Of a stretch of DNA of 64,000 bases, positions 1-64,000 are shown piece by piece. The notes under the pieces are model-generated. The model was not told the origin of the DNA. It was given only the letters and a program-made list of their open reading frames with translations, and searched no databases. Origin of the DNA: Stratiformator vulcanicus. GTDB lineage: Bacteria; Planctomycetota; Planctomycetia; Planctomycetales; Planctomycetaceae. A program made the position numbers and the translations under genes. Location: NCBI RefSeq assembly GCF_007744515.1, contig NZ_CP036268.1, forward strand, positions 4,050,088 through 4,114,087. The letters are read 5' to 3'. Position 1 is the stretch's first letter; every line of letters starts with the position of its first letter.

Positions 1-1
1 C

Positions 2-655
2 GTGAATCTTTGGAGCTTCGGCCCGGAAGGCAGACCCGAAGAGATCCCGGATGACGAGCAAATCGCGGAGGCCCGATCCTCGATCGGGACCGACATGGTC
101 GAAGTGAATGATGATCCGCCCACGCTGACAAAACGATCCTCGGCGACGGAGCTCGACCTGTCAGCGATCGCCAAAGGCTACGGTGTGGACGCGATCGGCG
201 AGTTGCTTTTGGACCGCGGATACGACAACTGGCTCGTCGAAATCGGCGGGGAGATTCGAGCCTCCGGTTTTAAAAAGAACAGTGATCCCTGGGTGATCGC
301 CGTCGAAAAGCCGGTCGCCGGTGAACGGGCGATCGAACAAGTCGTCGAACTGCCGACGGCTTCTGGCGGCGCGATGGCGACCTCGGGCGACTATCGAAAT
401 TTCTTCGAACAGGACGGCGTCAGGTATTCCCACACGATCGACCCGCGGACGGGCCGTCCGATTTCTCATCGGCTTGTTTCGGTGAGCGTGATCCACAAAT
501 CGTGCATGACCGCCGATGCCCTCGCCACGGCGGTGATGGTCCTTGGCCCCGACGAAGGCTACAATCTGCTCGAATCAGAGGGGGTCGCGGCTCTGCTCAT
601 TTCGCGCGGTGAGGACGGCTTCGTCACCCGAGCGACATCGACGTTCCCTCGATAA
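2..655 (+). CDS. apbE: FAD:protein FMN transferase (ApbE family), 5' end outside window
   Basis: ApbE enzymes transfer FMN from FAD to a Thr or Ser of a flavoprotein, classically NqrB and NqrC of the Na+-pumping NADH:quinone reductase. The visible 217 residues hold family hallmarks: DLSAIAKGYGVDAI near residue 52, VEIGGEIRASG near 79, and the SHTIDPRTGRPI metal/FAD-binding segment near 143, followed by the MTADALATAVMVLGPDEG helix. A full ApbE is about 330 residues, so roughly the N-terminal third, including any signal peptide, lies upstream of base 1. The GTG at base 2 is therefore probably internal. The nqrM-type gene 27 bases downstream strongly suggests that this is the end of an nqr operon; that context is inferred because the other nqr genes are outside the window. 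Confidence 0.93.
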   Translation: MNLWSFGPEGRPEEIPDDEQIAEARSSIGTDMVEVNDDPPTLTKRSSATELDLSAIAKGYGVDAIGELLLDRGYDNWLVEIGGEIRASGFKKNSDPWVIAVEKPVAGERAIEQVVELPTASGGAMATSGDYRNFFEQDGVRYSHTIDPRTGRPISHRLVSVSVIHKSCMTADALATAVMVLGPDEGYNLLESEGVAALLISRGEDGFVTRATSTFPR

Positions 656-682
656 CAAGCCGATTCGAAATCGAGAACCGTG

Positions 683-1015
683 ATGGAACTCGTGACTGAA
701 ATCCTGCCGATCTTACTGATTGTCGCGGTGGCTTTTGGCGCAACGATCGTCGCCATGGCCGTCGGCGTGATCGTGACGCGCAAGCCGATCAAAGGGAGCT
801 GCGGCGGACTCGCCACAATGACCGATGCGACAGGAAAATCGATCTGCATGGCCTGCGGCGATAGCCCCGACGATTGCGATCGGGACTCACCGCCACCCGT
901 CGAGGTCTGCGACGGCACGGCCAAATCACCCTGTGAGGGGCTGCAGTGCGACAACGTCGCCGCGTGCCGAGCGAAGTTGGCCGCCGCGGGCGTCGAGGCG
1001 AGCCCCGGGAGCTAA
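683..1015 (+). CDS. nqrM: NqrM-like Na+-NQR maturation protein
   Basis: Small membrane protein of about 110 residues. It has one N-terminal membrane segment (residues about 5-30), then [10 protein letters not shown], then a CMACG pair and three further Cys residues. The GSCGG plus CxxC arrangement after a single membrane helix is the NqrM (formerly DUF539) pattern. NqrM is known to be needed for maturation of Na+-NQR, probably by delivering iron to the Cys cluster between NqrD and NqrE. Position directly after apbE supports this. The gene could start at GTG 680 or ATG 683; I chose ATG. The C-terminal 50 residues, with extra cysteines, are longer than in proteobacterial NqrM, which is about 70 residues. 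Confidence 0.85.
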
Positions 1016-1057
1016 ATTGGCTCTACGATTTAGTCCGAAGTCTTTCGCACGAAATGT

Positions 1058-1076
1058 TCGATCGCAGTGCGATCGA
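1058..1076. repeat. perfect 9-bp palindrome with one central base
   Basis: TCGATCGCA-G-TGCGATCGA is exactly symmetric and lies 43 bases after the nqrM stop and about 100 bases before the next start. It could be a protein-binding site, or a 7-bp hairpin with an AGT loop. No T-run follows, so it is not a classical intrinsic terminator. Confidence 0.5.
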
Positions 1077-1179
1077 GGAATTTGCCACCCGTGTCGTTCC
1101 CCGGATGCTAAGATTCGTCTCGGGAGCAATGGACGGGATGCTCCGTTCAAACATCACATTTTACTGAGACAGGTCTGAG

Positions 1180-1755
1180 ATGAGCGCCGACACCGCCACG
1201 GCAAAACCGGACGCCGCCAAAGCCCCGAAGAAGTTCGAAGTTCCGCTCGCACTGGTCGCGATCCTCATTGCGGCCGGCGCCATCGGGTATTTCGCAGCAT
1301 TTGTCGTCGGCCGCGATAGCGGCATCGACGGCGGGCTCGCCGTCGGAGAAGTCGCGCCGGAATTGACCGCCGCCGGCTGGCTCAATGGCGAACCGCAGCC
1401 GGTGCAGGGGAACGTGACCGTCGTCAACGGATGGTTCTACAACTGCCCGCACTGCTGGACCGAAGCCCCCGAACTGGCGGCATTGAGCGAACAATTCGAA
1501 GGTCGGAGCGTCCAATTCGTCGGTCTCTCACCCGAAGCTCCCGAATCGATCGAGCAGGTGAAAGACTTCGTTGCCAAGAACGGTCTGAAGTACCCGAACG
1601 GCTACGGAGCGATCCCGACATTGCAGGCGTTCGAGGTCCGGGCCTTCCCGGCCCTCTGGGTTCTCGATCGTGACGGCACCGTGATCTGGAACCGCTCGCT
1701 CGAACATCGCGAAAGCCTCGAAGACGCCATCAACCGCGCCCTCGCCAAATCGTAG
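1180..1755 (+). CDS. membrane-anchored thioredoxin-like (TlpA/AhpC-TSA) protein
   Basis: 191 residues. A hydrophobic segment at about 22-44 anchors the protein, leaving a thioredoxin fold outside the cytoplasm. The active-site motif C89-P-H-C92 follows VVNGWFYN, and the cis-Pro region (VRAFPALWVLDRDG) is near residues 158-171, as in TlpA/ResA-type oxidoreductases. CPHC is the DsbA-type dipeptide rather than the usual CEPC or CGPC, which hints at a more oxidising redox potential; that is inference. Likely work is thiol-disulfide exchange on envelope proteins or cytochrome c maturation. It is separated from nqrM by 164 bases, so it may have its own promoter. The partner is unknown. Confidence 0.85.
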   Translation: MSADTATAKPDAAKAPKKFEVPLALVAILIAAGAIGYFAAFVVGRDSGIDGGLAVGEVAPELTAAGWLNGEPQPVQGNVTVVNGWFYNCPHCWTEAPELAALSEQFEGRSVQFVGLSPEAPESIEQVKDFVAKNGLKYPNGYGAIPTLQAFEVRAFPALWVLDRDGTVIWNRSLEHRESLEDAINRALAKS

Positions 1756-1775
1756 CTCGGACTGTTTCCTACAGA

Positions 1776-1845
1776 ACAAGCCGCGCACGCAGTAAGCGGA
1801 TCTTCATCCGCGACGCCTCATCCGCTTACTACGTGCGCGGCTTGT
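1776..1845. repeat. family A palindromic element (26-bp inverted repeat)
   Basis: Left arm 1776-1801 reads ACAAGCCGCGCACGCAGTAAGCGGAT. The right arm at 1820-1845 is its reverse complement with one difference; the spacer is 18 bases. The same arms recur at 32767-32831 and 44821-44966, and the arm ends (AAGCCGCGC and AAGCGGATC) match the long repeats flanking the transposase at 7.8-8.5 kb. It lies 20 bases after the thioredoxin-like gene, so it could also act as a transcription terminator-like hairpin. Confidence 0.9.
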
Positions 1846-2000
1846 CGTCGCGGCTCACCACGCCTCCGCTGCCGCAGGCCCAAAGCCCGGTGACCGGGCC
1901 GTGAGGGGGCCGGGTCGCAATTGAGGGGAGTGGGCTTTATTCTCTGACGCGCGGGCGGGTGGCCGCCGGGGGAGTCTGACGCGAGGAGAAAGAGGGAACG

Positions 2001-3074
2001 ATGCTGCACGCTGTAATCATGGCCGGGGGAAGTGGAACGCGGTTCTGGCCGCAGAGTCGCCAAGTGATGCCGAAGCAACTGCTGAAGTTGGCCGGCGACC
2101 AGACGATGATCCAGGATACGGCCGGCCGGGCCGGGTGGATTGGTCCCGAGCGAACATGGGTCGTGACGAATGCCGTGCAGGCGGACGAAACCCGCAAGCA
2201 GCTCGGTGACGTGCCGCCCTCGAACGTGCTCGTGGAACCCTGTGCCCGCAACACCGCCCCCTGCGTAGGGTATGCGGCCGCCGAACTGCTGCATGCCGAT
2301 CCCGATGCCGTGATGCTCGTCATGCCGGCCGATCACGTGATCGGTCCGCCGGAGGTGTTCCAGAAGGCGGTCGAACAGGCGGCGGCGATCGTTGAAAGCG
2401 ATCCCGAACAACTCGTGCTGTTCGGTGTGAAGCCGAACTACCCCTCGGTCGGCTTCGGCTATATCGAACGTGGCGAGGAATTGGCCGATAGCGAGAAGGC
2501 CTACAAGGTCGAGTCGTTCCGAGAAAAGCCCGACCTCGACACCGCTCAGCAGTATCTCGACAGCGGCAAATTCTATTGGAACTGCGGCATCTTCGTGTGG
2601 AAGGCGTCGCGCATTTTGGAGGCGCTCAAAGAGTACGAGCCCGACATGCACGAACGGCTGATGAGGGTTTCTGAGAAGATCGGAAAAGACGATTTTCAAT
2701 CGACGCTCGAAACCGAATATCCGGAAATGAATTCGACGTCGATCGACTACGCCGTGCTGGAGCGGGCCAAGTCGGTCAGCGTGCTGGAGGCCCCCTTCGA
2801 ATGGGACGACGTCGGCAGTTGGGAAGCGCTCACCCGGCTGCTCGGTGAAGACGAGGCTAAGAACACAATCGATGGACAATTCGTCGGTCTCGAAACGACC
2901 GGATGCACGGTTCGCGATACCACCGGCGGGCACCTGATCGGGACGATCGGGATCGAAGACTGCATCATCGTTCATACGCCCGATGCCACACTCGTCGCCA
3001 AAAAGGGGGATGAGAACGCGATCAAGCGGCTCATCAGTGAAATCCGTGATCGCGGTCTCGATCAATACCTATGA
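2001..3074 (+). CDS. manC: mannose-1-phosphate guanylyltransferase
   Basis: Makes GDP-mannose from mannose-1-phosphate and GTP for polysaccharide, glycan or compatible-solute synthesis in the cytoplasm. The nucleotidyltransferase signature [14 protein letters not shown] is at residues 7-20, followed by [16 protein letters not shown] (about 76-84), the PADHVI metal/sugar motif (about 108) and the FREKPD and [10 protein letters not shown] segments. At 357 residues it is the short form, lacking the C-terminal cupin phosphomannose isomerase domain of bifunctional ManC/AlgA. GAGGGAACG precedes the ATG as a good ribosome site. The stop overlaps the ruvX start (ATGA), so the two are translationally coupled. 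Confidence 0.93.
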
Positions 3075-3556
3075 GTGACGAGCAAGAAGACGCCGGGACA
3101 GCCACCGACTTTCCAACCGAAGGTCGGTTGCTCGGCATCGACTACGGCACCAAGCGGGTCGGTCTCGCGGTGACAGACTGGGAGCAGTCGATGGCGGTCC
3201 CGCTGTCGACCATTCAGCGATCGCACGAGCGAACTGAGACGCGAGAGTATCGAACCGCGGTCGATGACTATTCGATCAAAGGTCTCGTCCTCGGTCTGCC
3301 GGTTCATATCAGCGGCAATGAAAGCGGCAAGTCGCAGGAGGCACGTCGCTACGGCAATTGGCTCGCCGATATCACCGGTCTGCCGGTCACCTATTGGGAC
3401 GAACGCTTCACGTCAGCCATTGCCGAGGAGCATCTGCTCGCCGCGGGCCTGACCTCGAAAAAACGCAAGCAGCGGATCGACAAACTCGCGGCGCAAATCA
3501 TGCTCCAATCGTTCCTCGACGCGAAAGATCGCGAAAAGGAACCGGGCGAGTATTGA
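3071..3556 (+). CDS. ruvX: RuvX/YqgF family RNase H-fold nuclease
   Basis: RuvX (YqgF) is a conserved RNase H-like protein linked to 16S rRNA 5' end maturation and annotated as a putative Holliday junction resolvase. The first acidic strand [13 protein letters not shown] is near residues 20-32. The central strand [12 protein letters not shown] is near 76, and the catalytic segment [11 protein letters not shown] is near 115, with a final Asp in [16 protein letters not shown]. At 161 residues it is slightly longer than usual (about 140), with a polar N-terminal extension. ATGA overlap with manC indicates one transcript. A palindromic repeat follows the stop. Confidence 0.92.
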
Positions 3557-3574
3557 TACGTTCTAAACTCAACG

Positions 3575-3638
3575 AACAAGCCCGAAGCGCGAGCGAGGGA
3601 CCACTCTGAAAATCCCTTGCTAGCGCTGCGGGCTTGTT
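3575..3638. repeat. family B palindrome (AACAAGCCCG...), convergent spacer
   Basis: Left arm 3575-3600 and right arm 3613-3638 are reverse complements at about 23 of 26 positions, with a 12-base loop. TGTTGTTTT follows the right arm. The element lies between the convergent stops of ruvX and the permease gene, where it could terminate transcription. A right-arm copy recurs at 48551-48576 in another convergent spacer. Its sequence differs from family A. Confidence 0.85.
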
Positions 3639-3651
3639 TGTTGTTTTCCCA

Positions 3652-5442
3652 TCATGCGAGCGGTAACACCGTGGCGTACAGGCAGGTCAACAGGAACGAC
3701 GTTACGCCGAGAATCGCGAGCGTGATCGACAACGTTTTGAGTGTATCGGCGGCACTGAAGCCCCCCATTTTTGCGACGATCCAGAAACCGGAGTCGTTCA
3801 TCCACACGCCGACCAGCGAGCCGGCCCCGATCGACGTCGCCAGATAGACAGGGTGGAAGCCGAGCGTTTCCGCGTTGAGCGCCGCTCCGAGCATCCCGCT
3901 AGTAATGATCATGGCTGTGGTGCTCGATCCCTGAGCCACTTTGATCAGAGAAGCGATCCCGAAGGCCAGTGCGAGAAACGCGAGGCCGGACGCATCACCC
4001 GATTCTCCGGCGAACAGGTTTCGGATCGCGTCCCCCACCTGAGCCTGCTGGAGCATCGCCCCGAACGCCCCGCCCGCGGCCGTAATCAGAATGATCATCC
4101 CGCCCGACATCAGCGAGTGCTCCATCGCGTTAGTGAAGGTCTTGTGATCGGGCTTGCGCTGCGTGACGTAGAGCAGGATCGAAACCGCCGCCGAGAGAAA
4201 CAGGGCGAAGTTCGCGTTACCGATCAAGCCGGCGTAGGTCGCCGCCTGTCGGACCGGCGTATCCCACTCGTGGTCGCCGACGAGATCGGGATAGCTCAAT
4301 TCGAGCAGCAGGCGATTAAGGTGCTGCACCTGTGACAGCGGCATCCGCTCGATGTTCCCGGCCAGCAGGCTGTATACCTCATCCACCTTTTCAAGCTGTG
4401 CTCGGCGGTCCTCGCTTAGATCGCCCGAATCGAGTTCCCGCTGCATCTCCCACTTCGGCGGAAGTTGCTCGGCAAAAGCGGCGGGGTCGTAGAAACCTCG
4501 CTTCGAAAGCACTTTGTTCCACGCATCGGCTTGCGGCCCGCTCGCATCCTCGGCGAGCAGATCGGTCCCGTCGGCGAGTTCGCGAATTCGCCCGCCCGGC
4601 GTATTCTCTTCCGCCGATTCCACCTGCTGGCGAAGCGCCGACCAGTCGCTGACGTCACCTTCGGTAAGGGCGGCAGCGCGTTCGGCATCAGCAAATGTGC
4701 TCAGTCCGGTCGCCAGCGACACCAGCAGGACCGGCAAAATGATCGGAACGAGTGAGATGCCCAGTCCCGGAAGATTCTCGTCTGATGGCGGCGGGCTTTC
4801 CGTATCAGTGATGTCGTCCGGCACCGACACGCCCATCGAACGATCGGCGAATCCGCAGTAGAGCAACCCGACGAATGCGGCCGGCATTGCGACGCAAATT
4901 CCCGCGAGAATCATCACGCCGATGTCGACGCCCAGGTTGGCGGCGATGATCAGCGGCCCCGGGGTCGGCGGCACGAGTGTGTGCGTGATTCCCGCCCCGC
5001 AGGCGATCGCCGAAACATAGAGCACGTAATGCTTGCCCGTACGGCGATAGAGCGAGCGGGCCAGTGGGACGAGCAGGTAGAAGACCGTATCGAAGAAAAC
5101 GGGCACCGCGAGCACAAAGCCGCTGCCCATCATCGCCGAAGCGGCCCGCTTTTCGCCGAGCGTATTGAGAAACGATCGCACGATGCGATCCGCCGCACCG
5201 CTCTCCATCAGACAGGTGCCGATGATCGCGGCCAACGCGATCACGATGCCGATGCCGCCGCAGGCCGAGCCGAACGCCCCCGCCACCCGGCTGATCTTAT
5301 CGCCGACTTCTCCCGGCGCCAGCAGGCTGACCACGAAGGCGGCCGTCAGCAAGGCGAGAAACGCGTTGATCCGCAGGGCGAGGATCATCCCGAGTACAAT
5401 CGCAATCCCGATCGCCAGCACGATCAGCGGGTAATAGTCCAT
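3652..5442 (-). CDS. GntP family permease (gluconate-type H+ symporter) with large soluble insertion
   Basis: Integral membrane carrier of the GntP family, which imports gluconate and related sugar acids. It begins MDYYPLIVLAIGIAIVLG, with a GGAGA ribosome site just before ATG 5442. An upstream in-frame extension to 5574 is polar and has no membrane character, so I excluded it. Family segments are visible: GGIGIVIALAAIIGTCLMESGAADRI, the HTLVPPTPGPL loop, and C-terminal KVAQGSSTTAMI and GAGSLVGVWMNDSGFWIVAK. At 596 residues it exceeds the usual 440-450. The excess is a hydrophilic, charged stretch of about 150 residues (from near AERAAALTEGDV to DHEWDTPVRQ) between two membrane helices. Substrate unknown; no sugar-acid catabolic gene is adjacent. 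Confidence 0.88.
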   Translation of the reverse strand: MDYYPLIVLAIGIAIVLGMILALRINAFLALLTAAFVVSLLAPGEVGDKISRVAGAFGSACGGIGIVIALAAIIGTCLMESGAADRIVRSFLNTLGEKRAASAMMGSGFVLAVPVFFDTVFYLLVPLARSLYRRTGKHYVLYVSAIACGAGITHTLVPPTPGPLIIAANLGVDIGVMILAGICVAMPAAFVGLLYCGFADRSMGVSVPDDITDTESPPPSDENLPGLGISLVPIILPVLLVSLATGLSTFADAERAAALTEGDVSDWSALRQQVESAEENTPGGRIRELADGTDLLAEDASGPQADAWNKVLSKRGFYDPAAFAEQLPPKWEMQRELDSGDLSEDRRAQLEKVDEVYSLLAGNIERMPLSQVQHLNRLLLELSYPDLVGDHEWDTPVRQAATYAGLIGNANFALFLSAAVSILLYVTQRKPDHKTFTNAMEHSLMSGGMIILITAAGGAFGAMLQQAQVGDAIRNLFAGESGDASGLAFLALAFGIASLIKVAQGSSTTAMIITSGMLGAALNAETLGFHPVYLATSIGAGSLVGVWMNDSGFWIVAKMGGFSAADTLKTLSITLAILGVTSFLLTCLYATVLPLA

Positions 5443-5587
5443 GGTGAGCGTCTCCGGGTGCACGGTCGCCCACGGGGCAGGCATTACCGCATGTCGATTC
5501 GTTTGAGCGACCGGAGAATCGCACAGCGGCCCACGCGTGACAACCGAACGCCATCGGTTGCAAAGGAGCCGCAACGCCAGACGCTAA

Positions 5588-5615
5588 GAAGTCCCGGGCA
5601 ATCGCCCGGGACTTC
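5588..5615 (-). terminator. perfect 12-bp hairpin, distal stem after the VWA gene
   Basis: GAAGTCCCGGGC and GCCCGGGACTTC are perfect complements around an AATC loop. It lies between the start of the permease gene and the end of the VWA gene, both read on the minus strand. It may stop read-through into the permease gene or form a 5' leader structure for it. No clear T-run follows on either strand. Confidence 0.5.
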
Positions 5616-5736
5616 TCACGAAGTGCGGCTTGTTGGTGGGGAGTGATGAAGGTGAATTTCCACAAGCCGAGGTTCCTAAACCGCGGGCCGATCGCGCGTT
5701 GCGAGTGGAATGGTCGTTGAAACGTTTCGCCGTGCT

Positions 5737-5766
5737 CAATCCGCACTTCACAGGAAGTGCGGATTG
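5737..5766 (-). terminator. perfect 13-bp hairpin just after the VWA gene
   Basis: CAATCCGCACTTC and GAAGTGCGGATTG pair perfectly around an ACAG loop, 26 bases beyond the stop of the minus-strand VWA gene. The position fits a transcript-end hairpin. The T-run is weak, so it may protect the 3' end rather than terminate alone. Confidence 0.6.
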
Positions 5767-5791
5767 TCGATGACGCCCACGAGCCGACATA

Positions 5792-7642
5792 CTAACGAGC
5801 GGCGAGTTGACCGCCGAACTGCATCGCCTGACGAACCAGTTCTAAGAAGCCTTTTCGATACCCGTGCGGGTCATCGCTCGAGGCGCCTTCGGCGATCTCT
5901 AATGTCGCCGCGAGATTGGCGTCTCCTCGATACTTCGATTGCCGCAGCAGCAATCCGAACTGCGCGACAGCGGCCGCGAACTGGTAATCGTCCGAGGCTT
6001 TATCGAACTCCGTGCCGGCATCGACGGCGGGCACCTCGAATGGCGTGCTGACGTCTTCGTCCGGCAATTTGTAGCGGAGCCGGACCGTCAAAGCCTCATC
6101 ACTCGCCGCAGCAGCCGGTGACACTTCGGCAGGCTGCTGATATTTCGACGCCTCCACGTCACCGGCCGGAATCTCGCCTCCCGGCGGGATTAATTCATAG
6201 AGCGCCGTCACAGTATGGCCTGCGCCAATCTCGCCCGCATCTTTAGTATCGTCTTTAAAATCTTCGGCTCTAAGCATCCGGTTTTCATAGCCGATCAATC
6301 GATACGCCGCGACCTGAGTCGGATTAAAATCGACTTGAATTTTCACATCCTTGGCGATGGTGACCAGCGTGCCGCTGAGTTGATCGACCAGCAGCTTCTT
6401 CGCCTCGGCCAGCGAGTCGATATAGCCGTAATTTCCGTTGCCTTTGTCCGCCAGCTTTTCCATCGTGCTGTCTTTATAATTCCCCATACCGAAGCCGAGC
6501 ACGCTGAGGAATACGCCGGTCTTGGCTTTCTCTTCGATCAGATCGACAAGTTCGCTCTGAGAGGTCGTACCGACATTAAAATCACCGTCCGTGCAAAGGA
6601 TCACCCGGTTCACGCCTCCTTCCATATAGTTCGCCACCGCCGTGTCATACGCCAACTGAATACCCGCGCCGCCGTTGGTAGAACCGCCGGCGGAGAGGCG
6701 ATCAATCGCGGCCTGTATCACCTCCCGCTGGTCTGCGGTCGTCGAAGGCAATACGAGACCCGAGGCGCTCGCGTAGACCACGATCGCCACTTTGTCGTTC
6801 TCGCCCAGTTTTTCGATCAGCATCCGCATCGACTCTTTCACGTAGCCGAGCTTATTCGGGTTCTGCATCGACCCGGACACGTCCAGCAGAAACACGAGGT
6901 TCGTCAGCGGGCGATCTTCGTTCTTAATTTCCTTCCCCTTAATACCGATGCGACACAGCCGGTGCTCCCGCTCCCAAGGACAACCGGCAAACTCGACATG
7001 CACGGCGAAAGGTTTGTCATCGGTCGGGGGCTCGTAGCCGTAGTCGAAATAATTAATCATTTCTTCAATGCGGACCGCCCCGCGCGGCGGCAGCGAGTTA
7101 TTGGTCAGGAAGCGACGAACATTCGCGTAGGAGGCCGTGTCAACGTCGATCGAGAATGTGGACAGCGGATTCTGCGTGACCTTTCGGAAGTCATTCTCCA
7201 CAACGTTGTCATACGACTCGGTGTTAAACGCTGTGTCTTCAATGACAGCAAACTCATCCGCGTCGCGGCTTGCTACGGGCGATTCCCTTAACATTGACTG
7301 CCGGGCTCTTGGCGACGCCGGCGGCGCGCCTTCAAAATTTGACTTCAACAGGTCATTGGATCGGCTTCTGTAGCGGCTCTCACCGGACACCTGCTCGGCG
7401 GGCGACGCCTGCCCGGTTTCGGCGGTGGAAAAGGCGATGTCGAATTGTTCGGTGCCCGATCTTCGTGACGCTTCTCTCGCCTGATAAACAGCGGGGAGTA
7501 GCATCGCGACCCCGAAGCCGACGGCTATGACAGCGACGCCGAGGCCAAGCCACCAGCCGCGACGACGACCGCGTGCGGCAGGGGCCGGTCGCTCTTGTGC
7601 GTCATCGCCGTTTGTCGTTCCGTTGGAATTTGTTTCGGCCAT
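5792..7642 (-). CDS. von Willebrand factor A domain protein, YfbK-like
   Basis: 616 residues. A cytoplasmic N-terminus rich in Arg and Pro precedes a single membrane segment (about 31-53) and a disordered linker. A conserved YfbK N-terminal region (NPLSTFSIDVDTASYANVRR, about 158-177) comes next, then a VWA domain with the metal-ion adhesion motif D254-V-S-G-S258. The region after about residue 430 resembles the DUF3520 domain that normally closes YfbK proteins. Such proteins are predicted extracytoplasmic metal-dependent adhesion or scaffold proteins; the ligand is unknown. The AVYQAREASRRS stretch after the membrane helix resembles planctomycete pseudopilin tails, although no FTLxE precedes it. 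It appears to be a single-gene unit ending in hairpins. Confidence 0.88.
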   Translation of the reverse strand: MAETNSNGTTNGDDAQERPAPAARGRRRGWWLGLGVAVIAVGFGVAMLLPAVYQAREASRRSGTEQFDIAFSTAETGQASPAEQVSGESRYRSRSNDLLKSNFEGAPPASPRARQSMLRESPVASRDADEFAVIEDTAFNTESYDNVVENDFRKVTQNPLSTFSIDVDTASYANVRRFLTNNSLPPRGAVRIEEMINYFDYGYEPPTDDKPFAVHVEFAGCPWEREHRLCRIGIKGKEIKNEDRPLTNLVFLLDVSGSMQNPNKLGYVKESMRMLIEKLGENDKVAIVVYASASGLVLPSTTADQREVIQAAIDRLSAGGSTNGGAGIQLAYDTAVANYMEGGVNRVILCTDGDFNVGTTSQSELVDLIEEKAKTGVFLSVLGFGMGNYKDSTMEKLADKGNGNYGYIDSLAEAKKLLVDQLSGTLVTIAKDVKIQVDFNPTQVAAYRLIGYENRMLRAEDFKDDTKDAGEIGAGHTVTALYELIPPGGEIPAGDVEASKYQQPAEVSPAAAASDEALTVRLRYKLPDEDVSTPFEVPAVDAGTEFDKASDDYQFAAAVAQFGLLLRQSKYRGDANLAATLEIAEGASSDDPHGYRKGFLELVRQAMQFGGQLAAR

Positions 7643-7786
7643 CGTTCCATCCCGAGCTCAAAGATCGCGATCGGCCACGACAACTCCGCCGCGGCACGGC
7701 TGAACATTCGACGCTACGAGAAAAACGAGAGTTCCCGAAAAATTTCGACCGAAGAATTTATGAAGATACGAAGGACCCCCACATTA

Positions 7787-7917
7787 AAGCCGCGCCCGGT
7801 AGGAAGCGGATCAGGGGCAGGGTGCGAATCACGTGGCGTGTCCCACTCTATCTTGATTTTGTCGCCGCCGTGAGTTCGAAGCGTCGGCTCTGATCCGCTC
7901 CTTACCAGTCGCGGCTT
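7787..7917. repeat. RAYT-flanking long palindromic repeat, copy 1
   Basis: 131-bp element whose ends form an imperfect 27-bp inverted repeat: left arm 7787-7813 (AAGCCGCGCCCGGTAG...) and right arm 7891-7917, matching at about 23 positions. The interior is closely similar to copy 2 at 8418-8547 and in the same orientation, so the transposase gene sits between direct repeats. The arm ends match the short family A palindromes elsewhere in the window. It begins 10 bases beyond the stop of the minus-strand transposase gene. Confidence 0.92.
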
Positions 7918-7925
7918 CAATAGTT

Positions 7926-8399
7926 TTATTTGCGATCTTGATCTTCAATCACATAGCGAACGGCATTCTCGAAGGCGAAATCGTCCCACAAGACGCGAGC
8001 GCTGCCGCCGCGGGTCCAGAACTTTTTTCGATTCGAGATGACTGATTTCAAACCGCGGGTCGCGTAGGACTTGAGGCTGCTCATCACGCGATCGCCTGCT
8101 TTGCCCACGGCCGTCATAACAATATGAATGTGATTGGAACGTACATTCAAAGCATGGACGGACCAATTGACGACTTCGCAATGCTCACGAATCGCGGACT
8201 CAGCAATCCGACGTTGGTCGGTTGTGAGTACAAAGGGAGGTTCTGTCAGCCGCTCACGGCACGACGCGGCGAGCGCAGCACATTCTTCCCAAACTCCCGG
8301 CCGGTCCGCTCTCACCCACCCTCGCGCGTCACCGGGAAGCCAAGTGCCGTACGTCGTCCAAGTGAGAAAATAGGCGAGTGGTTCGCTACTTGTATTCAT
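7926..8399 (-). CDS. REP-associated tyrosine transposase (RAYT, Y1/HUH family)
   Basis: 157 residues, typical length for a RAYT. The N-terminus AYFLTWTTYGTWLPGDARGW is the characteristic opening of planctomycete-type RAYTs. The HUH metal-binding motif is H90-I-H92 in VRSNHIHIVM, and the probable nucleophilic tyrosine is Y112 in LKSYATR. The C-terminal WDDFAFENAVRYVIEDQ helix matches the family ending. Known relatives cleave and rejoin single-stranded DNA at REP palindromes. All predicted catalytic residues are present, so the gene looks intact. It is flanked by direct copies of a palindromic repeat that may be its substrate; that link is inferred from position and from shared ends with other palindromes in the window. 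Confidence 0.93.
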   Translation of the reverse strand: MNTSSEPLAYFLTWTTYGTWLPGDARGWVRADRPGVWEECAALAASCRERLTEPPFVLTTDQRRIAESAIREHCEVVNWSVHALNVRSNHIHIVMTAVGKAGDRVMSSLKSYATRGLKSVISNRKKFWTRGGSARVLWDDFAFENAVRYVIEDQDRK

Positions 8400-8417
8400 A
8401 GCCCTTCGCTTAAATTG

Positions 8418-8547
8418 AAGCCGCGCCCGGCAGGAAGCGGATCAGGGGCAGGGTTCGAAATTCGTGGTGCGTCCCACTCCATCGCAATCTCGTCGCCGCC
8501 GTGAGTTCGGGGCTGCGGCTCTGATCCGCTCTTTGCCAGTCGCGGCT
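8418..8547. repeat. RAYT-flanking long palindromic repeat, copy 2
   Basis: Second copy of the repeat at 7787-7917, same orientation, starting 19 bases upstream of the transposase start. Left arm 8418-8444 (AAGCCGCGCCCGGCAG...) pairs imperfectly with right arm 8522-8547. Interior segments such as GTCGCCGCCGTGAGTTCG are identical to copy 1, while other positions have drifted, so the two copies are not very recent duplicates. It lies between the transposase start and the end of the nuclease gene. Confidence 0.92.
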
Positions 8548-8594
8548 ACATCGTTACCTTAAAAATCGCATCTCTCTTTGCGAACGTCACGCTC

Positions 8595-9989
8595 TTAAAC
8601 CTCGAATGTTTCGCCGAACTCTGGGATTTCGGGGTCTTCATCGCAGCAGTCCCGGATGATCCCCGCGAATCGCTTCGCGACGTCGGGGTCGCCGTGGACG
8701 AGGAAGCAGCGGCCGATGCCGCCTTCGCTGGCGAGTCCTTCGAACCACCACTTGAGATCTTCGACGTCGCCATGAGCGGAGAGGCCGCTGATCTGCTCGA
8801 CCTTGGCCCGCAGAGGAAGTTCACGATCGAAAATGCGGACCTTCGGGTGGCCTTCCTGTAATCGCCGACCCAGTGTGTGCGGGGCCTGATAGCCCGCCAG
8901 AATAATACGATTATTCGGGTCGGCGACGGCATGTTTTAAGTGATGCCGCACCCGGCCGTTCTCGCACATCCCGCTGGCCGAAATAATCACACAGGGCTCC
9001 TTCAACGAATTAATCGCCATACTGTCGTGCCGGCTGCGAATATACATCAAGCCTTCGAATTCAAATAAATCGTCATCGGTAATTAAGACCCGCTGCGCGT
9101 CTTCATCCAGAATGTCTTGATGGTCGCGATAGACGTTCGTCAGGCGTGTCGCGAGGGGTGAATCAACGAAGACTTTCATCTCCGGCAACAGTTTTAATTC
9201 CCACAGCTCATTTAAATAATAGACGATCATCTGGGTTCGGCCGAGGCTGAACGCCGGGATAACGACCCGCCCGCCATTTGATTGGGCCTCGGTGAGAATG
9301 CGAAGCAATTCGCCTTTGATATCACTCTGTGGCGGATGAGTCCGATTGCCGTAGGTGCATTCGCTGATGAGCACATCACAGCCGGGCACGATCGTCGGGT
9401 CGGGCAATAGCGGTTTGCCCCGTCGCCCGAGGTCGCCGGTGAAGACAAGGCGTTTGCGACCGCGGCGATCGTCGACATCAATTTCGACAATCGATGAGCC
9501 CAACACATGGCCGGCCGAACTGAAGCGGACTGATAGAGCAGGGGAGAGTTCATGCCACTCATTCGAACCGAGCGGCTCAAATAGCCCGATCGCCCCGTGA
9601 GCGTGTTCTTTCTCGTAAAGCGGCTCCGAGGCGGGAGCATCCGGCCCAAGCCTGCGCTCCATGTACTTGGCGTCTTCCTCTTGAATATGAGCCGAGTCGA
9701 GCAGCATGATTGACGCGATGTCGGCCGTCGCCGGGCTGCAATAAATCGGCCCGCGATACCCTGCTTTATAAAGCCCCGGCAGGTTGCCGCAGTGGTCGAT
9801 GTGGGCGTGCGACAGGAACACCGCGTCGAGCTTTTGCGGCTCACAGTGAAAGCGACGATTCTTCTTATCACTTTCGGCCCGCCGTCCCTGAAAGAGCCCG
9901 CAGTCGAGCAGGAATCGCAGCTCATCGGTTTCGACAAGATGCTGGCTGCCGGTGACTTCGCCCGCGGCGCCGAGGAAGGTGAGTTTCAT
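8595..9989 (-). CDS. metallo-beta-lactamase/beta-CASP ribonuclease (CPSF73/Ysh1-like)
   Basis: Predicted RNA-processing nuclease. Motif 2 of the metallo-beta-lactamase fold is HAHIDHCG at residues 61-68. Further zinc or catalytic motifs follow: SAGHVLGS, FTGDLGRRGKPLL and SECTYGNRTHP. The beta-CASP insertion includes VVIPAFSLGRTQMI and ISASGMCENGRVRHHL, and the C-terminal RMMBL segment includes SGLSAHGD. The 464-residue length fits bacterial homologues of the CPSF73 type rather than RNase J, which is about 550 residues. Substrates in bacteria are not settled; RNA 3' or 5' processing is the family expectation. The start MKLTFLGAAGEVTGSQ is the typical family N-terminus. Confidence 0.92.
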   Translation of the reverse strand: MKLTFLGAAGEVTGSQHLVETDELRFLLDCGLFQGRRAESDKKNRRFHCEPQKLDAVFLSHAHIDHCGNLPGLYKAGYRGPIYCSPATADIASIMLLDSAHIQEEDAKYMERRLGPDAPASEPLYEKEHAHGAIGLFEPLGSNEWHELSPALSVRFSSAGHVLGSSIVEIDVDDRRGRKRLVFTGDLGRRGKPLLPDPTIVPGCDVLISECTYGNRTHPPQSDIKGELLRILTEAQSNGGRVVIPAFSLGRTQMIVYYLNELWELKLLPEMKVFVDSPLATRLTNVYRDHQDILDEDAQRVLITDDDLFEFEGLMYIRSRHDSMAINSLKEPCVIISASGMCENGRVRHHLKHAVADPNNRIILAGYQAPHTLGRRLQEGHPKVRIFDRELPLRAKVEQISGLSAHGDVEDLKWWFEGLASEGGIGRCFLVHGDPDVAKRFAGIIRDCCDEDPEIPEFGETFEV

Positions 9990-10029
9990 GGGAGGTGAGA
10001 GTTTAGGGGTGAGTGGTGAGAGACGCTTT

Positions 10030-10503
10030 TTAGTGGCGTAATCTATTTATTTCATCAAGATCGACTGCGCCGGGAAATGCATTTTCGAATGCGGCGGCGA
10101 TGGTTTCGTCAGCACCGATGCAAAGGATCGCGCTCGAATCCCAGCAAACGATTTCGAATGCCGCGAGCGAGTATTGAGGCGAGGGCACCCCACTCCAAAA
10201 ACCCGTGTTTCCATCGGCATACGGCGCTTCAGCAAGCGTTGTTAAATCATCCTGACAGTGTGCCGGAATCGCGGATACAACCGCCCATTGAAAATGCGGG
10301 CACTGCGCGACGGCAGCCGCAAATTCATTTTCGGTCAAATATCGCATAGAGTCCGATTGGCGGCATCGGGTGAACTCCGAGATTGGTTCGACATCGTCGA
10401 AACGCCAAACGTAATCGGCGACTTGCGGGCCCAATGCTTTAATGAAGGGCCGCAGGTCACCATAGATGCGAACTCCCGGCACGCGTTCGAAAATCAGATT
10501 CAC
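10030..10503 (-). CDS. hypothetical protein, 157 residues
   Basis: No recognised family. Soluble protein with no signal peptide or membrane segment, starting at a GTG. Several Cys (EFTRCRQ, AQCPHFQW, FEIVCWD, ILCIG) and aromatic residues are scattered without a CxxC metal motif. The sequence alternates predicted strands and helices, as in a compact alpha/beta fold. Its Trp-rich middle (DGNTGFWSGVPSPQYSLAAF) loosely recalls small immunity or SMI1-like proteins, but I cannot support an assignment. It is 40 bases from the nuclease start on the same strand and could be cotranscribed with it. Confidence 0.6.
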   Translation of the reverse strand: MNLIFERVPGVRIYGDLRPFIKALGPQVADYVWRFDDVEPISEFTRCRQSDSMRYLTENEFAAAVAQCPHFQWAVVSAIPAHCQDDLTTLAEAPYADGNTGFWSGVPSPQYSLAAFEIVCWDSSAILCIGADETIAAAFENAFPGAVDLDEINRLRH

Positions 10504-10654
10504 GCTACCCGATCCTCATTCTCGACTCCGGTCGCAACGCCACGTTTTGATCTCCGCTTCCACATCGAGTTGCTGCACAACGATCTGCGGTTAGGGCACA
10601 TGTGAATAAGAACGCGGTGAAAGTCCGTAATGAGATCGGCGACTGAATGCTCTT

Positions 10655-10683
10655 GCGGCTTCGCCGCCCGGACGTTGTCCGGG
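10655..10683 (-). terminator. two back-to-back short hairpins after the SRPBCC gene
   Basis: GCGGC-TTC-GCCGC (10655-10667) directly abuts CCCGGAC-GTT-GTCCGGG (10667-10683), both perfect. They lie about 45 bases beyond the stop of the minus-strand SRPBCC gene. No T-run follows, so Rho-independent termination is uncertain. The surrounding 10504-10729 stretch shows no convincing gene. Confidence 0.4.
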
Positions 10684-10729
10684 CCACTCAGGAATGCTCA
10701 ACATCGCGCTTGCGTCTCGCGGTTGTCTC

Positions 10730-11338
10730 TCATTTTTCGGACGTGACCTGCTCGTCCAATCGTTCAAGGCTTTGCTGGTAGTCGGCGGTGAGTCCGTCGA
10801 CGATGACGTCGGCCATCATTCGGGTGAAGGGGTCGTTATGGACGCCGCCGTCGGTCCACGTGACCTGCGTTGTCGAGCCGTCGTCGGTGGGTTCGAGTGT
10901 GATGGTGCCACCGTCGGAGAGGTCGCGACCTTGAATGCGGAACTTGTACCGCAGCATTACGGGAGGCTTTGACTCGATAATCTCAACGGTGCCATTGCCG
11001 AAGGCGCGGCCTTCCCACACCAGTTTGCCGCCGACGCCTTCCGAGATTTCTTTGTCGGGCGTGAAGGCGAGCGTCGGGTCTCGTCCGTCTCCCCACGCGA
11101 TCCAATCGGGCCAGCGCTTGAGGTCGATGAGGTACGGGAAAATCTCCTCCGGCGGCGCGGCGATTTCCTGAGTGACTTCGACCGACCATTCATTCGGGAG
11201 CGTCATCGAATAGACGGTGAACCCGATCACGGCGAGCACCAGGACGAGCGCCATCAGGAACATCAATTGAAGCCACAGCGGTCGCCTCGGCGTGGGCAGT
11301 CGAGTCGCGTCGGAAGGATCAGGAGCGGTGTCGGTCAT
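10730..11338 (-). CDS. membrane-anchored SRPBCC (START/polyketide cyclase-like) domain protein
   Basis: 202 residues. A short cytoplasmic N-terminus precedes one membrane helix (about 23-47). A SRPBCC ligand-binding domain follows, opening with EVTQEIAAPPEEIFPYLIDLKRWPDWIAWGD and ending in a long C-terminal helix (FTRMMADVIVDGLTADYQQSLERLDEQV). This matches the polyketide_cyc2 type, whose members bind hydrophobic ligands in a deep cavity. Ligand and role are unknown. An N-terminal anchor is common in family members annotated as transcription activator effector-binding or START-like domains. It is transcribed away from the sigma-factor gene, so the 281-base spacer probably carries divergent promoters. 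Confidence 0.8.
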   Translation of the reverse strand: MTDTAPDPSDATRLPTPRRPLWLQLMFLMALVLVLAVIGFTVYSMTLPNEWSVEVTQEIAAPPEEIFPYLIDLKRWPDWIAWGDGRDPTLAFTPDKEISEGVGGKLVWEGRAFGNGTVEIIESKPPVMLRYKFRIQGRDLSDGGTITLEPTDDGSTTQVTWTDGGVHNDPFTRMMADVIVDGLTADYQQSLERLDEQVTSEK

Positions 11339-11553
11339 GGATTCCGGCGATGATGAGGGCGTGAAACAGCGAATTTGATCGATAACGGAACAAGCGGCGA
11401 AGAAAGACTACGGCGACACCTGTCGGCGTGCCACATCGACGAATGGGGATAAGCCCGGCGTTGCCAATGTTGTTGTCGGTCATCCCAGTCGAGTCGGGGC
11501 TGACCGACGACCGGCAAATGCGGTAGAATCGTCACCCGTCAAAATCATTTGGC

Positions 11554-11583
11554 GGGAAACGTTTCGAACTTCCAACAAACGTC
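11554..11583 (+). promoter_or_regulatory. possible ECF-type promoter upstream of the sigma gene
   Basis: GGGAAAC (11554-11560) and CGTC (11580-11583) resemble the AAC and CGTC boxes of ECF-recognised promoters, with a 19-base spacer that is slightly long. ECF genes often autoregulate from such sites. This is suggestive only; other promoter elements in the 281-base spacer cannot be excluded. Confidence 0.25.
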
Positions 11584-11619
11584 CGTCTCCGTTCGTAAGT
11601 TACTTCGGAGGCAAAGTGT

Positions 11620-12297
11620 ATGATCGCTGAGATGGCGAAGCCCACGATTCAATCGGATTCGACCGCACCGCCGGGTGCCGGAGTGAGTGACGCGCGGCTG
11701 GTCGAGATGGCCCGCCGCGGCGATCAGGAAGCGTTCGGCGATCTGGTGCTGCGCTACGAGCGGCGGCTGATTCGTGTGATCATGCGTTTCGTCGACAACA
11801 CGGAAACGGCCCGTGACCTGGCACAGGAAACGTTCTTGAAGGTCTACGGGCGCCTCGATCAGTTCGATACGAGCCGACGTTTCGGACCGTGGTTGTTTCG
11901 GGTGGGCGTGAATTTAACGCTCGATCACCTCCGCAAAAAGAAACGCCGGGGGCGCTGGTCGCTGTTTTCCGATATCGGAAAAGAGCGGTCGCCCGATCCC
12001 GAGTCGGACGATCCCCGCTTGGCGATCGATACCTCGCAAGAGGTGCGAAAGGTCTTGGAGCAAGTGCCGGAGAAATACCGCTCGGTACTCGTGCTTCGCG
12101 ATCTGGAAGGATTTTCGACATCGGAGATCGCTGCGATCATGGGTCGCAAAGAAGCGACGATCCGGTGGCGGCTGGCCGAAGCTCGGAACCGATTTTCAAA
12201 ATTGTGGATGACACGACTCAATCCGGGCGATGCCGACAGCGGCGATTCGTCCGATGAGTCTTCGGATGCGGAACAGAAGCAGGACGGGGCAGAGTGA
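11620..12297 (+). CDS. ECF-type RNA polymerase sigma factor
   Basis: Sigma-70 family regulator, 225 residues. Region 2 spans about 22-92: LVEMARRGDQEAFGDLVLRYERRLIRV, then ARDLAQETFLKVYGRLDQFD and FGPWLFRVGVNLTLDHLRKKKRR. Region 4 spans about 143-195: VLEQVPEKYRSVLVLRDLEGFSTSEIAAIMGRKEATIRWRLAEARNRF. The acidic, Ser/Asp-rich tail (about 205-225) is not needed for the fold. A CGGAGG ribosome site lies 8 bases before ATG 11620. The stop overlaps the start of a membrane protein that is the likely anti-sigma factor, so expression is coupled. Stimulus and regulon are unknown. Confidence 0.93.
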   Translation: MIAEMAKPTIQSDSTAPPGAGVSDARLVEMARRGDQEAFGDLVLRYERRLIRVIMRFVDNTETARDLAQETFLKVYGRLDQFDTSRRFGPWLFRVGVNLTLDHLRKKKRRGRWSLFSDIGKERSPDPESDDPRLAIDTSQEVRKVLEQVPEKYRSVLVLRDLEGFSTSEIAAIMGRKEATIRWRLAEARNRFSKLWMTRLNPGDADSGDSSDESSDAEQKQDGAE

Positions 12298-12866
12298 TGA
12301 GTACGTTGCCGAGTGATATGGACCGCCGCGATATCGCATTGCTGGCCGGGGATGACCTGGAAGACACTCAGGTCGAGCCGGTGCGTTCGAAGGTCGATTC
12401 GTGCCCGCACTGCAAAAACCACTGGAATGAGGTGACCCGTTCCTTGGAAGTGCTGGAAAGCACCGCCGAAGACGTGACGCCGTCGATTGAAGACTCGGTC
12501 TGGCCGGAGGTTTCCAATCGGATTCGCAGGACGCGAAATATCCGGCCGAGTCAGTCGGAAGCGGCTCGATGGGTGCCGGCGATGTCCTTTGCGGCTGCGT
12601 GTATCGCCCTGTTCGCGGTGACCTCAATGCCCGGGCAGGAAAGCTCCTCAGGCAGCCCGCTGTACCACGGCGCCTCATCGAGCAACCTCTTCGACAACTC
12701 TTTTACGCACGCCAACTGGCAGCCGGAACGGATCGCCCCGCGTGTGGAGCAATGGCAGCCGACGCCGAACGGCGATCGCTGGCACTCAGACGAGGATAGT
12801 GAGGAACTCTCACGAGGGCTTTCACCGGAAACGAACTTCCGCCTGCCGCGGACCGCCTCTCGCTGA
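12297..12866 (+). CDS. putative anti-sigma factor with degenerate zinc-binding motif
   Basis: About 189 residues, overlapping the sigma-gene stop (GTG 12294 or ATG 12297). The N-terminal part, with DSCPHCKNHW near residue 36, aligns with the anti-sigma zinc-finger pattern HxxxCxxC, but the expected His four residues before the first Cys is Lys. A single membrane helix follows (PAMSFAAACIALFAVTSM, about 97-114), then an extracytoplasmic, low-complexity tail of about 75 residues. Gene order and topology fit a membrane anti-sigma factor that binds region 4 or 2 of the neighbouring ECF factor. Function is inferred from context; sequence similarity alone is weak. Confidence 0.65.
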   Translation: MSTLPSDMDRRDIALLAGDDLEDTQVEPVRSKVDSCPHCKNHWNEVTRSLEVLESTAEDVTPSIEDSVWPEVSNRIRRTRNIRPSQSEAARWVPAMSFAAACIALFAVTSMPGQESSSGSPLYHGASSSNLFDNSFTHANWQPERIAPRVEQWQPTPNGDRWHSDEDSEELSRGLSPETNFRLPRTASR

Positions 12867-13015
12867 TCTCGATCCTTGCCTCGCCAAGTGGTCGTTCGGT
12901 AAGAAACGCCGGAGTCGATCTCTATCGCGGTCTGGCTTAGTGTGAAAATACCGCGAGCGAGATCACGGTCCGGCTGTTGAATGGTCGATGATCAGGATGG
13001 CGAGGATGTGTTGCG

Positions 13016-13249
13016 ATGCCGTTGTTCGAGTACCACTGCGATCGTTGTCAGAGCGAATTCGAATTGCTCGTGCGAGGGAACGATTCGGTTCGCTGCCCGG
13101 ATTGCACTTCTGAGACGATCACCAAGCTGATCAGCTCGCCGGCAGCCGTCCGAGCGACCGCCGTGAGCCAACTACCAATGGCCGGAGAATGCCCGCCACC
13201 GCAGATCGGCCCTTGCGGACCGGCCTGTTGCCGAGTTCCGACCGACTAA
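13016..13249 (+). CDS. FmdB family zinc-ribbon protein
   Basis: 77 residues. The first 40 form the FmdB regulatory-protein zinc ribbon: MPLFEYHCDRCQSEFELL, then RCPDC about 20 residues on, and the ITKLISSPA ending. The tail has additional cysteines (GECPPP, GPCGPACCRVPTD), a pattern common in planctomycete FmdB proteins. FmdB was named after a putative regulator of formamidase genes in Methylophilus; the biochemical role of these tiny ribbons remains uncertain. It is separated by 57 bases from the GNAT gene on the same strand. Confidence 0.88.
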   Translation: MPLFEYHCDRCQSEFELLVRGNDSVRCPDCTSETITKLISSPAAVRATAVSQLPMAGECPPPQIGPCGPACCRVPTD

Positions 13250-13306
13250 ACCGACCGGATGCCGATCGGTTCGACTTGTGACTAGCGCGGCACGAAAGAA
13301 CCGGTC

Positions 13307-14254
13307 ATGATTCGACTTACCGAAACGAATCAGGAACGATCCGAAGCCCTCGGCTGGATGATCGGGGGTGACTTTTGCGATCACGCCGCTGCGGCACCAT
13401 TGCTGAATGCAGAAGACGCTCAAGACGATTCGGTGAATCGCTGTTTCGGAGCCTTCAACAACCGCGGCGAAGTGATCGGCGGCGTTCTCGGAGTCGTCGC
13501 CGCCGACGGTACCGGAATGACGTGGATCCCCGGCGGAATCGATCGGCTCGTCCGCCAGCGGCTGCTGCAGGCGATCGCCGATGAACTGGTTGATATGGGA
13601 GCCGCGTTCTCGCAGGTCCTGTTGCAACCGCCGCTGGACGCGCCGAATCGCGATCTGCTCGCTGCATCGGGATTCCAGTTCGGGACGTCAGTCCAATGCC
13701 TGGGCCGCGAGCTGGGGAGCCCGGTCACGACTGTGAACACCGCTGTGAAAGCGCTGCCCTCCGATCCGCCATCGCGCGGGCCAAGGTTCCGAGCCGTCGC
13801 CTTCTCTGAATTTCGAGACGAGACCGCGCTCGCGGAACTGCTGGAGCGAACCTATATCGACAGTCTCGACTGCCCGTTAATCGCCGGGCTCAGGAGCGGT
13901 CGACAGGCGATCTCAGCAATGCGTGAAACGGGCATCGTGCGAGAGGATCGCTGGTTCGTTTATCTGTGGGATGATGCCCCGGTCGGGACGTTGCTGGCGA
14001 ACGATACGGCTGATGGTTGTCGCGAGATCGTGTATCTCGGAGTCGATCCCAATGCCCGTCGCCGCGGTCTCGGACATCAGATGCTCAGTGACGCGGTTGC
14101 GACGGCATCCGCGGACGGCTGCCTCAAAATCGGGACCCAGTGCGACGACTCAAACTACTCTGCAATTAGGCTTTATGGCAACCACGGCTTTTCAAGTACC
14201 GCGACGCACCATGTCTTCTTCAAGCTCAAAGCGCGCCGCAAATCTGCGGCATAG
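13307..14254 (+). CDS. GNAT family N-acetyltransferase with two-domain layout
   Basis: 315 residues. The C-terminal half has the GNAT acetyl-CoA-binding motif A (IVYLGVDPNARRRGLGHQML, about residues 241-260) and the motif B region (TQCDDSNYSAIRLYGNHGF). The N-terminal 130 residues look like a degenerate GNAT fold without the pyrophosphate-binding loop, as in tandem GNAT enzymes such as mycothiol synthase-like proteins. The acceptor substrate cannot be predicted. It follows the FmdB gene and precedes dnaA by 371 bases. Confidence 0.85.
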   Translation: MIRLTETNQERSEALGWMIGGDFCDHAAAAPLLNAEDAQDDSVNRCFGAFNNRGEVIGGVLGVVAADGTGMTWIPGGIDRLVRQRLLQAIADELVDMGAAFSQVLLQPPLDAPNRDLLAASGFQFGTSVQCLGRELGSPVTTVNTAVKALPSDPPSRGPRFRAVAFSEFRDETALAELLERTYIDSLDCPLIAGLRSGRQAISAMRETGIVREDRWFVYLWDDAPVGTLLANDTADGCREIVYLGVDPNARRRGLGHQMLSDAVATASADGCLKIGTQCDDSNYSAIRLYGNHGFSSTATHHVFFKLKARRKSAA

Positions 14255-14625
14255 GGCATCTCTCCCACAATTTCTTCACAGAAATCTTATCAACGGTAAA
14301 TAAGCGCGGACGCCGGAAAAGTTGCCCTAGCAAGAACATCGGGCGAGCGTGGCGGGAAGTCCGAACGAGCGTTGCGGAAACTGTCGCGAGAGTGTTTGAC
14401 AGTCGCACCTGCCGGGGTAGGATCGTCCCCCAGCTGAGTGAGAACGGAGTCCGCCGAAGACCGAGGTGGTGCCAAGGAATTTCGGTCTGCGGACGGCTCT
14501 CTAAAATTCATAACGTTGTCCCCATGACGTCTTGATTCCCGACTTCGGTCAGGAGGACCAAGCCGCTTCGGCAGGTTGGAATTCGGGCGGTGGGGCTGCG
14601 CGCGTTTAACGGGGGTGGTTGCAAG
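14255..14625. other. intergenic region upstream of dnaA
   Basis: 371 bases with no credible gene. It contains one sigma-70-like promoter (listed separately). TTATCAACG near 14288 differs at two positions from the DnaA box TTATCCACA, and I found no cluster of matching boxes or AT-rich repeats, so the region does not look like a replication origin by eye. Confidence 0.5.
14396..14423 (+). promoter_or_regulatory. sigma-70-like promoter for dnaA
   Basis: A perfect TTGACA (14396-14401) is followed after 16 bases by TAGGAT (14418-14423, four of six matches to TATAAT). Transcription would start near 14430, leaving a leader of about 195 bases before the chosen dnaA ATG. The sequence match is good, but the spacer is one base short of optimal. 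Confidence 0.5.
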
Positions 14626-16110
14626 ATGCAGCCTGAGAGGTCGCGGGGTTCCGCGTCGGAAGAGAATCCGACAGTCGAGATTGAGAACACAGTCCGAGCC
14701 GCATTAGACGGCACGACTTATCGGAACTGGTTCGGCGACAAAGTGCGATTTGAACTCGAGGACGATCTCCTGATCGTTCGCGTGGGCAGTCCGTTTCTCG
14801 TTTCTTGGATGCAACGACATTTCTCGGGCGTCCTGCGTGACGCGTTGCGAGAATCGATCGGGCGCCCCGGACAGTTACGATTCAGCGTCGACGGCACACT
14901 GCGAACGGCGACGTCCCAATCGGAATCGAGTGGGGAATCGTCAGGGGCGCAGAGTCATTCTGATCGCTCTAACGGTGCCGATTTTTCGCCCGTTGATAGT
15001 CCGGCGGTCGCCGTGGCAGGAAAGATCGGACGTCGCCCGTCACCGCCGGCAAGTGACCGCAGTCGTCCGCCCCGCCGCTTCTCGGACTTCTCAGAATTCG
15101 TCGTCGGCGAATGCAACGAAGTCGCTCATCGAGCGGCCTCGCAATTGTCGGCCGACCCGTCCGGTGCGGCCTCGCCGCTCTTTATTCACGGCGGCGTGGG
15201 CGTCGGTAAGACCCATTTGCTCGAAGCGGTCTATCGCAAGGTCCGTGGCACCGCGAACAGCCTTCGGGTTGTTTACATGACCGCGGAAACGTTCGGCAAT
15301 TATTTCGGCGCATCACTAAAGAAAGGGACGACGCCGGCGTTTCGGCAACGGGTTCGGACGGCCGACGTGCTGATCCTCGATGACGTCGACTTCTTCGAAG
15401 GGAAACGTGTTTTTCAGGAAGAGTTACTGCATACGTTGCAGAGTTTCGAGCAGCGTGGGATGACCGTCGTGCTGGCCGCCGATCGACATCCTCGATTGTT
15501 CACGAAGGTGAGCGACGAACTCGTCTCGCGTTTTCTGGCCGGGACGGTCGTCCGCGTGCAAAATCCCGACGTTGAAACGCGGCGGCAGATTATTGAGCGC
15601 CGCGGACTCGTCGGAGGGAAGCCGCTGCCGGTGACCGTTCGCGATTACATCGCCAACCGGTTCCGAAATAATGTTCGCGAAGTCGAAGGGGCCATGAACG
15701 TCCTGGAGACCTACGCCTCCATGACGACGCAGCCGATCTCTCTGCATTCGGCCAGACGAATTCTGACGGAACTCGAACGGGATTGCCTGCGGGTCGTGCA
15801 GGTCACCGATGTCGAACGGGCCGTCTGCGATGTGTTCAACGTTGGTACGGAAGAATTGCGGTCGAATCGCCGAACCCGGTCCATCAGTCGGCCGCGAATG
15901 CTGGCGATGTATCTGGCACGCAAACATACCGAGGCGGCCTACGCGGAAATCGGCCAGCACTTCGGCGGCCGCAATCACAGCACCGTTATCTCCGCCGAGA
16001 AAAAGGTCGGCGATTGGCTGACCGACGGAACCTCAATTCGAATGTCCGAAGGAAACCTCTCCTTCGCGGAAGTCATCGAATCGATTGAAGCCCGACTGCA
16101 GGCGTCCTGA
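14626..16110 (+). CDS. dnaA: chromosomal replication initiator DnaA
   Basis: 494 residues from ATG 14626; a GTG at 14590 would add 12 residues. Domain I includes TTYRNWFGDKVRF and the FLVSWMQRHF helix, and a variable Ser/Pro-rich domain II covers about 90-150. The AAA+ domain III has Walker A GGVGVGKTH (about 189-197), Walker B VLILDDVDF (about 248-256) and sensor segment ELVSRFLAGTVVRV. Domain IV ends with the DnaA signature RRPRMLAMYL-like helix and GGRNHSTVISAEKKV (about 447-461), which contacts DnaA boxes. No dnaN, recF or gyrB gene follows, so the classical dnaA cluster is absent here. A TPR gene converges from the other side. Confidence 0.95.
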   Translation: MQPERSRGSASEENPTVEIENTVRAALDGTTYRNWFGDKVRFELEDDLLIVRVGSPFLVSWMQRHFSGVLRDALRESIGRPGQLRFSVDGTLRTATSQSESSGESSGAQSHSDRSNGADFSPVDSPAVAVAGKIGRRPSPPASDRSRPPRRFSDFSEFVVGECNEVAHRAASQLSADPSGAASPLFIHGGVGVGKTHLLEAVYRKVRGTANSLRVVYMTAETFGNYFGASLKKGTTPAFRQRVRTADVLILDDVDFFEGKRVFQEELLHTLQSFEQRGMTVVLAADRHPRLFTKVSDELVSRFLAGTVVRVQNPDVETRRQIIERRGLVGGKPLPVTVRDYIANRFRNNVREVEGAMNVLETYASMTTQPISLHSARRILTELERDCLRVVQVTDVERAVCDVFNVGTEELRSNRRTRSISRPRMLAMYLARKHTEAAYAEIGQHFGGRNHSTVISAEKKVGDWLTDGTSIRMSEGNLSFAEVIESIEARLQAS

Positions 16111-16164
16111 TCACTCGAAGGCACGCCACAGTTTGTCGCCGCAATGGTTTAATGCTGTGAGGGC

Positions 16165-18147
16165 TTAGTAGGAATAGCGTTTGGGACGTTCGGCCGGCGT
16201 CGTCCCCCGTTCGGCCGAATCCCCGGTGCGAAACAGCTCCGGTGGAGGCGAATTGTAGACCGGCGCCGCCGAACCGATGTAGTCATGCCCGGGCACCATT
16301 TGCGGCGGGCGACTGTAGACGCCGAATTGCGGTGAGTACGCCCCGTTACCCGACGGCATCTGGCGGTGGGCGTGCATTTGGTCGAGCATCGAATCTCGAG
16401 CGGCGACAGGTGCGCGATTGGTGGCATTGATCTTTTCACCGGGCCGGACCGGATAAGCCTGGCCACTTTCCGGCTGATAAGCGGCCGGTACGGCATAGCC
16501 CGCCCCTCCCACGTGAGAGCCGTAGCCCGGTTCCGATTGCATCGCATATCCCGGCTGCGGCGTCGGCTCGTCATCGATCATCGGGAACATCGTCGGGCCG
16601 GCTTCCATGCCAATGAGAGCGGCCGCATGACTCGCATAGTCGAAGCTCTGATCTCGCGGAGTAGCCATCGCCGTCCGCTGCGGAGTTGAGGCTCTACCAC
16701 GATCGGTAACCGGCACGCTGTGACCGGCCTGCGCGAACCGCGACGGACTTGCCGGCTGCGGATGATTTCTGCTTCGATCGGCGTGCGGCGAGGAGCGGTC
16801 ATGCTCCCTTCGAGCCTGCGGATAGTGCCGGGGTTCTTCGTGGTCGGCCCGAGAAATCGAATTCGACGGGCGATGGACGGAAGCGGACGATTCCCGGTTT
16901 TGCGGAATGTCGTTGATCGGAGGGTTCCACAACGGCAACGCATCGTGCGGGTCGACTTCGGTCCTTCGGATCGGCAGCGGGGCCGTGTCACTTGCGGCGG
17001 TCATATCACGCGTTCGTTGATATCGCGCGGGATGAACATCTCCGGGGAGCGGTGCGGTGGTTGATTCGTGCTGCGACTGGCGTGCTGAGATCGCCGTTTT
17101 CCGTTCGGCTCTCATGGCGCGTTGGACATCCTCGAAGGAGTCGAGCGGCCGAGCGGCAGTCCGCTGCACCACGACCGGCGATTGATCGAAGCTATCTTGA
17201 GGACTATGAGGCCAGGCAGGAGGCGTATCAGTCGGTGCCGCTGCAAAGGCTCGGGGGCGTGACGGAGAAGAGACCGGAGACAAAGCGGGCGAGCCTGCGA
17301 GGGCACGGGCGTTGTTCTCGGGCCGGGACGCCCCCCTCGATGAATCGAGAGAGTCTCTCAACACAGCCATTCTCGTCCGAATTTCAGCCGGTGAGACAAT
17401 GGCCGACAGGACCGATTCGGCCCTTCCGAAGTCGCCCAATTTGGCGTAGAGCAACGACAGATTGTGGGCGGCCCGCTCATGATGGGGCTCGATCGACAAC
17501 GCCGTGTGCAGGTAACGCTCAGAAGCAGGATAGTCCGAGCGCAACAGATATGAGTAGCCGATATCGCTGAGCAAATCGGCGTCCTGGGGACGTTCTCGAA
17601 GAGCCGCGTCATAATGATGATCAGCGGCCGCGAAATCTCCTTGAAGATCGGCGGCAACGGCCAGTCGATGATGTGCCGGCGGCGCACCGAAGTTCGAGCC
17701 TTTGGCCATCGAGTTGATGGGCGAGGGAGCCTGTGGTGTCGACAGCGAGTCGGGGCCGGTTGCTTCGATTTCGTGCGAGGCCGGTAAAATCAGGTCGCGC
17801 TGCGAGTCGTCTGATATGGCTGGGGCACCGCCGAGTTGAGCAACCGTCTTCGGCGAGGGCGACTCGGAGTCGGAATTCGATGGGAGAACAGATTTCGGCG
17901 CTTGGGCAACTTGTTGCTTTCCTGCATCGCGGCTTTCAAGCAATTGGTCGGCCCGCTTCGAATAGCCCGCCTCGCGGAGCATCCCGGCGAGACTCTCGGC
18001 ATCGCGTCCGGGTTCGTCCTGCGCAGACGGGTTTAGTCGACCGGCCAATTGGCCGATCCCGGAGTTTGCTTCCGAAGAGAACGACTGACACCCGATCGCA
18101 ATTGCCGTAGACAGGGCGCAGACCGTTATCGCTGCCGATCGAAACAT
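16165..18147 (-). CDS. TPR-repeat lipoprotein with long disordered C-terminus
   Basis: 660 residues from ATG 18147, chosen because GAGGG precedes it and MFRSAAITVCALSTAIAIGC forms a lipoprotein signal peptide with lipobox AIGC. The TPR array lies near residues 160-260: HHRLAVAADLQGDFAAADHHYDAALRERP, then DIGYSYLLRSDYPASERYLHTALSIEP and NLSLLYAKLGDFGRAESVLSAIV. The remaining 400 residues are Pro, Ser, Arg and Gln rich and probably disordered. TadD-type TPR lipoproteins accompany CpaC/RcpA secretins in Flp pilus (Tad) loci, and this gene is the last of a minus-strand set starting with such a secretin. The TadD-like role is inferred. A scaffold role in the outer membrane is possible. Confidence 0.78.
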   Translation of the reverse strand: MFRSAAITVCALSTAIAIGCQSFSSEANSGIGQLAGRLNPSAQDEPGRDAESLAGMLREAGYSKRADQLLESRDAGKQQVAQAPKSVLPSNSDSESPSPKTVAQLGGAPAISDDSQRDLILPASHEIEATGPDSLSTPQAPSPINSMAKGSNFGAPPAHHRLAVAADLQGDFAAADHHYDAALRERPQDADLLSDIGYSYLLRSDYPASERYLHTALSIEPHHERAAHNLSLLYAKLGDFGRAESVLSAIVSPAEIRTRMAVLRDSLDSSRGASRPENNARALAGSPALSPVSSPSRPRAFAAAPTDTPPAWPHSPQDSFDQSPVVVQRTAARPLDSFEDVQRAMRAERKTAISARQSQHESTTAPLPGDVHPARYQRTRDMTAASDTAPLPIRRTEVDPHDALPLWNPPINDIPQNRESSASVHRPSNSISRADHEEPRHYPQARREHDRSSPHADRSRNHPQPASPSRFAQAGHSVPVTDRGRASTPQRTAMATPRDQSFDYASHAAALIGMEAGPTMFPMIDDEPTPQPGYAMQSEPGYGSHVGGAGYAVPAAYQPESGQAYPVRPGEKINATNRAPVAARDSMLDQMHAHRQMPSGNGAYSPQFGVYSRPPQMVPGHDYIGSAAPVYNSPPPELFRTGDSAERGTTPAERPKRYSY

Positions 18148-18563
18148 TTCGTCGACCCTCGAAGGGAAATTCTGCGACCGAAAACGATGTCGCAAGAACT
18201 AATGGGAGATGGAGTGAGAGGAGGCCGGGTTTGTAGACGAAGGCAGAAGTCGTGTCGAGACCGAATCTGCCGACCGCGAATCTGCCGGAAGCGTTTCAAT
18301 ATCAGCCTGAGGCGCAAGCCGATGGTCGATCAACCAGTAAATTTCCCGACGGCTGGCGCCTGGGGCTTGTAGAACCGACAAATAGAGACCGCTTTTATCA
18401 CGATGGGGACCAATTGAAACTGCTGCTGCGGCCCACCGCAATAAAAAAGCGGTGGGCTGCGTTTGAGGAGCAACCCACCGCTTTAATTTGCTCAGCAACT
18501 TCGGTTCGGTCGTCCTTACGTCGGCGACGTCAACTGCTTCCCGACGAAACCGGTAGCCAATCC
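18148..18563. other. spacer between TPR gene and Cys-rich lipoprotein gene
   Basis: 416 bases without a credible gene on either strand. It holds a terminator-like hairpin array at 18431-18484 and presumably the promoter of the TPR gene nearer to 18200. Confidence 0.5.
18440..18484 (-). terminator. Rho-independent terminator of the Cys-rich lipoprotein gene
   Basis: On the minus strand, AAAGCGGTGGG (18484-18474) pairs with CCCACCGCTTT (18456-18446), an 11-bp stem, and TTTTTTATT follows. It lies 80 bases past the stop codon at 18564. A third segment, GCGGTGGGC (18439-18431), could pair with the middle segment instead, so two mutually exclusive hairpins are possible. Confidence 0.8.
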
Positions 18564-19268
18564 TTAGAAGCCACCGCCGCCGCCGACCCCACCACCGACT
18601 CCGCCGCCGCCACCACCGGCGAATCCGCCGTTGTTGAAGTTGTTGCCGCGGGTGAAGATGTGCTGGAAGTAATCGGTACTCGCTTCGACGCTGTTAGCCG
18701 CCTTGTTGTATCCCGGAGCGACGAACGTTCGCTGATCGGCTTCCGGCACACCGAGGTCGGTCAGAATCGTAGCGACCATGTTGCGTCGCAGGGCGTCGAG
18801 TTCCGGATCGGCGTTGTTCTCACTTCGCTCGATCACGACGGGGAAAGGCGCGCTCTTGGCGCGGGCCGCAATCTCGACGATGTGATCTTTGCCGACCGGC
18901 GACAGCTCCGAAGAGGAGCGGACGAACTCATGCCGGTGCATGATGAACTCCGAGGCTTCGGCGTTCGTCTGCATGGTGTGAAAATGAGCCCGAATCGTGC
19001 TGCCGAGTGGCAGCGTGTCGGGAATCGCTTTATGTCGGCGGCACAGGCATCCGCCCAACATGCCGGCTCCACCGCCGCACAGTTTGCAGCCGAACAGGCC
19101 GGAACCACACGACCCTGTCGAACACGATCCTGTCGAACACGATTCGCCGCATTCGGCCTCGCCACAATCCTTGGACGCCAGGCATCCGGAATAGTGCGAG
19201 CAGCCGGTCGAAATGGTCAGAAGAATCGCGGCGGGAATCGCGAATCGGCTCATGGTCGGGAATTTCAT
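18564..19268 (-). CDS. Cys-rich lipoprotein next to secretin, C-terminal Gly-rich tail
   Basis: 234 residues from ATG 19268, with GGAG before it. The signal peptide ends in a lipobox (LLTISTGC). A Cys/Gly/Ser-rich block follows (about 22-75) with repeated CSTGSC units and CKLCGGG and GGCLCRR pairs; at the DNA level a 15-base unit (CTGTCGAACACGATC) is tandemly repeated near 19111-19140. The middle domain (about 95-190) is alpha/beta in character: RSSSELSPVGKDHIVEIAARAKSAPFPVVIERSENN, then RRNMVATILTDLGVPEADQR. It recalls OmpA-like or CpaD-like segments. The tail after 215 is almost only Gly, Phe and Val. A partner of the upstream CpaC-type secretin is likely by position; the assignment as CpaD-like is tentative. 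Confidence 0.65.
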   Translation of the reverse strand: MKFPTMSRFAIPAAILLTISTGCSHYSGCLASKDCGEAECGESCSTGSCSTGSCGSGLFGCKLCGGGAGMLGGCLCRRHKAIPDTLPLGSTIRAHFHTMQTNAEASEFIMHRHEFVRSSSELSPVGKDHIVEIAARAKSAPFPVVIERSENNADPELDALRRNMVATILTDLGVPEADQRTFVAPGYNKAANSVEASTDYFQHIFTRGNNFNNGGFAGGGGGGVGGGVGGGGGF

Positions 19269-19440
19269 CACTTCGTCTCCGAAGATCTGTGACCTCTGCG
19301 GGAGGTCGCAGTGCGGGGTGAACTTCTCATAGGGACTTATCGGCGGATGACCGTCACGATCGTTGTTCCGATTTCATTGAACGTGTCGATTCTCTCGATC
19401 CTCTCGATATGGAAGTGACCGAGATTCGTAATCAGAGACT

Positions 19441-19791
19441 TCAAGTTGACGGAATTTCCGGTGCTGGCGGCACCAATTGTTCGGGGCCGAAGGGGTCTTC
19501 GAACTTCCGGGGAGGTTCGACCGAGCTTGGCGCGGGTTCATCCACAACCGGTTCGCTCACTTCCGTCGGCGGGGCAGACAAATCGTCGTCTGAAGGAGTC
19601 AGATAACCCGGAGGCATTGCGTTACTCTCGGGAGTGCTATCGAGGCGCGGTGCGTAGGGAGCCGCAATCTCGTTAGTCAATGACGGGGAACAGTCCGCAT
19701 CGCATTTGATATGACCCCCGGTCGCACAACCAACTAAGAGGCAACAGGTGCCAACGACAACAAGCTTCGCGATCGCGCAGGTCGACCTCAT
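19441..19791 (-). CDS. small Pro-rich lipoprotein
   Basis: 116 residues from ATG 19791, preceded by GAGGGGCGAA. The signal peptide MRSTCAIAKLVVVGTCCLLVGC has lipobox LVGC. The mature part is Pro, Glu, Asp and Ser rich with two further Cys (KCDADC) and no recognisable fold. Longer in-frame starts up to 19923 would add polar residues in front of the signal peptide and overlap the secretin gene, so they were rejected. It sits between the secretin gene and the Cys-rich lipoprotein gene and is likely cotranscribed. Function unknown; possibly a pilotin-like accessory, which is inference from position only. Confidence 0.65.
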   Translation of the reverse strand: MRSTCAIAKLVVVGTCCLLVGCATGGHIKCDADCSPSLTNEIAAPYAPRLDSTPESNAMPPGYLTPSDDDLSAPPTEVSEPVVDEPAPSSVEPPRKFEDPFGPEQLVPPAPEIPST

Positions 19792-19916
19792 TTCGCCCCT
19801 CGCCGTTGGTTGTTGTGGAAACCCGCCGATCGTCGGCATGACATCGAAACCCACTTCGACCGCCAAGCAGCCGACGACCGCTTTGCGACCGCCCGGCTCA
19901 GCCAATCGCGACGATG

Positions 19917-22034
19917 TCACCAACCGGCGTGTTTCGGTGCGGACGATTGCTGCTCAGAACGACGCAGGCCAGCCGGCTGAATCGTCGGCGTTTGACGTGT
20001 CGCTCCGGCGGGCAAAACCTGCCCCTGTTGCGTTCCGCGGCGTTGAAATTGTGACCGCGTCATGCTTGGCAGTGCCGGCAGTCCGGGTGCCGTGTTCGGA
20101 GCGGGCGGCGGCGTGATCGAGGGGGCCCGTCGAACCGGCGGTGCCGATCGCGGCGGTGTTTGCAGTGTTGGTGCCGGCGGGGTCGATTGCTCACGCGGCA
20201 TGTAGTGTTCACGTGGTGCCGGTGCCGATTGAGGCATCGCTCGCCGCATCGGCTGCGGGTTTGGCTGCATGTTGTGCCGCGGCATCGACTCGTACGAGTC
20301 GGAGTAGATTGGTGCCGGCAGGTTGCCAGCGGAGGCTCCGGGAGCCGGCAACGGAGCGACGTTTCCGCCGGGGTAGGGAGTCGATGGCGAATACAGAGCC
20401 GAACCCGGGGCCGGTTCAAACACGTGATAGCCGACTTCCCGCGGATACGTCGCATCGCGACCGATCGGGCCCATCTGATAGACGCCCAGGTCGGGAGCAC
20501 CTTCGGTCATCGCATGTTTGTAGAGTTGTTCGTCGGTCGGGTGAGTGACATACCAACCCGGAACCGGCGCGACTTCATCGGGCTCCATCGGCCGAACCAG
20601 TTCCGGCGTGACGAGCACGAGGAGTTCGGTTTCGTCTTCGGTCGCACGCTTCGCGCTGAAGATCGTCGAACCGATGATCGGCAGTTCGCCGAGGAACGGA
20701 ATCCGCGTGACTTCGGTGTCGGACCGACGACCGATCAAACCGGCGAGGGCCAGCGTCTGGCCTTCACGCAGTTCCACCGTCGTCTGCACCCGTCGTGAAT
20801 CCAACCCGGGGACGCCCCCGACCGACTGGTTCGCATTGATCTCACTGTATTCGGGTACGACTCTCATCCGGATGAGGTCTTTGTCGATGACCGTCGGGGT
20901 GACGATGATCGAGGTACCGAACCCTCGGAAGGTCGTCTGCTGAGCGGCAGCTCCGTCGACACCGACGATCGTCGGGACCGCGAACTCACCGCCGGAGAGG
21001 AAACTCGCCGGGTGTCCGCTCAGGACCGTCAAAGTCGGCTCCGACAGCAACTTGACCGTGCCGTTTGTGGCAAGCCAGTTCACGAGCACGTTGACTTCGC
21101 CGTTCTCGAAGATACCGGTGATGGTCGAAGGCAGACCACCGATCGCGGCATCAACGAGGTGACGTCCATTATTGAAGAGCACTGAGATATCGATCCCCAT
21201 CCGTCGCAGTTGCTGACGATTAAGTTCGGCAATTCGGACGCGGATCGAAACCTGTCGCTCGCCCGGCACCTCGAGCATATTGACGATGAACGAGGAGCCG
21301 AAGTCGTCGACGGCATTGTTTCCGAAGAAGAGGTTGTCACCGATCCCGTTGCCGCCGCCGTTGGCTCCCGACCCTTGGGGTCCGAACAAGCCGCCGTATT
21401 CGTCGATCACTTCGCCACGCACGATTTCGAGGATGCGGGCGGCCTCTTCGGCATCGCGTGCCTGGCCTTTGACGACGATCTTATAGGAGAGCGGCATCAG
21501 GTAGACCTGACTGTCCGGGAACAGCACCTGAAGTTTGCGTTCCAACTTGCCGTAGTCGACTTCGCGTTGCTGCTCCAACCCCGGATCTTCGATGGTCGTC
21601 ACGAGGTAGATCAGCGGGTGGGGATCGTTTTCGAACCACAACGTCAAAGTCGTCGAGCCGAGCCCGACGCCGATGATCGCGATTTCGTTCGGGCTGTACT
21701 GCACGACTTCAATCACGGTCGAATCGGCAATCGCCGTACGGACGACGTTCGCGTTGGCGACGATCAACTGGCTTCGCTGATCAATCACCTCAAGCTCTTC
21801 CATGATGTCCGGCATCTCGCTGATCTGCGGCGGCAGCGGTCGGTCTCGCTTGGAGACGGCCACTTGCCGAATGACCGGCCCGTCGGAAGGTTCGGCATCG
21901 AAAGGCACGTACTGTGCCAGTGCGCTCGAACCCGCCGTCACAGAGCAGGTAAGCATGCACATTGTGGTCAGTGCCAAACGACTCCGTTTCACACTGGTTT
22001 TCATGGGCGTGTTCTGCTTCATCGGATCGCTCAT
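19917..22034 (-). CDS. CpaC/RcpA-type secretin (type II/III secretion superfamily)
   Basis: About 705 residues from ATG 22034, with AGGAG 9 bases upstream; the signal peptide is centred on LALTTMCMLTCSVTAGSSALA. The N-terminal pilus domain (about 75-150: SQLIVANANVVRTAIADSTVIEVVQYSPNEIAIIGVGLGSTTLTLWF) is that of T2SS/T3SS_pil_N proteins. A BON-like or ring domain follows (about 175-215). The secretin core (about 240-500) includes VKLLSEPTLTVLSGHPASFLSGGEF and the ending ETELLVLVTPELVRPM. The last 150 residues are Pro/Gln rich. CpaC secretins form the outer-membrane channel of Flp (Tad) pili. No TadA, TadB, TadC, TadZ or CpaB gene is visible, so the rest must be elsewhere or the secretin has another role. 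Confidence 0.88.
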   Translation of the reverse strand: MSDPMKQNTPMKTSVKRSRLALTTMCMLTCSVTAGSSALAQYVPFDAEPSDGPVIRQVAVSKRDRPLPPQISEMPDIMEELEVIDQRSQLIVANANVVRTAIADSTVIEVVQYSPNEIAIIGVGLGSTTLTLWFENDPHPLIYLVTTIEDPGLEQQREVDYGKLERKLQVLFPDSQVYLMPLSYKIVVKGQARDAEEAARILEIVRGEVIDEYGGLFGPQGSGANGGGNGIGDNLFFGNNAVDDFGSSFIVNMLEVPGERQVSIRVRIAELNRQQLRRMGIDISVLFNNGRHLVDAAIGGLPSTITGIFENGEVNVLVNWLATNGTVKLLSEPTLTVLSGHPASFLSGGEFAVPTIVGVDGAAAQQTTFRGFGTSIIVTPTVIDKDLIRMRVVPEYSEINANQSVGGVPGLDSRRVQTTVELREGQTLALAGLIGRRSDTEVTRIPFLGELPIIGSTIFSAKRATEDETELLVLVTPELVRPMEPDEVAPVPGWYVTHPTDEQLYKHAMTEGAPDLGVYQMGPIGRDATYPREVGYHVFEPAPGSALYSPSTPYPGGNVAPLPAPGASAGNLPAPIYSDSYESMPRHNMQPNPQPMRRAMPQSAPAPREHYMPREQSTPPAPTLQTPPRSAPPVRRAPSITPPPAPNTAPGLPALPSMTRSQFQRRGTQQGQVLPAGATRQTPTIQPAGLRRSEQQSSAPKHAGW

Positions 22035-22404
22035 CCGTGCCTGCTCCTGTCCGTCCATGCGTTGAAGATCCGAGCTGTGGTCATCGACGTTCGACTTGAT
22101 CATGATCACGCCCGGTCACGGAGATTCGACAGACAGTCTGGCTGATGGGTGTAGGTCGACTGCCAACGCGCACGCCGTACGGACCTCGCGGCCTGTCGCG
22201 TGTTATGTCGTATCGGTCAATCGGGCCGTATGCGATGAGTCAGATCGCGCGAATTTGCCGGACATTCCGTTCGTGACGATCAAATGCTCCACGACATAGG
22301 GGAACTACCCGGTCGCGCAAATAAAAAGCGGAGACCCTCGCAGGTCTCCGCTTGTTGAGTTCAAGGCGGCAACGACCGGGACAGGTCCCGGATTTGGCCC
22401 AGAT
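22035..22404. other. region between secretin gene and Tyr-rich secreted protein gene
   Basis: 370 bases with no credible gene. It contains the terminator at 22315-22352 belonging to the upstream minus-strand gene and, towards 22100, the likely promoter of the secretin transcription unit, which I could not define. Confidence 0.5.
22315..22352 (-). terminator. Rho-independent terminator
   Basis: Perfect 10-bp stem AGCGGAGACC (22327-22336) and GGTCTCCGCT (22343-22352), loop CTCGCA, followed on the minus strand by TTTTTATTTG. It ends transcription of the Tyr-rich protein gene, whose stop lies at 22405. Confidence 0.85.
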
Positions 22405-22791
22405 TTACCAGGGCTGGTTGGTGTCCCGCACGTAAATCGGGTGACCGACGTCATACCAGGGACGACGGTAGCTGTAATAAGGGAAGCGGTAGTGCCCGAA
22501 CTCGTTGTTGCGATAGTAGCCGGGGCCGAAGTGATAGGTGTAAGGGTCGCCCTGCGGGCTTCCCATGCCGGGTTTACCGTCGCCGGTCCAGTAATACGGT
22601 TTTCCCGATCGAGGTTCGTATCCGCCGGGGCCGTAGCCGCCGTAGGGGACCGAATCGGGATAGGTCTGCTGAGAAATCGACGCCGGGCCGCCGTGACCAT
22701 GGCCGTGAGAGACGATGACCGGCTCGTGTGCATCGGCTGACGTCACGACCGCCGATGCGGCAATAAGTAGTGCAAAGGAAGCAGTTCGCAT
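22405..22791 (-). CDS. secreted Tyr/Gly/Pro-rich protein
   Basis: 128 residues from ATG 22791. The signal peptide MRTASFALLIAASAVVTSADAHE has a probable cleavage after ADA. The mature part starts with a His/Gly patch (VSHGHGHGGP) and is then rich in Tyr, Gly and Pro (YPDSVPYGGYGPGGYEPR; YHFGPGYYRNNEFGHYRFPYYSYRRPWYD). Similar low-complexity secreted proteins are common in planctomycetes; no enzymatic fold is apparent. It is divergent from another Tyr/Pro-rich secreted protein at 23075, and the 283-base spacer could hold shared promoters. Function unknown; a cell-envelope or matrix role is a guess. Confidence 0.7.
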   Translation of the reverse strand: MRTASFALLIAASAVVTSADAHEPVIVSHGHGHGGPASISQQTYPDSVPYGGYGPGGYEPRSGKPYYWTGDGKPGMGSPQGDPYTYHFGPGYYRNNEFGHYRFPYYSYRRPWYDVGHPIYVRDTNQPW

Positions 22792-23074
22792 GTGATCGGG
22801 CCTCGCTGTGAGGAAAGCTGCCGGGGTCGAGCCGGCGAATTCGCTCTCGAACTCTAACCGCCAATTGACGAGCGGCCGTCGTTCCCTTCGTACTCGAAGC
22901 AAATGGTTGGCAGTCGAAGGAACTGCGGTGCTGTCAGCGAACTGCGCGGATTCTTTCGGAAGAAGACAAGTAGACCGGTTGTGCGGCCGATAACACCAGT
23001 ACCGGCCGGAGCGCCCCGTTGCGCTGCGACCTCGGTTTGTGCCGCATCAATGCCGCAACGTGCAGGAGAGTGAA

Positions 23075-23662
23075 ATGACGCTCGCGAAATGGACACTCGT
23101 CGCAATCGCAACAGTATGCACGGGCTTGGGCAGCCAGACCGTCGCGTTCGGACAAATGGAATTCAGCCCCCACGGGTTCAGCGGCGGATATGGCGATCAA
23201 CTCTATCCGTACGATGCACCGGACCCTTGGATGCACGGCTATATCCAGGAAATCCCCGCCTACGGGGGCCATCGCTACTTCCGGCCTTACAACTACAAAC
23301 ACCTGCTCGCTCAAAGCCAGACGGCCGCCGGCTTCGGCATGTCACCGGTCATGCCGTACTCGCAACAGTTCTGGCACCGGTATGACCAGAAGGTCTTGCC
23401 GACGTATTCTCAGAACCAGAACGATGACGGTGCCGAACAGGGCGCGCCGAGTCCGTACGACTACGCGACGGTCGCACCGGCCCCCTCTTACAGTCAGTCG
23501 CCGGCTCCCACTTGGCCGACGATGACCGCCGACGGTTTCCGTTCGCAGATGCGGCAGGAACGGTCGGAGGCGGAGCAATACCAGCCGATGCCGGCGCCCA
23601 ATTCCGCGTACGGCCCGATCATCGTTCCGGCCAGCGGCCAGAATTCGGGCTTCCGTCGCTAG
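23075..23662 (+). CDS. secreted Tyr/Pro-rich protein, conserved-looking
   Basis: 195 residues from ATG 23075, preceded by CAGGAGAG. The signal peptide MTLAKWTLVAIATVCTGLGSQTVAFG cleaves near AFG. The mature protein contains an aromatic stretch, HGYIQEIPAYGGHRYFRPYNYKH (about 50-72), and MPYSQQFWHRYDQKVLP. I recognise this from planctomycete hypothetical secreted proteins, although I cannot name a family. The C-terminal third is Pro/Gln/Ser rich. It may belong with the divergent gene at 22405-22791, given similar composition. A hairpin that could terminate transcription lies 62 bases downstream. Confidence 0.72.
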   Translation: MTLAKWTLVAIATVCTGLGSQTVAFGQMEFSPHGFSGGYGDQLYPYDAPDPWMHGYIQEIPAYGGHRYFRPYNYKHLLAQSQTAAGFGMSPVMPYSQQFWHRYDQKVLPTYSQNQNDDGAEQGAPSPYDYATVAPAPSYSQSPAPTWPTMTADGFRSQMRQERSEAEQYQPMPAPNSAYGPIIVPASGQNSGFRR

Positions 23663-23724
23663 GCAGACAAAAACTTCAGTCGGCGTCGACCATGATCCGG
23701 CTGTAAATCTTACGATCCGATTCG

Positions 23725-23770
23725 AACGGCGACGTGCCCGCCTTCTCGCGGCCGTCGCCGTTTGCTATTT
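23725..23770 (+). terminator. probable Rho-independent terminator
   Basis: AACGGCGAC (23725-23733) pairs with GTCGCCGTT (23754-23762), a 9-bp stem over a 20-base GC-rich loop, followed by TGCTATTT. It lies 62 bases after the stop of the secreted protein gene. Confidence 0.55.
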
Positions 23771-23846
23771 CCATGTCTCCTCTCTGCACTCTCCCTTTCC
23801 ATTTCAGCCTGTCTCGCTTCGGCCGTTCGCCGGTAGGGGAACCGTT

Positions 23847-24035
23847 ATGTCATCATCACGTCACGCGGCCATTGCGCTCGCATTGAGCACCTTCGTTATG
23901 ATGCTCACCGGATGCGCTTCGGTTATGCACGAGTTGCAGCCGCACCGTTTGCATCAAATGAATCGGACCGATGGCGATCCCATGAGCGCCGAAGACTACT
24001 CGGTACTGCCGACCGGGGCCGTGCCGATCTGCTAA
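23847..24035 (+). CDS. small lipoprotein, 62 residues
   Basis: MSSSRHAAIALALSTFVMML is followed by lipobox LTGC and then a 40-residue mature peptide (VMHELQPHRLHQMNRTDGDPMSAEDYSVLP). A GGGGAACC ribosome site precedes the ATG by about 5 bases. The strong signal peptide, lipobox and ribosome site support a real short gene. No family recognised. Similar tiny lipoproteins with an MSAEDYSV-like motif may exist in other planctomycetes, but this is unverified. Confidence 0.65.
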   Translation: MSSSRHAAIALALSTFVMMLTGCASVMHELQPHRLHQMNRTDGDPMSAEDYSVLPTGAVPIC

Positions 24036-24069
24036 CCGGTGCCTGACATCCGGATCGCGGCGTCGCGCG

Positions 24070-24987
24070 TCAGAGGACGGAACTCGCCCCGGCCGCAATC
24101 ACGTCCCGGGCCGCGAGCCGGCCGATCTCCTCCGCTTGCTCAGGAGGACCGGAGCGTGTCGCCACGTACTCCTGCCGGCCATGCGGGTGAAGCACACGCA
24201 GGTCGAGCTTTAACCCATCCCCGTCCGCCCGACACCATGCGGCGACCGGGGCGTGGCAGCCGGCCTTTAGTTCCGCAAGTGCCGCCCGTTCGGCTGTGAC
24301 CTCAGCCACCGTCGCGGGGTCGCACAGCGCCGACAGCAGTTCTATGACTTCCGAATCATCGGCCCGGCATTCGATCCCGAGCGCTGCCTGACCGACTGCG
24401 GGCAGGACATCCGGCGGTTGCAACACCAATGAGATGCGGTTCGCGAGGTCCAGTCGTATTAGACCGGCTTCCGCGAGGACCAAAGCATCAAACTCTCCAG
24501 CGTCGAGCTTTTTGATTCTCGTTTCGACATTTCCGCGGACATCGCAAAATGTGAGGTCCGGCCGCCGTGCCGCCAGTTGGGCCCGGCGCCGGGGGCTTCC
24601 CGTCGCTACGACCGCGGACTCTTTCAACTCTGCCAGCGAATCGATTTGCGGTGCCGACTCCGGCAGCAGAAGGGCATCGAATCTCGGGGCCCTTGACGGG
24701 ATGCCGGAAAGTCGAAGTTCAGGGTGCGGCTCGGTCGGGAGGTCTTTCAGGCTGTGGACGGCCATGTCCGCTCGCCCGTCAAGCACTGCGTTTTGAATTT
24801 CCCGCGTGAAGACGCCGACACCGCCGAAACCGACCAGCGCATCAGTTTGATTGCGATCACCCTCGGTCGACACCCGGACCAAATCGACCGGCTGCTCCGG
24901 CCGACGAGATTGCAACAGTGAGCGGACATGCTCGGCCTGCCAAACGGCCAACCGACTTGCCCGGGTTGCGATTCGTAACGTTCTCAA
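24070..24987 (-). CDS. hemC: hydroxymethylbilane synthase (porphobilinogen deaminase)
   Basis: Joins four porphobilinogen molecules into hydroxymethylbilane in haem biosynthesis. The 305-residue length fits. Hallmarks are the N-terminal RIATRASRLAVWQAEHV, the GVGVFTREIQNAVLDGRADMAVHSLKDLP catalytic region (about 57-84, with the conserved Asp), the GSPRRRAQL arginines (about 130-138) that bind substrate, and LPAVGQAALGIE. The dipyrromethane cofactor is expected on C244 in ELKAGCHAPVA. It is the last of three tightly spaced minus-strand genes (comF, DUF502, hemC). No other haem gene is next to it. Confidence 0.96.
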   Translation of the reverse strand: MRTLRIATRASRLAVWQAEHVRSLLQSRRPEQPVDLVRVSTEGDRNQTDALVGFGGVGVFTREIQNAVLDGRADMAVHSLKDLPTEPHPELRLSGIPSRAPRFDALLLPESAPQIDSLAELKESAVVATGSPRRRAQLAARRPDLTFCDVRGNVETRIKKLDAGEFDALVLAEAGLIRLDLANRISLVLQPPDVLPAVGQAALGIECRADDSEVIELLSALCDPATVAEVTAERAALAELKAGCHAPVAAWCRADGDGLKLDLRVLHPHGRQEYVATRSGPPEQAEEIGRLAARDVIAAGASSVL

Positions 24988-25021
24988 AAAACTCTCCGCG
25001 GCCTCTTAGTGGGCGGCCTAT

Positions 25022-26101
25022 TCAAGGCGAATTTGCTTCGTCATCACGACGTGCGGCGCCGTTGCCCGTTTCCGGGTACTCGACGGGCTCTTCTTCGATT
25101 TGAGCCTTTACCTGATCGGCCAACGTGGTAGCCGTCACCGCCTGTCCGACGGGGATCAACACGCCGCACGAGACGATGAATTGAAAAGCCTGATCGACCG
25201 AAATATCGAGATCGACGACATGACTGCGAGGCAGACTCATCGTGTAGCCGGTCATCGGCATCGGCGAGGTCGGAATCAGCACGCTGATGATCGGCTCGCC
25301 CGCGGCCTCGACCAATTGCCTCATGCTGTTACCGGTGACAAATCCCAGTGACCAGATGCCCTTGCGGGGATACTCGATCGCCACCACCCGGTTGTATTCG
25401 ACGGTCCGCTCCGAGAAGAAGAAGTCGGTGACCTGTTTGACCGATGAATAGACTTTGCTGATCAGCGGCAGTCGCCCGAGCACGTTTCGCTCGATTCGCT
25501 CAACGAGATAGGCACCCAGCCGCACGGTCACGATTCGCCCGACAAAGAATATCCCGCTGAGCACGAACAGAACCGCGAGCAAACTGAGCAAAAACGAGCT
25601 GCCGAAGAATTTGAAGGTCACGCGACGCTCGTAAAGACTCGGCGCGTTCGTCGGCATTTCCGCGGCCGGTGTGCGGCGGGCCACATCACGATAGTGCTCG
25701 TAGGGGACGGCCTCGTTCCCGTAGACGATGTAGACTCCGCGCGGATCATCCTCGAGCAGGCCGACCGGGATCGACTCCTTCGAGTCGACGACCTCTTTCA
25801 AGCTGGCGAGCCGATTCTCTGTCAGGCGATACGTCGCGTTGTAGGGCGCCCGCGTGTATTTGAGTTGCGGCAAACGCGGGGAATCGAGCAGCCCGTCGGC
25901 CGGTCGTGCATCACTCGTCACACTGGCAATCGAATATTGAACGGCCCAACTGATCGGGTCGATGATGTAGCGGTAAATCACGCCCCCGAACCAGATCAGA
26001 ATGACCAGGGTGAGTATCGACGGAAGTGAGATCCCCAAACCCTTGACGAAGATTTGCAGCGCCGTCGTGGGGGTGGGTGCGTCCTGCGGCGGTTGATTCA
26101 T
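25022..26101 (-). CDS. DUF502 family membrane protein
   Basis: 359 residues from ATG 26101; a start at 26227 would add a basic, Cys-containing N-terminus overlapping comF, so I rejected it. A first membrane segment (about 24-46: LPSILTLVILIWFGGVIYRYII) is followed by a hydrophilic region of about 130 residues that is longer than in most DUF502 proteins. A second hydrophobic block comes next (about 172-205), then the DUF502 core RNVLGRLPLISKVYSSVKQVTDFFF and a beta-rich C-terminal region (VAIEYPRKGIWSLGFVTG, LIPTSPMPMTGYT). DUF502 proteins are conserved membrane proteins of unclear function in bacteria and plants (COV family in plants). It is 34 bases from hemC, so the two are likely cotranscribed. 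Confidence 0.87.
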   Translation of the reverse strand: MNQPPQDAPTPTTALQIFVKGLGISLPSILTLVILIWFGGVIYRYIIDPISWAVQYSIASVTSDARPADGLLDSPRLPQLKYTRAPYNATYRLTENRLASLKEVVDSKESIPVGLLEDDPRGVYIVYGNEAVPYEHYRDVARRTPAAEMPTNAPSLYERRVTFKFFGSSFLLSLLAVLFVLSGIFFVGRIVTVRLGAYLVERIERNVLGRLPLISKVYSSVKQVTDFFFSERTVEYNRVVAIEYPRKGIWSLGFVTGNSMRQLVEAAGEPIISVLIPTSPMPMTGYTMSLPRSHVVDLDISVDQAFQFIVSCGVLIPVGQAVTATTLADQVKAQIEEEPVEYPETGNGAARRDDEANSP

Positions 26102-26162
26102 GTAAGTTCGGTTTCCGGTAGGAACTCGACAGGGCAAGACGAGAATTCGGGTGGTTCCGGCC

Positions 26163-26957
26163 TCACGTCGCTTCCAAGCGACCGACGCCACGCAGCAGCA
26201 CCGCGACGTCGACCGATTTCGCCCCACCGTCGAGCAAGGCCCGCGAGCATCGGTGCGCCGTCGTGCCCGTCGTCATAACATCATCGCACAGAAGGACGGT
26301 GCGGTCACGGGCAACGCGATGATCGGTGATCGAAAAGGTGTCGCCGAGGTTCTTCCGTCGAGCGGTCGGCCGAAGTGATGCCTGTGGCTTGGACCAACGC
26401 GTCTGCGAAAGCAGATTCGGTCGAAACGGTCGATCGAGCCGGCGTGCGAGGCGGCGACCGATGACTTCCGCGGCGTTGTTGGCGGTGGTGATCCGCCGTG
26501 TCCAATGACGGGGAACGGCCGTCACGATGTCGCAGTTCCATGCGGAAAGCTGCTCACATCGCCGTTCCCAGAGCCGGTCGGTTAGCCACTCCAGAATGAC
26601 TTCGCCATGACTGGCTTGTCCGGCCAGTAAAGCCGTCCGTTGAAGTCCCTCATGAACACCAATCGCCACGGTCCGCGAGAAGGCATAGTTTTCGCGAGCG
26701 CACAATCGACATCCCTGTTCGTCAGCCGAATACGGTCCGGCCGGTGCGGCACATCGCGGACAGGGGGAGGGCGTGATGTCGAGCTTGGAAGCACAGTCGC
26801 CACAGACGGGCCCCGACGCGTCTTTGGGGCGAGACAATTCCCGGCGGCAAATGGGGCACCTGTTGTATGCGAGCACGCCCAGCACGGCTCCGGCCGCCTT
26901 CCTAAATGGTGTTGTGAAGCCGTTGATCCGCATTTGCCTGCCGAATGGATCGTCCAA
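26163..26957 (-). CDS. comF: ComF family protein (phosphoribosyltransferase-like)
   Basis: 264 residues (or about 256 if ATG 26933 is used). The N-terminal zinc-binding region has four Cys pairs: CPICRREL, CGDCASKL, CPRCAAPAG and CRLCAREN. The phosphoribosyltransferase domain follows, with ITTANNAAEVIGRRLA and the PRPP-binding loop VLLCDDVMTTGTTAHRC near the C-terminus. ComF proteins are needed for DNA uptake in naturally competent bacteria and are also found in non-competent species. No other com gene is adjacent, although pilus-like genes lie elsewhere in the window. It heads the comF-DUF502-hemC set and is divergent from hpnE. Confidence 0.92.
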   Translation of the reverse strand: MDDPFGRQMRINGFTTPFRKAAGAVLGVLAYNRCPICRRELSRPKDASGPVCGDCASKLDITPSPCPRCAAPAGPYSADEQGCRLCARENYAFSRTVAIGVHEGLQRTALLAGQASHGEVILEWLTDRLWERRCEQLSAWNCDIVTAVPRHWTRRITTANNAAEVIGRRLARRLDRPFRPNLLSQTRWSKPQASLRPTARRKNLGDTFSITDHRVARDRTVLLCDDVMTTGTTAHRCSRALLDGGAKSVDVAVLLRGVGRLEAT

Positions 26958-27067
26958 TCACTGCTGACGGTCTACACTCTTTGCACCGACGGATCGCCAT
27001 CGCTGCGACTGCGATCGCCTCCGCGCGACACACCGCTCCGTCAGACTCTGACCGCAGCCGCAAAGCA

Positions 27068-28519
27068 TTGACGACCGAAAATCAAGAATCCAGCGATCAG
27101 CGACTTCCGGTCATTATCGTCGGCGGGGGTTTGGCCGGGATGGCAACGGCCGAGGGACTCTCGCGGCTCGGAGTTCCGGTCTTGCTGCTGGAATCTCGTG
27201 GCCGCCTCGGCGGTCGCGCTTCGTCGTTCGACGATCCCGCCTCCGGGATGCAAATCGACAACTGTCAGCATGTCAGCATGGGCTGCTGCACGAACTTTCG
27301 AAACTTCTGTGAACAAACTGGGATTGCCGACCATTTCCGGGTCGAGAAGTGCCTGAATTTTGTCGGACCGAACGGCCGTGTCGCCCGATTCAAAGCGTCG
27401 AATCTCCCTGCCCCTTTCCATTTGACGCCGGCCTTCCTTCGACTGCAGTACTTGTCGTTTGCCGACCGCCGCTCAATCGCCCGCGGCCTGCATGCGCTGG
27501 CACGCCCACTGGGCCCCGATCGCCGCAATGAAACATTGCTCGATTGGCTCCGGCGACACCAACAGACCGATGTTGCGATCGACCGCTTCTGGCACGTCGT
27601 GCTCGTGAGTGCCTTAAGTGAATCGCTCGACCGCATCGACGTGGCCTACGGCCGGAAAGTCTTTGTCGACGGTTTTCTCGCCAACCGCACCGGCTGGCAG
27701 GTCGAGATTCCGACCGTCCCACTCGATGACCTCTACGGCGAATCGCTCCTCACCTGCTTCGACTCACGACGAGCGGAAATCCGAACGAAGACCAACGTGA
27801 CGGCGCTTCGGACCGAGGGCGATCGGGTGACCGGGGTCACTCTTCGTGACGGAACTACCATCGATGCCTCCGCGGTCGTCCTCGCAGTCCCACACCATCG
27901 CGTCGACTCGTTGCTGACGGAACCGCCGTTGGCTGAGGTCGGCCAGTCAATCCAAGAACTCGAGTCGGCCCCGATTTCGAGCGTTCACCTGTGGTTTGAT
28001 CGCGAAATCACCGACCTGCCCCACGCCGTGCTGATCGATCGGGTCAGCCAGTGGATGTTCAACCGAACGCAAATCGCATCTCGAAATGGGCAGGCCGCTC
28101 CAACTGATGAGAGTCGTTTCTACTACCAGATCGTCATCAGCGCCAGCCGAGATGTCGCGGGCAATCATGACGAATTGACGCGCCTTGTTGTTGAGGAGTT
28201 GTCCGACATCTGGCCGCAGGTTCGATCCGCAAAGCTGCTGGTCAGTCGGGTCGTCACGGAACGCCGCGCGGTTTTTTCGGTGACGCCGGGTAGTGATCGC
28301 CTTCGCCCGCCGCAACGGACGAGCGTTCCCGGTCTGTATTTGGCCGGAGACTGGACCGCGACGGGCTGGCCCGCGACGATGGAAGGGGCCGTACGCAGCG
28401 GCTATCTCGCGGCCGAAGAGATTCTGTCCGATCGGGACGAATCCGACGCCGCTCCGAAACTGCTCGCCGACGACTTGCCGACGGCGTTGCTTTCCCGTTG
28501 GTTATTTCGGCTTCCCTGA
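27068..28519 (+). CDS. hpnE: hydroxysqualene dehydroxylase/squalene-associated FAD-dependent desaturase
   Basis: FAD-dependent amine-oxidase-fold enzyme. HpnE converts hydroxysqualene to squalene, the third step of bacterial squalene and hopanoid synthesis with HpnC and HpnD. The N-terminal Rossmann motif VIIVGGGLAGMATAEGLSRLG is immediately followed by LLESRGRLGGRASSF. The family-specific region IDNCQHVSMGCCTNFRNFCEQTG comes next, and the FAD-contacting C-terminus is GLYLAGDWTATGWPATMEGAVRSGYLAAE. I chose TTG 27068, a few residues before the FAD motif; an ATG at 26945 would give 524 residues and overlap comF. HpnC and HpnD are not in the window, so the exact substrate is inferred; carotenoid desaturases are relatives. 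Confidence 0.85.
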   Translation: MTTENQESSDQRLPVIIVGGGLAGMATAEGLSRLGVPVLLLESRGRLGGRASSFDDPASGMQIDNCQHVSMGCCTNFRNFCEQTGIADHFRVEKCLNFVGPNGRVARFKASNLPAPFHLTPAFLRLQYLSFADRRSIARGLHALARPLGPDRRNETLLDWLRRHQQTDVAIDRFWHVVLVSALSESLDRIDVAYGRKVFVDGFLANRTGWQVEIPTVPLDDLYGESLLTCFDSRRAEIRTKTNVTALRTEGDRVTGVTLRDGTTIDASAVVLAVPHHRVDSLLTEPPLAEVGQSIQELESAPISSVHLWFDREITDLPHAVLIDRVSQWMFNRTQIASRNGQAAPTDESRFYYQIVISASRDVAGNHDELTRLVVEELSDIWPQVRSAKLLVSRVVTERRAVFSVTPGSDRLRPPQRTSVPGLYLAGDWTATGWPATMEGAVRSGYLAAEEILSDRDESDAAPKLLADDLPTALLSRWLFRLP

Positions 28520-28529
28520 GACTCGCACC

Positions 28530-29573
28530 TTGATCTCCCGCCGCACCAGATACGTTCGGCAGCGGCCCGCAGCAGACGGCCCGATTCGCGAGATCGGCGC
28601 TGTGATCCTGCTGCTGCTGGCATTGACGGCAGTCGGCGTGCTCGGTTTTCGGATTATCGAGGGGGCTCGCTGGCTCGACTGCCTCTATATGACCATCATC
28701 ACTTTGACGACTGTCGGCTACGAAGAGACGATCTCGCTCAGTTCAACCGGGAAGTTGTTCGTCATCACGTACCTGGTCTGCGGTCTCGGCGTCTTCACCT
28801 ATAGTGCGAGTACGCTGGGACAATGGATCGTCAACGCCCAACTGCAACGCGTCCTCGGACAACGCCAAATGACCCGCGCCATCGACGAACTCTCCAAGCA
28901 CTTCATCGTTTGTGGCTGCGGCCAGATGGGGCAGACGATGTGTACGTACTTGGAAAGCCACGATCGGGAATTCGTCGTTGTCGATGTCGATGAAGAGCGG
29001 CTCGAAGAGGTTTGCGCGGATCGCGGTTGGTTGTACGTCACGGGAGATTCGACCGATGACGATGTCCTCGTGACCGCCGGCATCGACCGCGCCGTCGGCC
29101 TGTCGACGGTGCTTCCGACTGACGCCGACAACGTCTACGTGGTGCTGTCGGCGCGGATGCTGAACGCCGACCTGCAAATCGTGGCCCGCGCGACCGGTGA
29201 CAAGGCGATTCAAAAATTGGAACGGGCCGGGGCGACGCGGGTCGTCAGCCCGCTCGCCAGTGGCGCGATGCGAATGGCTCGCTTTATGGTGAACCCCAGC
29301 GTCGAAGAGTTTCTGGAAATCGCCGAGGGTCGTGATAGCGAACTTCGCCTGATTGAACTGCAGATCGATGCGGAGAGTCCTTTCGTCGGCCAACGCTTGG
29401 CCGAGACCGATCTTCGCAGCCGCGGGATGATGGTCGTCGCTATTCGGCGTCAGTCCGGGGAACTGCTGATGCCGCCGGAGGGTTCGGCGACGATCGAACT
29501 CCACGACCGCCTGTTCGCATTCGGCACCACCGCCGGCGTCGGCGAATTGGCCGGCGAGACGAGCGAAGCGTAA
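28530..29573 (+). CDS. two-helix potassium channel with TrkA-N/RCK and TrkA-C domains
   Basis: About 347 residues from TTG 28530; a start at 28293 would overlap hpnE. Two membrane helices (about 13-36 and 72-97) flank a pore loop ending in LTTVGYEE. Potassium filters normally read TVGYGD or TVGYGE, so the second Gly is replaced by Glu. The cytoplasmic RCK (TrkA-N) domain starts at HFIVCGCGQMGQTM and contains VVDVDEERLEEV and GDSTDDDVLVTAGI, a Rossmann fold that could bind NAD or nucleotide. A TrkA-C domain follows from about 255. This domain order matches MthK/GsuK-type channels gated by ligand on the RCK ring. Selectivity may differ because of the filter change. Confidence 0.87.
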   Translation: MISRRTRYVRQRPAADGPIREIGAVILLLLALTAVGVLGFRIIEGARWLDCLYMTIITLTTVGYEETISLSSTGKLFVITYLVCGLGVFTYSASTLGQWIVNAQLQRVLGQRQMTRAIDELSKHFIVCGCGQMGQTMCTYLESHDREFVVVDVDEERLEEVCADRGWLYVTGDSTDDDVLVTAGIDRAVGLSTVLPTDADNVYVVLSARMLNADLQIVARATGDKAIQKLERAGATRVVSPLASGAMRMARFMVNPSVEEFLEIAEGRDSELRLIELQIDAESPFVGQRLAETDLRSRGMMVVAIRRQSGELLMPPEGSATIELHDRLFAFGTTAGVGELAGETSEA

Positions 29574-29650
29574 GGCTCGGTTACGTTCCGACGAATAGAG
29601 AATAGATTTCGAAAGAGTGCCGCTTTCCGGCAGTTGTTCCAAGACCGGCT

Positions 29651-31954
29651 CTAAGAATCGGTGCCGGAAACGGCGATCGCCTTCTCTTCGCCGCGAGCTG
29701 AGTCCTCGCCTCTCAATTTCCCGTCGAAGGCTCCTCCCGTCCCTGCATCGATCGGCAATTTTAGCAGGAAGGTCGTTCCCATCGGGCCGGTCGTCTCGAC
29801 CGACAGCGAGCCGCCGTGCGACTCGGCGATCCACAGACAAATCGGCAAACCGAGACCGAGGCCTTTGGACTTCGACGTATAAAACTGATCGAAAATTTTA
29901 GACACGGCGTCGGACGAAATCCCGGTGCCGGTGTCATCGACGCGAATCTCAATCTCTCCCGGCGCTCCGGTCGCGGCGCGGACCGTCAACTCGCGGGGTT
30001 CATCGACGTCCGACATCGCCTGCACGGCGTTTAAGAGCAAATTCATCAGGATTTGGGCGACCTGCGTCCGGTCGCAGCGAATCGGCGGCAACCCTTCGGC
30101 AATTTGCCGATGCACATTGACGCCCGCTTCTCGGGTGTCAAACCGGGCGAAGTACAGGCACTCGTCGACCATTTTTGCGACATCGACCGGTTCGCGAATC
30201 GAATCCCGCTCGGCAACGAAGTCGCGGATACGCGCCAAAATTTCCCCGGCTCTTAACGCATGTTTGTGGATGTCCTCGAAAAGACCGCGCATGGTCGGTG
30301 TGTCGAGCGTGCCGGCATCGATGCGAAGTCGTCCGCCTGCGGAATAGTTCGAAATCACGGCCAACGGCTGGTGGATTTCATGCGCCAGACCAGCGGCGAT
30401 CTGCCCGAGAGTGCCCAGCCGCGATGATCGAGCCAGTTCTCCGTGTAAGGCGTTGATTTTTTTCTCGGCCTCTTTCAACTCGCTCAGGTCCAAAGCGAAG
30501 GAAATCGTTTCGCCACGCGACCCCGGCAGCAACGCCCCCCCGACGAGAACCGGAATACGAGTTTTATCCTTGCGGATGTATTCCTTCTCATACGCCGACG
30601 CGAAGCCTGTTGAGGCGATCTCTTTGACCTTCAATTGGTCGGCGGAAGACCACTCCGGCGGCGTCATTTCGGTCCAGTGGATCGGTAAATCGTCGCGGTG
30701 ATAACCGCTGATTCGCAGAAACTCGTCGTTCGCATCGCTGATCAATCCGTCGATGTTGGCCGAAAAAATACCGACGACGTTCGATTCGAGCAGCCGCTCA
30801 ATCCGCTCACGCGATTTTGCCAACGCTTCGCGCGAGCGCTCCCGCTCGATCGCTCCGAGAAACACATCGGCCGCCATGCTGAGGACGGCGGTCTGTTCTC
30901 GCTGCCAGACATTGAATCGGCTGCGGCTCGCCAGCGCGAGACAACCCCACACTCCGACCGATGAAACCATCGGCACTGCCATAAACGATCGACTACCGAT
31001 CTGACTGAGCGTCTCGCGAAAGATATCGGCTTCGTCCGGTAATTTCGATACGTCGTGCACGCAAATCGGCTCCCCGCGGAGCAGGCGCCGGAGAATCCAC
31101 GGAAATCGATCGACCGAGAAATCCTGGAACAGCGGTGTGGCGGGAGTTACTTCCGCCGAGCACCACTCGTGGACGATGCGGGCCTCCCCGGTATCGGTCG
31201 TGAACCGGATGATATAGGCGTGATCGGCGTCCGAACCACGTCCGATCGTGCCGAGGGCCTCGATGACTCGCCTCTCGAATTCGCCCGGTTCAGTCAGAAG
31301 AAACCGGCGAGAAATTTCATTGAGCCGTCGCAATTGCTGCGATTCCAGCGTCAATGATGACCGCTTCCGCGATTCGAGTCGCCGGAAATCGAGTACCGCC
31401 ACGCTGGAGCGAATCCGAATGACCGAAATCAATAGCGAGACGATCGCCGCCGAAAGCACGACGAAGCATTCCGAGCCGATCACCATTTCCGGTGCGACCG
31501 CCAGTCCGACTCCGAACCAGCAACCGATCGCCAGCGGCAGGAAGGCGGACAGCCAAGCCATCGACAACATGATGCTGCCGACCGCAACCATCACGATCGA
31601 GAGATGCTGCGCGGCGTGCAAATCGGGTCGAAACGTTTGCTGCGCACAGATTTTGAATACGGCCAGCACGCCGAGCCAAAAGCAGATCGCGTGAGCAAAC
31701 TTCGGCGACGGGCGCCCGAACTTGATCGCGGCGAACGTCGTCGCCGCCAGCACTCCGACCAGCAAGTCGAGGGCGACGACCAGACCGACCCACTTGTCGT
31801 CAATCAACACGGGTTCGAGCGTGGCGAACAGAAACATCACCGCGGTGAACGCCAACGACGCATCGCGGACTGAGTCCAACACGATTCCGTTCATCTGGCC
31901 CCGCACCGATGGCCAGAAGTATTGCGACTTCGGCAGTAATTGAGGTGCGGACAC
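29651..31954 (-). CDS. membrane sensor histidine kinase (MASE-like helices, GAF, PAS, HisKA, HATPase)
   Basis: 767 residues. Six or so membrane helices lie in residues 25-185, then a GAF domain (about 215-365, with VRIHEW-like and FMAVPMVSSVGVWGCLALASRS segments) and a PAS domain (about 380-500, ending FALDLSELKEAEKK). The HisKA helix has the phosphoacceptor H525 in GLAHEIHQPLAVISNYSAG. The ATPase domain shows the N box (QILMNLLLNAVQAM), DTGTGISSD and GLGLGLPICLWIAESHGG. The HEIHQPL form is typical of NtrB/FixL-like group 4 kinases, whose partners are often FixJ/NtrC-type regulators. No response regulator lies next to it, so it is orphan. It is 54 bases downstream of a small gene on the same strand. 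Confidence 0.92.
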   Translation of the reverse strand: MSAPQLLPKSQYFWPSVRGQMNGIVLDSVRDASLAFTAVMFLFATLEPVLIDDKWVGLVVALDLLVGVLAATTFAAIKFGRPSPKFAHAICFWLGVLAVFKICAQQTFRPDLHAAQHLSIVMVAVGSIMLSMAWLSAFLPLAIGCWFGVGLAVAPEMVIGSECFVVLSAAIVSLLISVIRIRSSVAVLDFRRLESRKRSSLTLESQQLRRLNEISRRFLLTEPGEFERRVIEALGTIGRGSDADHAYIIRFTTDTGEARIVHEWCSAEVTPATPLFQDFSVDRFPWILRRLLRGEPICVHDVSKLPDEADIFRETLSQIGSRSFMAVPMVSSVGVWGCLALASRSRFNVWQREQTAVLSMAADVFLGAIERERSREALAKSRERIERLLESNVVGIFSANIDGLISDANDEFLRISGYHRDDLPIHWTEMTPPEWSSADQLKVKEIASTGFASAYEKEYIRKDKTRIPVLVGGALLPGSRGETISFALDLSELKEAEKKINALHGELARSSRLGTLGQIAAGLAHEIHQPLAVISNYSAGGRLRIDAGTLDTPTMRGLFEDIHKHALRAGEILARIRDFVAERDSIREPVDVAKMVDECLYFARFDTREAGVNVHRQIAEGLPPIRCDRTQVAQILMNLLLNAVQAMSDVDEPRELTVRAATGAPGEIEIRVDDTGTGISSDAVSKIFDQFYTSKSKGLGLGLPICLWIAESHGGSLSVETTGPMGTTFLLKLPIDAGTGGAFDGKLRGEDSARGEEKAIAVSGTDS

Positions 31955-32008
31955 GCCTGTTTCCCTTCGTCTCAGTCAAACTGACCGTACGCCGACAAGG
32001 GAACGCGA

Positions 32009-32563
32009 TCAATCGTCTGAGGAGCCTGAACTGCCGTGATCGATCGAGCGACCCACGGTTGGCAAATTGGCCCACTCACTTCGCACGCGATTGAGACCCT
32101 CGCGGCAAACGTCGAATTCCTCGCTGAGTCGACGCAACACGGGCGCCTCGCGGCCGAACGGGTCACTATCGAACGTACTGGCGATGTAATACGACCGCCG
32201 ACCCTGCTCGCAGTAGTCGATCAGATGATCTTTTCGCATCGGTGCCTGCAGGCGGGCCAGGGCATCGGGAAAGACGCCCGACCAGAACAGCGCGAAATCT
32301 CCGATGTGGCGGTGAAGCTCGCGTTTCGGCGCGGCAATCCGCTGCTCAGCTTCGACGAGCATTTCGGCAATCTCTTCGAGCCGTTTGCCCTCCAGATCAC
32401 GCACGCTGAAGATCGCGTCGACCCGGCAGAAGCGAACGAGCATTTCGGAGAGGTAGTCGGTCAGCGACGGGTCGGCAATGCCGAGTTCGGTCTGAAACGT
32501 CTGTTCGATCAGCCCCGTAAAGAGGGACCGGAGTGCTTCTTCACCCGTCTCGATCGTTCGCAT
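32009..32563 (-). CDS. hypothetical protein upstream of the sensor kinase
   Basis: 184 residues, predicted mostly helical, soluble, with no signal peptide. The first 70 residues resemble a regulatory helix bundle (LTDYLSEMLVRFCRVDAIFSVRDLEGKRLEEIAEML). The middle has HIGDFALFWSGVFPDALARLQ and a YCEQGRRSYYIASTF stretch, and the end is Asp/Ser rich. The combination of YCEQGRRSYYIAS and EFDVCREGLNRVRSEW recalls planctomycete hypothetical proteins of one family, but I cannot name it. Spacing and orientation suggest that it is translated from the same transcript as the kinase, and a role in its signalling is inferred only from that. Confidence 0.72.
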   Translation of the reverse strand: MRTIETGEEALRSLFTGLIEQTFQTELGIADPSLTDYLSEMLVRFCRVDAIFSVRDLEGKRLEEIAEMLVEAEQRIAAPKRELHRHIGDFALFWSGVFPDALARLQAPMRKDHLIDYCEQGRRSYYIASTFDSDPFGREAPVLRRLSEEFDVCREGLNRVRSEWANLPTVGRSIDHGSSGSSDD

Positions 32564-32907
32564 ACGTCGGCTCCCGCTGTTTCGTCAGGCATCATCCTTC
32601 GATTCGGTCGACGCCGCGGCCTGCGGCCCGCGAGTGCTTGGCGTCTGCAGTCAGAACCACATAACCGTGATTCCGCGATCATCCCATTACGAAATTGAAT
32701 GCGATGGGTAAAGGGGAAGTCAAGACGCGAATGTTGTGCGGAGCACGCGCGGCGCTTACTCACCGTACAAGCCGCGCACGAAGTAAGCGGATCAACCCGT
32801 TGCGTATCCGCTTACTTCGTGCGCGGCTTGTGGACTGAAAACGATGCAAGAACTTCGCGAACTCTGAACTGCGGGGACGGCACGCACCCCGGCACCGGTG
32901 TGCTCGC
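32564..32907. other. spacer with a family A palindrome
   Basis: 344 bases between two minus-strand genes. No credible gene. It carries a near-perfect palindromic repeat at 32767-32831 and must hold the promoter of the hypothetical gene and kinase pair near 32600. Confidence 0.5.
32767..32831. repeat. family A palindromic element (perfect 26-bp inverted repeat)
   Basis: Left arm 32767-32792 (ACAAGCCGCGCACGAAGTAA...) is exactly reverse-complementary to 32806-32831, with a 13-base spacer. It differs from the 1776 element only at the middle of the arms and in the spacer. Confidence 0.92.
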
Positions 32908-34062
32908 TCAAACCTCAAGCGCCGTGCAGAGGTCGTCGATCAGGTCGTCGACGTATTCAATGCCGACCGACAAGCGAATGGTCTGCGGCGTGATTCCCGC
33001 AGCACGGCGGGCACGCTCGGTCATTGACGCGTGCGTCATCGTGTCGGGATATTCCCAAAGTGATTCCACGCCGCCGAGCGATTCGGCAAGGAGGAAGAGC
33101 TTCGCACTTGAAAGGGCGCGTTTGACGTACGCGACATCGCCGTCGAGTTCGCAACTGATGATCGCCCCGAACCCGCGTTGTTGCTTCTTGGCGAGTTCGT
33201 GCTGCGGGTGCGATGGCAAGCCGGGGTAATAGACCTTCTTCACCTTCGGGTGTTCGTCGAGCATCGCGGCAATAGCGCCGGCGTTGCGTTCGTGAACCTC
33301 CATCCGCGGGCCGAGCGTCTTCACCCCTCGCAGGACTAACCACGCATCGAACGGCGAGCAGCCTAACCCCATCGCGTTGACCACCTTGCCAATCCGCTCG
33401 GCGTGCTCCGGCTTACTTGTGACGACAGCCCCGCCCACGACGTCGGAATGACCGTTGAGATACTTCGTCGTGCTGTGCATCACGACGTCGACACCGAGTT
33501 CGATCGGCCGTTGGAAATAGGGCGACAGGAAGGTGTTATCGGCGATCGTGATGAGGTCGCGCTCTTTGGCGATCGCGGTGATCGCCTCGATGTCTACGAT
33601 GTTCATCAGCGGGTTGGAGGGCGTCTCGATCCAGATACCCTTCGTTTCCGGCTTGATCGCGGCGCGGACGTTCTCCGGATTACCCATTTCGACGAACGTC
33701 ACCTCGACGCCGAGGTCGGGCAGCATGTCGGCGAGCATGCGATAGGTGCCACCGTAGATGTCATGCCCGGCGATGAGGTGGTCGCCGGTCTTAAAGAGTT
33801 GGAGCGCGGCGAGAATGGCCGACATGCCGGTGCAGGTCGCCCGGCAGTCGATGCCCCCTTCGAGCGAGGCGAGGTTCTCTTCCAACGCACGGCGAGTGGG
33901 ATTGCCGCTGCGGGTGTAGTCGTAGCCCTTCGTCGTCTCGGGATCGTCCCAGTAGAAGGTCGACGTGGGGTAGATCGGCGTCGTCGCGCTGTTGTAGGCG
34001 GGGTCTTTGTCGACGCCGACGTGAACGCAGCGGGTCTGAAAATGTTGTTCGCGGGGATTCAT
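32908..34062 (-). CDS. cystathionine gamma-synthase/lyase family PLP enzyme
   Basis: 384 residues of the Cys/Met metabolism PLP-dependent family. Signatures include YDYTRSGNPTRRALEENLASLEG (about 47-69), GGTYRM, the WIETPSNPLMNIVDIEAI strand, IADNTFLSPYFQRP, and the PLP lysine K200 in HSTTKYLNGHSDVVGG. The family includes cystathionine gamma-synthase, beta-lyase and gamma-lyase and methionine gamma-lyase, which cannot be told apart with certainty from motifs. With cysK 2.4 kb away, transsulfuration or methionine biosynthesis is likely. It is transcribed away from a secreted-protein gene. Confidence 0.9.
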   Translation of the reverse strand: MNPREQHFQTRCVHVGVDKDPAYNSATTPIYPTSTFYWDDPETTKGYDYTRSGNPTRRALEENLASLEGGIDCRATCTGMSAILAALQLFKTGDHLIAGHDIYGGTYRMLADMLPDLGVEVTFVEMGNPENVRAAIKPETKGIWIETPSNPLMNIVDIEAITAIAKERDLITIADNTFLSPYFQRPIELGVDVVMHSTTKYLNGHSDVVGGAVVTSKPEHAERIGKVVNAMGLGCSPFDAWLVLRGVKTLGPRMEVHERNAGAIAAMLDEHPKVKKVYYPGLPSHPQHELAKKQQRGFGAIISCELDGDVAYVKRALSSAKLFLLAESLGGVESLWEYPDTMTHASMTERARRAAGITPQTIRLSVGIEYVDDLIDDLCTALEV

Positions 34063-34241
34063 GCGGGAGGCTTTTCAAGCAGTTCGTGTTGCCGAAGCGG
34101 CGGGAACTTTCCGACCGGCACGACGCGTCTGAGGTGGCGGAAGTTCGCGAAACGTCCGGCGAAGTTTAGGCGGAAGCCCCGCGGCGCGGTAGCGTGTGGG
34201 CCGGACGGAATGTGATTGGCCTTTGAGAACAGGAGCGTTTG

Positions 34242-35042
34242 ATGACTCATCTGCGGAATGCGGTGTTCTGCTGGGGACTGTTGCTATTCGCGGCTTCGCC
34301 AGCGGTGAGCGCTGATGGAGATCAGGTCGATCTGGCCTCCGTTTACATGAACGAGGCCGTGGCGGGAGGACATCAGATCCGCCTGACGGGAGAACTGGGC
34401 GGCACCGGCGAGTTGCAGCTCGACCCGAACCGATGCGGAGTTGACGAATTCGGCAACCTGACCTTCTGCACTCGGATGGCGGCTCGGCCCGTACCCGTGA
34501 AATTCGAATTGCTCAAGCAAAATAAGATCGCCGGACTCTTCCTTTACGCGATCAAGGGAGAGGGACTTCGCGAAACACTCCGGCTCGTCGTCCCGGAGAA
34601 TAACGAAGGCAATTACCGGCTTGTGGCCATGACTGACGGCAAGGTCACCCGTGTTGTGACGTTGGAAGGCGGTCGAAAAAGAGAGGCGAATGAGGGGCAA
34701 CCGGAGAATGGTTCGAACTGCGATCCGCTCTCACGAACCGTCGACGGAACCACGGCCACTGCCAAAGTCACAGCACAGAAGAACGGCAAAGGCTTCGTGC
34801 TGACTGTCAGTGGCAAAAAGCCCTCGATCAGCACCGTGGTCACACTCAGTCCGGTGCGATATATCGCGCAGCCCGATTTCTGGGAGATTCCCGTTCTCGA
34901 CTGCCGGACCGGCGATATCGGCTTGCCCGCAATTGGCAACTACGAGGTGACGCTCGAACTCGATTCGACCTTGGGTAAGAAGGGTATCGAAGTCGTGTGG
35001 GCCGACGGCAAAAGAGAGCGGATTGAGATCGAGTCGAAGTAG
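34242..35042 (+). CDS. secreted hypothetical protein with cysteine pairs
   Basis: 266 residues from ATG 34242, with AGGAG 6 bases upstream. The signal peptide MTHLRNAVFCWGLLLFAASPAVSA cleaves near VSA. The mature protein is beta-rich: HQIRLTGELGGTGELQLDPNRC, then FCTRMAARPVPVKFELL, RLVVPENNEGNYRLVAMTDGK, and a C-terminal domain ending VTLELDSTLGKKGIEVVWADGKRE. Four mature cysteines (PNRC, TFC, SNCDP and VLDC) could pair outside the cytoplasm. No family recognised. It may be a periplasmic or surface protein. Its neighbours are unrelated. Confidence 0.72.
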   Translation: MTHLRNAVFCWGLLLFAASPAVSADGDQVDLASVYMNEAVAGGHQIRLTGELGGTGELQLDPNRCGVDEFGNLTFCTRMAARPVPVKFELLKQNKIAGLFLYAIKGEGLRETLRLVVPENNEGNYRLVAMTDGKVTRVVTLEGGRKREANEGQPENGSNCDPLSRTVDGTTATAKVTAQKNGKGFVLTVSGKKPSISTVVTLSPVRYIAQPDFWEIPVLDCRTGDIGLPAIGNYEVTLELDSTLGKKGIEVVWADGKRERIEIESK

Positions 35043-35164
35043 CCGAGCCGGTCTTGAGTCGCCGATCGCGGGGAATTTCTCGCGGGCGCACCGCTGCGCG
35101 GCTAAACTGACCTCGGGCGATCACCCGTTCCGCATCCACTGTTTCACGCTGCGAGGTTCTCACT

Positions 35165-35737
35165 ATGGCGACCGATCAACTCGTCGGGATGACGGTTGAG
35201 GAATACCTGAAGTTCGAGCGAGCTTCCGACCTGCGGCATGAGTTCGTCAATGGGGAGATTCGTGAAGTGACTGGTGCGAGACGGTCTCACAACATTCTGA
35301 CGTCGAATCTGATCATCGCTCTGGGAACCAAGTCCTCCGGTCGCGACTACGAAATTTACCCGACCGACATGCGTGTCCGCATTCCGGGTGCCGGTTACTA
35401 CTATCCGGACATCTCGATTTCCCCTCATCCGCCGCAATTGGAAGACGAAGAGTTCGACACGCTGCTCAATCCGATCGTCGTGTTCGAGATTACATCGCCT
35501 TCGACGGAATCAATCGACCGACGAGAGAAACTCGCGAACTATCAGACGATCCCGTCGCTACAGGTTTACCTGATCGTGGCGCAGGATGAGGCGAGGATCG
35601 ATCACTACAAGCGGCTGGACGAGGACCGTTGGCAGGTGACGATCTCAACCGGCCTTGCAGCGACGGTTACGATCGATTCGATCGGTTGTGCGATTTCGCT
35701 GAAAGAGGCTTACCATTTCGTTCTCGATAGCGAGTGA
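35165..35737 (+). CDS. Uma2 family (DUF820) restriction-endonuclease-like protein, copy 1
   Basis: 190 residues. Uma2/DUF820 proteins have a PD-(D/E)xK nuclease-like fold and are abundant in cyanobacteria and planctomycetes; their function is unknown. The conserved N-terminus MTVEEYLKFERASDLRHEFVNGEIREVTGARRSHN is followed by DMRVRIPGAGYYYPDISI. The predicted catalytic region VVFEITSPSTESIDRREKLANYQTI and QVYLIVAQDEARIDHYKR comes next. The acidic and Lys residues of the PD-ExK motif are in place. It is the first of a tandem pair with the gene at 35814. Confidence 0.9.
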   Translation: MATDQLVGMTVEEYLKFERASDLRHEFVNGEIREVTGARRSHNILTSNLIIALGTKSSGRDYEIYPTDMRVRIPGAGYYYPDISISPHPPQLEDEEFDTLLNPIVVFEITSPSTESIDRREKLANYQTIPSLQVYLIVAQDEARIDHYKRLDEDRWQVTISTGLAATVTIDSIGCAISLKEAYHFVLDSE

Positions 35738-35813
35738 CTGACGAGAACCGCTGCTCGATAGCACTTTTCGATTCGGTCCGCATCGATGACCTTCTCAATT
35801 TTCCGAGGTGGAT

Positions 35814-36383
35814 ATGGCGACGGTTGAACTCCAGAAGATGACACCGGCGGAGTACCTCGCATTCGAGCGCGCCTCAGACCTGCGACACGAATTCGTAAAC
35901 GGGGAGGTGCGCGAAGTGACCGGCGCAAGACGGCCACATAACTTAGTGGCGGGAAGCATTTTTGCGTTTCTCTACAGCACAAATTTGGAGGGGACGTTCG
36001 AGGTTTATCAGAACGACATGCGGGTGCGTATCCCCGGCGGCAGCTATTACTACCCCGATGTTGTAGTGACGCCGTCGCCGCCCGAACTCGAAGATGACTA
36101 CGGCGACACCGTCACGAATCCGCTTGCCGCGTTCGAGGTGACATCGCCCTCGACCGAAGCGATCGATCGCAGTGAAAAACTCGCAAACTATCAGAGGATG
36201 GAGTCGCTGACCGACTACCTGATCGTGTCGCAGGACGAAGTACGAGTCGATCACTATCGGCGGATCGACGACCGACGGTGGGAACTGACGATTTACGACA
36301 GCCTCGATGCGATGCTTTCCCTTTCGTCAATCAAGTGTGAGCTTCCGCTTAAGAAGGTTTACGAGCGAGTCGACATAAAATGA
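35814..36383 (+). CDS. Uma2 family (DUF820) restriction-endonuclease-like protein, copy 2
   Basis: 189 residues from ATG 35814, preceded by GAGGTGG. It is closely related to copy 1 (for example FERASDLRHEFVNGE and TSPSTE are shared) and is very likely a tandem duplicate. Residues of the predicted nuclease core are conserved (RIPGGSYYYPDVVV, AAFEVTSPSTEAIDRSEKLANYQ). The divergence of other segments shows that the duplication is not very recent. A bidirectional hairpin follows the stop and separates it from the convergent cysK gene. Confidence 0.9.
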   Translation: MATVELQKMTPAEYLAFERASDLRHEFVNGEVREVTGARRPHNLVAGSIFAFLYSTNLEGTFEVYQNDMRVRIPGGSYYYPDVVVTPSPPELEDDYGDTVTNPLAAFEVTSPSTEAIDRSEKLANYQRMESLTDYLIVSQDEVRVDHYRRIDDRRWELTIYDSLDAMLSLSSIKCELPLKKVYERVDIK

Positions 36384-36384
36384 A

Positions 36385-36414
36385 AAAGCCCGCGGGTTGC
36401 AACCCGTGGGCTTT
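36385..36414. terminator. bidirectional terminator hairpin
   Basis: AAAGCCCGCGGGTT and AACCCGTGGGCTTT form a 14-bp stem (one G-T pair) around a GC loop. It lies between the convergent Uma2 and cysK genes, with A-run and T-run flanks on both sides, so it could stop both transcripts. Confidence 0.8.
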
Positions 36415-36437
36415 GAGGTGCTAAGCAATCTGGCCAC

Positions 36438-37388
36438 TTACGCGGCCTGTTGGGCGGCATCGCGGTAGTGCTCGAACAGGGCGGTGCTCATGTAGCGTTC
36501 GCCGATATCGGGCAACACAACCACGATCGTCTTGCCATTGTTTTCCGGTTTCGCGGCGACTTTCAGCGCCGCCGCCATGGCAGCCCCGCAACTGATGCCG
36601 CAGGTGATGCCCTCTTCGCGGGCGAGTCGCTGAGCCGTCTCGAACGACTCCTCGTCCGTCACGGTGACGACCTCGTCGATGATGCTCGTATCGAGAATGT
36701 CGGGGATGAAACCGGCTCCGATTCCCTGAATCTTGTGCTTGCCGGGGGAGCCGCCGGAGATCACGGGGCTAGCTTCGGGTTCTACAGCGACCGAATGCAG
36801 CGGCGTATTCTTCACCTGTTCCCAATACTGGGAGACCCCGGTGATCGTCCCGCCAGTGCCGACACCGGCAACGAAGATATCGACGTCACCGTTGGTGTCT
36901 TCCCAAATCTCCGGGCCGGTCGTCTTCTTGTGGATTTCGGGATTGGCGGGGTTCTTGAATTGCTGGGGCATGAAGTAATCCCCGGTCGCGGCCATTTCTT
37001 CGGCCTTCGAGATCGCGCCCTTCATGCCGTCGGCAGCCGGCGTGAGGATCAATTCCGCGCCGAAGGACCGCAGCATCGCGCGCCGCTCCAGCGACATTGA
37101 CTCCGGCATCGTTAGCGTGAGCGGATAACCGCGTGCCGCGCAAACGAAGGCGAGGGCAATCCCTGTGTTGCCGCTGGTCGGCTCGACGACCTTCATGCCT
37201 TTTTTGAGTGCGCCGCGTTTCTCTGCATCCCAGATCATGTTCGCGCCGATGCGGCACTTCACGCTGTAAGCGGGATTTCGTCCTTCGATCTTCGCCAGAA
37301 CGGTCGCACCAAGCCCCTTGGCGAGATGGTTAATTTTGACAAGCGGCGTTTTTCCGATGGCTTCGGAATTGTCCTGCAACACGGGCAT
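36438..37388 (-). CDS. cysK: cysteine synthase A (O-acetylserine sulfhydrylase)
   Basis: 316 residues from ATG 37388, with AGGAGC before it. It makes L-cysteine from O-acetylserine and sulfide with PLP. The PLP lysine is K44 in [15 protein letters not shown]; the phosphate-binding motif [12 protein letters not shown] is near residues 69-80. [18 protein letters not shown] and the C-terminal [16 protein letters not shown] match CysK. The upstream extension to 37544 is polar and Cys-rich and was rejected. It converges on the tandem Uma2 genes and is not next to other cys genes; a separate cystathionine-family enzyme lies 2.4 kb away. Confidence 0.94.
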
Positions 37389-37573
37389 GAGGTTGCTCCT
37401 TTGATATGGCAGTGTGGGATCCGACCGGTTCGAGGAGCAAAATCTGCTCCAGGTGTCATCGTTCCGTCCGAGTGACTTCGTTAAGTATCGTCGGCTTGAT
37501 TCGGTCCGACAACAGGACTTTGCGGGCCGGCGGTGAACATCCAAAATTTTTGCAATTGATCGAAGCCATCACG

Positions 37574-39406
37574 CTAACGAATGACCGACTCATCGTACTT
37601 CGAGGATGACGTGGAATATTCCTCTCGAGAGTCCGCGCTGCGGACATAGCGTTCGATGCGGGCAGAGGTGGGATCGGGCCCACCCGCTTCCAGCGAGGGC
37701 TTGGTTACAAATTGATCGAACGGCGAATCGCTCGACTCGTCCGTCCCCATCTGCCGCGAAGTTGCCCGAGAGTTTTCGGGGCCTGTGCGGAACGCATCTC
37801 GCTCACCGGAATTATTCGCGGTGCGAGGCAACTCGCCGCGAAGGAATTGCAGGAACTTGGGACTCGCCCGGTTGATGACCACGATCTGCGGCTCAGCTCC
37901 GGGCGAATTCTTGGGTTTGATGATGCAGACGATCTCGGCTCCTTCGCCAGCCGACATCGCCGCGCCGAGTTCCTCACCATTAATTCCGCCGACGCCGCGG
38001 CCTGATGTGAGCGATGACTCGGATCGACTTGAGGGCACGCGGGGCGCTGCGTCAGCCGATTCGGCCTCGGCCAGCAATTCGGCGAGGCGGGAGTTCTGAG
38101 TACCCGTTTCCAACGATCCGCCGGAATTCGCTGCGAAATCGTTACCGCGGCTCGGGCCTGTTTTGTAGAGAGCCGACATCTGCTCTTTGTCGAGCAGCTT
38201 ATGAATTTCGCGAAGGCCCGCGTAGACCCCACGGTCTCGGGGACTGTCGGCGGCGATGCAGATACCAACCAATCGTCCCTCGGCATCAAACAGCCCGCCC
38301 CCGGAACGTCCTTTGACCGGAGTGCCGGTGCATTCGATCGTGTCAGCTCCGCGGTAAGGATTGATCCGAGTGACCCGGTGCTGGCGTCGAGTCGGGTTGT
38401 CGCCGTTGTCGCATCCGAAACTGAACGCAATGGCCTTCGGCTTCGGATGTGCGCTCAATGGGGCGACCTTCGAGACCGGTACGCTGACGGGGATCGGAAT
38501 GGAGATCAGTCCGACATCGGCGTCCTCGGCGTCAAAATAGATGACGTTGCCGGCGAGCGTTTTGTGCTCTGAGCCGCGAAAGACATCGACTTCGATTTCG
38601 GAGCCGTCATGGAAGCCACGAAAAATATGGCCGCAGGTCAGCGCGATCGCGCGTCCCGGCGTACTCTGCACGATCGTTCCGGATCCGAAATTGACACCGT
38701 CTTTGTCTTTGACACGAATGCGAACGGTCGTTTGCAGAGGGTTCTTCGCAAGGAGCGATGGGGCCGAGACCGAATCGTCGCTCTGACCTCGCACAACCTG
38801 ACCTGACGAAGTGGGCAGGCGGCGCTGCGGGCTACTTGAACGCCGGTCATTCGCGGTTGAACCGCTTTCGACGGCCGCACCGAATACCGGCGGCATCGAC
38901 GTTCCGCCACCAAGACCGCCGGAACTTTCATTCGAAGCCAGTCGCACCGGGGGAAACAAGTTCCGGCTCGGCTGTGATGTTGAATTTTGACGCCCTGCCG
39001 GAGGGCGATTACGGGCGAAATCGCGAACGATGTCAGCCCGGGTCCGAGCGCGGCCATCCGGCCTGACATCAGCGACCTGACTCCTCCCGGAGGCGATGTC
39101 GGGAACTTTGGGAACGCGTGCGAGCATCCGCCTCAGATCCGATTCCGTGGCGGTGCCGACTCTGCGGGCGACCTCCTGACCGTTCACGATGAGCACAAAG
39201 GCCGGGATGGCACCGATCTTGTACTTCGCTTTCAGATCCGGCCGTTGATCGACGTCGACCTGACGGATCGGAAACCCTTCGGCGGTCAGCTTATGGATCG
39301 TTGGTTCCATGCCGCGGCAGGGACCACACCACTTGGCGGTAAAGTCGTAGAGGACGGCGTCGGGGGCGGCACCGGTTACGGCCAGTACAATGAGCGCGGC
39401 ATTCAC
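37574..39406 (-). CDS. thioredoxin-trypsin fusion, secreted or membrane-anchored
   Basis: 610 residues from GTG 39406. The first 12 residues (MNAALIVLAVTG) may be the end of a short signal or anchor sequence. A thioredoxin domain follows, with active site W26-C27-G-P-C30. After a Ser/Arg-rich linker comes a trypsin-like (S1/S46-type) peptidase domain, with catalytic triad H260 (ALTCGHIFRG), D297 (AEDADVGLI) and S368 (VKGRSGGGLFD). The remaining 200 residues are low-complexity. The C-terminal region contains VCIIKPKNSPGAEPQIVVINRASPKFLQFL, without a recognised fold. The domain combination suggests a redox-linked envelope protease, seen in planctomycetes; the substrate is unknown. Confidence 0.82.
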   Translation of the reverse strand: MNAALIVLAVTGAAPDAVLYDFTAKWCGPCRGMEPTIHKLTAEGFPIRQVDVDQRPDLKAKYKIGAIPAFVLIVNGQEVARRVGTATESDLRRMLARVPKVPDIASGRSQVADVRPDGRARTRADIVRDFARNRPPAGRQNSTSQPSRNLFPPVRLASNESSGGLGGGTSMPPVFGAAVESGSTANDRRSSSPQRRLPTSSGQVVRGQSDDSVSAPSLLAKNPLQTTVRIRVKDKDGVNFGSGTIVQSTPGRAIALTCGHIFRGFHDGSEIEVDVFRGSEHKTLAGNVIYFDAEDADVGLISIPIPVSVPVSKVAPLSAHPKPKAIAFSFGCDNGDNPTRRQHRVTRINPYRGADTIECTGTPVKGRSGGGLFDAEGRLVGICIAADSPRDRGVYAGLREIHKLLDKEQMSALYKTGPSRGNDFAANSGGSLETGTQNSRLAELLAEAESADAAPRVPSSRSESSLTSGRGVGGINGEELGAAMSAGEGAEIVCIIKPKNSPGAEPQIVVINRASPKFLQFLRGELPRTANNSGERDAFRTGPENSRATSRQMGTDESSDSPFDQFVTKPSLEAGGPDPTSARIERYVRSADSREEYSTSSSKYDESVIR

Positions 39407-39699
39407 GGTCGGAATCCATTCCGTTCGCGGCGGGCGAGTTGGGCCAAAAACCGGCGGGACTTTCGGAGATATCGTGTGCCCGCGCGGGGAATGCGGACGG
39501 AAAGGGATATCGCAGAAGTGTCAAACCGATCGTGTCAGACGTCCTTGCCTGACGCGGTCCGGGCGGGGAGACCGGACCAAAGGTGTGTAAGTCCTACAGC
39601 GGGGAAGTGTCAACAACGGTTCGAAATTGCAAAGATGCTTCCGCCTCGGGAATCGTTCCCGAACCGGCGATGGCGTCAGCAACCAACCGAGAGATCGCG

Positions 39700-39849
39700 C
39701 TATTCGTGCTTTTTCTCAGGCCGGTTACCATCGGACATCTCTAAAAATGCATCTGCATTCGAACTCGAATCAGATTTAAGATGCACGTTCCGTTCCGCAA
39801 TCAATTTGAATTCCCGATTGCTTAATTCTTTCGCGCCCCGCGTCATCAT
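39700..39849 (-). CDS. possible small protein, 49 residues
   Basis: A GGGGAGGAC ribosome site precedes ATG-ATG (39849 or 39846) on the minus strand. The peptide begins MMTRGAKELSNREFKLIAER and ends DGNRPEKKHE: hydrophilic, with no membrane segment or Cys. Codon use is more AT-rich at third positions than in neighbouring genes, which could mean recent acquisition or simply that the frame is not coding. The strong ribosome site and protein-like composition support it, but no family is recognised. It is divergent from the repeat lipoprotein gene. Confidence 0.4.
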   Translation of the reverse strand: MMTRGAKELSNREFKLIAERNVHLKSDSSSNADAFLEMSDGNRPEKKHE

Positions 39850-39885
39850 GTCCTCCCCGCCTGTCCGCGTGCCGGGGGAGGGCGA

Positions 39886-39891
39886 TATAAT
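39886..39891 (+). promoter_or_regulatory. -10 element for the repeat lipoprotein-ccs operon
   Basis: TATAAT occurs 40 bases before the GTG start of the lipoprotein. No good -35 match is seen at 16-18 bases upstream (best TGTCCG or GTCCGC), so the assignment rests on the -10 alone. Confidence 0.3.
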
Positions 39892-39930
39892 GGGAAGTCG
39901 ACCTATTCGACTCAGCCTCCTGCTCACAGA

Positions 39931-41052
39931 GTGATTTTCGTGTCGCGCTTGCTTCTTCGGCTGCTCACTGTGGTGTCATTGCCCGTCTGCCTGCTCGGCT
40001 GCGGCGGCGGTGACGACATTTCCGTCTACAACGCGCCCAAACCGGCGGAGGCCCCGGCGATTGAGCCGCGCCCCGGCCCGGTCATGACCGGCGAAGCCGA
40101 GCCGACGCAGATGATCGCTGCGATCATTCCGCAGGGCGAAGAAGCCTGGTTCTTCAAGGTCGACGGTAATCCGGCGGCGGTGACGCCGCTGATGAAGCCG
40201 TTCCTCGAACTCGTCAAATCGGTCGAGTTCGGCGATGACGGCGACGCCACGTGGGACACCCCTGATGGCTGGACGCAACAAGCCGGCAATCAGATTCGGT
40301 TCGCCACGCTGCAAACGGGGGACGAGGAGGTCTCGGTGACCCGACTACCGATCTTCGGGGACGACCTTGACGAATACATTCTGTCGAACGTCAACCGCTG
40401 GCGCGGCCAAGTCAACCTGCCTCCGATGGATCAGGCCGACCTGCATCAGGGAGGCGACCTCAATGAAGAGACGCGGTTGTTGACGCTGGGCGACGGAACG
40501 GAAGTCACGCTCGTCAATTTTTCCGGCGTGAAGGCGGGAGGAACCTCCGTGCCGCCGTTCGCCGGGACCGGGCGGACCCCGCCATCCGGACGTCCCGCCG
40601 CACCGGCTCGGCAGACCTCCACCTCTTCGGAATTGAACTTCGATGTCCCGGAGGGATGGCGGCCGGGCGAAACGAATTCGTTCCGCAAAGCGTCGTTCGT
40701 GGTCGGACAGGGTGAGCAACAGGCCGAAGTGACCGCAATCGATCTGCCGGCCGCGGCCAACGATCCCATCCCGAATATCAATCGCTGGCGGGGACAGGTC
40801 GGACTCGATCGCCTCGACGCCGCCGAAGTCGAGAAAGAGATAAGATCAATCGACATTGATGGATCAACCGGTCAATATGTGTCTCTAGTTGGTCCTGAGG
40901 ACCGCTCCCCCCGCAAGGCCATCCTGGGAGTCATTGTCGAACGAGGTAACAAAGCCTGGTTCTTCAAACTCACAGGCCCCGCCGACCTTGCACTCCGGCA
41001 GCAGGCGAATTTCGAGAAGTTCGTCCGCAGCATCCGCTTTTCAGGTGAGTAA
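39931..41052 (+). CDS. lipoprotein with internally duplicated domains, coupled to cytochrome c assembly
   Basis: 373 residues, starting at GTG 39931 or GTG 39940. The signal peptide LLRLLTVVSLPVCLLGC has lipobox LLGC. Two modules are each present twice. One has AWFFKVDG...FLELVKSVEF (about 72-96) and AWFFKLTG...FEKFVRSIRF (about 338-370). The other has WDTPDGW...NRWRGQVNLP (about 106-165) and FDVPEGW...NRWRGQVGLD (about 235-290). The fold is unknown. Only 3 bases separate it from the ResB-CcsA fusion, so a role with cytochrome c maturation in the envelope is likely by context. Confidence 0.75.
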   Translation: MIFVSRLLLRLLTVVSLPVCLLGCGGGDDISVYNAPKPAEAPAIEPRPGPVMTGEAEPTQMIAAIIPQGEEAWFFKVDGNPAAVTPLMKPFLELVKSVEFGDDGDATWDTPDGWTQQAGNQIRFATLQTGDEEVSVTRLPIFGDDLDEYILSNVNRWRGQVNLPPMDQADLHQGGDLNEETRLLTLGDGTEVTLVNFSGVKAGGTSVPPFAGTGRTPPSGRPAAPARQTSTSSELNFDVPEGWRPGETNSFRKASFVVGQGEQQAEVTAIDLPAAANDPIPNINRWRGQVGLDRLDAAEVEKEIRSIDIDGSTGQYVSLVGPEDRSPRKAILGVIVERGNKAWFFKLTGPADLALRQQANFEKFVRSIRFSGE

Positions 41053-41055
41053 ATC

Positions 41056-44000
41056 ATGGCGACGAACGCGCCCGTCTCCGATGCACACTCCGACGCTCAG
41101 CCACCCGGCGAACAACCGCGCGAGCACACCCTCGCTTCGGTCGCCCCGCAAGTCGAACAGTTCTTAAAGCCGCTGGCTTCACTGAAGCTGACGGTCGTGT
41201 TGTTTTCGCTGGCCGTGTTCATCGTATTCGTGGGCACGCTTGCGCAGCACCGCAAGGACATCTGGGACGTCGTCCACGAATATTTCCGCTGCTTCGTCGC
41301 GTGGATCACGATCAAAGACCTGTTTCCCGTTTCGTTCTTCGGCGACCTCGGCATTCCCGAAGTCCTCAATTTCGGCGCGTTCGAAGTACCCGTCGCCTTC
41401 CCATTTCCCGGCGGTTGGCTGATCGGCGGATTGATGTTCGTCAACCTGATGGCCGCGCACGCCGTCCGCTTCAAGGTGCAGACGAAGGGGCCCCGGCTGA
41501 TCGCAGGCTTGGTGACGATCGCTCTGGGGTCACTGTTAACGTATGTCGTCGTGACCGGCGGGATGGACAGCGTCGGCCTCTCTGAGAACGAACGTGCCGA
41601 TTGGGAATTGATCTGGAACGTGTTTCGGGGAGGACTGCTTGCTGCCACCGTCGCCCTGATCGGATTGTCGGTTCGTGCGGGGCTCAAGCTCTCCTCAGGC
41701 GGTTCCAAGCCGCAATTCTGGCTGCTCACGCTCTCATCCGGACTCTTCGCTGCGGCGACGGCGATGACGTTCGCCCTCGGCGATATTTCTCCCTCCGCGA
41801 CACGAATTTTATGGCAGCTCATCAAGGCGCTGCTCGTTTCGGCGGTCCTGTTCATCGGCTGTTGGCTGGCGTTCAAAAAACGCGCGGGCATCGTGCTGCT
41901 GCACGCCGGCGTTGTGCTCTTGATGTTCAGCGAATTGCTCGTGGGGCTATTCGCCGAAGAAGCCCAGATGCAGATACGGGAGGGTCAGACGAAAAGCTAC
42001 GTCGAAGACATCCGCGAGATTGAACTGGTCGTCGTCGACAAGTCGGGCGAAGAGACCGACCGCGTCGTCGCCATCCCCGAGTCGAAAATCCGACCGGGAG
42101 CCACGATCAGCCATCCGGAGTTGCCTTACGACATTCTGGTCGACCGGCTCCTTCCCAACAGCCGGCTTCGAAAAGCGGCCTCCGTCGATGCCGAGAATCC
42201 CGCGACGACAGGTGAGGGGACCGATTGGATTGCCATCGAAACTCGGATGGGAACCGGGGTCGACACCGACTCGAAAGCCGATGTCGCGTCGGGTTACGTC
42301 ACGCTGCTCGAAAAAAATTCCGGCGAGCCGGTTGAGACGCATCTCGTCTCCGCATGGCTCGCTGATAACGAAGCCGACACGTTCGAAGTCGGCGACACGA
42401 CCTACGCGATCGATCTTCGCTTTCGCCGGGGCTATCGACCGTTCACGGTCACGCTAAACGACGTCAAAAAAGAAGATTACGTCGGCACATCGACGCCGCG
42501 GAATTACGAATCGGTCATCCATTTGGTCGACCCCGATGCGGGCACCGATCGTGAGATTCGCGTCTGGATGAACAACCCGCTGCGATACGGCGGCGAAACG
42601 TTTTATCAGAGCGGTTACTTTCAGGACCCGAGTACCGGCATCGAATATACGACGTTGCAGGTCACGAAGAACGAAGGCTGGATGCTGCCTTACGTGTCGT
42701 GCGTGGTGGTCGGCTTCGGCATGATCGCCCACTTCGTGATCTCACTGCTGCGGTTCATGGGCAAACGCGTTCGCGATGTGAACGTGACGATGGCCGCTCA
42801 ATTGAGAAACGATGAACCGTCCGACGTTCCGGAGTCCGATCCCGCCGCGATTCGCATCGCAGGATGGGCGCTTCCCGCGTTGATCGTGATAGTCTTGGGA
42901 GGGTATGCGCTCTCAAAAATGGCCCCGCCCTCCGCAGTAGATGATGGGTACGACCTGTACCGCTTCGGTCAGATTCCGGTCATCTATCAGGGTCGACCCA
43001 AGCCGATCGACACGCTCGCCCGCAACTCGCTGCGGCAAGTGATCGGCAACTATGAGACCTACAATGTGCCGCTCGCGGGCGACGAATACCGAACCGAACC
43101 GGCGATCCAATGGCTGCTCGACCTGATCGCCAATCCGACCAAGGCTGCCGAGCACCGCGTCTTCCGCATCGACAATCTCGAATTGCTCGACACCCTCGGG
43201 CTGAAGATGCGCAAGGGCCTGCGGTATTCGCTGAGCGAGTTTCAGGATGCCATCTTCCCCCCACCGAACGAAGACGGCACACCCTCCGGGCCGAGTGATT
43301 TCTTTAAGGAAGCTCAATCGGCAAATGAGCAGAAGGAGAATGATGCCTCCGGGCTCACCGTCTATCAGCGCAAGGTTCTCGACCTGGCGAGAAAGATTTC
43401 TTACGTCGGAATGCTTCGCGGCTCGTTCGAACCTCAGACCGACCTGCTGACGCGATCGATACAAATGGGGCAGGGTGTCGACGGCTTCGAAACCCTGCAT
43501 GAGCAATTCAAAACCGACCGGCAACCGCCGCTGTCGGCAGTCGTCACAAGTACGCGCGAGGCCGAAGAACAGGAAGACGGCAAGACGATTGTTGTCGAAA
43601 AAATCGACAAAGAGTGGGAGACATTGGGTTACGCCGAGGTGAAGGCGCTGCTCGCCGACTTCCGCGCACAACAGACCGGAGAGCAAAGCCCGCCGGCGCA
43701 CCCGACGGTCACGGGGTGGAGAAAAGTCGTCGGTGCTTACATCGACGAGAACCCTGACAAGTTCAACGCCGCGGTCGACGAATTGCTCGCAGCGAGCGAA
43801 ACCCTCCCGCCGGAGACGACGCGGAAGAAACTCGGCTTCGAAGCCTACTTCAATCACGCCGCACCATTCTTCAACTGCTTCGTCCTCTACCTGATGGCGT
43901 TCGGCCTGACGCTCGTCGGCTGGTTGTTCTCAGCGTTCCGGGCCGGTCGGCCGATTCAGGCATCGGCGTTCTGGCTGATCGCCTTCACGATGTGCGTCCA

Positions 44001-44811
44001 CTCACTCGCCCTGATCGGGCGGATGTATATTTCGGGACGCCCGCCGGTGACCAACCTTTACAGCTCGGCCGTCTTCATCGGCTGGGGTGCCGTGCTGATG
44101 GGGTTAATTTGCGAACGGCTCTTCGGCATGGGCTTCGGCAACGCGGTTGCCGCGTCGGCCGGGGCGGCCACGCTGTTGATCGCCCAATCCCTCGCCGGAG
44201 ACGGCGACACCTTTACGGTGTTGCAGGCCGTGCTCGATACGCAGTTCTGGCTCGCAACGCACGTCGTGTGCATCTCGACCGGTTACATCGCCACCTATGT
44301 GGCGGGACTGTTCGGCGTGTTCTACATCTTGACCGGAATATTGACCCCGATGCTCCATCGCCCAGCGGGGACACAGACCACCAAGACGATCGGCCAGACC
44401 CTCGCGTCGATGATCTACGGGATCACGTGTGCTGCGATCTTCTTCAGCTTTGTCGGCACGGTCCTAGGCGGATTATGGGCCGATGACTCGTGGGGCCGGT
44501 TCTGGGGTTGGGACCCGAAAGAGAACGGGGCCCTCATGATCGTGCTCTGGAACGCGCTTGTGCTGCACGCCCGTTGGGATCGCGTCATCACCGATCGGGG
44601 CCTCGCGATGCTCGCGATCGCAGGCAATATCGTCGTCAGTTGGAGTTGGTACGGCGTCAACGAGCTCGGCGTCGGCCTGCACTCGTACGGCTTCACCGAA
44701 GGCGTGATGTTGGCCTTGGGAATCTTCGCCGCAAGCCAGTTGCTGCTGATTTCGTTCGGCTTTTTGCCGAAATCGACTTGGTGGAGCGACCGGGCCGCCA
44801 AAATGAAATGA
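41056..44811 (+). CDS. ccsBA: fused cytochrome c biogenesis protein ResB-CcsA (System II)
   Basis: 1251 residues. The N-terminal part is ResB/CcsB-like: first helix LASLKLTVVLFSLAVFIVFVGTLAQ, further helices to about 300, then a large extracytoplasmic domain and helix LPYVSCVVVGFGMIAHFVISLL. The C-terminal part from about 930 is CcsA/ResC, with the haem-handling WWD motif region FWGWDPKENGALMIVLWNALVLHARW (about 1146-1171) and conserved histidines H981 (MCVHSLALIG), in THVVCISTGY and in LHSYGF. System II attaches haem to apocytochromes outside the membrane. Fused CcsBA occurs in epsilonproteobacteria and Bacteroidetes; here the middle includes an extra 250-residue soluble region (about 640-930). 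Confidence 0.93.
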   Translation: MATNAPVSDAHSDAQPPGEQPREHTLASVAPQVEQFLKPLASLKLTVVLFSLAVFIVFVGTLAQHRKDIWDVVHEYFRCFVAWITIKDLFPVSFFGDLGIPEVLNFGAFEVPVAFPFPGGWLIGGLMFVNLMAAHAVRFKVQTKGPRLIAGLVTIALGSLLTYVVVTGGMDSVGLSENERADWELIWNVFRGGLLAATVALIGLSVRAGLKLSSGGSKPQFWLLTLSSGLFAAATAMTFALGDISPSATRILWQLIKALLVSAVLFIGCWLAFKKRAGIVLLHAGVVLLMFSELLVGLFAEEAQMQIREGQTKSYVEDIREIELVVVDKSGEETDRVVAIPESKIRPGATISHPELPYDILVDRLLPNSRLRKAASVDAENPATTGEGTDWIAIETRMGTGVDTDSKADVASGYVTLLEKNSGEPVETHLVSAWLADNEADTFEVGDTTYAIDLRFRRGYRPFTVTLNDVKKEDYVGTSTPRNYESVIHLVDPDAGTDREIRVWMNNPLRYGGETFYQSGYFQDPSTGIEYTTLQVTKNEGWMLPYVSCVVVGFGMIAHFVISLLRFMGKRVRDVNVTMAAQLRNDEPSDVPESDPAAIRIAGWALPALIVIVLGGYALSKMAPPSAVDDGYDLYRFGQIPVIYQGRPKPIDTLARNSLRQVIGNYETYNVPLAGDEYRTEPAIQWLLDLIANPTKAAEHRVFRIDNLELLDTLGLKMRKGLRYSLSEFQDAIFPPPNEDGTPSGPSDFFKEAQSANEQKENDASGLTVYQRKVLDLARKISYVGMLRGSFEPQTDLLTRSIQMGQGVDGFETLHEQFKTDRQPPLSAVVTSTREAEEQEDGKTIVVEKIDKEWETLGYAEVKALLADFRAQQTGEQSPPAHPTVTGWRKVVGAYIDENPDKFNAAVDELLAASETLPPETTRKKLGFEAYFNHAAPFFNCFVLYLMAFGLTLVGWLFSAFRAGRPIQASAFWLIAFTMCVHSLALIGRMYISGRPPVTNLYSSAVFIGWGAVLMGLICERLFGMGFGNAVAASAGAATLLIAQSLAGDGDTFTVLQAVLDTQFWLATHVVCISTGYIATYVAGLFGVFYILTGILTPMLHRPAGTQTTKTIGQTLASMIYGITCAAIFFSFVGTVLGGLWADDSWGRFWGWDPKENGALMIVLWNALVLHARWDRVITDRGLAMLAIAGNIVVSWSWYGVNELGVGLHSYGFTEGVMLALGIFAASQLLLISFGFLPKSTWWSDRAAKMK

Positions 44812-44820
44812 TCAATACGC

Positions 44821-44966
44821 ACAAGCCGCGCACGTAGTAAGCGGATCGAGCGAGGTGGAAGCGGACCACGAAATAAATCGATCGTCATGCACAAGCCGCG
44901 CACGTAGTAAGCGGATCGAGCGAGGAAACTTTTCCCCTTGATCCGCTTACTTCGTGCGCGGCTTGT
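44821..44966. repeat. family A palindromic element with extra half copy
   Basis: A left arm at 44821-44846 is repeated directly at 44891-44916 (ACAAGCCGCGCACGTAGTAA..., both followed by CGAGCGAGG), while the right arm occurs once at 44941-44966. The second left arm and the right arm make a near-perfect inverted repeat over 24 bases of spacer. It lies in the convergent spacer after the ccsBA stop. Confidence 0.88.
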
Positions 44967-44986
44967 TGCTTTGAGCCGCTCAGCGC

Positions 44987-45085
44987 CTACGTTTTGATCT
45001 TCGCCCGCTTCGAGCGGCGGGCTTGGGCGCTGGCGGGGCGTTTGCCGTGGTTGGCTTTTTTCAGTTTGCGTTGGGTCTTGGCCAT
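44987..45085 (-). CDS. bL37-like small ribosomal protein (putative)
   Basis: A 32-residue, very basic peptide: it starts MAKTQRKLKKANHGKRPASA and ends QARRSKRAKIKT, with TAG at 44987. The KKANHGKRPA core resembles actinobacterial 50S ribosomal protein bL37, whose 24 residues end in SKANHGKRPNA. The match is from memory and short, but a tiny Arg/Lys-rich protein with this motif is unlikely to arise by chance. The upstream region has only a weak ribosome site (GAGTAAGAATA). If correct it would be a component of the large ribosomal subunit. It sits alone between the ccsBA gene and the DUF1570 gene. Confirmation needs mass spectrometry or a family search. Confidence 0.62.
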   Translation of the reverse strand: MAKTQRKLKKANHGKRPASAQARRSKRAKIKT

Positions 45086-45160
45086 TATTCTTACTCGCTG
45101 ATGGAATGTTTCGGGTCGGGAAGTGTACGCAGCCGGGCGGCCTGCGCGAAGGGCACGGCA

Positions 45161-46348
45161 TTACCGGAGTCGCGACAGATACCGGCGAAAGGCGTCTTGC
45201 AGCTCGTCGACATCGCCGAAATGGGCCTCGAATTCGGCCCGGCGGGTCTCGGCATCGTCCCAAATCAGGCGGGGTTTCGAGCCGATCGCCTCCAGATATT
45301 CGCGGTACTTGCCCCGCCGCGCCTTCGCGAGGAAGTAAGTCAACGCCCAACTTTCGGCATATGCCGTGCGAGCGGTCGACGCGTCACGCAACGGGTCATC
45401 TGAAGAGATCAGTCTGTCGATATCGAGGCTTGCCCCGCGCAGCGCCGGCAGCCGGGCGCGATTGACGTCACCGATCGTGCGCCACCCGCTCGTCGAGCGC
45501 AGGTCGGGGGTTTCGCAGAACATCGCGAAACCCTCGGTCATCCACATCGGGTTATCGGCGTACCGTATGTGAACACCGCAATTGAACGCGATCTGATGCG
45601 TTGCTTCATGGATCACGGTCGCGACGTTTGCTGACGACGCGCTGAGCAACCGGTTCATCTCGGCTCGCGATTTAACTTGTCGCCCCCGAAATCGGGCCGA
45701 CAAATCGGAGAACACGATCCGATTCGAGCGGATCGAATAGTAGCCGATGGTCGTCGCCGCGGCGTCGCCGATGTCGGCGCGGGCATATTGGGCGAACGCC
45801 GCCTGATCGCTGAATATGATCGCAGCCAGCGGAAACTCCGGCTCGTGCAATTCGAGCGGGTCGCGATCCCAGTATCGCGTGAACACGTTCAAGAATCGCT
45901 CGAGCGTCGTCTCGCACCAGTCGGTGAACTCCGGTGCCGCGCTGCTGGCGATGACGTAGTGCTTGGTCTTGGATACGGAGAACTCTTCCCCAAATTCCTC
46001 TTGAAGCTTGCCGGCAAAATCATCGGCCGAAATCGGTTGGAAGGGCTGATCGAGATGCGTCCGGCTTACCATCGCCTTAGGGGTGACGTTCCACAGTTGG
46101 CCGTCAACGGCTTCGAGCAGAATCCCGCCATCGGCTGCTTCGACGATCACCCGTCCCGATTCTGCGATCTCCTTTCCGCCCGCCTTGAAGACGACTTCGG
46201 TCAGCGGTCGAGGTTCTTTAGCCAGTGCCGTTGTCGCGCTGAGACTGAAACAGAACGCCACCCACAACGTCAGAATCGACCACCGAGGGCGGGATTGGTT
46301 CGGCATTCGGCCATCGGAAGCCGCGGTAGTGGGAAATTGGGGCGGCAT
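45161..46348 (-). CDS. DUF1570 family secreted protein with HExxH motif
   Basis: 395 residues from ATG 46348, with GGAG 5 bases upstream. A hydrophobic segment (SILTLWVAFCFSLSATTALA, about 24-43) serves as signal peptide. The DUF1570 region has the zinc-metalloprotease-like motif VIHEATHQIAFNCG (H247-E-x-x-H251), preceded by IRSNRIVFSDLS and followed by MWMTEGFAMFCE (a potential third zinc ligand, Glu). The remaining sequence includes the YAESWALTYFLAKARRGKYREYLE helix. DUF1570 is a planctomycete-enriched family of predicted metallopeptidases; the substrate is unknown. It is divergent from the thioredoxin-domain gene at 46435, with only 86 bases between starts. Confidence 0.85.
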   Translation of the reverse strand: MPPQFPTTAASDGRMPNQSRPRWSILTLWVAFCFSLSATTALAKEPRPLTEVVFKAGGKEIAESGRVIVEAADGGILLEAVDGQLWNVTPKAMVSRTHLDQPFQPISADDFAGKLQEEFGEEFSVSKTKHYVIASSAAPEFTDWCETTLERFLNVFTRYWDRDPLELHEPEFPLAAIIFSDQAAFAQYARADIGDAAATTIGYYSIRSNRIVFSDLSARFRGRQVKSRAEMNRLLSASSANVATVIHEATHQIAFNCGVHIRYADNPMWMTEGFAMFCETPDLRSTSGWRTIGDVNRARLPALRGASLDIDRLISSDDPLRDASTARTAYAESWALTYFLAKARRGKYREYLEAIGSKPRLIWDDAETRRAEFEAHFGDVDELQDAFRRYLSRLR

Positions 46349-46434
46349 ATCGTCTCCGCGTGTTGAGCGGGCCAAGGGGGACTCCTACGATGCGCGTGAC
46401 CAAATGACCTTAACAACCGAGCCGTGACAATCCC

Positions 46435-48501
46435 ATGAGCGAAGCCGCAGACGCCTCCTCAAATCGCCTCGCCGAAGAGACGAGTCCTTACCTCCAGCAG
46501 CACGCGTCGAATCCCGTCGACTGGTATCCATGGGGGGAGGAAGCCCTGACGAAGGCTCGTGAGGAAGACAAACCGATCTTTCTTTCGATCGGCTACAGCG
46601 CCTGCCACTGGTGCCACGTCATGGAGCACGAGAGCTTCGAGAACGCCGACATCGCGGCGGTGATGAATGAGAACTTTGTCTGCATCAAGGTCGATCGCGA
46701 AGAGCGGCCCGACCTCGATCAGATTTACATGAACGCCGTCGTGGCGATGACCGGTCACGGTGGCTGGCCGATGTCGGTCTTCCTGATGCCCGACCGTCGG
46801 CCGTTCTTCGGCGGCACCTATTGGCCGCCGACGTCCCGCATGAACATGCCGGGCTTTCGCGACATCCTCACGCACATTCATCGCGCCTGGGTCGATCGCC
46901 GCGGCGACGTCGAAAACGGGGCGGCGGAACTGACCAATGCCGTGGCCACGATGTCGGTTCCCGATGACAAGCCGCAGCAGCTCGGGATCGGCGCACTCCA
47001 AAACGCCATGCAGAAACTGGTGCGCTCCGCCGACCGAGAGCACGGCGGCTTCGGTCGCGCCCCAAAATTCCCGCACGCGATGGACCTGCGGGTGCTGCTG
47101 CGGTGCTATAAGCGATTCGGCAATGACGAGGCATTGGAGGTCGTGAACCTCACGCTCGACAAGATGGCCCGCGGCGGCATTTACGACCACCTCGGCGGCG
47201 GCTTTCACCGCTACGCGACCGATGCCAAATGGCTCGTGCCACACTTCGAGAAAATGCTCTACGACAACGCGCTACTCGTACCCACATATTTGGAGGCTTA
47301 TCAGGCGACGGGCAACGAACAATACGCCCGCGTGGTCTGGGAGACCTGCGACTATGTACTTCGCGAGATGACCTCATCCGAGGGAGGATTTTTCAGCACG
47401 CAGGATGCCGATAGCGAAGGGGAAGAGGGCAAGTTCTTCGTCTGGTCGAAGCAGGAGATTGATTTTTATCTCGCCGATCACGAGGAAGACTCTGGTGTGT
47501 TCAATTGGGCGTACGGCGTGACCGAAAAGGGAAATTGGGAAGGCAAGTCGATTCTGGAACGTCAACCTTACACTGCTGAGGAAGATACACCTTTCGGCCT
47601 CGATGCTGCCGGACTCGAACGGGTGCTAGAAGAGCTTCGTTCCCAATTGTTCAACGCCCGCGAGTCCCGGATCCACCCCGGCCGCGATGAGAAAGTCCTC
47701 ACCGGCTGGAACGGCTTAATGATCGCCGCGATGGCCCAAGCGGGGGCGGTGCTCAATGACGAGCGATACACCCAAGCCGCCGCCTCGGCGGCGAAGTTCG
47801 TTCTTAAGAATCTCGTCAAAGAGGACCGCCTGCTGCACGCTTATAAAGACGGCCGATCCCGGTTCAACGCGTACCTTGACGATTACGCCTGCCTGATCGA
47901 CGGGCTTGTTGAACTGTATCAAGCGAACTTCGACGAACGCTGGATTACCGAAGCGGTCCAGCTCGCCGAGCAGATGATCGCTCGCTACGCGGACGAAGAG
48001 GCAGGCGGGTTCTTTTACACGGCGGTGGACCACGAGGAGTTGATCGTTCGGCAGAAGGACGCCCAAGACAATGCGACCCCCGCGGGTAACACGATGGCGG
48101 CGACGGCGCTGCTCAAGCTCGCCCGCCTCACGACACGGACCGATTTCGAAGACCGAGCCATCGGCACGCTCGATGCGATCTCAGGCGTGGTTGCTTCATC
48201 GCCACTCGCCGCCGGGCAGGGGCTGATCGCCCTCGATTTTCTCCTCGGTCCGACGCAGGAGATCGTGATCGTCGACCCCAATCAATCGGAGGAAGGGAAC
48301 GAGATGGTCGCCGAGGTTCGGAAAGGCTTCCGCCCTAATCAGGTCCTCGTCCGCACCACCGGCGACACCGAAGGCCCGCTGAAAACGCTGATCCGCGGCA
48401 AGGCTTCACCAGATGGGAAGACGAAAGCGTTCGTTTGTGAGAAGGGCGTGTGTCACGAGCCGGTGGGCGATGTTGCGTCATTGAAGGCGCAACTCTCTTG
48501 A
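46435..48501 (+). CDS. YyaL/SSP411-like thioredoxin-domain protein (DUF255)
   Basis: 688 residues. The N-terminal thioredoxin-like DUF255 domain has C57-H-W-C60 in [20 protein letters not shown], followed by [14 protein letters not shown] and [12 protein letters not shown]. The rest is an alpha/alpha-toroid resembling N-acylglucosamine 2-epimerase folds, with repeats such as [31 protein letters not shown] and [17 protein letters not shown]. Human SPATA20 and bacterial YyaL belong here. The biochemical role is not established. The family is near-universal among such bacteria and often found as a single gene, as here. The 5' end overlaps no other gene and the start is the usual family opening ([20 protein letters not shown]). 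Confidence 0.93.
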
Positions 48502-48550
48502 TTTGCCAGTAGTGAGAACGTCTCGCTTGGGGCGCTGCCGAGTGATTGAG

Positions 48551-48576
48551 TCCCTTGCTGGCGCTGCGGGCTTGTT
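48551..48576. repeat. family B half element
   Basis: TCCCTTGCTGGCGCTGCGGG and following CTTGTT match the right arm at 3613-3638 with a single change. The left arm is degraded beyond clear recognition upstream. It lies between the convergent YyaL-like and LRR genes, the same placement as the complete copy. Confidence 0.75.
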
Positions 48577-48592
48577 TTGCCGATATCTGCCA

Positions 48593-49975
48593 CTAATAGA
48601 TCACCTGCAGGCCCGGCCTTTCTTCTTTTAATTGATCAATCGCCTCTCGCGTGACGCTCGTCGTTCTCACGTCGAGCTTTGTCAGTGCCGGCAGATCGGC
48701 GACGACTTCTATGCCAGCATCGGTCACGCCCGTTTCTGCGAGATTGAGTGACTCCAGTTGATCGAGCGTGAGCAGTTTCTTGAGCCCGTCATCCGTCACC
48801 TGGGTCAGTTGCAGGTCGAGGTCCTTCAGTTTTTTGAATCCGGCGATGGTATCGAGCGCCGCATCGGTCGTCTTGGTCGACCACAAACCGAGAACTTCCA
48901 ATTGAGTCAGCGGGGCGAGATGGGCCACTCCCTCATCGCCGATGAAGCACTCGGCCAGTTCGAGCACCCTGAGATTTTCGAACTCCCCAACGGTCGCCAG
49001 ACCGGCGTCGGTGACCGTGGTATCTCGCAAATTCAACCAGTTCAGGTTGGCTTTCCCCTTCAGAAATTCAAGACCCTCATCCCCCACAAAACACCGCATC
49101 AAGTCGATGCGTTCGAGCTTCGGAAAATTCTCGAGTCCCGCCAGCGTGTCGTCACTGATCCCCGTATCGCTGAGTTGGAGGACCCGCAACTCCTTAAACG
49201 GAGCGAGCGGTGTGACGGGATCGAAGAAATAGGGGCCGACGGCGTTGACCATTGTGATCGGTTGGTCGGGATTCAGTTTGGCCAAACCGGCATCGGTCAC
49301 TTGCGATGACTCGAGTTTGATCGCGGCGAGGGACGGAATGTTGCCGACGTGCACCATCCCGGCATCCCCGATGTTGGTGAAGCGGATGTCGACATCCTTG
49401 AGCTTTTCGAACGTCGTCAGGTGAACCAGTCCGTCGTCCGTGACGTTGGTCCGCCGCAGATTGATCGCCCTCAGATTCTCAAGCGGCGCAATCGCTTCGA
49501 GTCCGGCATCCCCGGCTCCTGTATTCATCAAGCCGAGAACCGACACCCCGTCGAGTTCCGCCACCGTTTCGAGGCCTTCGTCGGTGAACGTCGGACCGCG
49601 TAGTTCCAATCGCCCCAACTCGGGAAAGGCCTTGAGCAACACGAGATGCTCATCGCCGGCACTGCTGGTTTCGAGCAGCTCAACGAAGACGACCTCGCCG
49701 TCGGCATTTCTCGTCAGCTTACCATTGAGCGACTCCAGGTAGGTCGAAATGTATTGCGCGGCATCATCTTCCGTCGCGGCAGCCGGCGTTGCGATTGCTG
49801 CTTCGGCGATGGCCAGTTCAGCTTCAAGGCGTTCGTTCTGCGTAATCGCCTGCTGCAACTGCGCTTCGAGCAAGCTGCTCCGCCGGTCTGAGCATCCCGC
49901 AGTCAACAGCAGGGCGACGGCGATGGAGAGTGGAATCGGGCCGGAAAAACCACGGAGTCGGAGCGACAAAGTCAT
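48593..49975 (-). CDS. leucine-rich-repeat lipoprotein
   Basis: 460 residues. The signal peptide SIAVALLLTAGC has lipobox LTAGC. A coiled-coil-like stretch follows (LLEAQLQQAITQNERLEAELAIAEAAI, about 35-61). From about 125 to the end there are about a dozen LRR units of the type LxxLDLxxTxVTDDGLxxL (for example LRAINLRRTNVTDDGLVHLTTFEKL and LKDLDLQLTQVTDDGLKKLLTL). This form, with TxVTDxGL, is common in planctomycetes. It probably mediates protein contacts at the cell surface or envelope; the ligand is unknown. A half copy of the family B palindrome lies past its stop. It is divergent from the methyltransferase gene. Confidence 0.87.
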   Translation of the reverse strand: MTLSLRLRGFSGPIPLSIAVALLLTAGCSDRRSSLLEAQLQQAITQNERLEAELAIAEAAIATPAAATEDDAAQYISTYLESLNGKLTRNADGEVVFVELLETSSAGDEHLVLLKAFPELGRLELRGPTFTDEGLETVAELDGVSVLGLMNTGAGDAGLEAIAPLENLRAINLRRTNVTDDGLVHLTTFEKLKDVDIRFTNIGDAGMVHVGNIPSLAAIKLESSQVTDAGLAKLNPDQPITMVNAVGPYFFDPVTPLAPFKELRVLQLSDTGISDDTLAGLENFPKLERIDLMRCFVGDEGLEFLKGKANLNWLNLRDTTVTDAGLATVGEFENLRVLELAECFIGDEGVAHLAPLTQLEVLGLWSTKTTDAALDTIAGFKKLKDLDLQLTQVTDDGLKKLLTLDQLESLNLAETGVTDAGIEVVADLPALTKLDVRTTSVTREAIDQLKEERPGLQVIY

Positions 49976-50242
49976 TGCGATTCGGGGGTGCTATGCGAGG
50001 AGGGAAAATCGTGGCCCATCAGACGATTTCGGGCCGTTCGCTGGAGAATGGAGCGTAACCCCGCATCGGGGGTTCTCGCAAACGTCCTTGTTTCACCGTC
50101 GCGATCGCAGACATGGGGGAACCGCCGTCACTTTCAGACCTGCCGCACCGCGAAATTTCTCCTGTTGCCACGAATGGAAGAAAAATCGGTCGTGGCCGAA
50201 TATTCGCTCCCGCCTAAAACTCTTCACACAGTTCGGGGTTCG

Positions 50243-50247
50243 AGGAG
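50243..50247 (+). promoter_or_regulatory. ribosome site that decides the methyltransferase start
   Basis: AGGAG is two bases before ATG 50250 but eight before ATG 50256, so translation most likely begins at 50256. Both ATGs are in the same frame. Confidence 0.55.
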
Positions 50248-50255
50248 TCATGGTC

Positions 50256-50975
50256 ATGACGGGTCAAGCCACAATGCTTCAGCGGCAATTGGAAGACGAG
50301 TTCTCTGAGTCGTCTGAAGAAGCGCTCACCTACGACAAGATGGACCATGACGCGGTCAATCAGGCGTTCGTGGACGAATTCCTCGCTGCGGTCGAGTCTC
50401 AAGGCCTCGGGCCGCGGCTGCATGACGGCGTGAATCCGCTGACGCTCGTCGACGTCGGCACTGGCACCGCTCGCATCCCGATTAACCTCGCCCGACGGCC
50501 GCTGTTCGTGAAACCGATTGTGGTCGACGCGTCCGAGGCGATGCTCAAGCTGGCCAAGCTCAACATCTACGCCAGCGGATTGCAGGCGAATATTGTGCTC
50601 AAGCAGGCCAACGCCCACGAATTGCCGTTCGATGATCAGCAATTTGACGCGTTGATGAGCAACAGCCTGATTCATCACATCCCCAAACCCTCAGCCGTGT
50701 TTGCCGAGATGCTCCGGGTGCTCAAGCCCGGCGGGCTGATCTTCGTCCGCGACCTCGCCCGTCCCGAATCAACCGAGGGCGTCGAAGAATTAGTCGCGAA
50801 GCACGCCGCCGAGGAGACCGAAGAAGCGCAGCAGCTCTTCCGCCAATCGCTGCAAGCGGCACTCACGGTTGACGAAGTTGCCTCGATGCTCAAAGAGCAG
50901 GGCGTCGATCCTGGCCTCGTCACGATGTCCTCGGATCGCCATTGGACGATCGCCGGACTCGTAAAGCCGGTCTGA
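50256..50975 (+). CDS. class I SAM-dependent methyltransferase
   Basis: 239 residues. Motif I of the Rossmann methyltransferase fold is VDVGTGTARIPINLA (about 66-80). Post-I DASEAMLKLAK follows, then motif II-III region ANAHELPFDDQQFDALMSNSLIHHI and motif IV-like LRVLKPGGLIFVRDLARP. The family resembles UbiE/methyltransferase 11 proteins acting on small molecules. The N-terminal 60 residues (DKMDHDAVNQAFVDEFLAAVESQ) are typical of a group of planctomycete/cyanobacterial methyltransferases. Substrate unknown. The gene starts far from the LRR gene on the opposite strand, with a likely divergent promoter in the 280 bases between. Confidence 0.88.
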   Translation: MTGQATMLQRQLEDEFSESSEEALTYDKMDHDAVNQAFVDEFLAAVESQGLGPRLHDGVNPLTLVDVGTGTARIPINLARRPLFVKPIVVDASEAMLKLAKLNIYASGLQANIVLKQANAHELPFDDQQFDALMSNSLIHHIPKPSAVFAEMLRVLKPGGLIFVRDLARPESTEGVEELVAKHAAEETEEAQQLFRQSLQAALTVDEVASMLKEQGVDPGLVTMSSDRHWTIAGLVKPV

Positions 50976-51207
50976 GGCGAATTGCTGATTGAAGGCCGCA
51001 GGTCTAGGCGGCGAATCCGCTCACTCCGCGAATATCTCTCAATGGAGAGCCCCGGCATATCGCCGGGGTTGCTCCGACGTATCGCGACATCTTGAGTTCA
51101 AGGCGGGCAATCTCCCGAAAATTTTCGGTTGAGAGAGCGATTCGTTCCGATAATCCGACCTTCGCCCCTGCCGATCGGAATTTCGCCGCTTCCGAACTGA
51201 AGGTCGT

Positions 51208-51235
51208 TTGACAGTCACAAGCCGCGACCTAAGTT
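51208..51235 (+). promoter_or_regulatory. possible sigma-70 promoter for the pilus operon
   Basis: TTGACA (51208-51213) is perfect; TAAGTT (51230-51235) after 16 bases matches TATAAT at three positions only. If used, transcripts would carry a leader of about 200 bases including the structure at 51332. Confidence 0.35.
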
Positions 51236-51331
51236 TGCCGGAACTCGCCGCTGCGACCCGAACTTCGGAGTCGGACACGACGGGTTTCGCAGCGAACCGA
51301 TTTCACCCGGTTCGACGCAACGATTCAGTCT

Positions 51332-51390
51332 GCGACACGGCGGGGAAAGCTGGGAGCTTTGAGGGGATCCCGCCGTGTCGCTTTTCCTTT
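51332..51390 (+). promoter_or_regulatory. structured leader/terminator-like hairpin before pseudopilin operon
   Basis: GCGACACGGCGGG (51332-51344) pairs perfectly with CCCGCCGTGTCGC (51369-51381), 13 bp, and an inner hairpin AAAGCT-GGG-AGCTTT sits in the loop. TTTTCCTTT follows directly, 49 bases before ATG 51439. The layout is that of an intrinsic terminator in the 5' leader, so premature termination could control the operon. It does not match a riboswitch class I know. Alternatively it ends the transcript of the methyltransferase gene 357 bases upstream. Confidence 0.6.
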
Positions 51391-51438
51391 CGGCGCATCG
51401 ATCGTGTCGAATCGGTCGCGCACTGCCGGAACTCTCCA

Positions 51439-52026
51439 ATGGCGGCTCCCTCCCGCACAATTCGATCTCGCCGCGGCCTTTCTCTGATGGAAGTCGCCGT
51501 CGCCATCGCCGTGACATCGATTGCCGGCGCGGCCCTGCTGACGTCCCTGACCGCCGCAGTACGCACCAGCACACTCCTCGCTCAGCGACAGTGTGCTTCA
51601 GGTCTGGCGACGCAACTGCTTGACGAGATCACGCGATTGCCGGTCGACGCGAATGCGGCGGCGGCCCCTTTGGGAAATCGCAACGGCTACACCGCGGTTG
51701 ATCATTTTGATGGCTGGACCGCGACGCCGCCGCTCGACGCTTACGGACGACAGATCGGCTCAGAAGAGGCGGTTCAGATTGATGCGACGGCAGCGCGGCC
51801 GCTCGCGCTGCGGGCCGATACCGAACTGATGGCGAAATTGACGCGATCGGCAAGCGTCGAACGCGTTCAGCAAAACGGCGCCGGGGGATGGGAAACGGTC
51901 TCCGATTCCATCGATACCCCGTACCGCCGCGTGACCGTCGTGGTCTCAATCACCGAAGGGACAAACGTGCCGAAACCGCTCGCCACACAGAGCCGGATCG
52001 TCAGCGAGGTGACTAGTGCCCCGTAA
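51439..52026 (+). CDS. type II secretion/type IV pilus minor pseudopilin (GspI-like)
   Basis: 195 residues from ATG 51439. The prepilin leader ends at RSRRG|LSLMEVAVAIAVTSIAGAALL, with Gly at -1 and Glu at +5 as expected for processing by prepilin peptidase. A Thr-rich helical spine and a globular beta domain follow. Its position ahead of GspJ- and GspK-like genes and its short length suggest the GspI slot. It starts the ten-gene operon. The start was chosen because the preceding frame lacks a signal and ATG 51439 puts the cleavage site near residue 14. Confidence 0.75.
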   Translation: MAAPSRTIRSRRGLSLMEVAVAIAVTSIAGAALLTSLTAAVRTSTLLAQRQCASGLATQLLDEITRLPVDANAAAAPLGNRNGYTAVDHFDGWTATPPLDAYGRQIGSEEAVQIDATAARPLALRADTELMAKLTRSASVERVQQNGAGGWETVSDSIDTPYRRVTVVVSITEGTNVPKPLATQSRIVSEVTSAP

Positions 52027-52879
52027 AAAAACCGGTCGAGCCGCAGGAGCATTTGACCAACGAACAAAACGGTCCACTCGGGCGGCCTTTACGCTGCTCG
52101 AGTTGATGATTGCGCTGACGGTGACTTCCGGATTGGTCGTCATTCTCGGCGGGATCATGACCGCTTCCGCCACTGCCCAAAGACATACCGAAGGTGTCGC
52201 GACGGCGATTTCGCATGGAGAAACGGCGCTGCGTCGAGTCCGCACTGCCGTGGGCTCGGCCGGCGTTTATGAGGTCTCCGCCGGTCAGCGTATTTGCGGC
52301 ATCGCGGTCGTACCGACGACTGTTGAGTCGACCACTCTTCCCGACACTTTGGTCGTTTGGACCGGTGATGGCAGCCTCGCCGATGGGGACCCTTTAGAGA
52401 GGCTACCACTCGCCTCGGAATTGACCGTCTTCGCACCCGGCGTGGGCGATGCCCACCGGATCGACGAGATCAGTTTTCCGTCAGCGACCGGAGAGGTCGA
52501 TTTCGCGGCAGCCGACTTCGCCGCAACGATTCGCGCATTGGTCGCCTCGGCCGACGCCGTGCGAACGCGACTGACCGACCGATTGCGACGGGCGGAGATG
52601 CCTGCGGGCACGATGGTCGGGGCGCTTCGATTTCAAATCATCGCCCAACCAACAGATGCGGAAATTGCGGCAGCGACCGACGAGGCGTCATGGACCGCGC
52701 TCAACTGGGCCGGCGGTTTCGGAGGAAGCAGCACGGGCCTGCAAGAAATCTCTGTGACAACGGAATTGCAACTTCACCTGTTCGATCCGGACGGCCCGAA
52801 TGACGCCGGCGTTGCGGCCGGGGGCTCCCTGCCGCTGTTCGGTTCTGCCAGTCGCCGCTATCTCGTCGAAAGGAATTGA
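52016..52879 (+). CDS. prepilin-like minor pseudopilin (GspJ-like)
   Basis: 287 residues from GTG 52016, overlapping the previous gene by 11 bases. The prepilin motif is RAA|FTLLELMIALTVTSGLVVILGGI: Ala rather than Gly at -1, which is tolerated in some pseudopilins, and Glu at +5. The rest is a beta-rich globular domain (VAVVPTTVESTTLPDTLVVWTGDG) with several Thr/Ser. It occupies the GspJ position between I-like and K-like genes. The overlap indicates translational coupling. Confidence 0.75.
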   Translation: MPRKKTGRAAGAFDQRTKRSTRAAFTLLELMIALTVTSGLVVILGGIMTASATAQRHTEGVATAISHGETALRRVRTAVGSAGVYEVSAGQRICGIAVVPTTVESTTLPDTLVVWTGDGSLADGDPLERLPLASELTVFAPGVGDAHRIDEISFPSATGEVDFAAADFAATIRALVASADAVRTRLTDRLRRAEMPAGTMVGALRFQIIAQPTDAEIAAATDEASWTALNWAGGFGGSSTGLQEISVTTELQLHLFDPDGPNDAGVAAGGSLPLFGSASRRYLVERN

Positions 52880-52884
52880 GAGCG

Positions 52885-54783
52885 ATGCAATCGGTTCCGA
52901 AAATTGAACTCGCGCGGGAACGTTCGCGTCGAGGTGTTGCGCTGCTGATCGTGATGATTGCGGTCAGTGCATCCCTCGTATTGACGCTGACGTTCATGCA
53001 GTCGCAGACCGTCTCCGTCTCGATCAGCGAAAACTTGGATCACGGACGCTCCGCTCTCGACGCCGCGCGAACCGGCGCGGCAGCCGCATTTGCTTTGATG
53101 CAGTCGCCGGAGTGGGAAGGGGTCGCCACCCCATTAACAGGCACGCTCGGCGCGGACACGTCGGGGACAATTTCTTACACGGTGACCTATCACCGCGTCG
53201 ATCCGACCGACACGCTCGCGGCCTTGGCGGCGGCGCTGCTTGTCGAAGCGAGATCAACCGGGACGTTCACGCCGACCGACGCGACGCGGGCCCCGATCGA
53301 AAAAACCGTCACCTTTGTTGCCGAGTTGAAGCCGCGTTTACCGGGACGAACGATCGGAGCCGGTGATGATGCCGCGTTGGATGATCTCGCTCCCTGGCCG
53401 ACCGATTGGGGCACGATCCAGGATTACACGATCACGGCCCGCGGCGTCGGCGCCGACCCGCTCGCCATCGAGCCGCGAACCGGCGTGTCGGGCGACGTCT
53501 TTCTCAGCGGCTCGACTGTCATCTTCGACACGTCCAACGGGAGTCACTGGCGAACAGCCCGTGACGAAATACTCAGTTCCATCGGCGAGGAATATGTCGC
53601 CGGCGGCAATCGAGTTTCACCACACCCGATCTTGGGCACTCTGTACTTTGAATCGTCGCCATCGGGCACCGTGCAGAGCGAACTAACAACGCTCGGCGTG
53701 CCCTGGTCCCAAGTCGATGCTCCTTCTCCGCCATCATTCGACGTCGCAGTCTTTGCCAACAGTTATCATCTTTATGAAGGCGGATTCGAGTACACACCGA
53801 TCTCCGTCGGCAGTTCCGTTTCGAATCAAACTTACGAACCGACGGCGGCGAACCCGCTGGGAATCGTCTATCGCTCCGGTAGCGTCTCCCTCGGCTCCGA
53901 CGTCACTGTCATCGGTACGGTCGTCGCAACGGGTGACGTCCGACTGGACGGCGATGACATTCATATCGTCGCCCCGAACTGGTCGTTCGGTGCGGATGGC
54001 GTCGAAATCGACGAGCCCCATTTGTGGCCCCGCCTCCCGTCGCTCATCTCGCTGACTGACGACATCGAAACCGACGACACCGTTCGAGCCGTCGTCGAAG
54101 GGGCGATCTATGCCGGCGGTGACCTGCGATGTGCCGACCTGGAGTACGGAATTAACGGCTCGTGGTTAATCACAACGGGCACCGCAACGGCATCCATCAT
54201 CGCGCCGGGCACCACACTAATTACGACCGGCGGCGGAGCGAGTACGGCCTTAATCTCGGTTGGTAACGAAGCGGGACTGACCATCGAAAACACTATCTGC
54301 TGGTATCGCGTTAAGGCGGTCGATGCCACCGGCGGGACGTTTCAAATTGCCGGCGAAGTTGAGTCGGCAAGCGCTCTACCGCTTCAAGTGCGTGGCCGAC
54401 GGACAAACTCCCTCGGCTTTTACGGGCCGCTGTTCGTCAACGGGGGAGTGCAAACCGAGGCCCCGCCGTCATGGTCGAACGTCTCGAACGGCACGTGGAG
54501 CAGCAAACTCAACAATTGGAATTGGGTAAATTTCTGGCTCAACTACAACTTGGAAGAGTTGATCTCTTTCCTCTCCTATATTGACTCCCCGCTGAACTGG
54601 TTGTTCTCCGGCGATGGTCGCGGGACCTACGGACTGGGATTGGAGCCCGTCACCCAATTCGCCCGGCCGGTCGATGCGGTCTTCGGATTCGAGCCGCCGC
54701 TGTTTCGGCCGTCGCCCGGTGACGCCAACGGCGACGGAGCCGGGTACCGGTGGGTCATCCGCAACTGGAGGGAGGGCACATGA
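52885..54783 (+). CDS. PilX/GspK-like pseudopilin with beta-solenoid-type domain and GDANGDG tail
   Basis: 632 residues from ATG 52885. The N-terminal segment RSRRG|VALLIVMIAVSASLVLTLTFMQSQ is prepilin-like without Glu at +5, which is characteristic of GspK and PilX at the tip of pseudopili. After a helix region (SENLDHGRSALDAARTGAAAAFALM) there is a large Gly/Thr/Val-rich segment with repeats such as GSVSLGSDVTVIGTVVATGDVRLDGDDI (about 315-345) and AIYAGGDLRC, resembling polymer-forming or beta-helix proteins. The end, GDANGDGAGYRW, looks like a calcium-binding EF-hand or dockerin-like loop. It replaces canonical GspK with an unusual tip protein. Confidence 0.72.
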   Translation: MQSVPKIELARERSRRGVALLIVMIAVSASLVLTLTFMQSQTVSVSISENLDHGRSALDAARTGAAAAFALMQSPEWEGVATPLTGTLGADTSGTISYTVTYHRVDPTDTLAALAAALLVEARSTGTFTPTDATRAPIEKTVTFVAELKPRLPGRTIGAGDDAALDDLAPWPTDWGTIQDYTITARGVGADPLAIEPRTGVSGDVFLSGSTVIFDTSNGSHWRTARDEILSSIGEEYVAGGNRVSPHPILGTLYFESSPSGTVQSELTTLGVPWSQVDAPSPPSFDVAVFANSYHLYEGGFEYTPISVGSSVSNQTYEPTAANPLGIVYRSGSVSLGSDVTVIGTVVATGDVRLDGDDIHIVAPNWSFGADGVEIDEPHLWPRLPSLISLTDDIETDDTVRAVVEGAIYAGGDLRCADLEYGINGSWLITTGTATASIIAPGTTLITTGGGASTALISVGNEAGLTIENTICWYRVKAVDATGGTFQIAGEVESASALPLQVRGRRTNSLGFYGPLFVNGGVQTEAPPSWSNVSNGTWSSKLNNWNWVNFWLNYNLEELISFLSYIDSPLNWLFSGDGRGTYGLGLEPVTQFARPVDAVFGFEPPLFRPSPGDANGDGAGYRWVIRNWREGT

Positions 54784-55370
54784 GATTCTCATCGCGAATC
54801 CCGATCTCGCGGCGCGCCTTCACGCTGATTGAACTGGTCATTGTGATCGGATTGATCGCCGTCGCGGCGACGCTCGCGATCACCTCGGCGGGGGCCTATC
54901 CGGGCCGACATGCGGAAATCGCCGCAAAACTCATCCTGACAGACCTTCGACTCGCCCGTTCGCTTGCGATCCACCACAACGCGCAGGTCGTCGTCGCATT
55001 CGACTCGACGGCGAATCGCTATTCGATTTCGGCGGCCGGCGGAAGCACGATCGATCTCCCGACGCCGCAGTTAGGAGCAGTGAGCGGCGAAGCCTACACG
55101 ATCGACCTTGATCAGGTTTGCAAAGCCAGTCTCGCCGGAGCGATGAGCCGTCAGAGCGAGAGCCTCGTGAGCGAAGTCGTCTTTCAACCGGACGGCGGAG
55201 CCAGTCCCGACCGCGCCGAAGACACCGTTGTCTGGATCGTCGAGCAGGGTTCCGGCGGCGCGCGATTCGTGCGACTTCGCATCTGCTGGGTGACCGGAGA
55301 AGTCTGGCCGGGCGGCCCCTGGGTTTGGGACTCCAATGCTCGGACTTTTCTGACCGCCGATGAGCCTTAA
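54780..55370 (+). CDS. GspH/FimT-like pseudopilin
   Basis: 196 residues from ATG 54780, overlapping the previous stop by ATGA, with GGAGGGAG ahead. The prepilin motif is SRRA|FTLIELVIVIGLIAVAATLAI, with Glu at +5. The remainder resembles GspH/FimT beta domains, containing AIHHNAQVVVAFDSTANRYSISA and KASLAGAMSRQSESLVSEVVFQPDGGASP. A final segment reads LRICWVTGEVWPGGPWVWDSN. It is immediately followed by pilM and completes a set of four pseudopilin-like genes. No major GspG-like pilin was seen in the set. Confidence 0.8.
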   Translation: MRFSSRIPISRRAFTLIELVIVIGLIAVAATLAITSAGAYPGRHAEIAAKLILTDLRLARSLAIHHNAQVVVAFDSTANRYSISAAGGSTIDLPTPQLGAVSGEAYTIDLDQVCKASLAGAMSRQSESLVSEVVFQPDGGASPDRAEDTVVWIVEQGSGGARFVRLRICWVTGEVWPGGPWVWDSNARTFLTADEP

Positions 55371-55446
55371 CGAAGCCGCACACAAACGATTGACCTGTTT
55401 AACAAACTTCATAAAGCCGACATCACCCCCACTCCCGACAATAGCC

Positions 55447-56553
55447 ATGTCCATTTTCAGTCCGAAACACATTTCGCCGATCGGGATTCACTTCGACGGT
55501 GATCTCGTCTCCGCGATTCAGTTGTCCGGCCCTCCGCACGATCGCAAGGTGGTCGCCGCGGCCAGAGCGACGTTGCCGCTCGGCGACGACGGCTCCCTCG
55601 ACTCAGATGCCGCCGGCGAAACGTTCGGACGACTGTTCGGCGACCACGCCTTCAAAGGTCGGCACGCCGTGACCGCGCTCGGTCCTACGGAGCTTTTTAT
55701 TCAAAACGTCCGGCTGCCCGACATCCCTCGCGTGGAATGGCCGGCCGCCCTACGCAGCGAGTCATCCGAGCGGCTCCCGTTTCCCGCCGAAGAAGCGGAG
55801 ATTCGCTTCCTGCCCGCGGGGGAGTTTCGACAGGACGGCGAAACCAAACAGGAAGTCGTGCTGTTCGCATCGCATCGCCCCGGGTTGGAGCAGATCGTCA
55901 AACTGTGTCAGCGAGCAGGAGCAGTTCTGGAACGCGTCGATACCGTGCCGACGGCTGTACTGCGAGCACAGTACGATCCGACCGGCGAATCTGACGGCCG
56001 TTGGGCGACGATCGATTTCGGACGAGGCGGGGCGACCGTTGCGTTCGCCAAAGGCGATCACGTGTTGTTCGCAAAATTTCTGCCGTGCAGCGGACAGGAG
56101 CTCGATGATGCCGTTGCCGCGGCGATGAACCTGTCCGCACCGGAAGCACGCACGATGCGCGAGACCGTGACCGAAGCGGAACAACTTGATCCGTCCGACG
56201 ATCTCCATCGCACGGTTATCGGCGCGATTCGCAAACCGTTGGAGCGATTGGCCAACGAAGTCGAACTGTGCCTGCGTTATTTCAAAGTCGCCTTCCGCGG
56301 CAAACCGGTCGACATGATGACCGTTGCCGGCAGTGAAGCGAGCCCGTGGCTGACCGAATATTTGGGAACACGGCTCGGCCTCGATTGCCGAATCGCCGAG
56401 CCATTCGCGACGCAGCACGTGACGCATCGGCTGCGCAGCGGTCGCCCTGCGAATTGGACCGCCGCGATCGGTCTCGCATTAGCCGAACCACTAACGGACG
56501 ACGCCCGCGCGGAAACCTTCGTCGCCGAACCGAGAGAATTGGTCGAAGCCTGA
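55447..56553 (+). CDS. pilM: PilM-like type IV pilus inner-membrane platform protein
   Basis: 368 residues. The actin-like fold begins near IGIHFDGDLVSAIQLSG and has the segment LPDIPRVEWPAALRSESSERLPFPAEEAEIRFLP. It continues with AVLRAQYDPTGESDGRWATIDFGRGGATVAFAKGD and ends with TVAGSEASPWLTEYLGTRLGLDCRIAEPF. PilM binds the PilN N-terminus at the cytoplasmic face of the pilus machine. I chose ATG 55447 since it precedes the fold and is not an overlapping start; ATG 55360 would overlap the pseudopilin gene by 11 bases. It is followed by pilN and pilO. Confidence 0.88.
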   Translation: MSIFSPKHISPIGIHFDGDLVSAIQLSGPPHDRKVVAAARATLPLGDDGSLDSDAAGETFGRLFGDHAFKGRHAVTALGPTELFIQNVRLPDIPRVEWPAALRSESSERLPFPAEEAEIRFLPAGEFRQDGETKQEVVLFASHRPGLEQIVKLCQRAGAVLERVDTVPTAVLRAQYDPTGESDGRWATIDFGRGGATVAFAKGDHVLFAKFLPCSGQELDDAVAAAMNLSAPEARTMRETVTEAEQLDPSDDLHRTVIGAIRKPLERLANEVELCLRYFKVAFRGKPVDMMTVAGSEASPWLTEYLGTRLGLDCRIAEPFATQHVTHRLRSGRPANWTAAIGLALAEPLTDDARAETFVAEPRELVEA

Positions 56554-56609
56554 TCGTCCCTCACCGTACCCGATGTTCATTCACCGACTGATTCGAACCG
56601 AGTCGAACT

Positions 56610-57356
56610 GTGAAACCCATTCAAACCGAGTCGACCCCGCAGATCGATTTCCTTCCCAAGCGGCATCGCCGCGATCGGGAAGCGATGCGTCGATCGACCA
56701 GTTGCCGTTCCGTCCTCGCGTTCTTTGTGATCGGAATCGCTGCGACGACGGTGGTTCTCATTCAAACGCCCCAGCGTCTCGCCGCCGAGCAGGAGCGGCT
56801 CGATCCGATGCTGGAGAAGAGCCGTTTTCTGCAAGCGGAGCGATCCCGGATCGACACCGTGCTGCAGGAGCTTCAAAGCCGGGCGGCAGTGGTCGACGAA
56901 CTGACCGATTCGCCGAGTCGAACCTTCCTGTTTTGGGCGATCGCCGGCGCCGCGCCGGAGCAACTCTCGTTATCAAAACTCTCGATCGCCTCGAAGCAGT
57001 CGACAACGCGACGCCCCGACCCATCTGCGACCGAAACAGCCGTTGCGCAAGACCCGTTCGCGAAAGACGTCGCCCGACTTCGAGCCGGTAAGTCATCCGG
57101 GAGCACGACCATCACGATTGAGGGGACCGCCACCGACGACGCCGCCGTCGCGGAGTTCTTGGCGAATTTGGAAGAGCTGCAGATTTTCTCACAAGTCGCA
57201 TTGCTATTCACCGACCGGCAGGCGCTGCGGGATCAAACGGGACGCCGCTTCGGCGCTCGACTCGTCGTTCGCCGTCGGCTCGAACCGTCCGAGGTCGACC
57301 GAATATCGGAATCGCCGGACGTCGCGTCGCCCCCTGACTCGGAGGTACTGCAATGA
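56610..57356 (+). CDS. pilN: PilN-like protein
   Basis: 248 residues from GTG 56610. The N-terminal peptide TPQIDFLPKRHRR matches the PilM-binding INLLPxR-type motif of PilN. One membrane helix follows (SVLAFFVIGIAATTVVLI, about 34-51). A coiled-coil (RLAAEQERLDPMLEKSRFLQAERSRIDTVLQELQ) and a ferredoxin-like domain (SGSTTITIEGTATDDAAVAEFLANLEELQ) come next. PilN, PilO and PilM form the alignment platform below the secretin. The stop overlaps the pilO start. Confidence 0.85.
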   Translation: MKPIQTESTPQIDFLPKRHRRDREAMRRSTSCRSVLAFFVIGIAATTVVLIQTPQRLAAEQERLDPMLEKSRFLQAERSRIDTVLQELQSRAAVVDELTDSPSRTFLFWAIAGAAPEQLSLSKLSIASKQSTTRRPDPSATETAVAQDPFAKDVARLRAGKSSGSTTITIEGTATDDAAVAEFLANLEELQIFSQVALLFTDRQALRDQTGRRFGARLVVRRRLEPSEVDRISESPDVASPPDSEVLQ

Positions 57357-57949
57357 TCGCCGGAGTCCGCAAAGACAGCTTCAAGCTCATCGTAGCGCTC
57401 ATCCTGATGGGAGGGGCGTTCATCTACTTCGTTTATCTGCCGTACCGGCAAGTTGCTGCCCGTCTGCACAGCGCGGTCGAGGCCGCCCGCACAGAGATCG
57501 CGCTGCAACCGACAAGACGGATGGAGATCAACGAACTCAGCGAAAACGCCGACGATCTTCGCCGCCGTCTCAGCGACGGTCGAACGCGCATCCCGGCGAG
57601 TCCGCGGCTGCACGAGGTCGTGGCTCAGGTGTCGGGGCTGGCCCTGCAGCACGAGGTGCTGCTGCTGAGGCTATCGCCGGGCGATCCGATCGAACACGAG
57701 ACATACTCGGAATATCCCTACGCGGTCGAATTCCGCGGCACCTTCACAGAAATCTCCCGCTGGCTTCGAGCCTTGGAGCAGGAGACGCGACTCTACGACG
57801 TTCGCTCGATTTCGATGGAAAAAGCCGAGAACCGCAAGTCAAAACAGGCAACTGAGGGGGCCTTGGAAGGCAAGTTGGAGTTTACGGTATTCGCAGCCGA
57901 TGAGGGTAATTCCGAATCTGACGAAGACCGATTGGATCGCGCCCCATGA
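57353..57949 (+). CDS. pilO: PilO-like protein
   Basis: 198 residues, ATGA overlap with pilN. One membrane helix lies at 11-29 (KLIVALILMGGAFIYFVYLPYRQ), and a coiled-coil follows (ARLHSAVEAARTEIALQPTRRMEINELSENADDLRRRL). The periplasmic ferredoxin-like domain includes RLHEVVAQVSGLALQHEVLLLRLSPGDPIEHE, PYAVEFRGTFTEISRWLRALEQETRLYDVRSISME and EGKLEFTVFAADE. This matches the PilO pattern. The acidic tail is variable. PilO pairs with PilN. Confidence 0.85.
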   Translation: MIAGVRKDSFKLIVALILMGGAFIYFVYLPYRQVAARLHSAVEAARTEIALQPTRRMEINELSENADDLRRRLSDGRTRIPASPRLHEVVAQVSGLALQHEVLLLRLSPGDPIEHETYSEYPYAVEFRGTFTEISRWLRALEQETRLYDVRSISMEKAENRKSKQATEGALEGKLEFTVFAADEGNSESDEDRLDRAP

Positions 57950-58125
57950 AATCGCCGATACCTGAATTGGGTTGAAGTCGATGGATCACTTCGCGCCCGA
58001 ACGATAACCACCTCGAAATCGTCGAACGTGACGACGCCTTTCCGGGCGAACCGGGCATTTCAAGTTTCAAATTCCGTCGCCGCTCGACCTCGTTGAATAC
58101 ACCACATCCCTTAGCCGTTCCTATT

Positions 58126-58827
58126 ATGTCATCAGTCGCCGAACGCCTGAAGAAGGAAGTCGTCGCCGCTCCGGCGAAAGCGGCGGTCTTGGCGATTTTG
58201 ACGGCGGTCTTTCTGTACGTCAGCGTGCCTTTCGTGATCTCCCTGCTTAGTCGTTCGGAGACCGGAACACCGCGCACCGTTGGTGCCCCCGCACCGGCCA
58301 CCGCGACAGATCGAAGCGAACTCGGCGACCCCAACCGCACGGCCATTGATGCCGTTGATGCGGGCAACTCGACCGTTGCGACGTCGGGCGATTGGAGTTC
58401 CCTCGCGCCAGTCGGCGAGCTTCCGCGGGATCCGTTCGACTTCGATTACGACCAATTGTCCCCGCCGGTCTTATTCGCCGACGACTCCCAATTCGTTCGC
58501 ACCGCGGAAAATGACCCGACGCCGAATAACAAAGAAGAGGTCGCAATTCCGGAAGTTGCCGTGGCGGAGCCACCTCGACCGGCTCGCGATCCGGCCAGCT
58601 ACGGGCTGGAACTCAAAAGCACAATCGTTGGGCCGAGCCGCAGCGTGGCGCTGATCAATTCACGGATCTACCGCGAGGGCGCCCGGATCGAAGCCGACGG
58701 GGCAACGCTGCTCGTCAAGCAGGTCCGGCCCAAACGAGTGTTGATTGACGACGGAGTTCAGACTTTTGAACTCACAATCGATCGCTGGAACTCCACGGCG
58801 TCGAGTTCAGGGAACGCCCCGAACTAA
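58126..58827 (+). CDS. GspC/PilP-like linker protein
   Basis: 233 residues from ATG 58126. One membrane helix (AVLAILTAVFLYVSVPFVISLL, about 19-40) precedes a disordered linker, then a compact homology-region-like domain ending the protein: ASYGLELKSTIVGPSRSVALINSRIYREGARIEADGATLLVKQVRPKRVLIDDGVQTFELTI. That pattern is shared by GspC HR and PilP domains, which contact the secretin. The linker is acidic and Pro rich. Position between pilO and the secretin gene supports the role. Confidence 0.78.
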   Translation: MSSVAERLKKEVVAAPAKAAVLAILTAVFLYVSVPFVISLLSRSETGTPRTVGAPAPATATDRSELGDPNRTAIDAVDAGNSTVATSGDWSSLAPVGELPRDPFDFDYDQLSPPVLFADDSQFVRTAENDPTPNNKEEVAIPEVAVAEPPRPARDPASYGLELKSTIVGPSRSVALINSRIYREGARIEADGATLLVKQVRPKRVLIDDGVQTFELTIDRWNSTASSSGNAPN

Positions 58828-58884
58828 AAAGGCGTCGCAGCCGACACTTCACCGACAGGCAGTTCGTCACGGAAGACGAAAGTC

Positions 58885-61800
58885 ATGGGTAAACAAGGAC
58901 TTCGAGCAGCACAGATTTGCCTCGCGATCGCGTTTGCGATCGCGATGCTGCCGCTGGCGCTGCCGCGACCTCAGGCCGGCGAGTCCTATCTCGCCGCCAG
59001 GGCCGATCGCGCCCAGCGCACGTGGAATTCACTCCCCGATAGCGAGCTCCCGCTCGAAAGTGACCTCGGCGAGGTCCTCTTGGCCGAACTCGACCCGCCA
59101 CTCGTAAAATCGCCGACCGTCGACTACGAAGCTGCGACGCCGGAAACCGTAGCACCGACGCCGGTCAATTCGGAAATACGAACCGCAGAACGAACGCCTG
59201 CGGTCGAGATCGCCTCTGCGGCAACACCGCCGGACGGTGAAGAAAACGCCGCCGCGGATGTTGAGATCGCGATCACCGACCCAACCGTTATTGAAGTGAC
59301 AACTGACGAGTCGGTCGGGCTTCCTGAAGACTGGCTGATCGCAGACGGTGACTCGTCGAAGTCCTCGCTTTCGAACCGCTCAAGACGTGAGTTCGCCCCC
59401 GGTGCCTCACGACCGCTCGCTCGAATCGCATCGCGATCGGACGTTTTCATCCCGCTCGATTTGGGTTCTCCTCGCATCGATCGCGAACTCAAAGACTTCT
59501 TTCCGAATGATCCCTATCTCGACCAAAAGCAGATGGTTCGTTCCGATCCGGTGATCCGTTTCCGTCCTGTTGCGGAAGAACCGCCGGAGGAACCAGTCCC
59601 GCTGCCGCCTGCCGGTCGGGTTGAAGAAGAGCTGCAACAACTCCGCAAAGAAATCCGCGAGTTGGCCGAGTCGCGAAAACCGACCGCGGTGGCACAGGGT
59701 ATCGGAATCGACCAGGCGCTCGAAATGCTCAACGAGATCAACGCGGCCAAAGAGCGACGCAATCAGCAGCTTGAAGAGATGCTGCGCGGTCCACGCGGGA
59801 ACTCGCCGACGCAGCCGCCTGCGCAATCGCAGACGGCATCAGATCCTTCGCTGCAAAATCCAACTCAGAATCTGACGCAGAATTCACCCGAGAGTCGCTC
59901 GGCCGTATCGCCGCCGATCGCTCCGCGCCCGGCACCTCCACAGCGGCGACGCGTGCCGGTCATCGTGACGCGACCCGGCGAGGGCGATACTGATCACTTC
60001 GACCTGCAGGTTGATGAGGCGGAACTGAGCCAGGTCCTCGAGATGCTGGGTGAACTGGCCGGTTGGAACGTGATCGTCGCGCCGGAAGTCTCCGGGCTCG
60101 TCTCAATCAATTTGCACGACGTCACGGGGATTGAAGCGCTGGAAGCGTTGTGTCGCCCGCGCAACCTGATCGCCCGACAAGAGGGTGAGTTCATCTATGT
60201 CTATCCGGCCGCCTTCGAGGATCGGGCCCGCACGGTGGTGACGAAGATTTATCGTCCGAACTACATCAGCACGACCGATCTGCAGGCCCTGTTGACACCG
60301 CTGCTGACGCCGGAGGTCGGTCGAATGGCGGTGACTAACCCGTCGCAGGCAGGACTGCCGCTCGACAATCAGAACACCGGGGGAGACTCGCTCTCGCAGG
60401 AAGACGCGCTTGTCATTATCGACTATGAGGAAGTTCTGGAAGAGGTCGACGGCGTCGTCGCCGAGATGGACGTTCCGCCGCCACAGGTCGTGATCGAGGC
60501 CGTCATTCTTCGCGTACGCCTGAACGATACGATGCGGCTCGGCGTCAATTTGGCGTTGCTCGGCGGAAACGAACAGCAGCTCGTCACCACCGGAAGTGGC
60601 GGAACGATCGACTCCACGCCGGGCTACCCGGGCACATCGAACTCGCTATTGCCGGCTGCCGGTGATTTTCTCGCCGCGGCAGCGGGCATGCGTTACGGCT
60701 TCCTGCGGGGAGACATCAGCGGATTCATCGAAGCGCTTGAGGGCATCACCGAAACAAGCCTCGTCGCATCCCCTCAAATCCGGGTGCTCAATAAGCAAAA
60801 GGCGGAGCTGATCATCGGCCAACGGCTGGGCTTCCGCACGCGAACTTTCAACGGTCAGCAGACGATCGAAAACGTGGAGTTTCTCGATGTCGGTACCAAA
60901 CTGATTCTCCGGCCGTTCATGGCGCCGGACGGATTGGTGCGGCTCGAAATTCACCCCGAACGCTCCAGCGGCTCGATCGATGACGATGGCATTCCGCAAG
61001 TCGAGACGACTGAGGTCACCAGCACCGTCATGTGCCGCGACGGGGCGACCGTGGTCATCGGCGGTTTGATCGACGAATCAGTCGAAGAGAACGTCCAACA
61101 GGTGCCGCTGCTCGGCTCGATCCCATGGATCGGCAGAGCATTTCGAAACTCGACCGAATCGATGGTTCGCAACGAGCTGATCGTTCTGATCACTCCCCGA
61201 GTTGTGCAGGAGCCGGTCGAAAGCGTGCGCGGCGATATCTTGAAGTACGAATCGGAACGTCGAGCCAGACATTTCGCCGACCGACTTGCACCAGTCAGTC
61301 GCCGTAACCTCGCCCGCATTCACGTCGACCGGGCCCGCGAATTACTCGCACGGGGCAAAGCAGTTGAAGCCCGCAATCACGTGATTCACGCCCTCAAGAT
61401 TCGTAAGAACGACGACACGGCCCTTCGCCTGCTCGACGAGATCGAACAGCGGCTCGGCCATCGCGTGAAACACATTCTCGGCAATTCTCCGCTGACGGAT
61501 GCTCCGGTCCTGATCGAGCCGGGGACGACCGAAACGATCGTTCCTGTTCCGGTGGACGAACAGGGCATCTTGCCACCACCGGCACCGGCGGCGGGCGATT
61601 TCCCCCGCGTCAACGACGGCCCGCGACTTGAGATGAATCAACCGGCTTCACCGTCCGATCCGACTCCATCCAACCCTCCCGCCTCCGATGCGAACGGCGT
61701 TCCCGCGCCGGTCTCGTCGATGCCGATGATCGGCCGATCCGACAACTCCCCGCCGATCGTGAAACCGGCATCGCAAGTCACGTCGAAAGGACCGGATGCA

Positions 61801-62106
61801 ATCGGCTCTACGGCACCGATACCGGAAATCAGACCGGTCAAATTTCAGCCACTTCCCATTCGACCCGGCCGTCCGACAAAAATTCGGACCGCCAATGCCG
61901 AGTCAGTTCGGGCCGTCTCCGAGATCTTCGCCGCTCATTCGGCTGACCTAAATGTCGTCGAAAAGAGCAGGTCGGAACCGGAAGGCGTCGAGGGTTCAAA
62001 TCCATTTTCCAAAGCGACCGGCTCGGATCGGGCCCCCCGCGTGCGGTCGCTCCACGCTGTTCGCGAACGCTGGTCGAATGCCGACTCGCACAACTCGGGA
62101 AAGTGA
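58885..62106 (+). CDS. GspD/PilQ-type secretin with long C-terminal extension
   Basis: 1073 residues; signal peptide residues 1-30. After a low-complexity region (about 40-360) come an STN-like N0 domain (FDLQVDEAELSQVLEMLGELAGWNVIVAPEVSGLVSINLHDVTGIEALEALC, about 372-425) and N1-like domain (TVVTKIYRPNYISTTDLQALL). The secretin core ends EVTSTVMCRDGATVVIGGLIDESVEENVQQVPLLGSIPWIGRAFR (about 711-756) and ELIVLITPRVV. A helical TPR-like stretch (RELLARGKAVEARNHVIHALKIRKNDDTALRLL) and a Pro-rich tail follow. It would be the outer-membrane channel of the pseudopilus machine. Confidence 0.9.
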   Translation: MGKQGLRAAQICLAIAFAIAMLPLALPRPQAGESYLAARADRAQRTWNSLPDSELPLESDLGEVLLAELDPPLVKSPTVDYEAATPETVAPTPVNSEIRTAERTPAVEIASAATPPDGEENAAADVEIAITDPTVIEVTTDESVGLPEDWLIADGDSSKSSLSNRSRREFAPGASRPLARIASRSDVFIPLDLGSPRIDRELKDFFPNDPYLDQKQMVRSDPVIRFRPVAEEPPEEPVPLPPAGRVEEELQQLRKEIRELAESRKPTAVAQGIGIDQALEMLNEINAAKERRNQQLEEMLRGPRGNSPTQPPAQSQTASDPSLQNPTQNLTQNSPESRSAVSPPIAPRPAPPQRRRVPVIVTRPGEGDTDHFDLQVDEAELSQVLEMLGELAGWNVIVAPEVSGLVSINLHDVTGIEALEALCRPRNLIARQEGEFIYVYPAAFEDRARTVVTKIYRPNYISTTDLQALLTPLLTPEVGRMAVTNPSQAGLPLDNQNTGGDSLSQEDALVIIDYEEVLEEVDGVVAEMDVPPPQVVIEAVILRVRLNDTMRLGVNLALLGGNEQQLVTTGSGGTIDSTPGYPGTSNSLLPAAGDFLAAAAGMRYGFLRGDISGFIEALEGITETSLVASPQIRVLNKQKAELIIGQRLGFRTRTFNGQQTIENVEFLDVGTKLILRPFMAPDGLVRLEIHPERSSGSIDDDGIPQVETTEVTSTVMCRDGATVVIGGLIDESVEENVQQVPLLGSIPWIGRAFRNSTESMVRNELIVLITPRVVQEPVESVRGDILKYESERRARHFADRLAPVSRRNLARIHVDRARELLARGKAVEARNHVIHALKIRKNDDTALRLLDEIEQRLGHRVKHILGNSPLTDAPVLIEPGTTETIVPVPVDEQGILPPPAPAAGDFPRVNDGPRLEMNQPASPSDPTPSNPPASDANGVPAPVSSMPMIGRSDNSPPIVKPASQVTSKGPDAIGSTAPIPEIRPVKFQPLPIRPGRPTKIRTANAESVRAVSEIFAAHSADLNVVEKSRSEPEGVEGSNPFSKATGSDRAPRVRSLHAVRERWSNADSHNSGK

Positions 62107-62109
62107 TTC

Positions 62110-63516
62110 ATGAACGTGTTTCGTTCTTTCATGCCGCTTGTCCTCGCGACCGCCGGGCTCGGTCTGACGGGCTGCGCCGCGACTCATTCCGCATCGCAGT
62201 CGTCCGTCGTTCACGGATCGCCATACCTATGCCCGAAGTGCGGGCAGCGGCATTTTGCGTCTCACTCCGCCGAGGTTGCGTCGTCGGCCCAACGAAAGTC
62301 GGTTGAGAGTCGGCCCGCGCCGCAACCCCATTTGCAGCAGTCACCGCCTGCGCCGCAATTGCGGTTGCCGCCAACCGCCCCGCCACCGGCATCTCCACTG
62401 AAAAACTCATTCGACGCGGCTCTGCCGTCGGGTGGCGCGCCGTCGGTCGCCACGCCACAGTTGTTGCCCGCCGGTCAATCGAGCCGGCCAATGCCGTCGG
62501 ACGGCGAAGTCGAAATGCAGTTGCGTCAACGCCTGTCGTACATTCGCAATGTAAGGCAAGCCGATCCTCGACGCACCGAGTTGCATTTGGTTGAAGCCGA
62601 ATTGCTGCGTCGTCTCGGCGACACACGCGGCGAGCTCTTCGCCCTTCAGGCCGCCGTGCTGGCCAATCCTCGATCAGCGGACGTTCAAGCCAAAGCAGGC
62701 CGGGGCTTCCTGCGGGCGGGCGACGAGCAACGGGGATTTGCAGCGTTGGGCCGATCGGTGCAGCTTGCGCCATACGACCCCCGCTACGCACACGGCTTGG
62801 CGGCTGCGCACCTCTCGGCCGGATCACCCGATTCCGCGATCGTTGTGCTCGAAGCCGCCGCGGCGCGGACGCCCGACCCGTCGATTTCCGTCTCGCTGGG
62901 GCGACTGTATGAAGCGCAGCGCGATTGGACCGCGGCCACGGGAGCCTATCGATCGGCATTGCACGGTCGGCCCGGCGACGTTCGGACGACGGTTCGACTG
63001 GCCGAGTGCCTCTACCACTCAGGCTCCTACGAACATGCCGTCCAACGCTATCAGCAGGCCGCGCAGGTCGACCGGCGTTGGCTGTCGTTCGCGGAATACT
63101 CCCGCTACGGCGATGCCGCGCTCCGCAGCGAACACCTTCAACTTGCCGGCGATGTATTCGACTACATGGCCGAGAACACGCCGCCGATGCGAGAGCTTGA
63201 GATATTGCGAGCGCTCGCGGCATTGAGACTTGGCGAATCCTCGCGGGCCGAGCGAATCGCCAGAACAGCCTTGACGCAATGGGAGAATGACGAGCAGCTA
63301 AGCCGCGTGCTCGAATTGTCAGGGGCGATCGAACTCACCGCCGCAACAGCCGATACTGTGGCCGAGAGCGATGAGTCCGAGTTCGTGCAAACCGCCGACT
63401 ATTCTGCACTTCCGCTTTGCAGACCGGTCGTCGAGCCCGATTCCGACGGATCGAACTCTTCATCCACTTCGTCTAGCAGTTCCGACGTATTGACGTCGAC
63501 CTCGCCGTCGAATTGA
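62110..63516 (+). CDS. TPR lipoprotein with CxxC, end of the pilus operon
   Basis: 468 residues; lipobox LTGC in the signal peptide RSFMPLVLATAGLGLTGCAA. A CPKCGQRH knuckle (about residues 38-45) is followed by Pro-rich linker and a TPR array from about 140 to 385 (TELHLVEAELLRRLGDTRGELFALQAAVLANPRSADVQAKAG, RDWTAATGAYRSALHGRPGDVRTTVRLAECLYHSGSYEHAVQRYQQAAQVDRRW). The Ser/Asp-rich C-terminus (about 440-468) overlaps the 3' end of the convergent Coa1-like gene by 118 bases. TPR lipoproteins like PilF help secretin assembly, so a pilotin-type role is plausible from position. Confidence 0.78.
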   Translation: MNVFRSFMPLVLATAGLGLTGCAATHSASQSSVVHGSPYLCPKCGQRHFASHSAEVASSAQRKSVESRPAPQPHLQQSPPAPQLRLPPTAPPPASPLKNSFDAALPSGGAPSVATPQLLPAGQSSRPMPSDGEVEMQLRQRLSYIRNVRQADPRRTELHLVEAELLRRLGDTRGELFALQAAVLANPRSADVQAKAGRGFLRAGDEQRGFAALGRSVQLAPYDPRYAHGLAAAHLSAGSPDSAIVVLEAAAARTPDPSISVSLGRLYEAQRDWTAATGAYRSALHGRPGDVRTTVRLAECLYHSGSYEHAVQRYQQAAQVDRRWLSFAEYSRYGDAALRSEHLQLAGDVFDYMAENTPPMRELEILRALAALRLGESSRAERIARTALTQWENDEQLSRVLELSGAIELTAATADTVAESDESEFVQTADYSALPLCRPVVEPDSDGSNSSSTSSSSSDVLTSTSPSN

Positions 63517-63935
63517 GGGACGCCGTCGGGGAAGAGGTCGTACTCGTCACCGTTGTCCAAAATCAATCGGCCACCCTGAATCTGCTCCTCCTGTGGCGCA
63601 TTCTGGTCGACTTCCATAATCACCTGACCGCCAGCCTTCGTGCCTTCGATATCAAAGATCAGTCGATTCTCGCCACCGAACGTATCGCCGTAGTTAAAGG
63701 AGAAACTGGTGACTTCGCCGACGTGTTCGGCGATCACCTCATTCTGCCGCATCTCCTCTTCGACGGCCTGCGACATCACGCCCATGATCGCGTAAAAGCC
63801 GCCGCCGCAGCAGATGATCAGACCGAGGGCACCGAGTCCCAAAATCCCGAGAATGATCCCGGCGATCAGGCAACCTTTGCCACCTTTTTTGCGGGGAAGA
63901 GGTTCGGGCTGGAACGTGTCTTCATCCATACTCAC
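63399..63935 (-). CDS. Coa1-like membrane protein
   Basis: 178 residues from GTG 63935 (or ATG 63929). A cytoplasmic N-terminus (QPEPLPRKKGGKG) precedes one membrane helix (CLIAGIILGILGLGALGLIICCGGGFYAIMGV, about 22-53). The extracellular domain has NEVIAEHVGEVTSFSFNYGDTFGGENRLIFDIEGTKAGGQVIMEVD, a pattern like that of bacterial cytochrome c oxidase assembly factor Coa1 domains. The acidic tail, DEVDEEFDPSESGSTT, lies antisense to the Ser-rich tail of the TPR gene. GTGA overlap with the upstream partial gene shows coupling. Assignment to Coa1 is by pattern recall and is tentative. Confidence 0.68.
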   Translation of the reverse strand: MSMDEDTFQPEPLPRKKGGKGCLIAGIILGILGLGALGLIICCGGGFYAIMGVMSQAVEEEMRQNEVIAEHVGEVTSFSFNYGDTFGGENRLIFDIEGTKAGGQVIMEVDQNAPQEEQIQGGRLILDNGDEYDLFPDGVPQFDGEVDVNTSELLDEVDEEFDPSESGSTTGLQSGSAE

Positions 63936-64000
63936 GGCGCTGTTCCCAGTCGATGGTCTTGGAGATGCTCTCCGAGGGCGACGGCCAAGCGGTCGATCTC
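63932..64000 (-). CDS. C-terminal fragment of an upstream gene, runs off the window
   Basis: Twenty-two codons in frame end EIDRLAVALGEHLQDHRLGTAP and TGA (63934-63932), overlapping the Coa1-like start by GTGA. EIDRLxxAL resembles the last helix of PLP-dependent aminotransferases and cysteine desulfurases, but too little is visible to name it. The remainder lies beyond base 64000. Confidence 0.55.
   Translation of the reverse strand, partial: EIDRLAVALGEHLQDHRLGTAP

Follow-up and report, generated by a model that had tools for sequence, protein, structure and literature searches.

The closest described relatives of the locus considered here are the class 3 TnpA-Y1 enzymes, which are described mainly from Planctomycetes, Acidobacteria and Proteobacteria (Quentin et al. 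2018, PMC6006769). According to the available text of that paper, the class has a profile of about 155 aa with the motifs NH.H, W[TA] and Y----Q and a conserved N-terminal part, and its hairpins are atypical: they lack the GT[AG]G consensus, occur in many copies and have a 5' CnGA foot. In pseudomonads, populations of REPs without a RAYT are described, in the available text, after loss of the RAYT or after an orthoswitch (Nunvar et al. 2013, PMC3686654). In the open-licence literature, as far as its available text goes, only PMC3733652 and PMC6006769 were found to treat planctomycete REPs.

The window, that is, the whole 64-kb stretch analysed here, covers positions 4050088-4114087 of the 5.23-Mb contig of Stratiformator vulcanicus. 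It contains the gene R1 (7926..8399, minus strand), encoding a HUH-Y1 transposase of the REP type. Both flanks of the gene carry a long repeat made of two inverted arms, La and Lb. It is probable, at roughly three chances in four, that R1 and these two bracketing repeats form a class 3 REPtron of the TnpA-Y1 family and that the dispersed long REPINs (La/Lb) are the cognate population of R1. In that case R1 is most likely a domesticated transposase of an already known sort. The locus resembles the class 3 REPtrons of the available text of PMC6006769 in the motifs, the length, the N-terminal conservation and the multi-copy hairpins that lack the GT[AG]G consensus, whereas the CnGA foot is not clearly present. 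The available part of the main text of PMC6006769 neither models the hairpin nor describes hetero- and homodimer populations, and it does not test whether hairpin type follows the enzyme phylogeny inside class 3; all three are given here. With E. coli TnpAREP and its Y and Z REPs, combined in BIMEs or REPINs, R1 shares the HUH-Y1 fold (4er8) and a gene bracketed by REPs, and the REPs of both systems form inverted pairs of unlike REPs and have an internal mismatch in the stem (available text of PMC8266576 and PMC6006769). By the same sources, the E. coli mismatch is AA/GC and the REP core has 29-37 nt, whereas the R1 arms have GC/AA or GA/GA, a core of 20-21 nt and no consistent GTAG foot. The pseudomonad case, in the available text of PMC3686654, is similar in that related REP classes coexist in one genome with one RAYT and that REP populations without a RAYT occur; however, the enzymes here are of planctomycete class 3, and the short and long forms differ also in arm pairing and loop size. 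The fold, the catalytic residues and the location of the hairpins on one strand are shared with IS200/IS605 elements (IS608, ISDra2), but the R1 gene has no further copies and the hairpin pairs disperse alone.

The initial annotation had reported an open reading frame of 157 residues, which is confirmed at 8399-7926 on the minus strand and matches PF01797 (E 3.1e-6). By its sequence motifs, the protein fits class 3: the NHVH-type HUH motif reads N89 H90 I91 H92, the W[TA] motif is WT at 128-129, the Y----Q motif YV[VI][AENY]EQ is represented by YVIEDQ (catalytic Y149, Q154) with D in place of the consensus E, and the length agrees with the class profile. An alignment of 68 class 3 proteins shows no variation at H92 and Y149 and almost none at H90; T13, T16, G18 and G23 are also invariant, and the conservation thus reaches the N-terminus. 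The same annotation had named H90-I-H92 and Y112 as the active site; the histidines stand, but the tyrosine is Y149, as position 112 is aligned with W, N and other residues. Two NCBIfam models match R1, both below their cut-offs, unlike E. coli TnpAREP; the score for REP_Tyr_transpos (NF047646), 29.2 bits against a curated cut-off of 80, speaks against the main reading. At E<=1e-3 this model is matched by 51 of the 68 aligned proteins. The AlphaFold2 model of R1 (pLDDT 95.2) is a monomer, silent on a swap of the last helix in a dimer. Its top Foldseek match is 4er8, TnpAREP with a REP hairpin (E 7.7e-5), nearly tied with the IS200 structure 2f4f (E 8.2e-5), and in VIA-align IS200/IS605-like enzymes score Z 11.5-13.8 against 10.8 for 4er8. 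In favour of the REP-type assignment, 4er8 covers residues 5-157 of the model, up to the last helix (rmsd 2.4 over 113 residues), whereas most IS200/IS605 chains align only up to residue 138-145, and 2fyx up to 156.

The bracketing repeats, at 7783-7919 and 8414-8550, are direct, 137 nt long and 85% identical; the repeat of about 131 bp noticed initially is the inner part, 7787-7917, and the arms with the start and end blocks ascribed to them are present in both copies. Copy A, downstream of R1 (7787..7917, plus strand), consists of arm La (7789..7809, plus) and arm Lb (7895..7915, minus). Copy B, upstream of R1 (8418..8548, plus), is oriented like copy A, with La at 8420..8440 (plus) and Lb at 8526..8546 (minus). 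In each copy the inverted arms are 85 nt apart, and the distance from arm to arm is 127 bp. The repeats lie 6 bp after the stop codon and 14 bp before the start codon of R1, in support of the main reading. All four arms have AG as the two bases directly 5' of the outer stem. GTAG, a form of the canonical foot GT[AG]G, directly precedes the hairpin in one arm of the four (Lb of copy B), and CnGA was seen by eye only within or 3' of some arms. A BLAST search of the genome with the long repeat produced 59 matches, among which only the two copies at R1 are near full length; the other matches lie within or adjoin arms, and at E<=1 the centre of the copies has no other match in the genome. R1 is flanked by genes encoding a beta-CASP metallo-hydrolase (8595-9989) and a VWA/YfbK-like protein (5792-7642). 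There are no promoter-like sites near R1 and no Rfam matches within the 64-kb window. Heterodimers similar to La/Lb, spanning exactly 127 bp as at R1, occur on both sides of a RAYT gene (L156:2089-3300) in a metagenome-assembled genome titled Dehalococcoidia. Common descent of these long elements was considered and rejected, as their centres are unrelated (25-26% identity, with an alignment score within the range of shuffles).

The initial annotation had suggested a search of the whole genome with the arm and a count of pairs by orientation and spacing. The search (at most 2 mismatches, 5.23 Mb) yielded 180 places, against 0 for the reversed pattern; many genome copies are also a feature of class 3 hairpins. 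Among the matches listed, at least 208 arms could be scored: 156 short-form arms (S), 24 La, 22 Lb and 6 intermediate arms (M). They form 65 inverted two-arm elements among these matches, namely 47 S/S, 13 La/Lb and 5 M/Lb. In the same set the distance between arms is 14-46 nt in 46 of the S/S elements and 109 nt in one, 29-85 nt in La/Lb and 44-83 nt in M/Lb. Apart from these elements, 34 arms are solitary, S/S pairs of the same direction occur four times and a La/S pair once, and 11 groups contain three or four arms; no group of arms among the matches listed has the minus-plus order. In this genome, among the matches listed, the long form is a heterodimer in 18/18 and the short form a homodimer in 47/47 scored two-arm elements. 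When labels were shuffled, as many long heterodimers appeared in 0/10000 trials, and likewise in 0/10000 when only long-family arms were considered. The S arms, 125 of 156 of which have no mismatch in loci chosen by similarity, are depleted in open frames of at least 180 codons: such frames make up 67% of bases, but contain 47 of 141 S arms. Thus the elements have the properties of REPINs (an inverted pair of hairpins, dispersed, extragenic, bracketing a RAYT), with a third of S arms inside long open frames. No RAYT bracketed by the short form was found. A dense cluster of short REPIN arms, in at least 13 places and with composite tandem repeats, is located at 1615400-1637400 of the genome (L194/L195) among ordinary genes encoding flagellin, CstA, a methyltransferase and others.

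Three short palindromes had been noted in the window, at 1776..1845, 32767..32831 and 44821..44966. All are present and retain the end blocks, and the former two are short homodimeric REPINs (S/S), but the third contains three S arms (++-), a single arm and a short REPIN. They had been described as having the same ends and a different centre; both hold, but the arms differ as well, the inner stem being AC/GT with a 3-nt GNA loop in the short form and CC/GG or CT/AG with a 4-nt loop in the long form. The suggestion of two substrate lengths in a planctomycete REP/RAYT system agrees with the two length classes, the bracketing repeats belonging to a dispersed REPIN-like population of inverted pairs. 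However, the proposal that the long form is the boundary of an autonomous element disagrees with the single copy of R1, and the idea of the short form as its non-autonomous derivative finds no support, as S/S elements are homodimers of an arm absent from the bracketing repeats. An origin of the short form by internal deletion of the long one was rejected, since the long form is always a heterodimer and the short one is a homodimer of a different arm with a GNA loop. Intermediate M arms exist between the two forms. Most simply, the short population has branched off within the same REP type, the M arms being the link.

Each 21-nt arm is a small hairpin with a 4-bp outer stem, an internal loop, a 2-bp inner stem and a G..A loop. 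This structure is supported by compensatory changes in 64 distinct arms, 50 from this genome and 14 from relatives. With 4 + 2 pairs, 93.0% of cells are paired, compared to 82.3% in shuffles and 25-52% in a slid register; 38 cells are changed on both sides against 13.7 in shuffles; and the covariation score is 0.290 against 0.117. Each of these values was reached by 0/500 shuffles, although the counts are inflated by related copies, and the patterns used to select the arms accepted either of two letters at both positions of some pairs, plus at most 3 further mismatches in this genome and at most 1 in relatives, which may favour paired variants. On the other hand, the number of pairs with two-sided changes (three; 226/500 shuffles) and the number of pair types (302/500) are ordinary. 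The variants are GC, CG and AU at pair 4-19, AU and CG at 8-15, and CG and UA at 9-14. Between La and M the inner stem is changed on both sides, and from M to S the loop loses one base. GNA loops in DNA are stable. When folded alone, La and Lb give exactly the proposed structure, but the S arm forms the outer stem only, and the energies of single arms are hardly more favourable than those of shuffles (z -0.5 to -1.8). Whole elements are able to fold as one long hairpin, and one strand of the whole short element folds strongly (z -13). However, the two arms of one S REPIN are hardly more similar (0.9585) than arms of different ones (0.9552), with equal loop bases in 33 of 47; thus the arm hairpin, rather than pairing between arms, seems to be kept. 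The other class 3 genes more commonly have type II hairpins: in 123 arms of this type the pairing is 0.885 (shuffled maximum 0.850), 22 changes are two-sided (shuffled maximum 10), and the loop is G..A in 119, a figure biased by the GCAA-loop string with at most 5 (or 6) substitutions that was used to find them. Some long-family arms of this genome have outer stems CCCC/GGGG for CCGC/GCGG (L003:2796-2816, L008:1436-1456, L009:1455-1475).

The genome encodes six class 3-like proteins, R1-R6, and no seventh at E<=10. Repeats flank each gene and differ from gene to gene; those at R2-R6 are other than those of R1, which favours the assignment of the long form to R1. R3 was suspected to be broken, but the TGA within the match is most likely its normal stop, and the frame runs from ATG to the end with the HUH motif and YVRDGQ. 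In the flanking repeats of R2 (L032:1040-2600, units of about 120-220 bp), the type II hairpins of R2 itself are joined to single S arms, in three instances with the same orientation. Upstream of a further Y1 gene, whose own repeats differ, there is a short REPIN (L037:1321-1385). In 119 relatives, with the genome itself the sole representative of its genus, R1 has matches at E<=1e-10 in 49 genomes, its own included; by E-value the best match outside its own genome is 48% identical, and none exceeds the 56% of the partial match L055. The set of class 3 domains comprised 115 sequences (80 from named loci, 29 from relatives, and R1-R6). For 94 distinct domains with 250 bp of flank at each end (10 were excluded for short flanks), a repeat common to both flanks, with a score of at least 18, was found in 85, against 11/200 for flanks taken from different loci. 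Among the nine without one are the type I genes L068 and L110, because the arms on their two flanks differ; these two count against the main reading. A long direct repeat brackets 26 of 94 genes, and thus the arrangement seen at R1 is common in the class.

This bears on two other explanations. R1 and the long repeats could together be a whole IS200/IS605-like transposon with the repeats as its ends, and hairpins of the same orientation at both ends do resemble such elements. This is very improbable: R1 is single-copy in 5.23 Mb, its next paralogue being 44% identical, no closer match exists in the 119 genomes than that given above, the long REPINs are dispersed without the gene, and long direct bracketing recurs across class 3. 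It is also highly unlikely that the palindromes act as terminators of transcription or form RNA structures that have nothing to do with R1, as the depletion in long open frames and the strong fold of the whole short element might indicate, given that the window has no Rfam match, that compensatory changes occur inside each arm while variation in one arm of an element is almost independent of that in the other, and that repeats shared by both flanks recur in class 3 far above the control.

The REP type largely follows the phylogeny of the class 3 proteins. The tree contains 100 rows from the 115 domains (L035, L036, the short L078 and L109, and 11 duplicates were dropped), and 82 rows could be labelled by REP types I-IV, by pattern, with five mislabelled rows reassigned by hand (L032 and L169 to type II; L057, L120 and L035 to unknown). 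The type changes 7 times on the tree, compared to a mean of 22.2 and a minimum of 18 with shuffled labels (0/2000 as low), which supports the main reading. Besides R1, type I is found at L068 (identical to L138), L110, L125, L134, L149, L156 and L158. These seven rows lie in a separate clade of 21 rows (support 96/90), but R1 is the sister of L055, a type II gene (support 99/85; 53% identity over 150 columns) in whose genome, G041, the type I pattern used found no arms. This placement counts against the main reading. Thus R1 may have switched its hairpin type, having had type II ancestors such as L055 and later used, or been placed between, type I elements, as in the orthoswitch of Nunvar et al. 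2013. We consider such a switch possible but somewhat doubtful: forcing R1 into the 21-row clade costs 28 log units and is not rejected (AU p 0.098), and its end branch is long (0.84). A grouping of R1 with the type I rows alone gives p 0.010, but this test is weak, because those rows do not form one clade without R1 either.

The link between R1 and the long form stands on adjacency. For the short form the functional link postulated initially is tentative, as its arms occur in genomes where no enzyme bracketed by them was found. With at most 1 mismatch the short arm is present in 4/119 genomes: 154 times in the own one and once each in G044, G045 and G051. The exact 19-nt core occurs in 3/392 genomes of the phylum, 141 times in the own genome, 17 in G456 and 3 in G284. 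A wider type I pattern found arms in 10 of 12 chosen genomes, of which G051 and G123 have the same places and surely represent a single genome. One of the ten, G045, of the same family, has 131 type I arms and no bracketed gene among those examined (5 class 3 matches and 17 of 20 PF01797 places), an ownerless REP population; none was found among 10 class 3 matches in G456 or at the single class 3 match in G284. Therefore a population of hairpins may have no visible owner, as in the pseudomonads of Nunvar et al. 2013; this counts against the main reading. The initial annotation had held that the link would fail if the arms were rare in the genome or occurred where the RAYT is lacking; they are far from rare here, but the identical cores in G456 and G284 touch the latter point. 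In contrast, in G122, with 32 type I arms, one of 13 Y1 genes, the class 3 gene L110, has type I arms beside it, in favour of the main reading. However, 8 of 10 close inverted pairs there, among the matches listed, join like arms, and thus the choice between hetero- and homodimers depends on the genome. Accordingly, the short population could belong to another RAYT, lost or unrecognized, with R1 serving the long population alone, a serious possibility that we place just on the doubtful side of even. The arms in G456, G284 and G045 argue for it, as do L125, a class 3 RAYT bracketed by M-like arms, the single S arms in the repeats of R2 and the short REPIN upstream of L037. Against it are the absence of class 3 genes beyond R1-R6 at E<=10 in this genome and the little decay of the S arms, at similarity-chosen loci, which speaks for recent upkeep; moreover, the three arms at R2 lie in copies of one repeated unit and may be one event.

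If R1 and the La/Lb elements form a REPtron, as we prefer, the unit read by the enzyme would most likely be the 21-nt arm as single-stranded DNA in its small hairpin form, with a GC outer stem, a 2x2 internal loop, a 2-bp inner stem and a G..A loop, and a REPIN would be two inverted arms with the 5' ends outward. The transposition mechanism of IS200/IS605 elements is the basis for the steps that follow. By analogy with them and with E. coli TnpAREP, R1 may bind the REPINs, nick their single-stranded DNA beside the hairpins using Y149, and transfer the strand to be rejoined elsewhere; the copy number of REPINs would thereby increase and they would spread, while the R1 gene would stay in place.

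Two questions are open in the field: what guides a RAYT to its REP, and in what way a REP family evolves when its enzyme is retained. The R1 system is useful here, as it provides a short hairpin with compensatory support, two related forms with intermediates in one genome, and about 100 enzymes with their own flanking hairpins; thus the choice of REP is testable with short oligonucleotides. It is conceivable, although rather unlikely, that class 3 REPtrons share one grammar (a GC outer stem, a purine-rich internal loop, an inner stem of 2-3 bp and a GNA or GNNA loop) in which the letters of the stem are the specificity key, that the key of R1 has changed relative to L055, and that R1 now serves both tetraloop heterodimers and triloop homodimers, linked by the intermediate arm. 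If this were true, a comparison of R1 with L055 would be a natural way to decode the protein side of hairpin choice.
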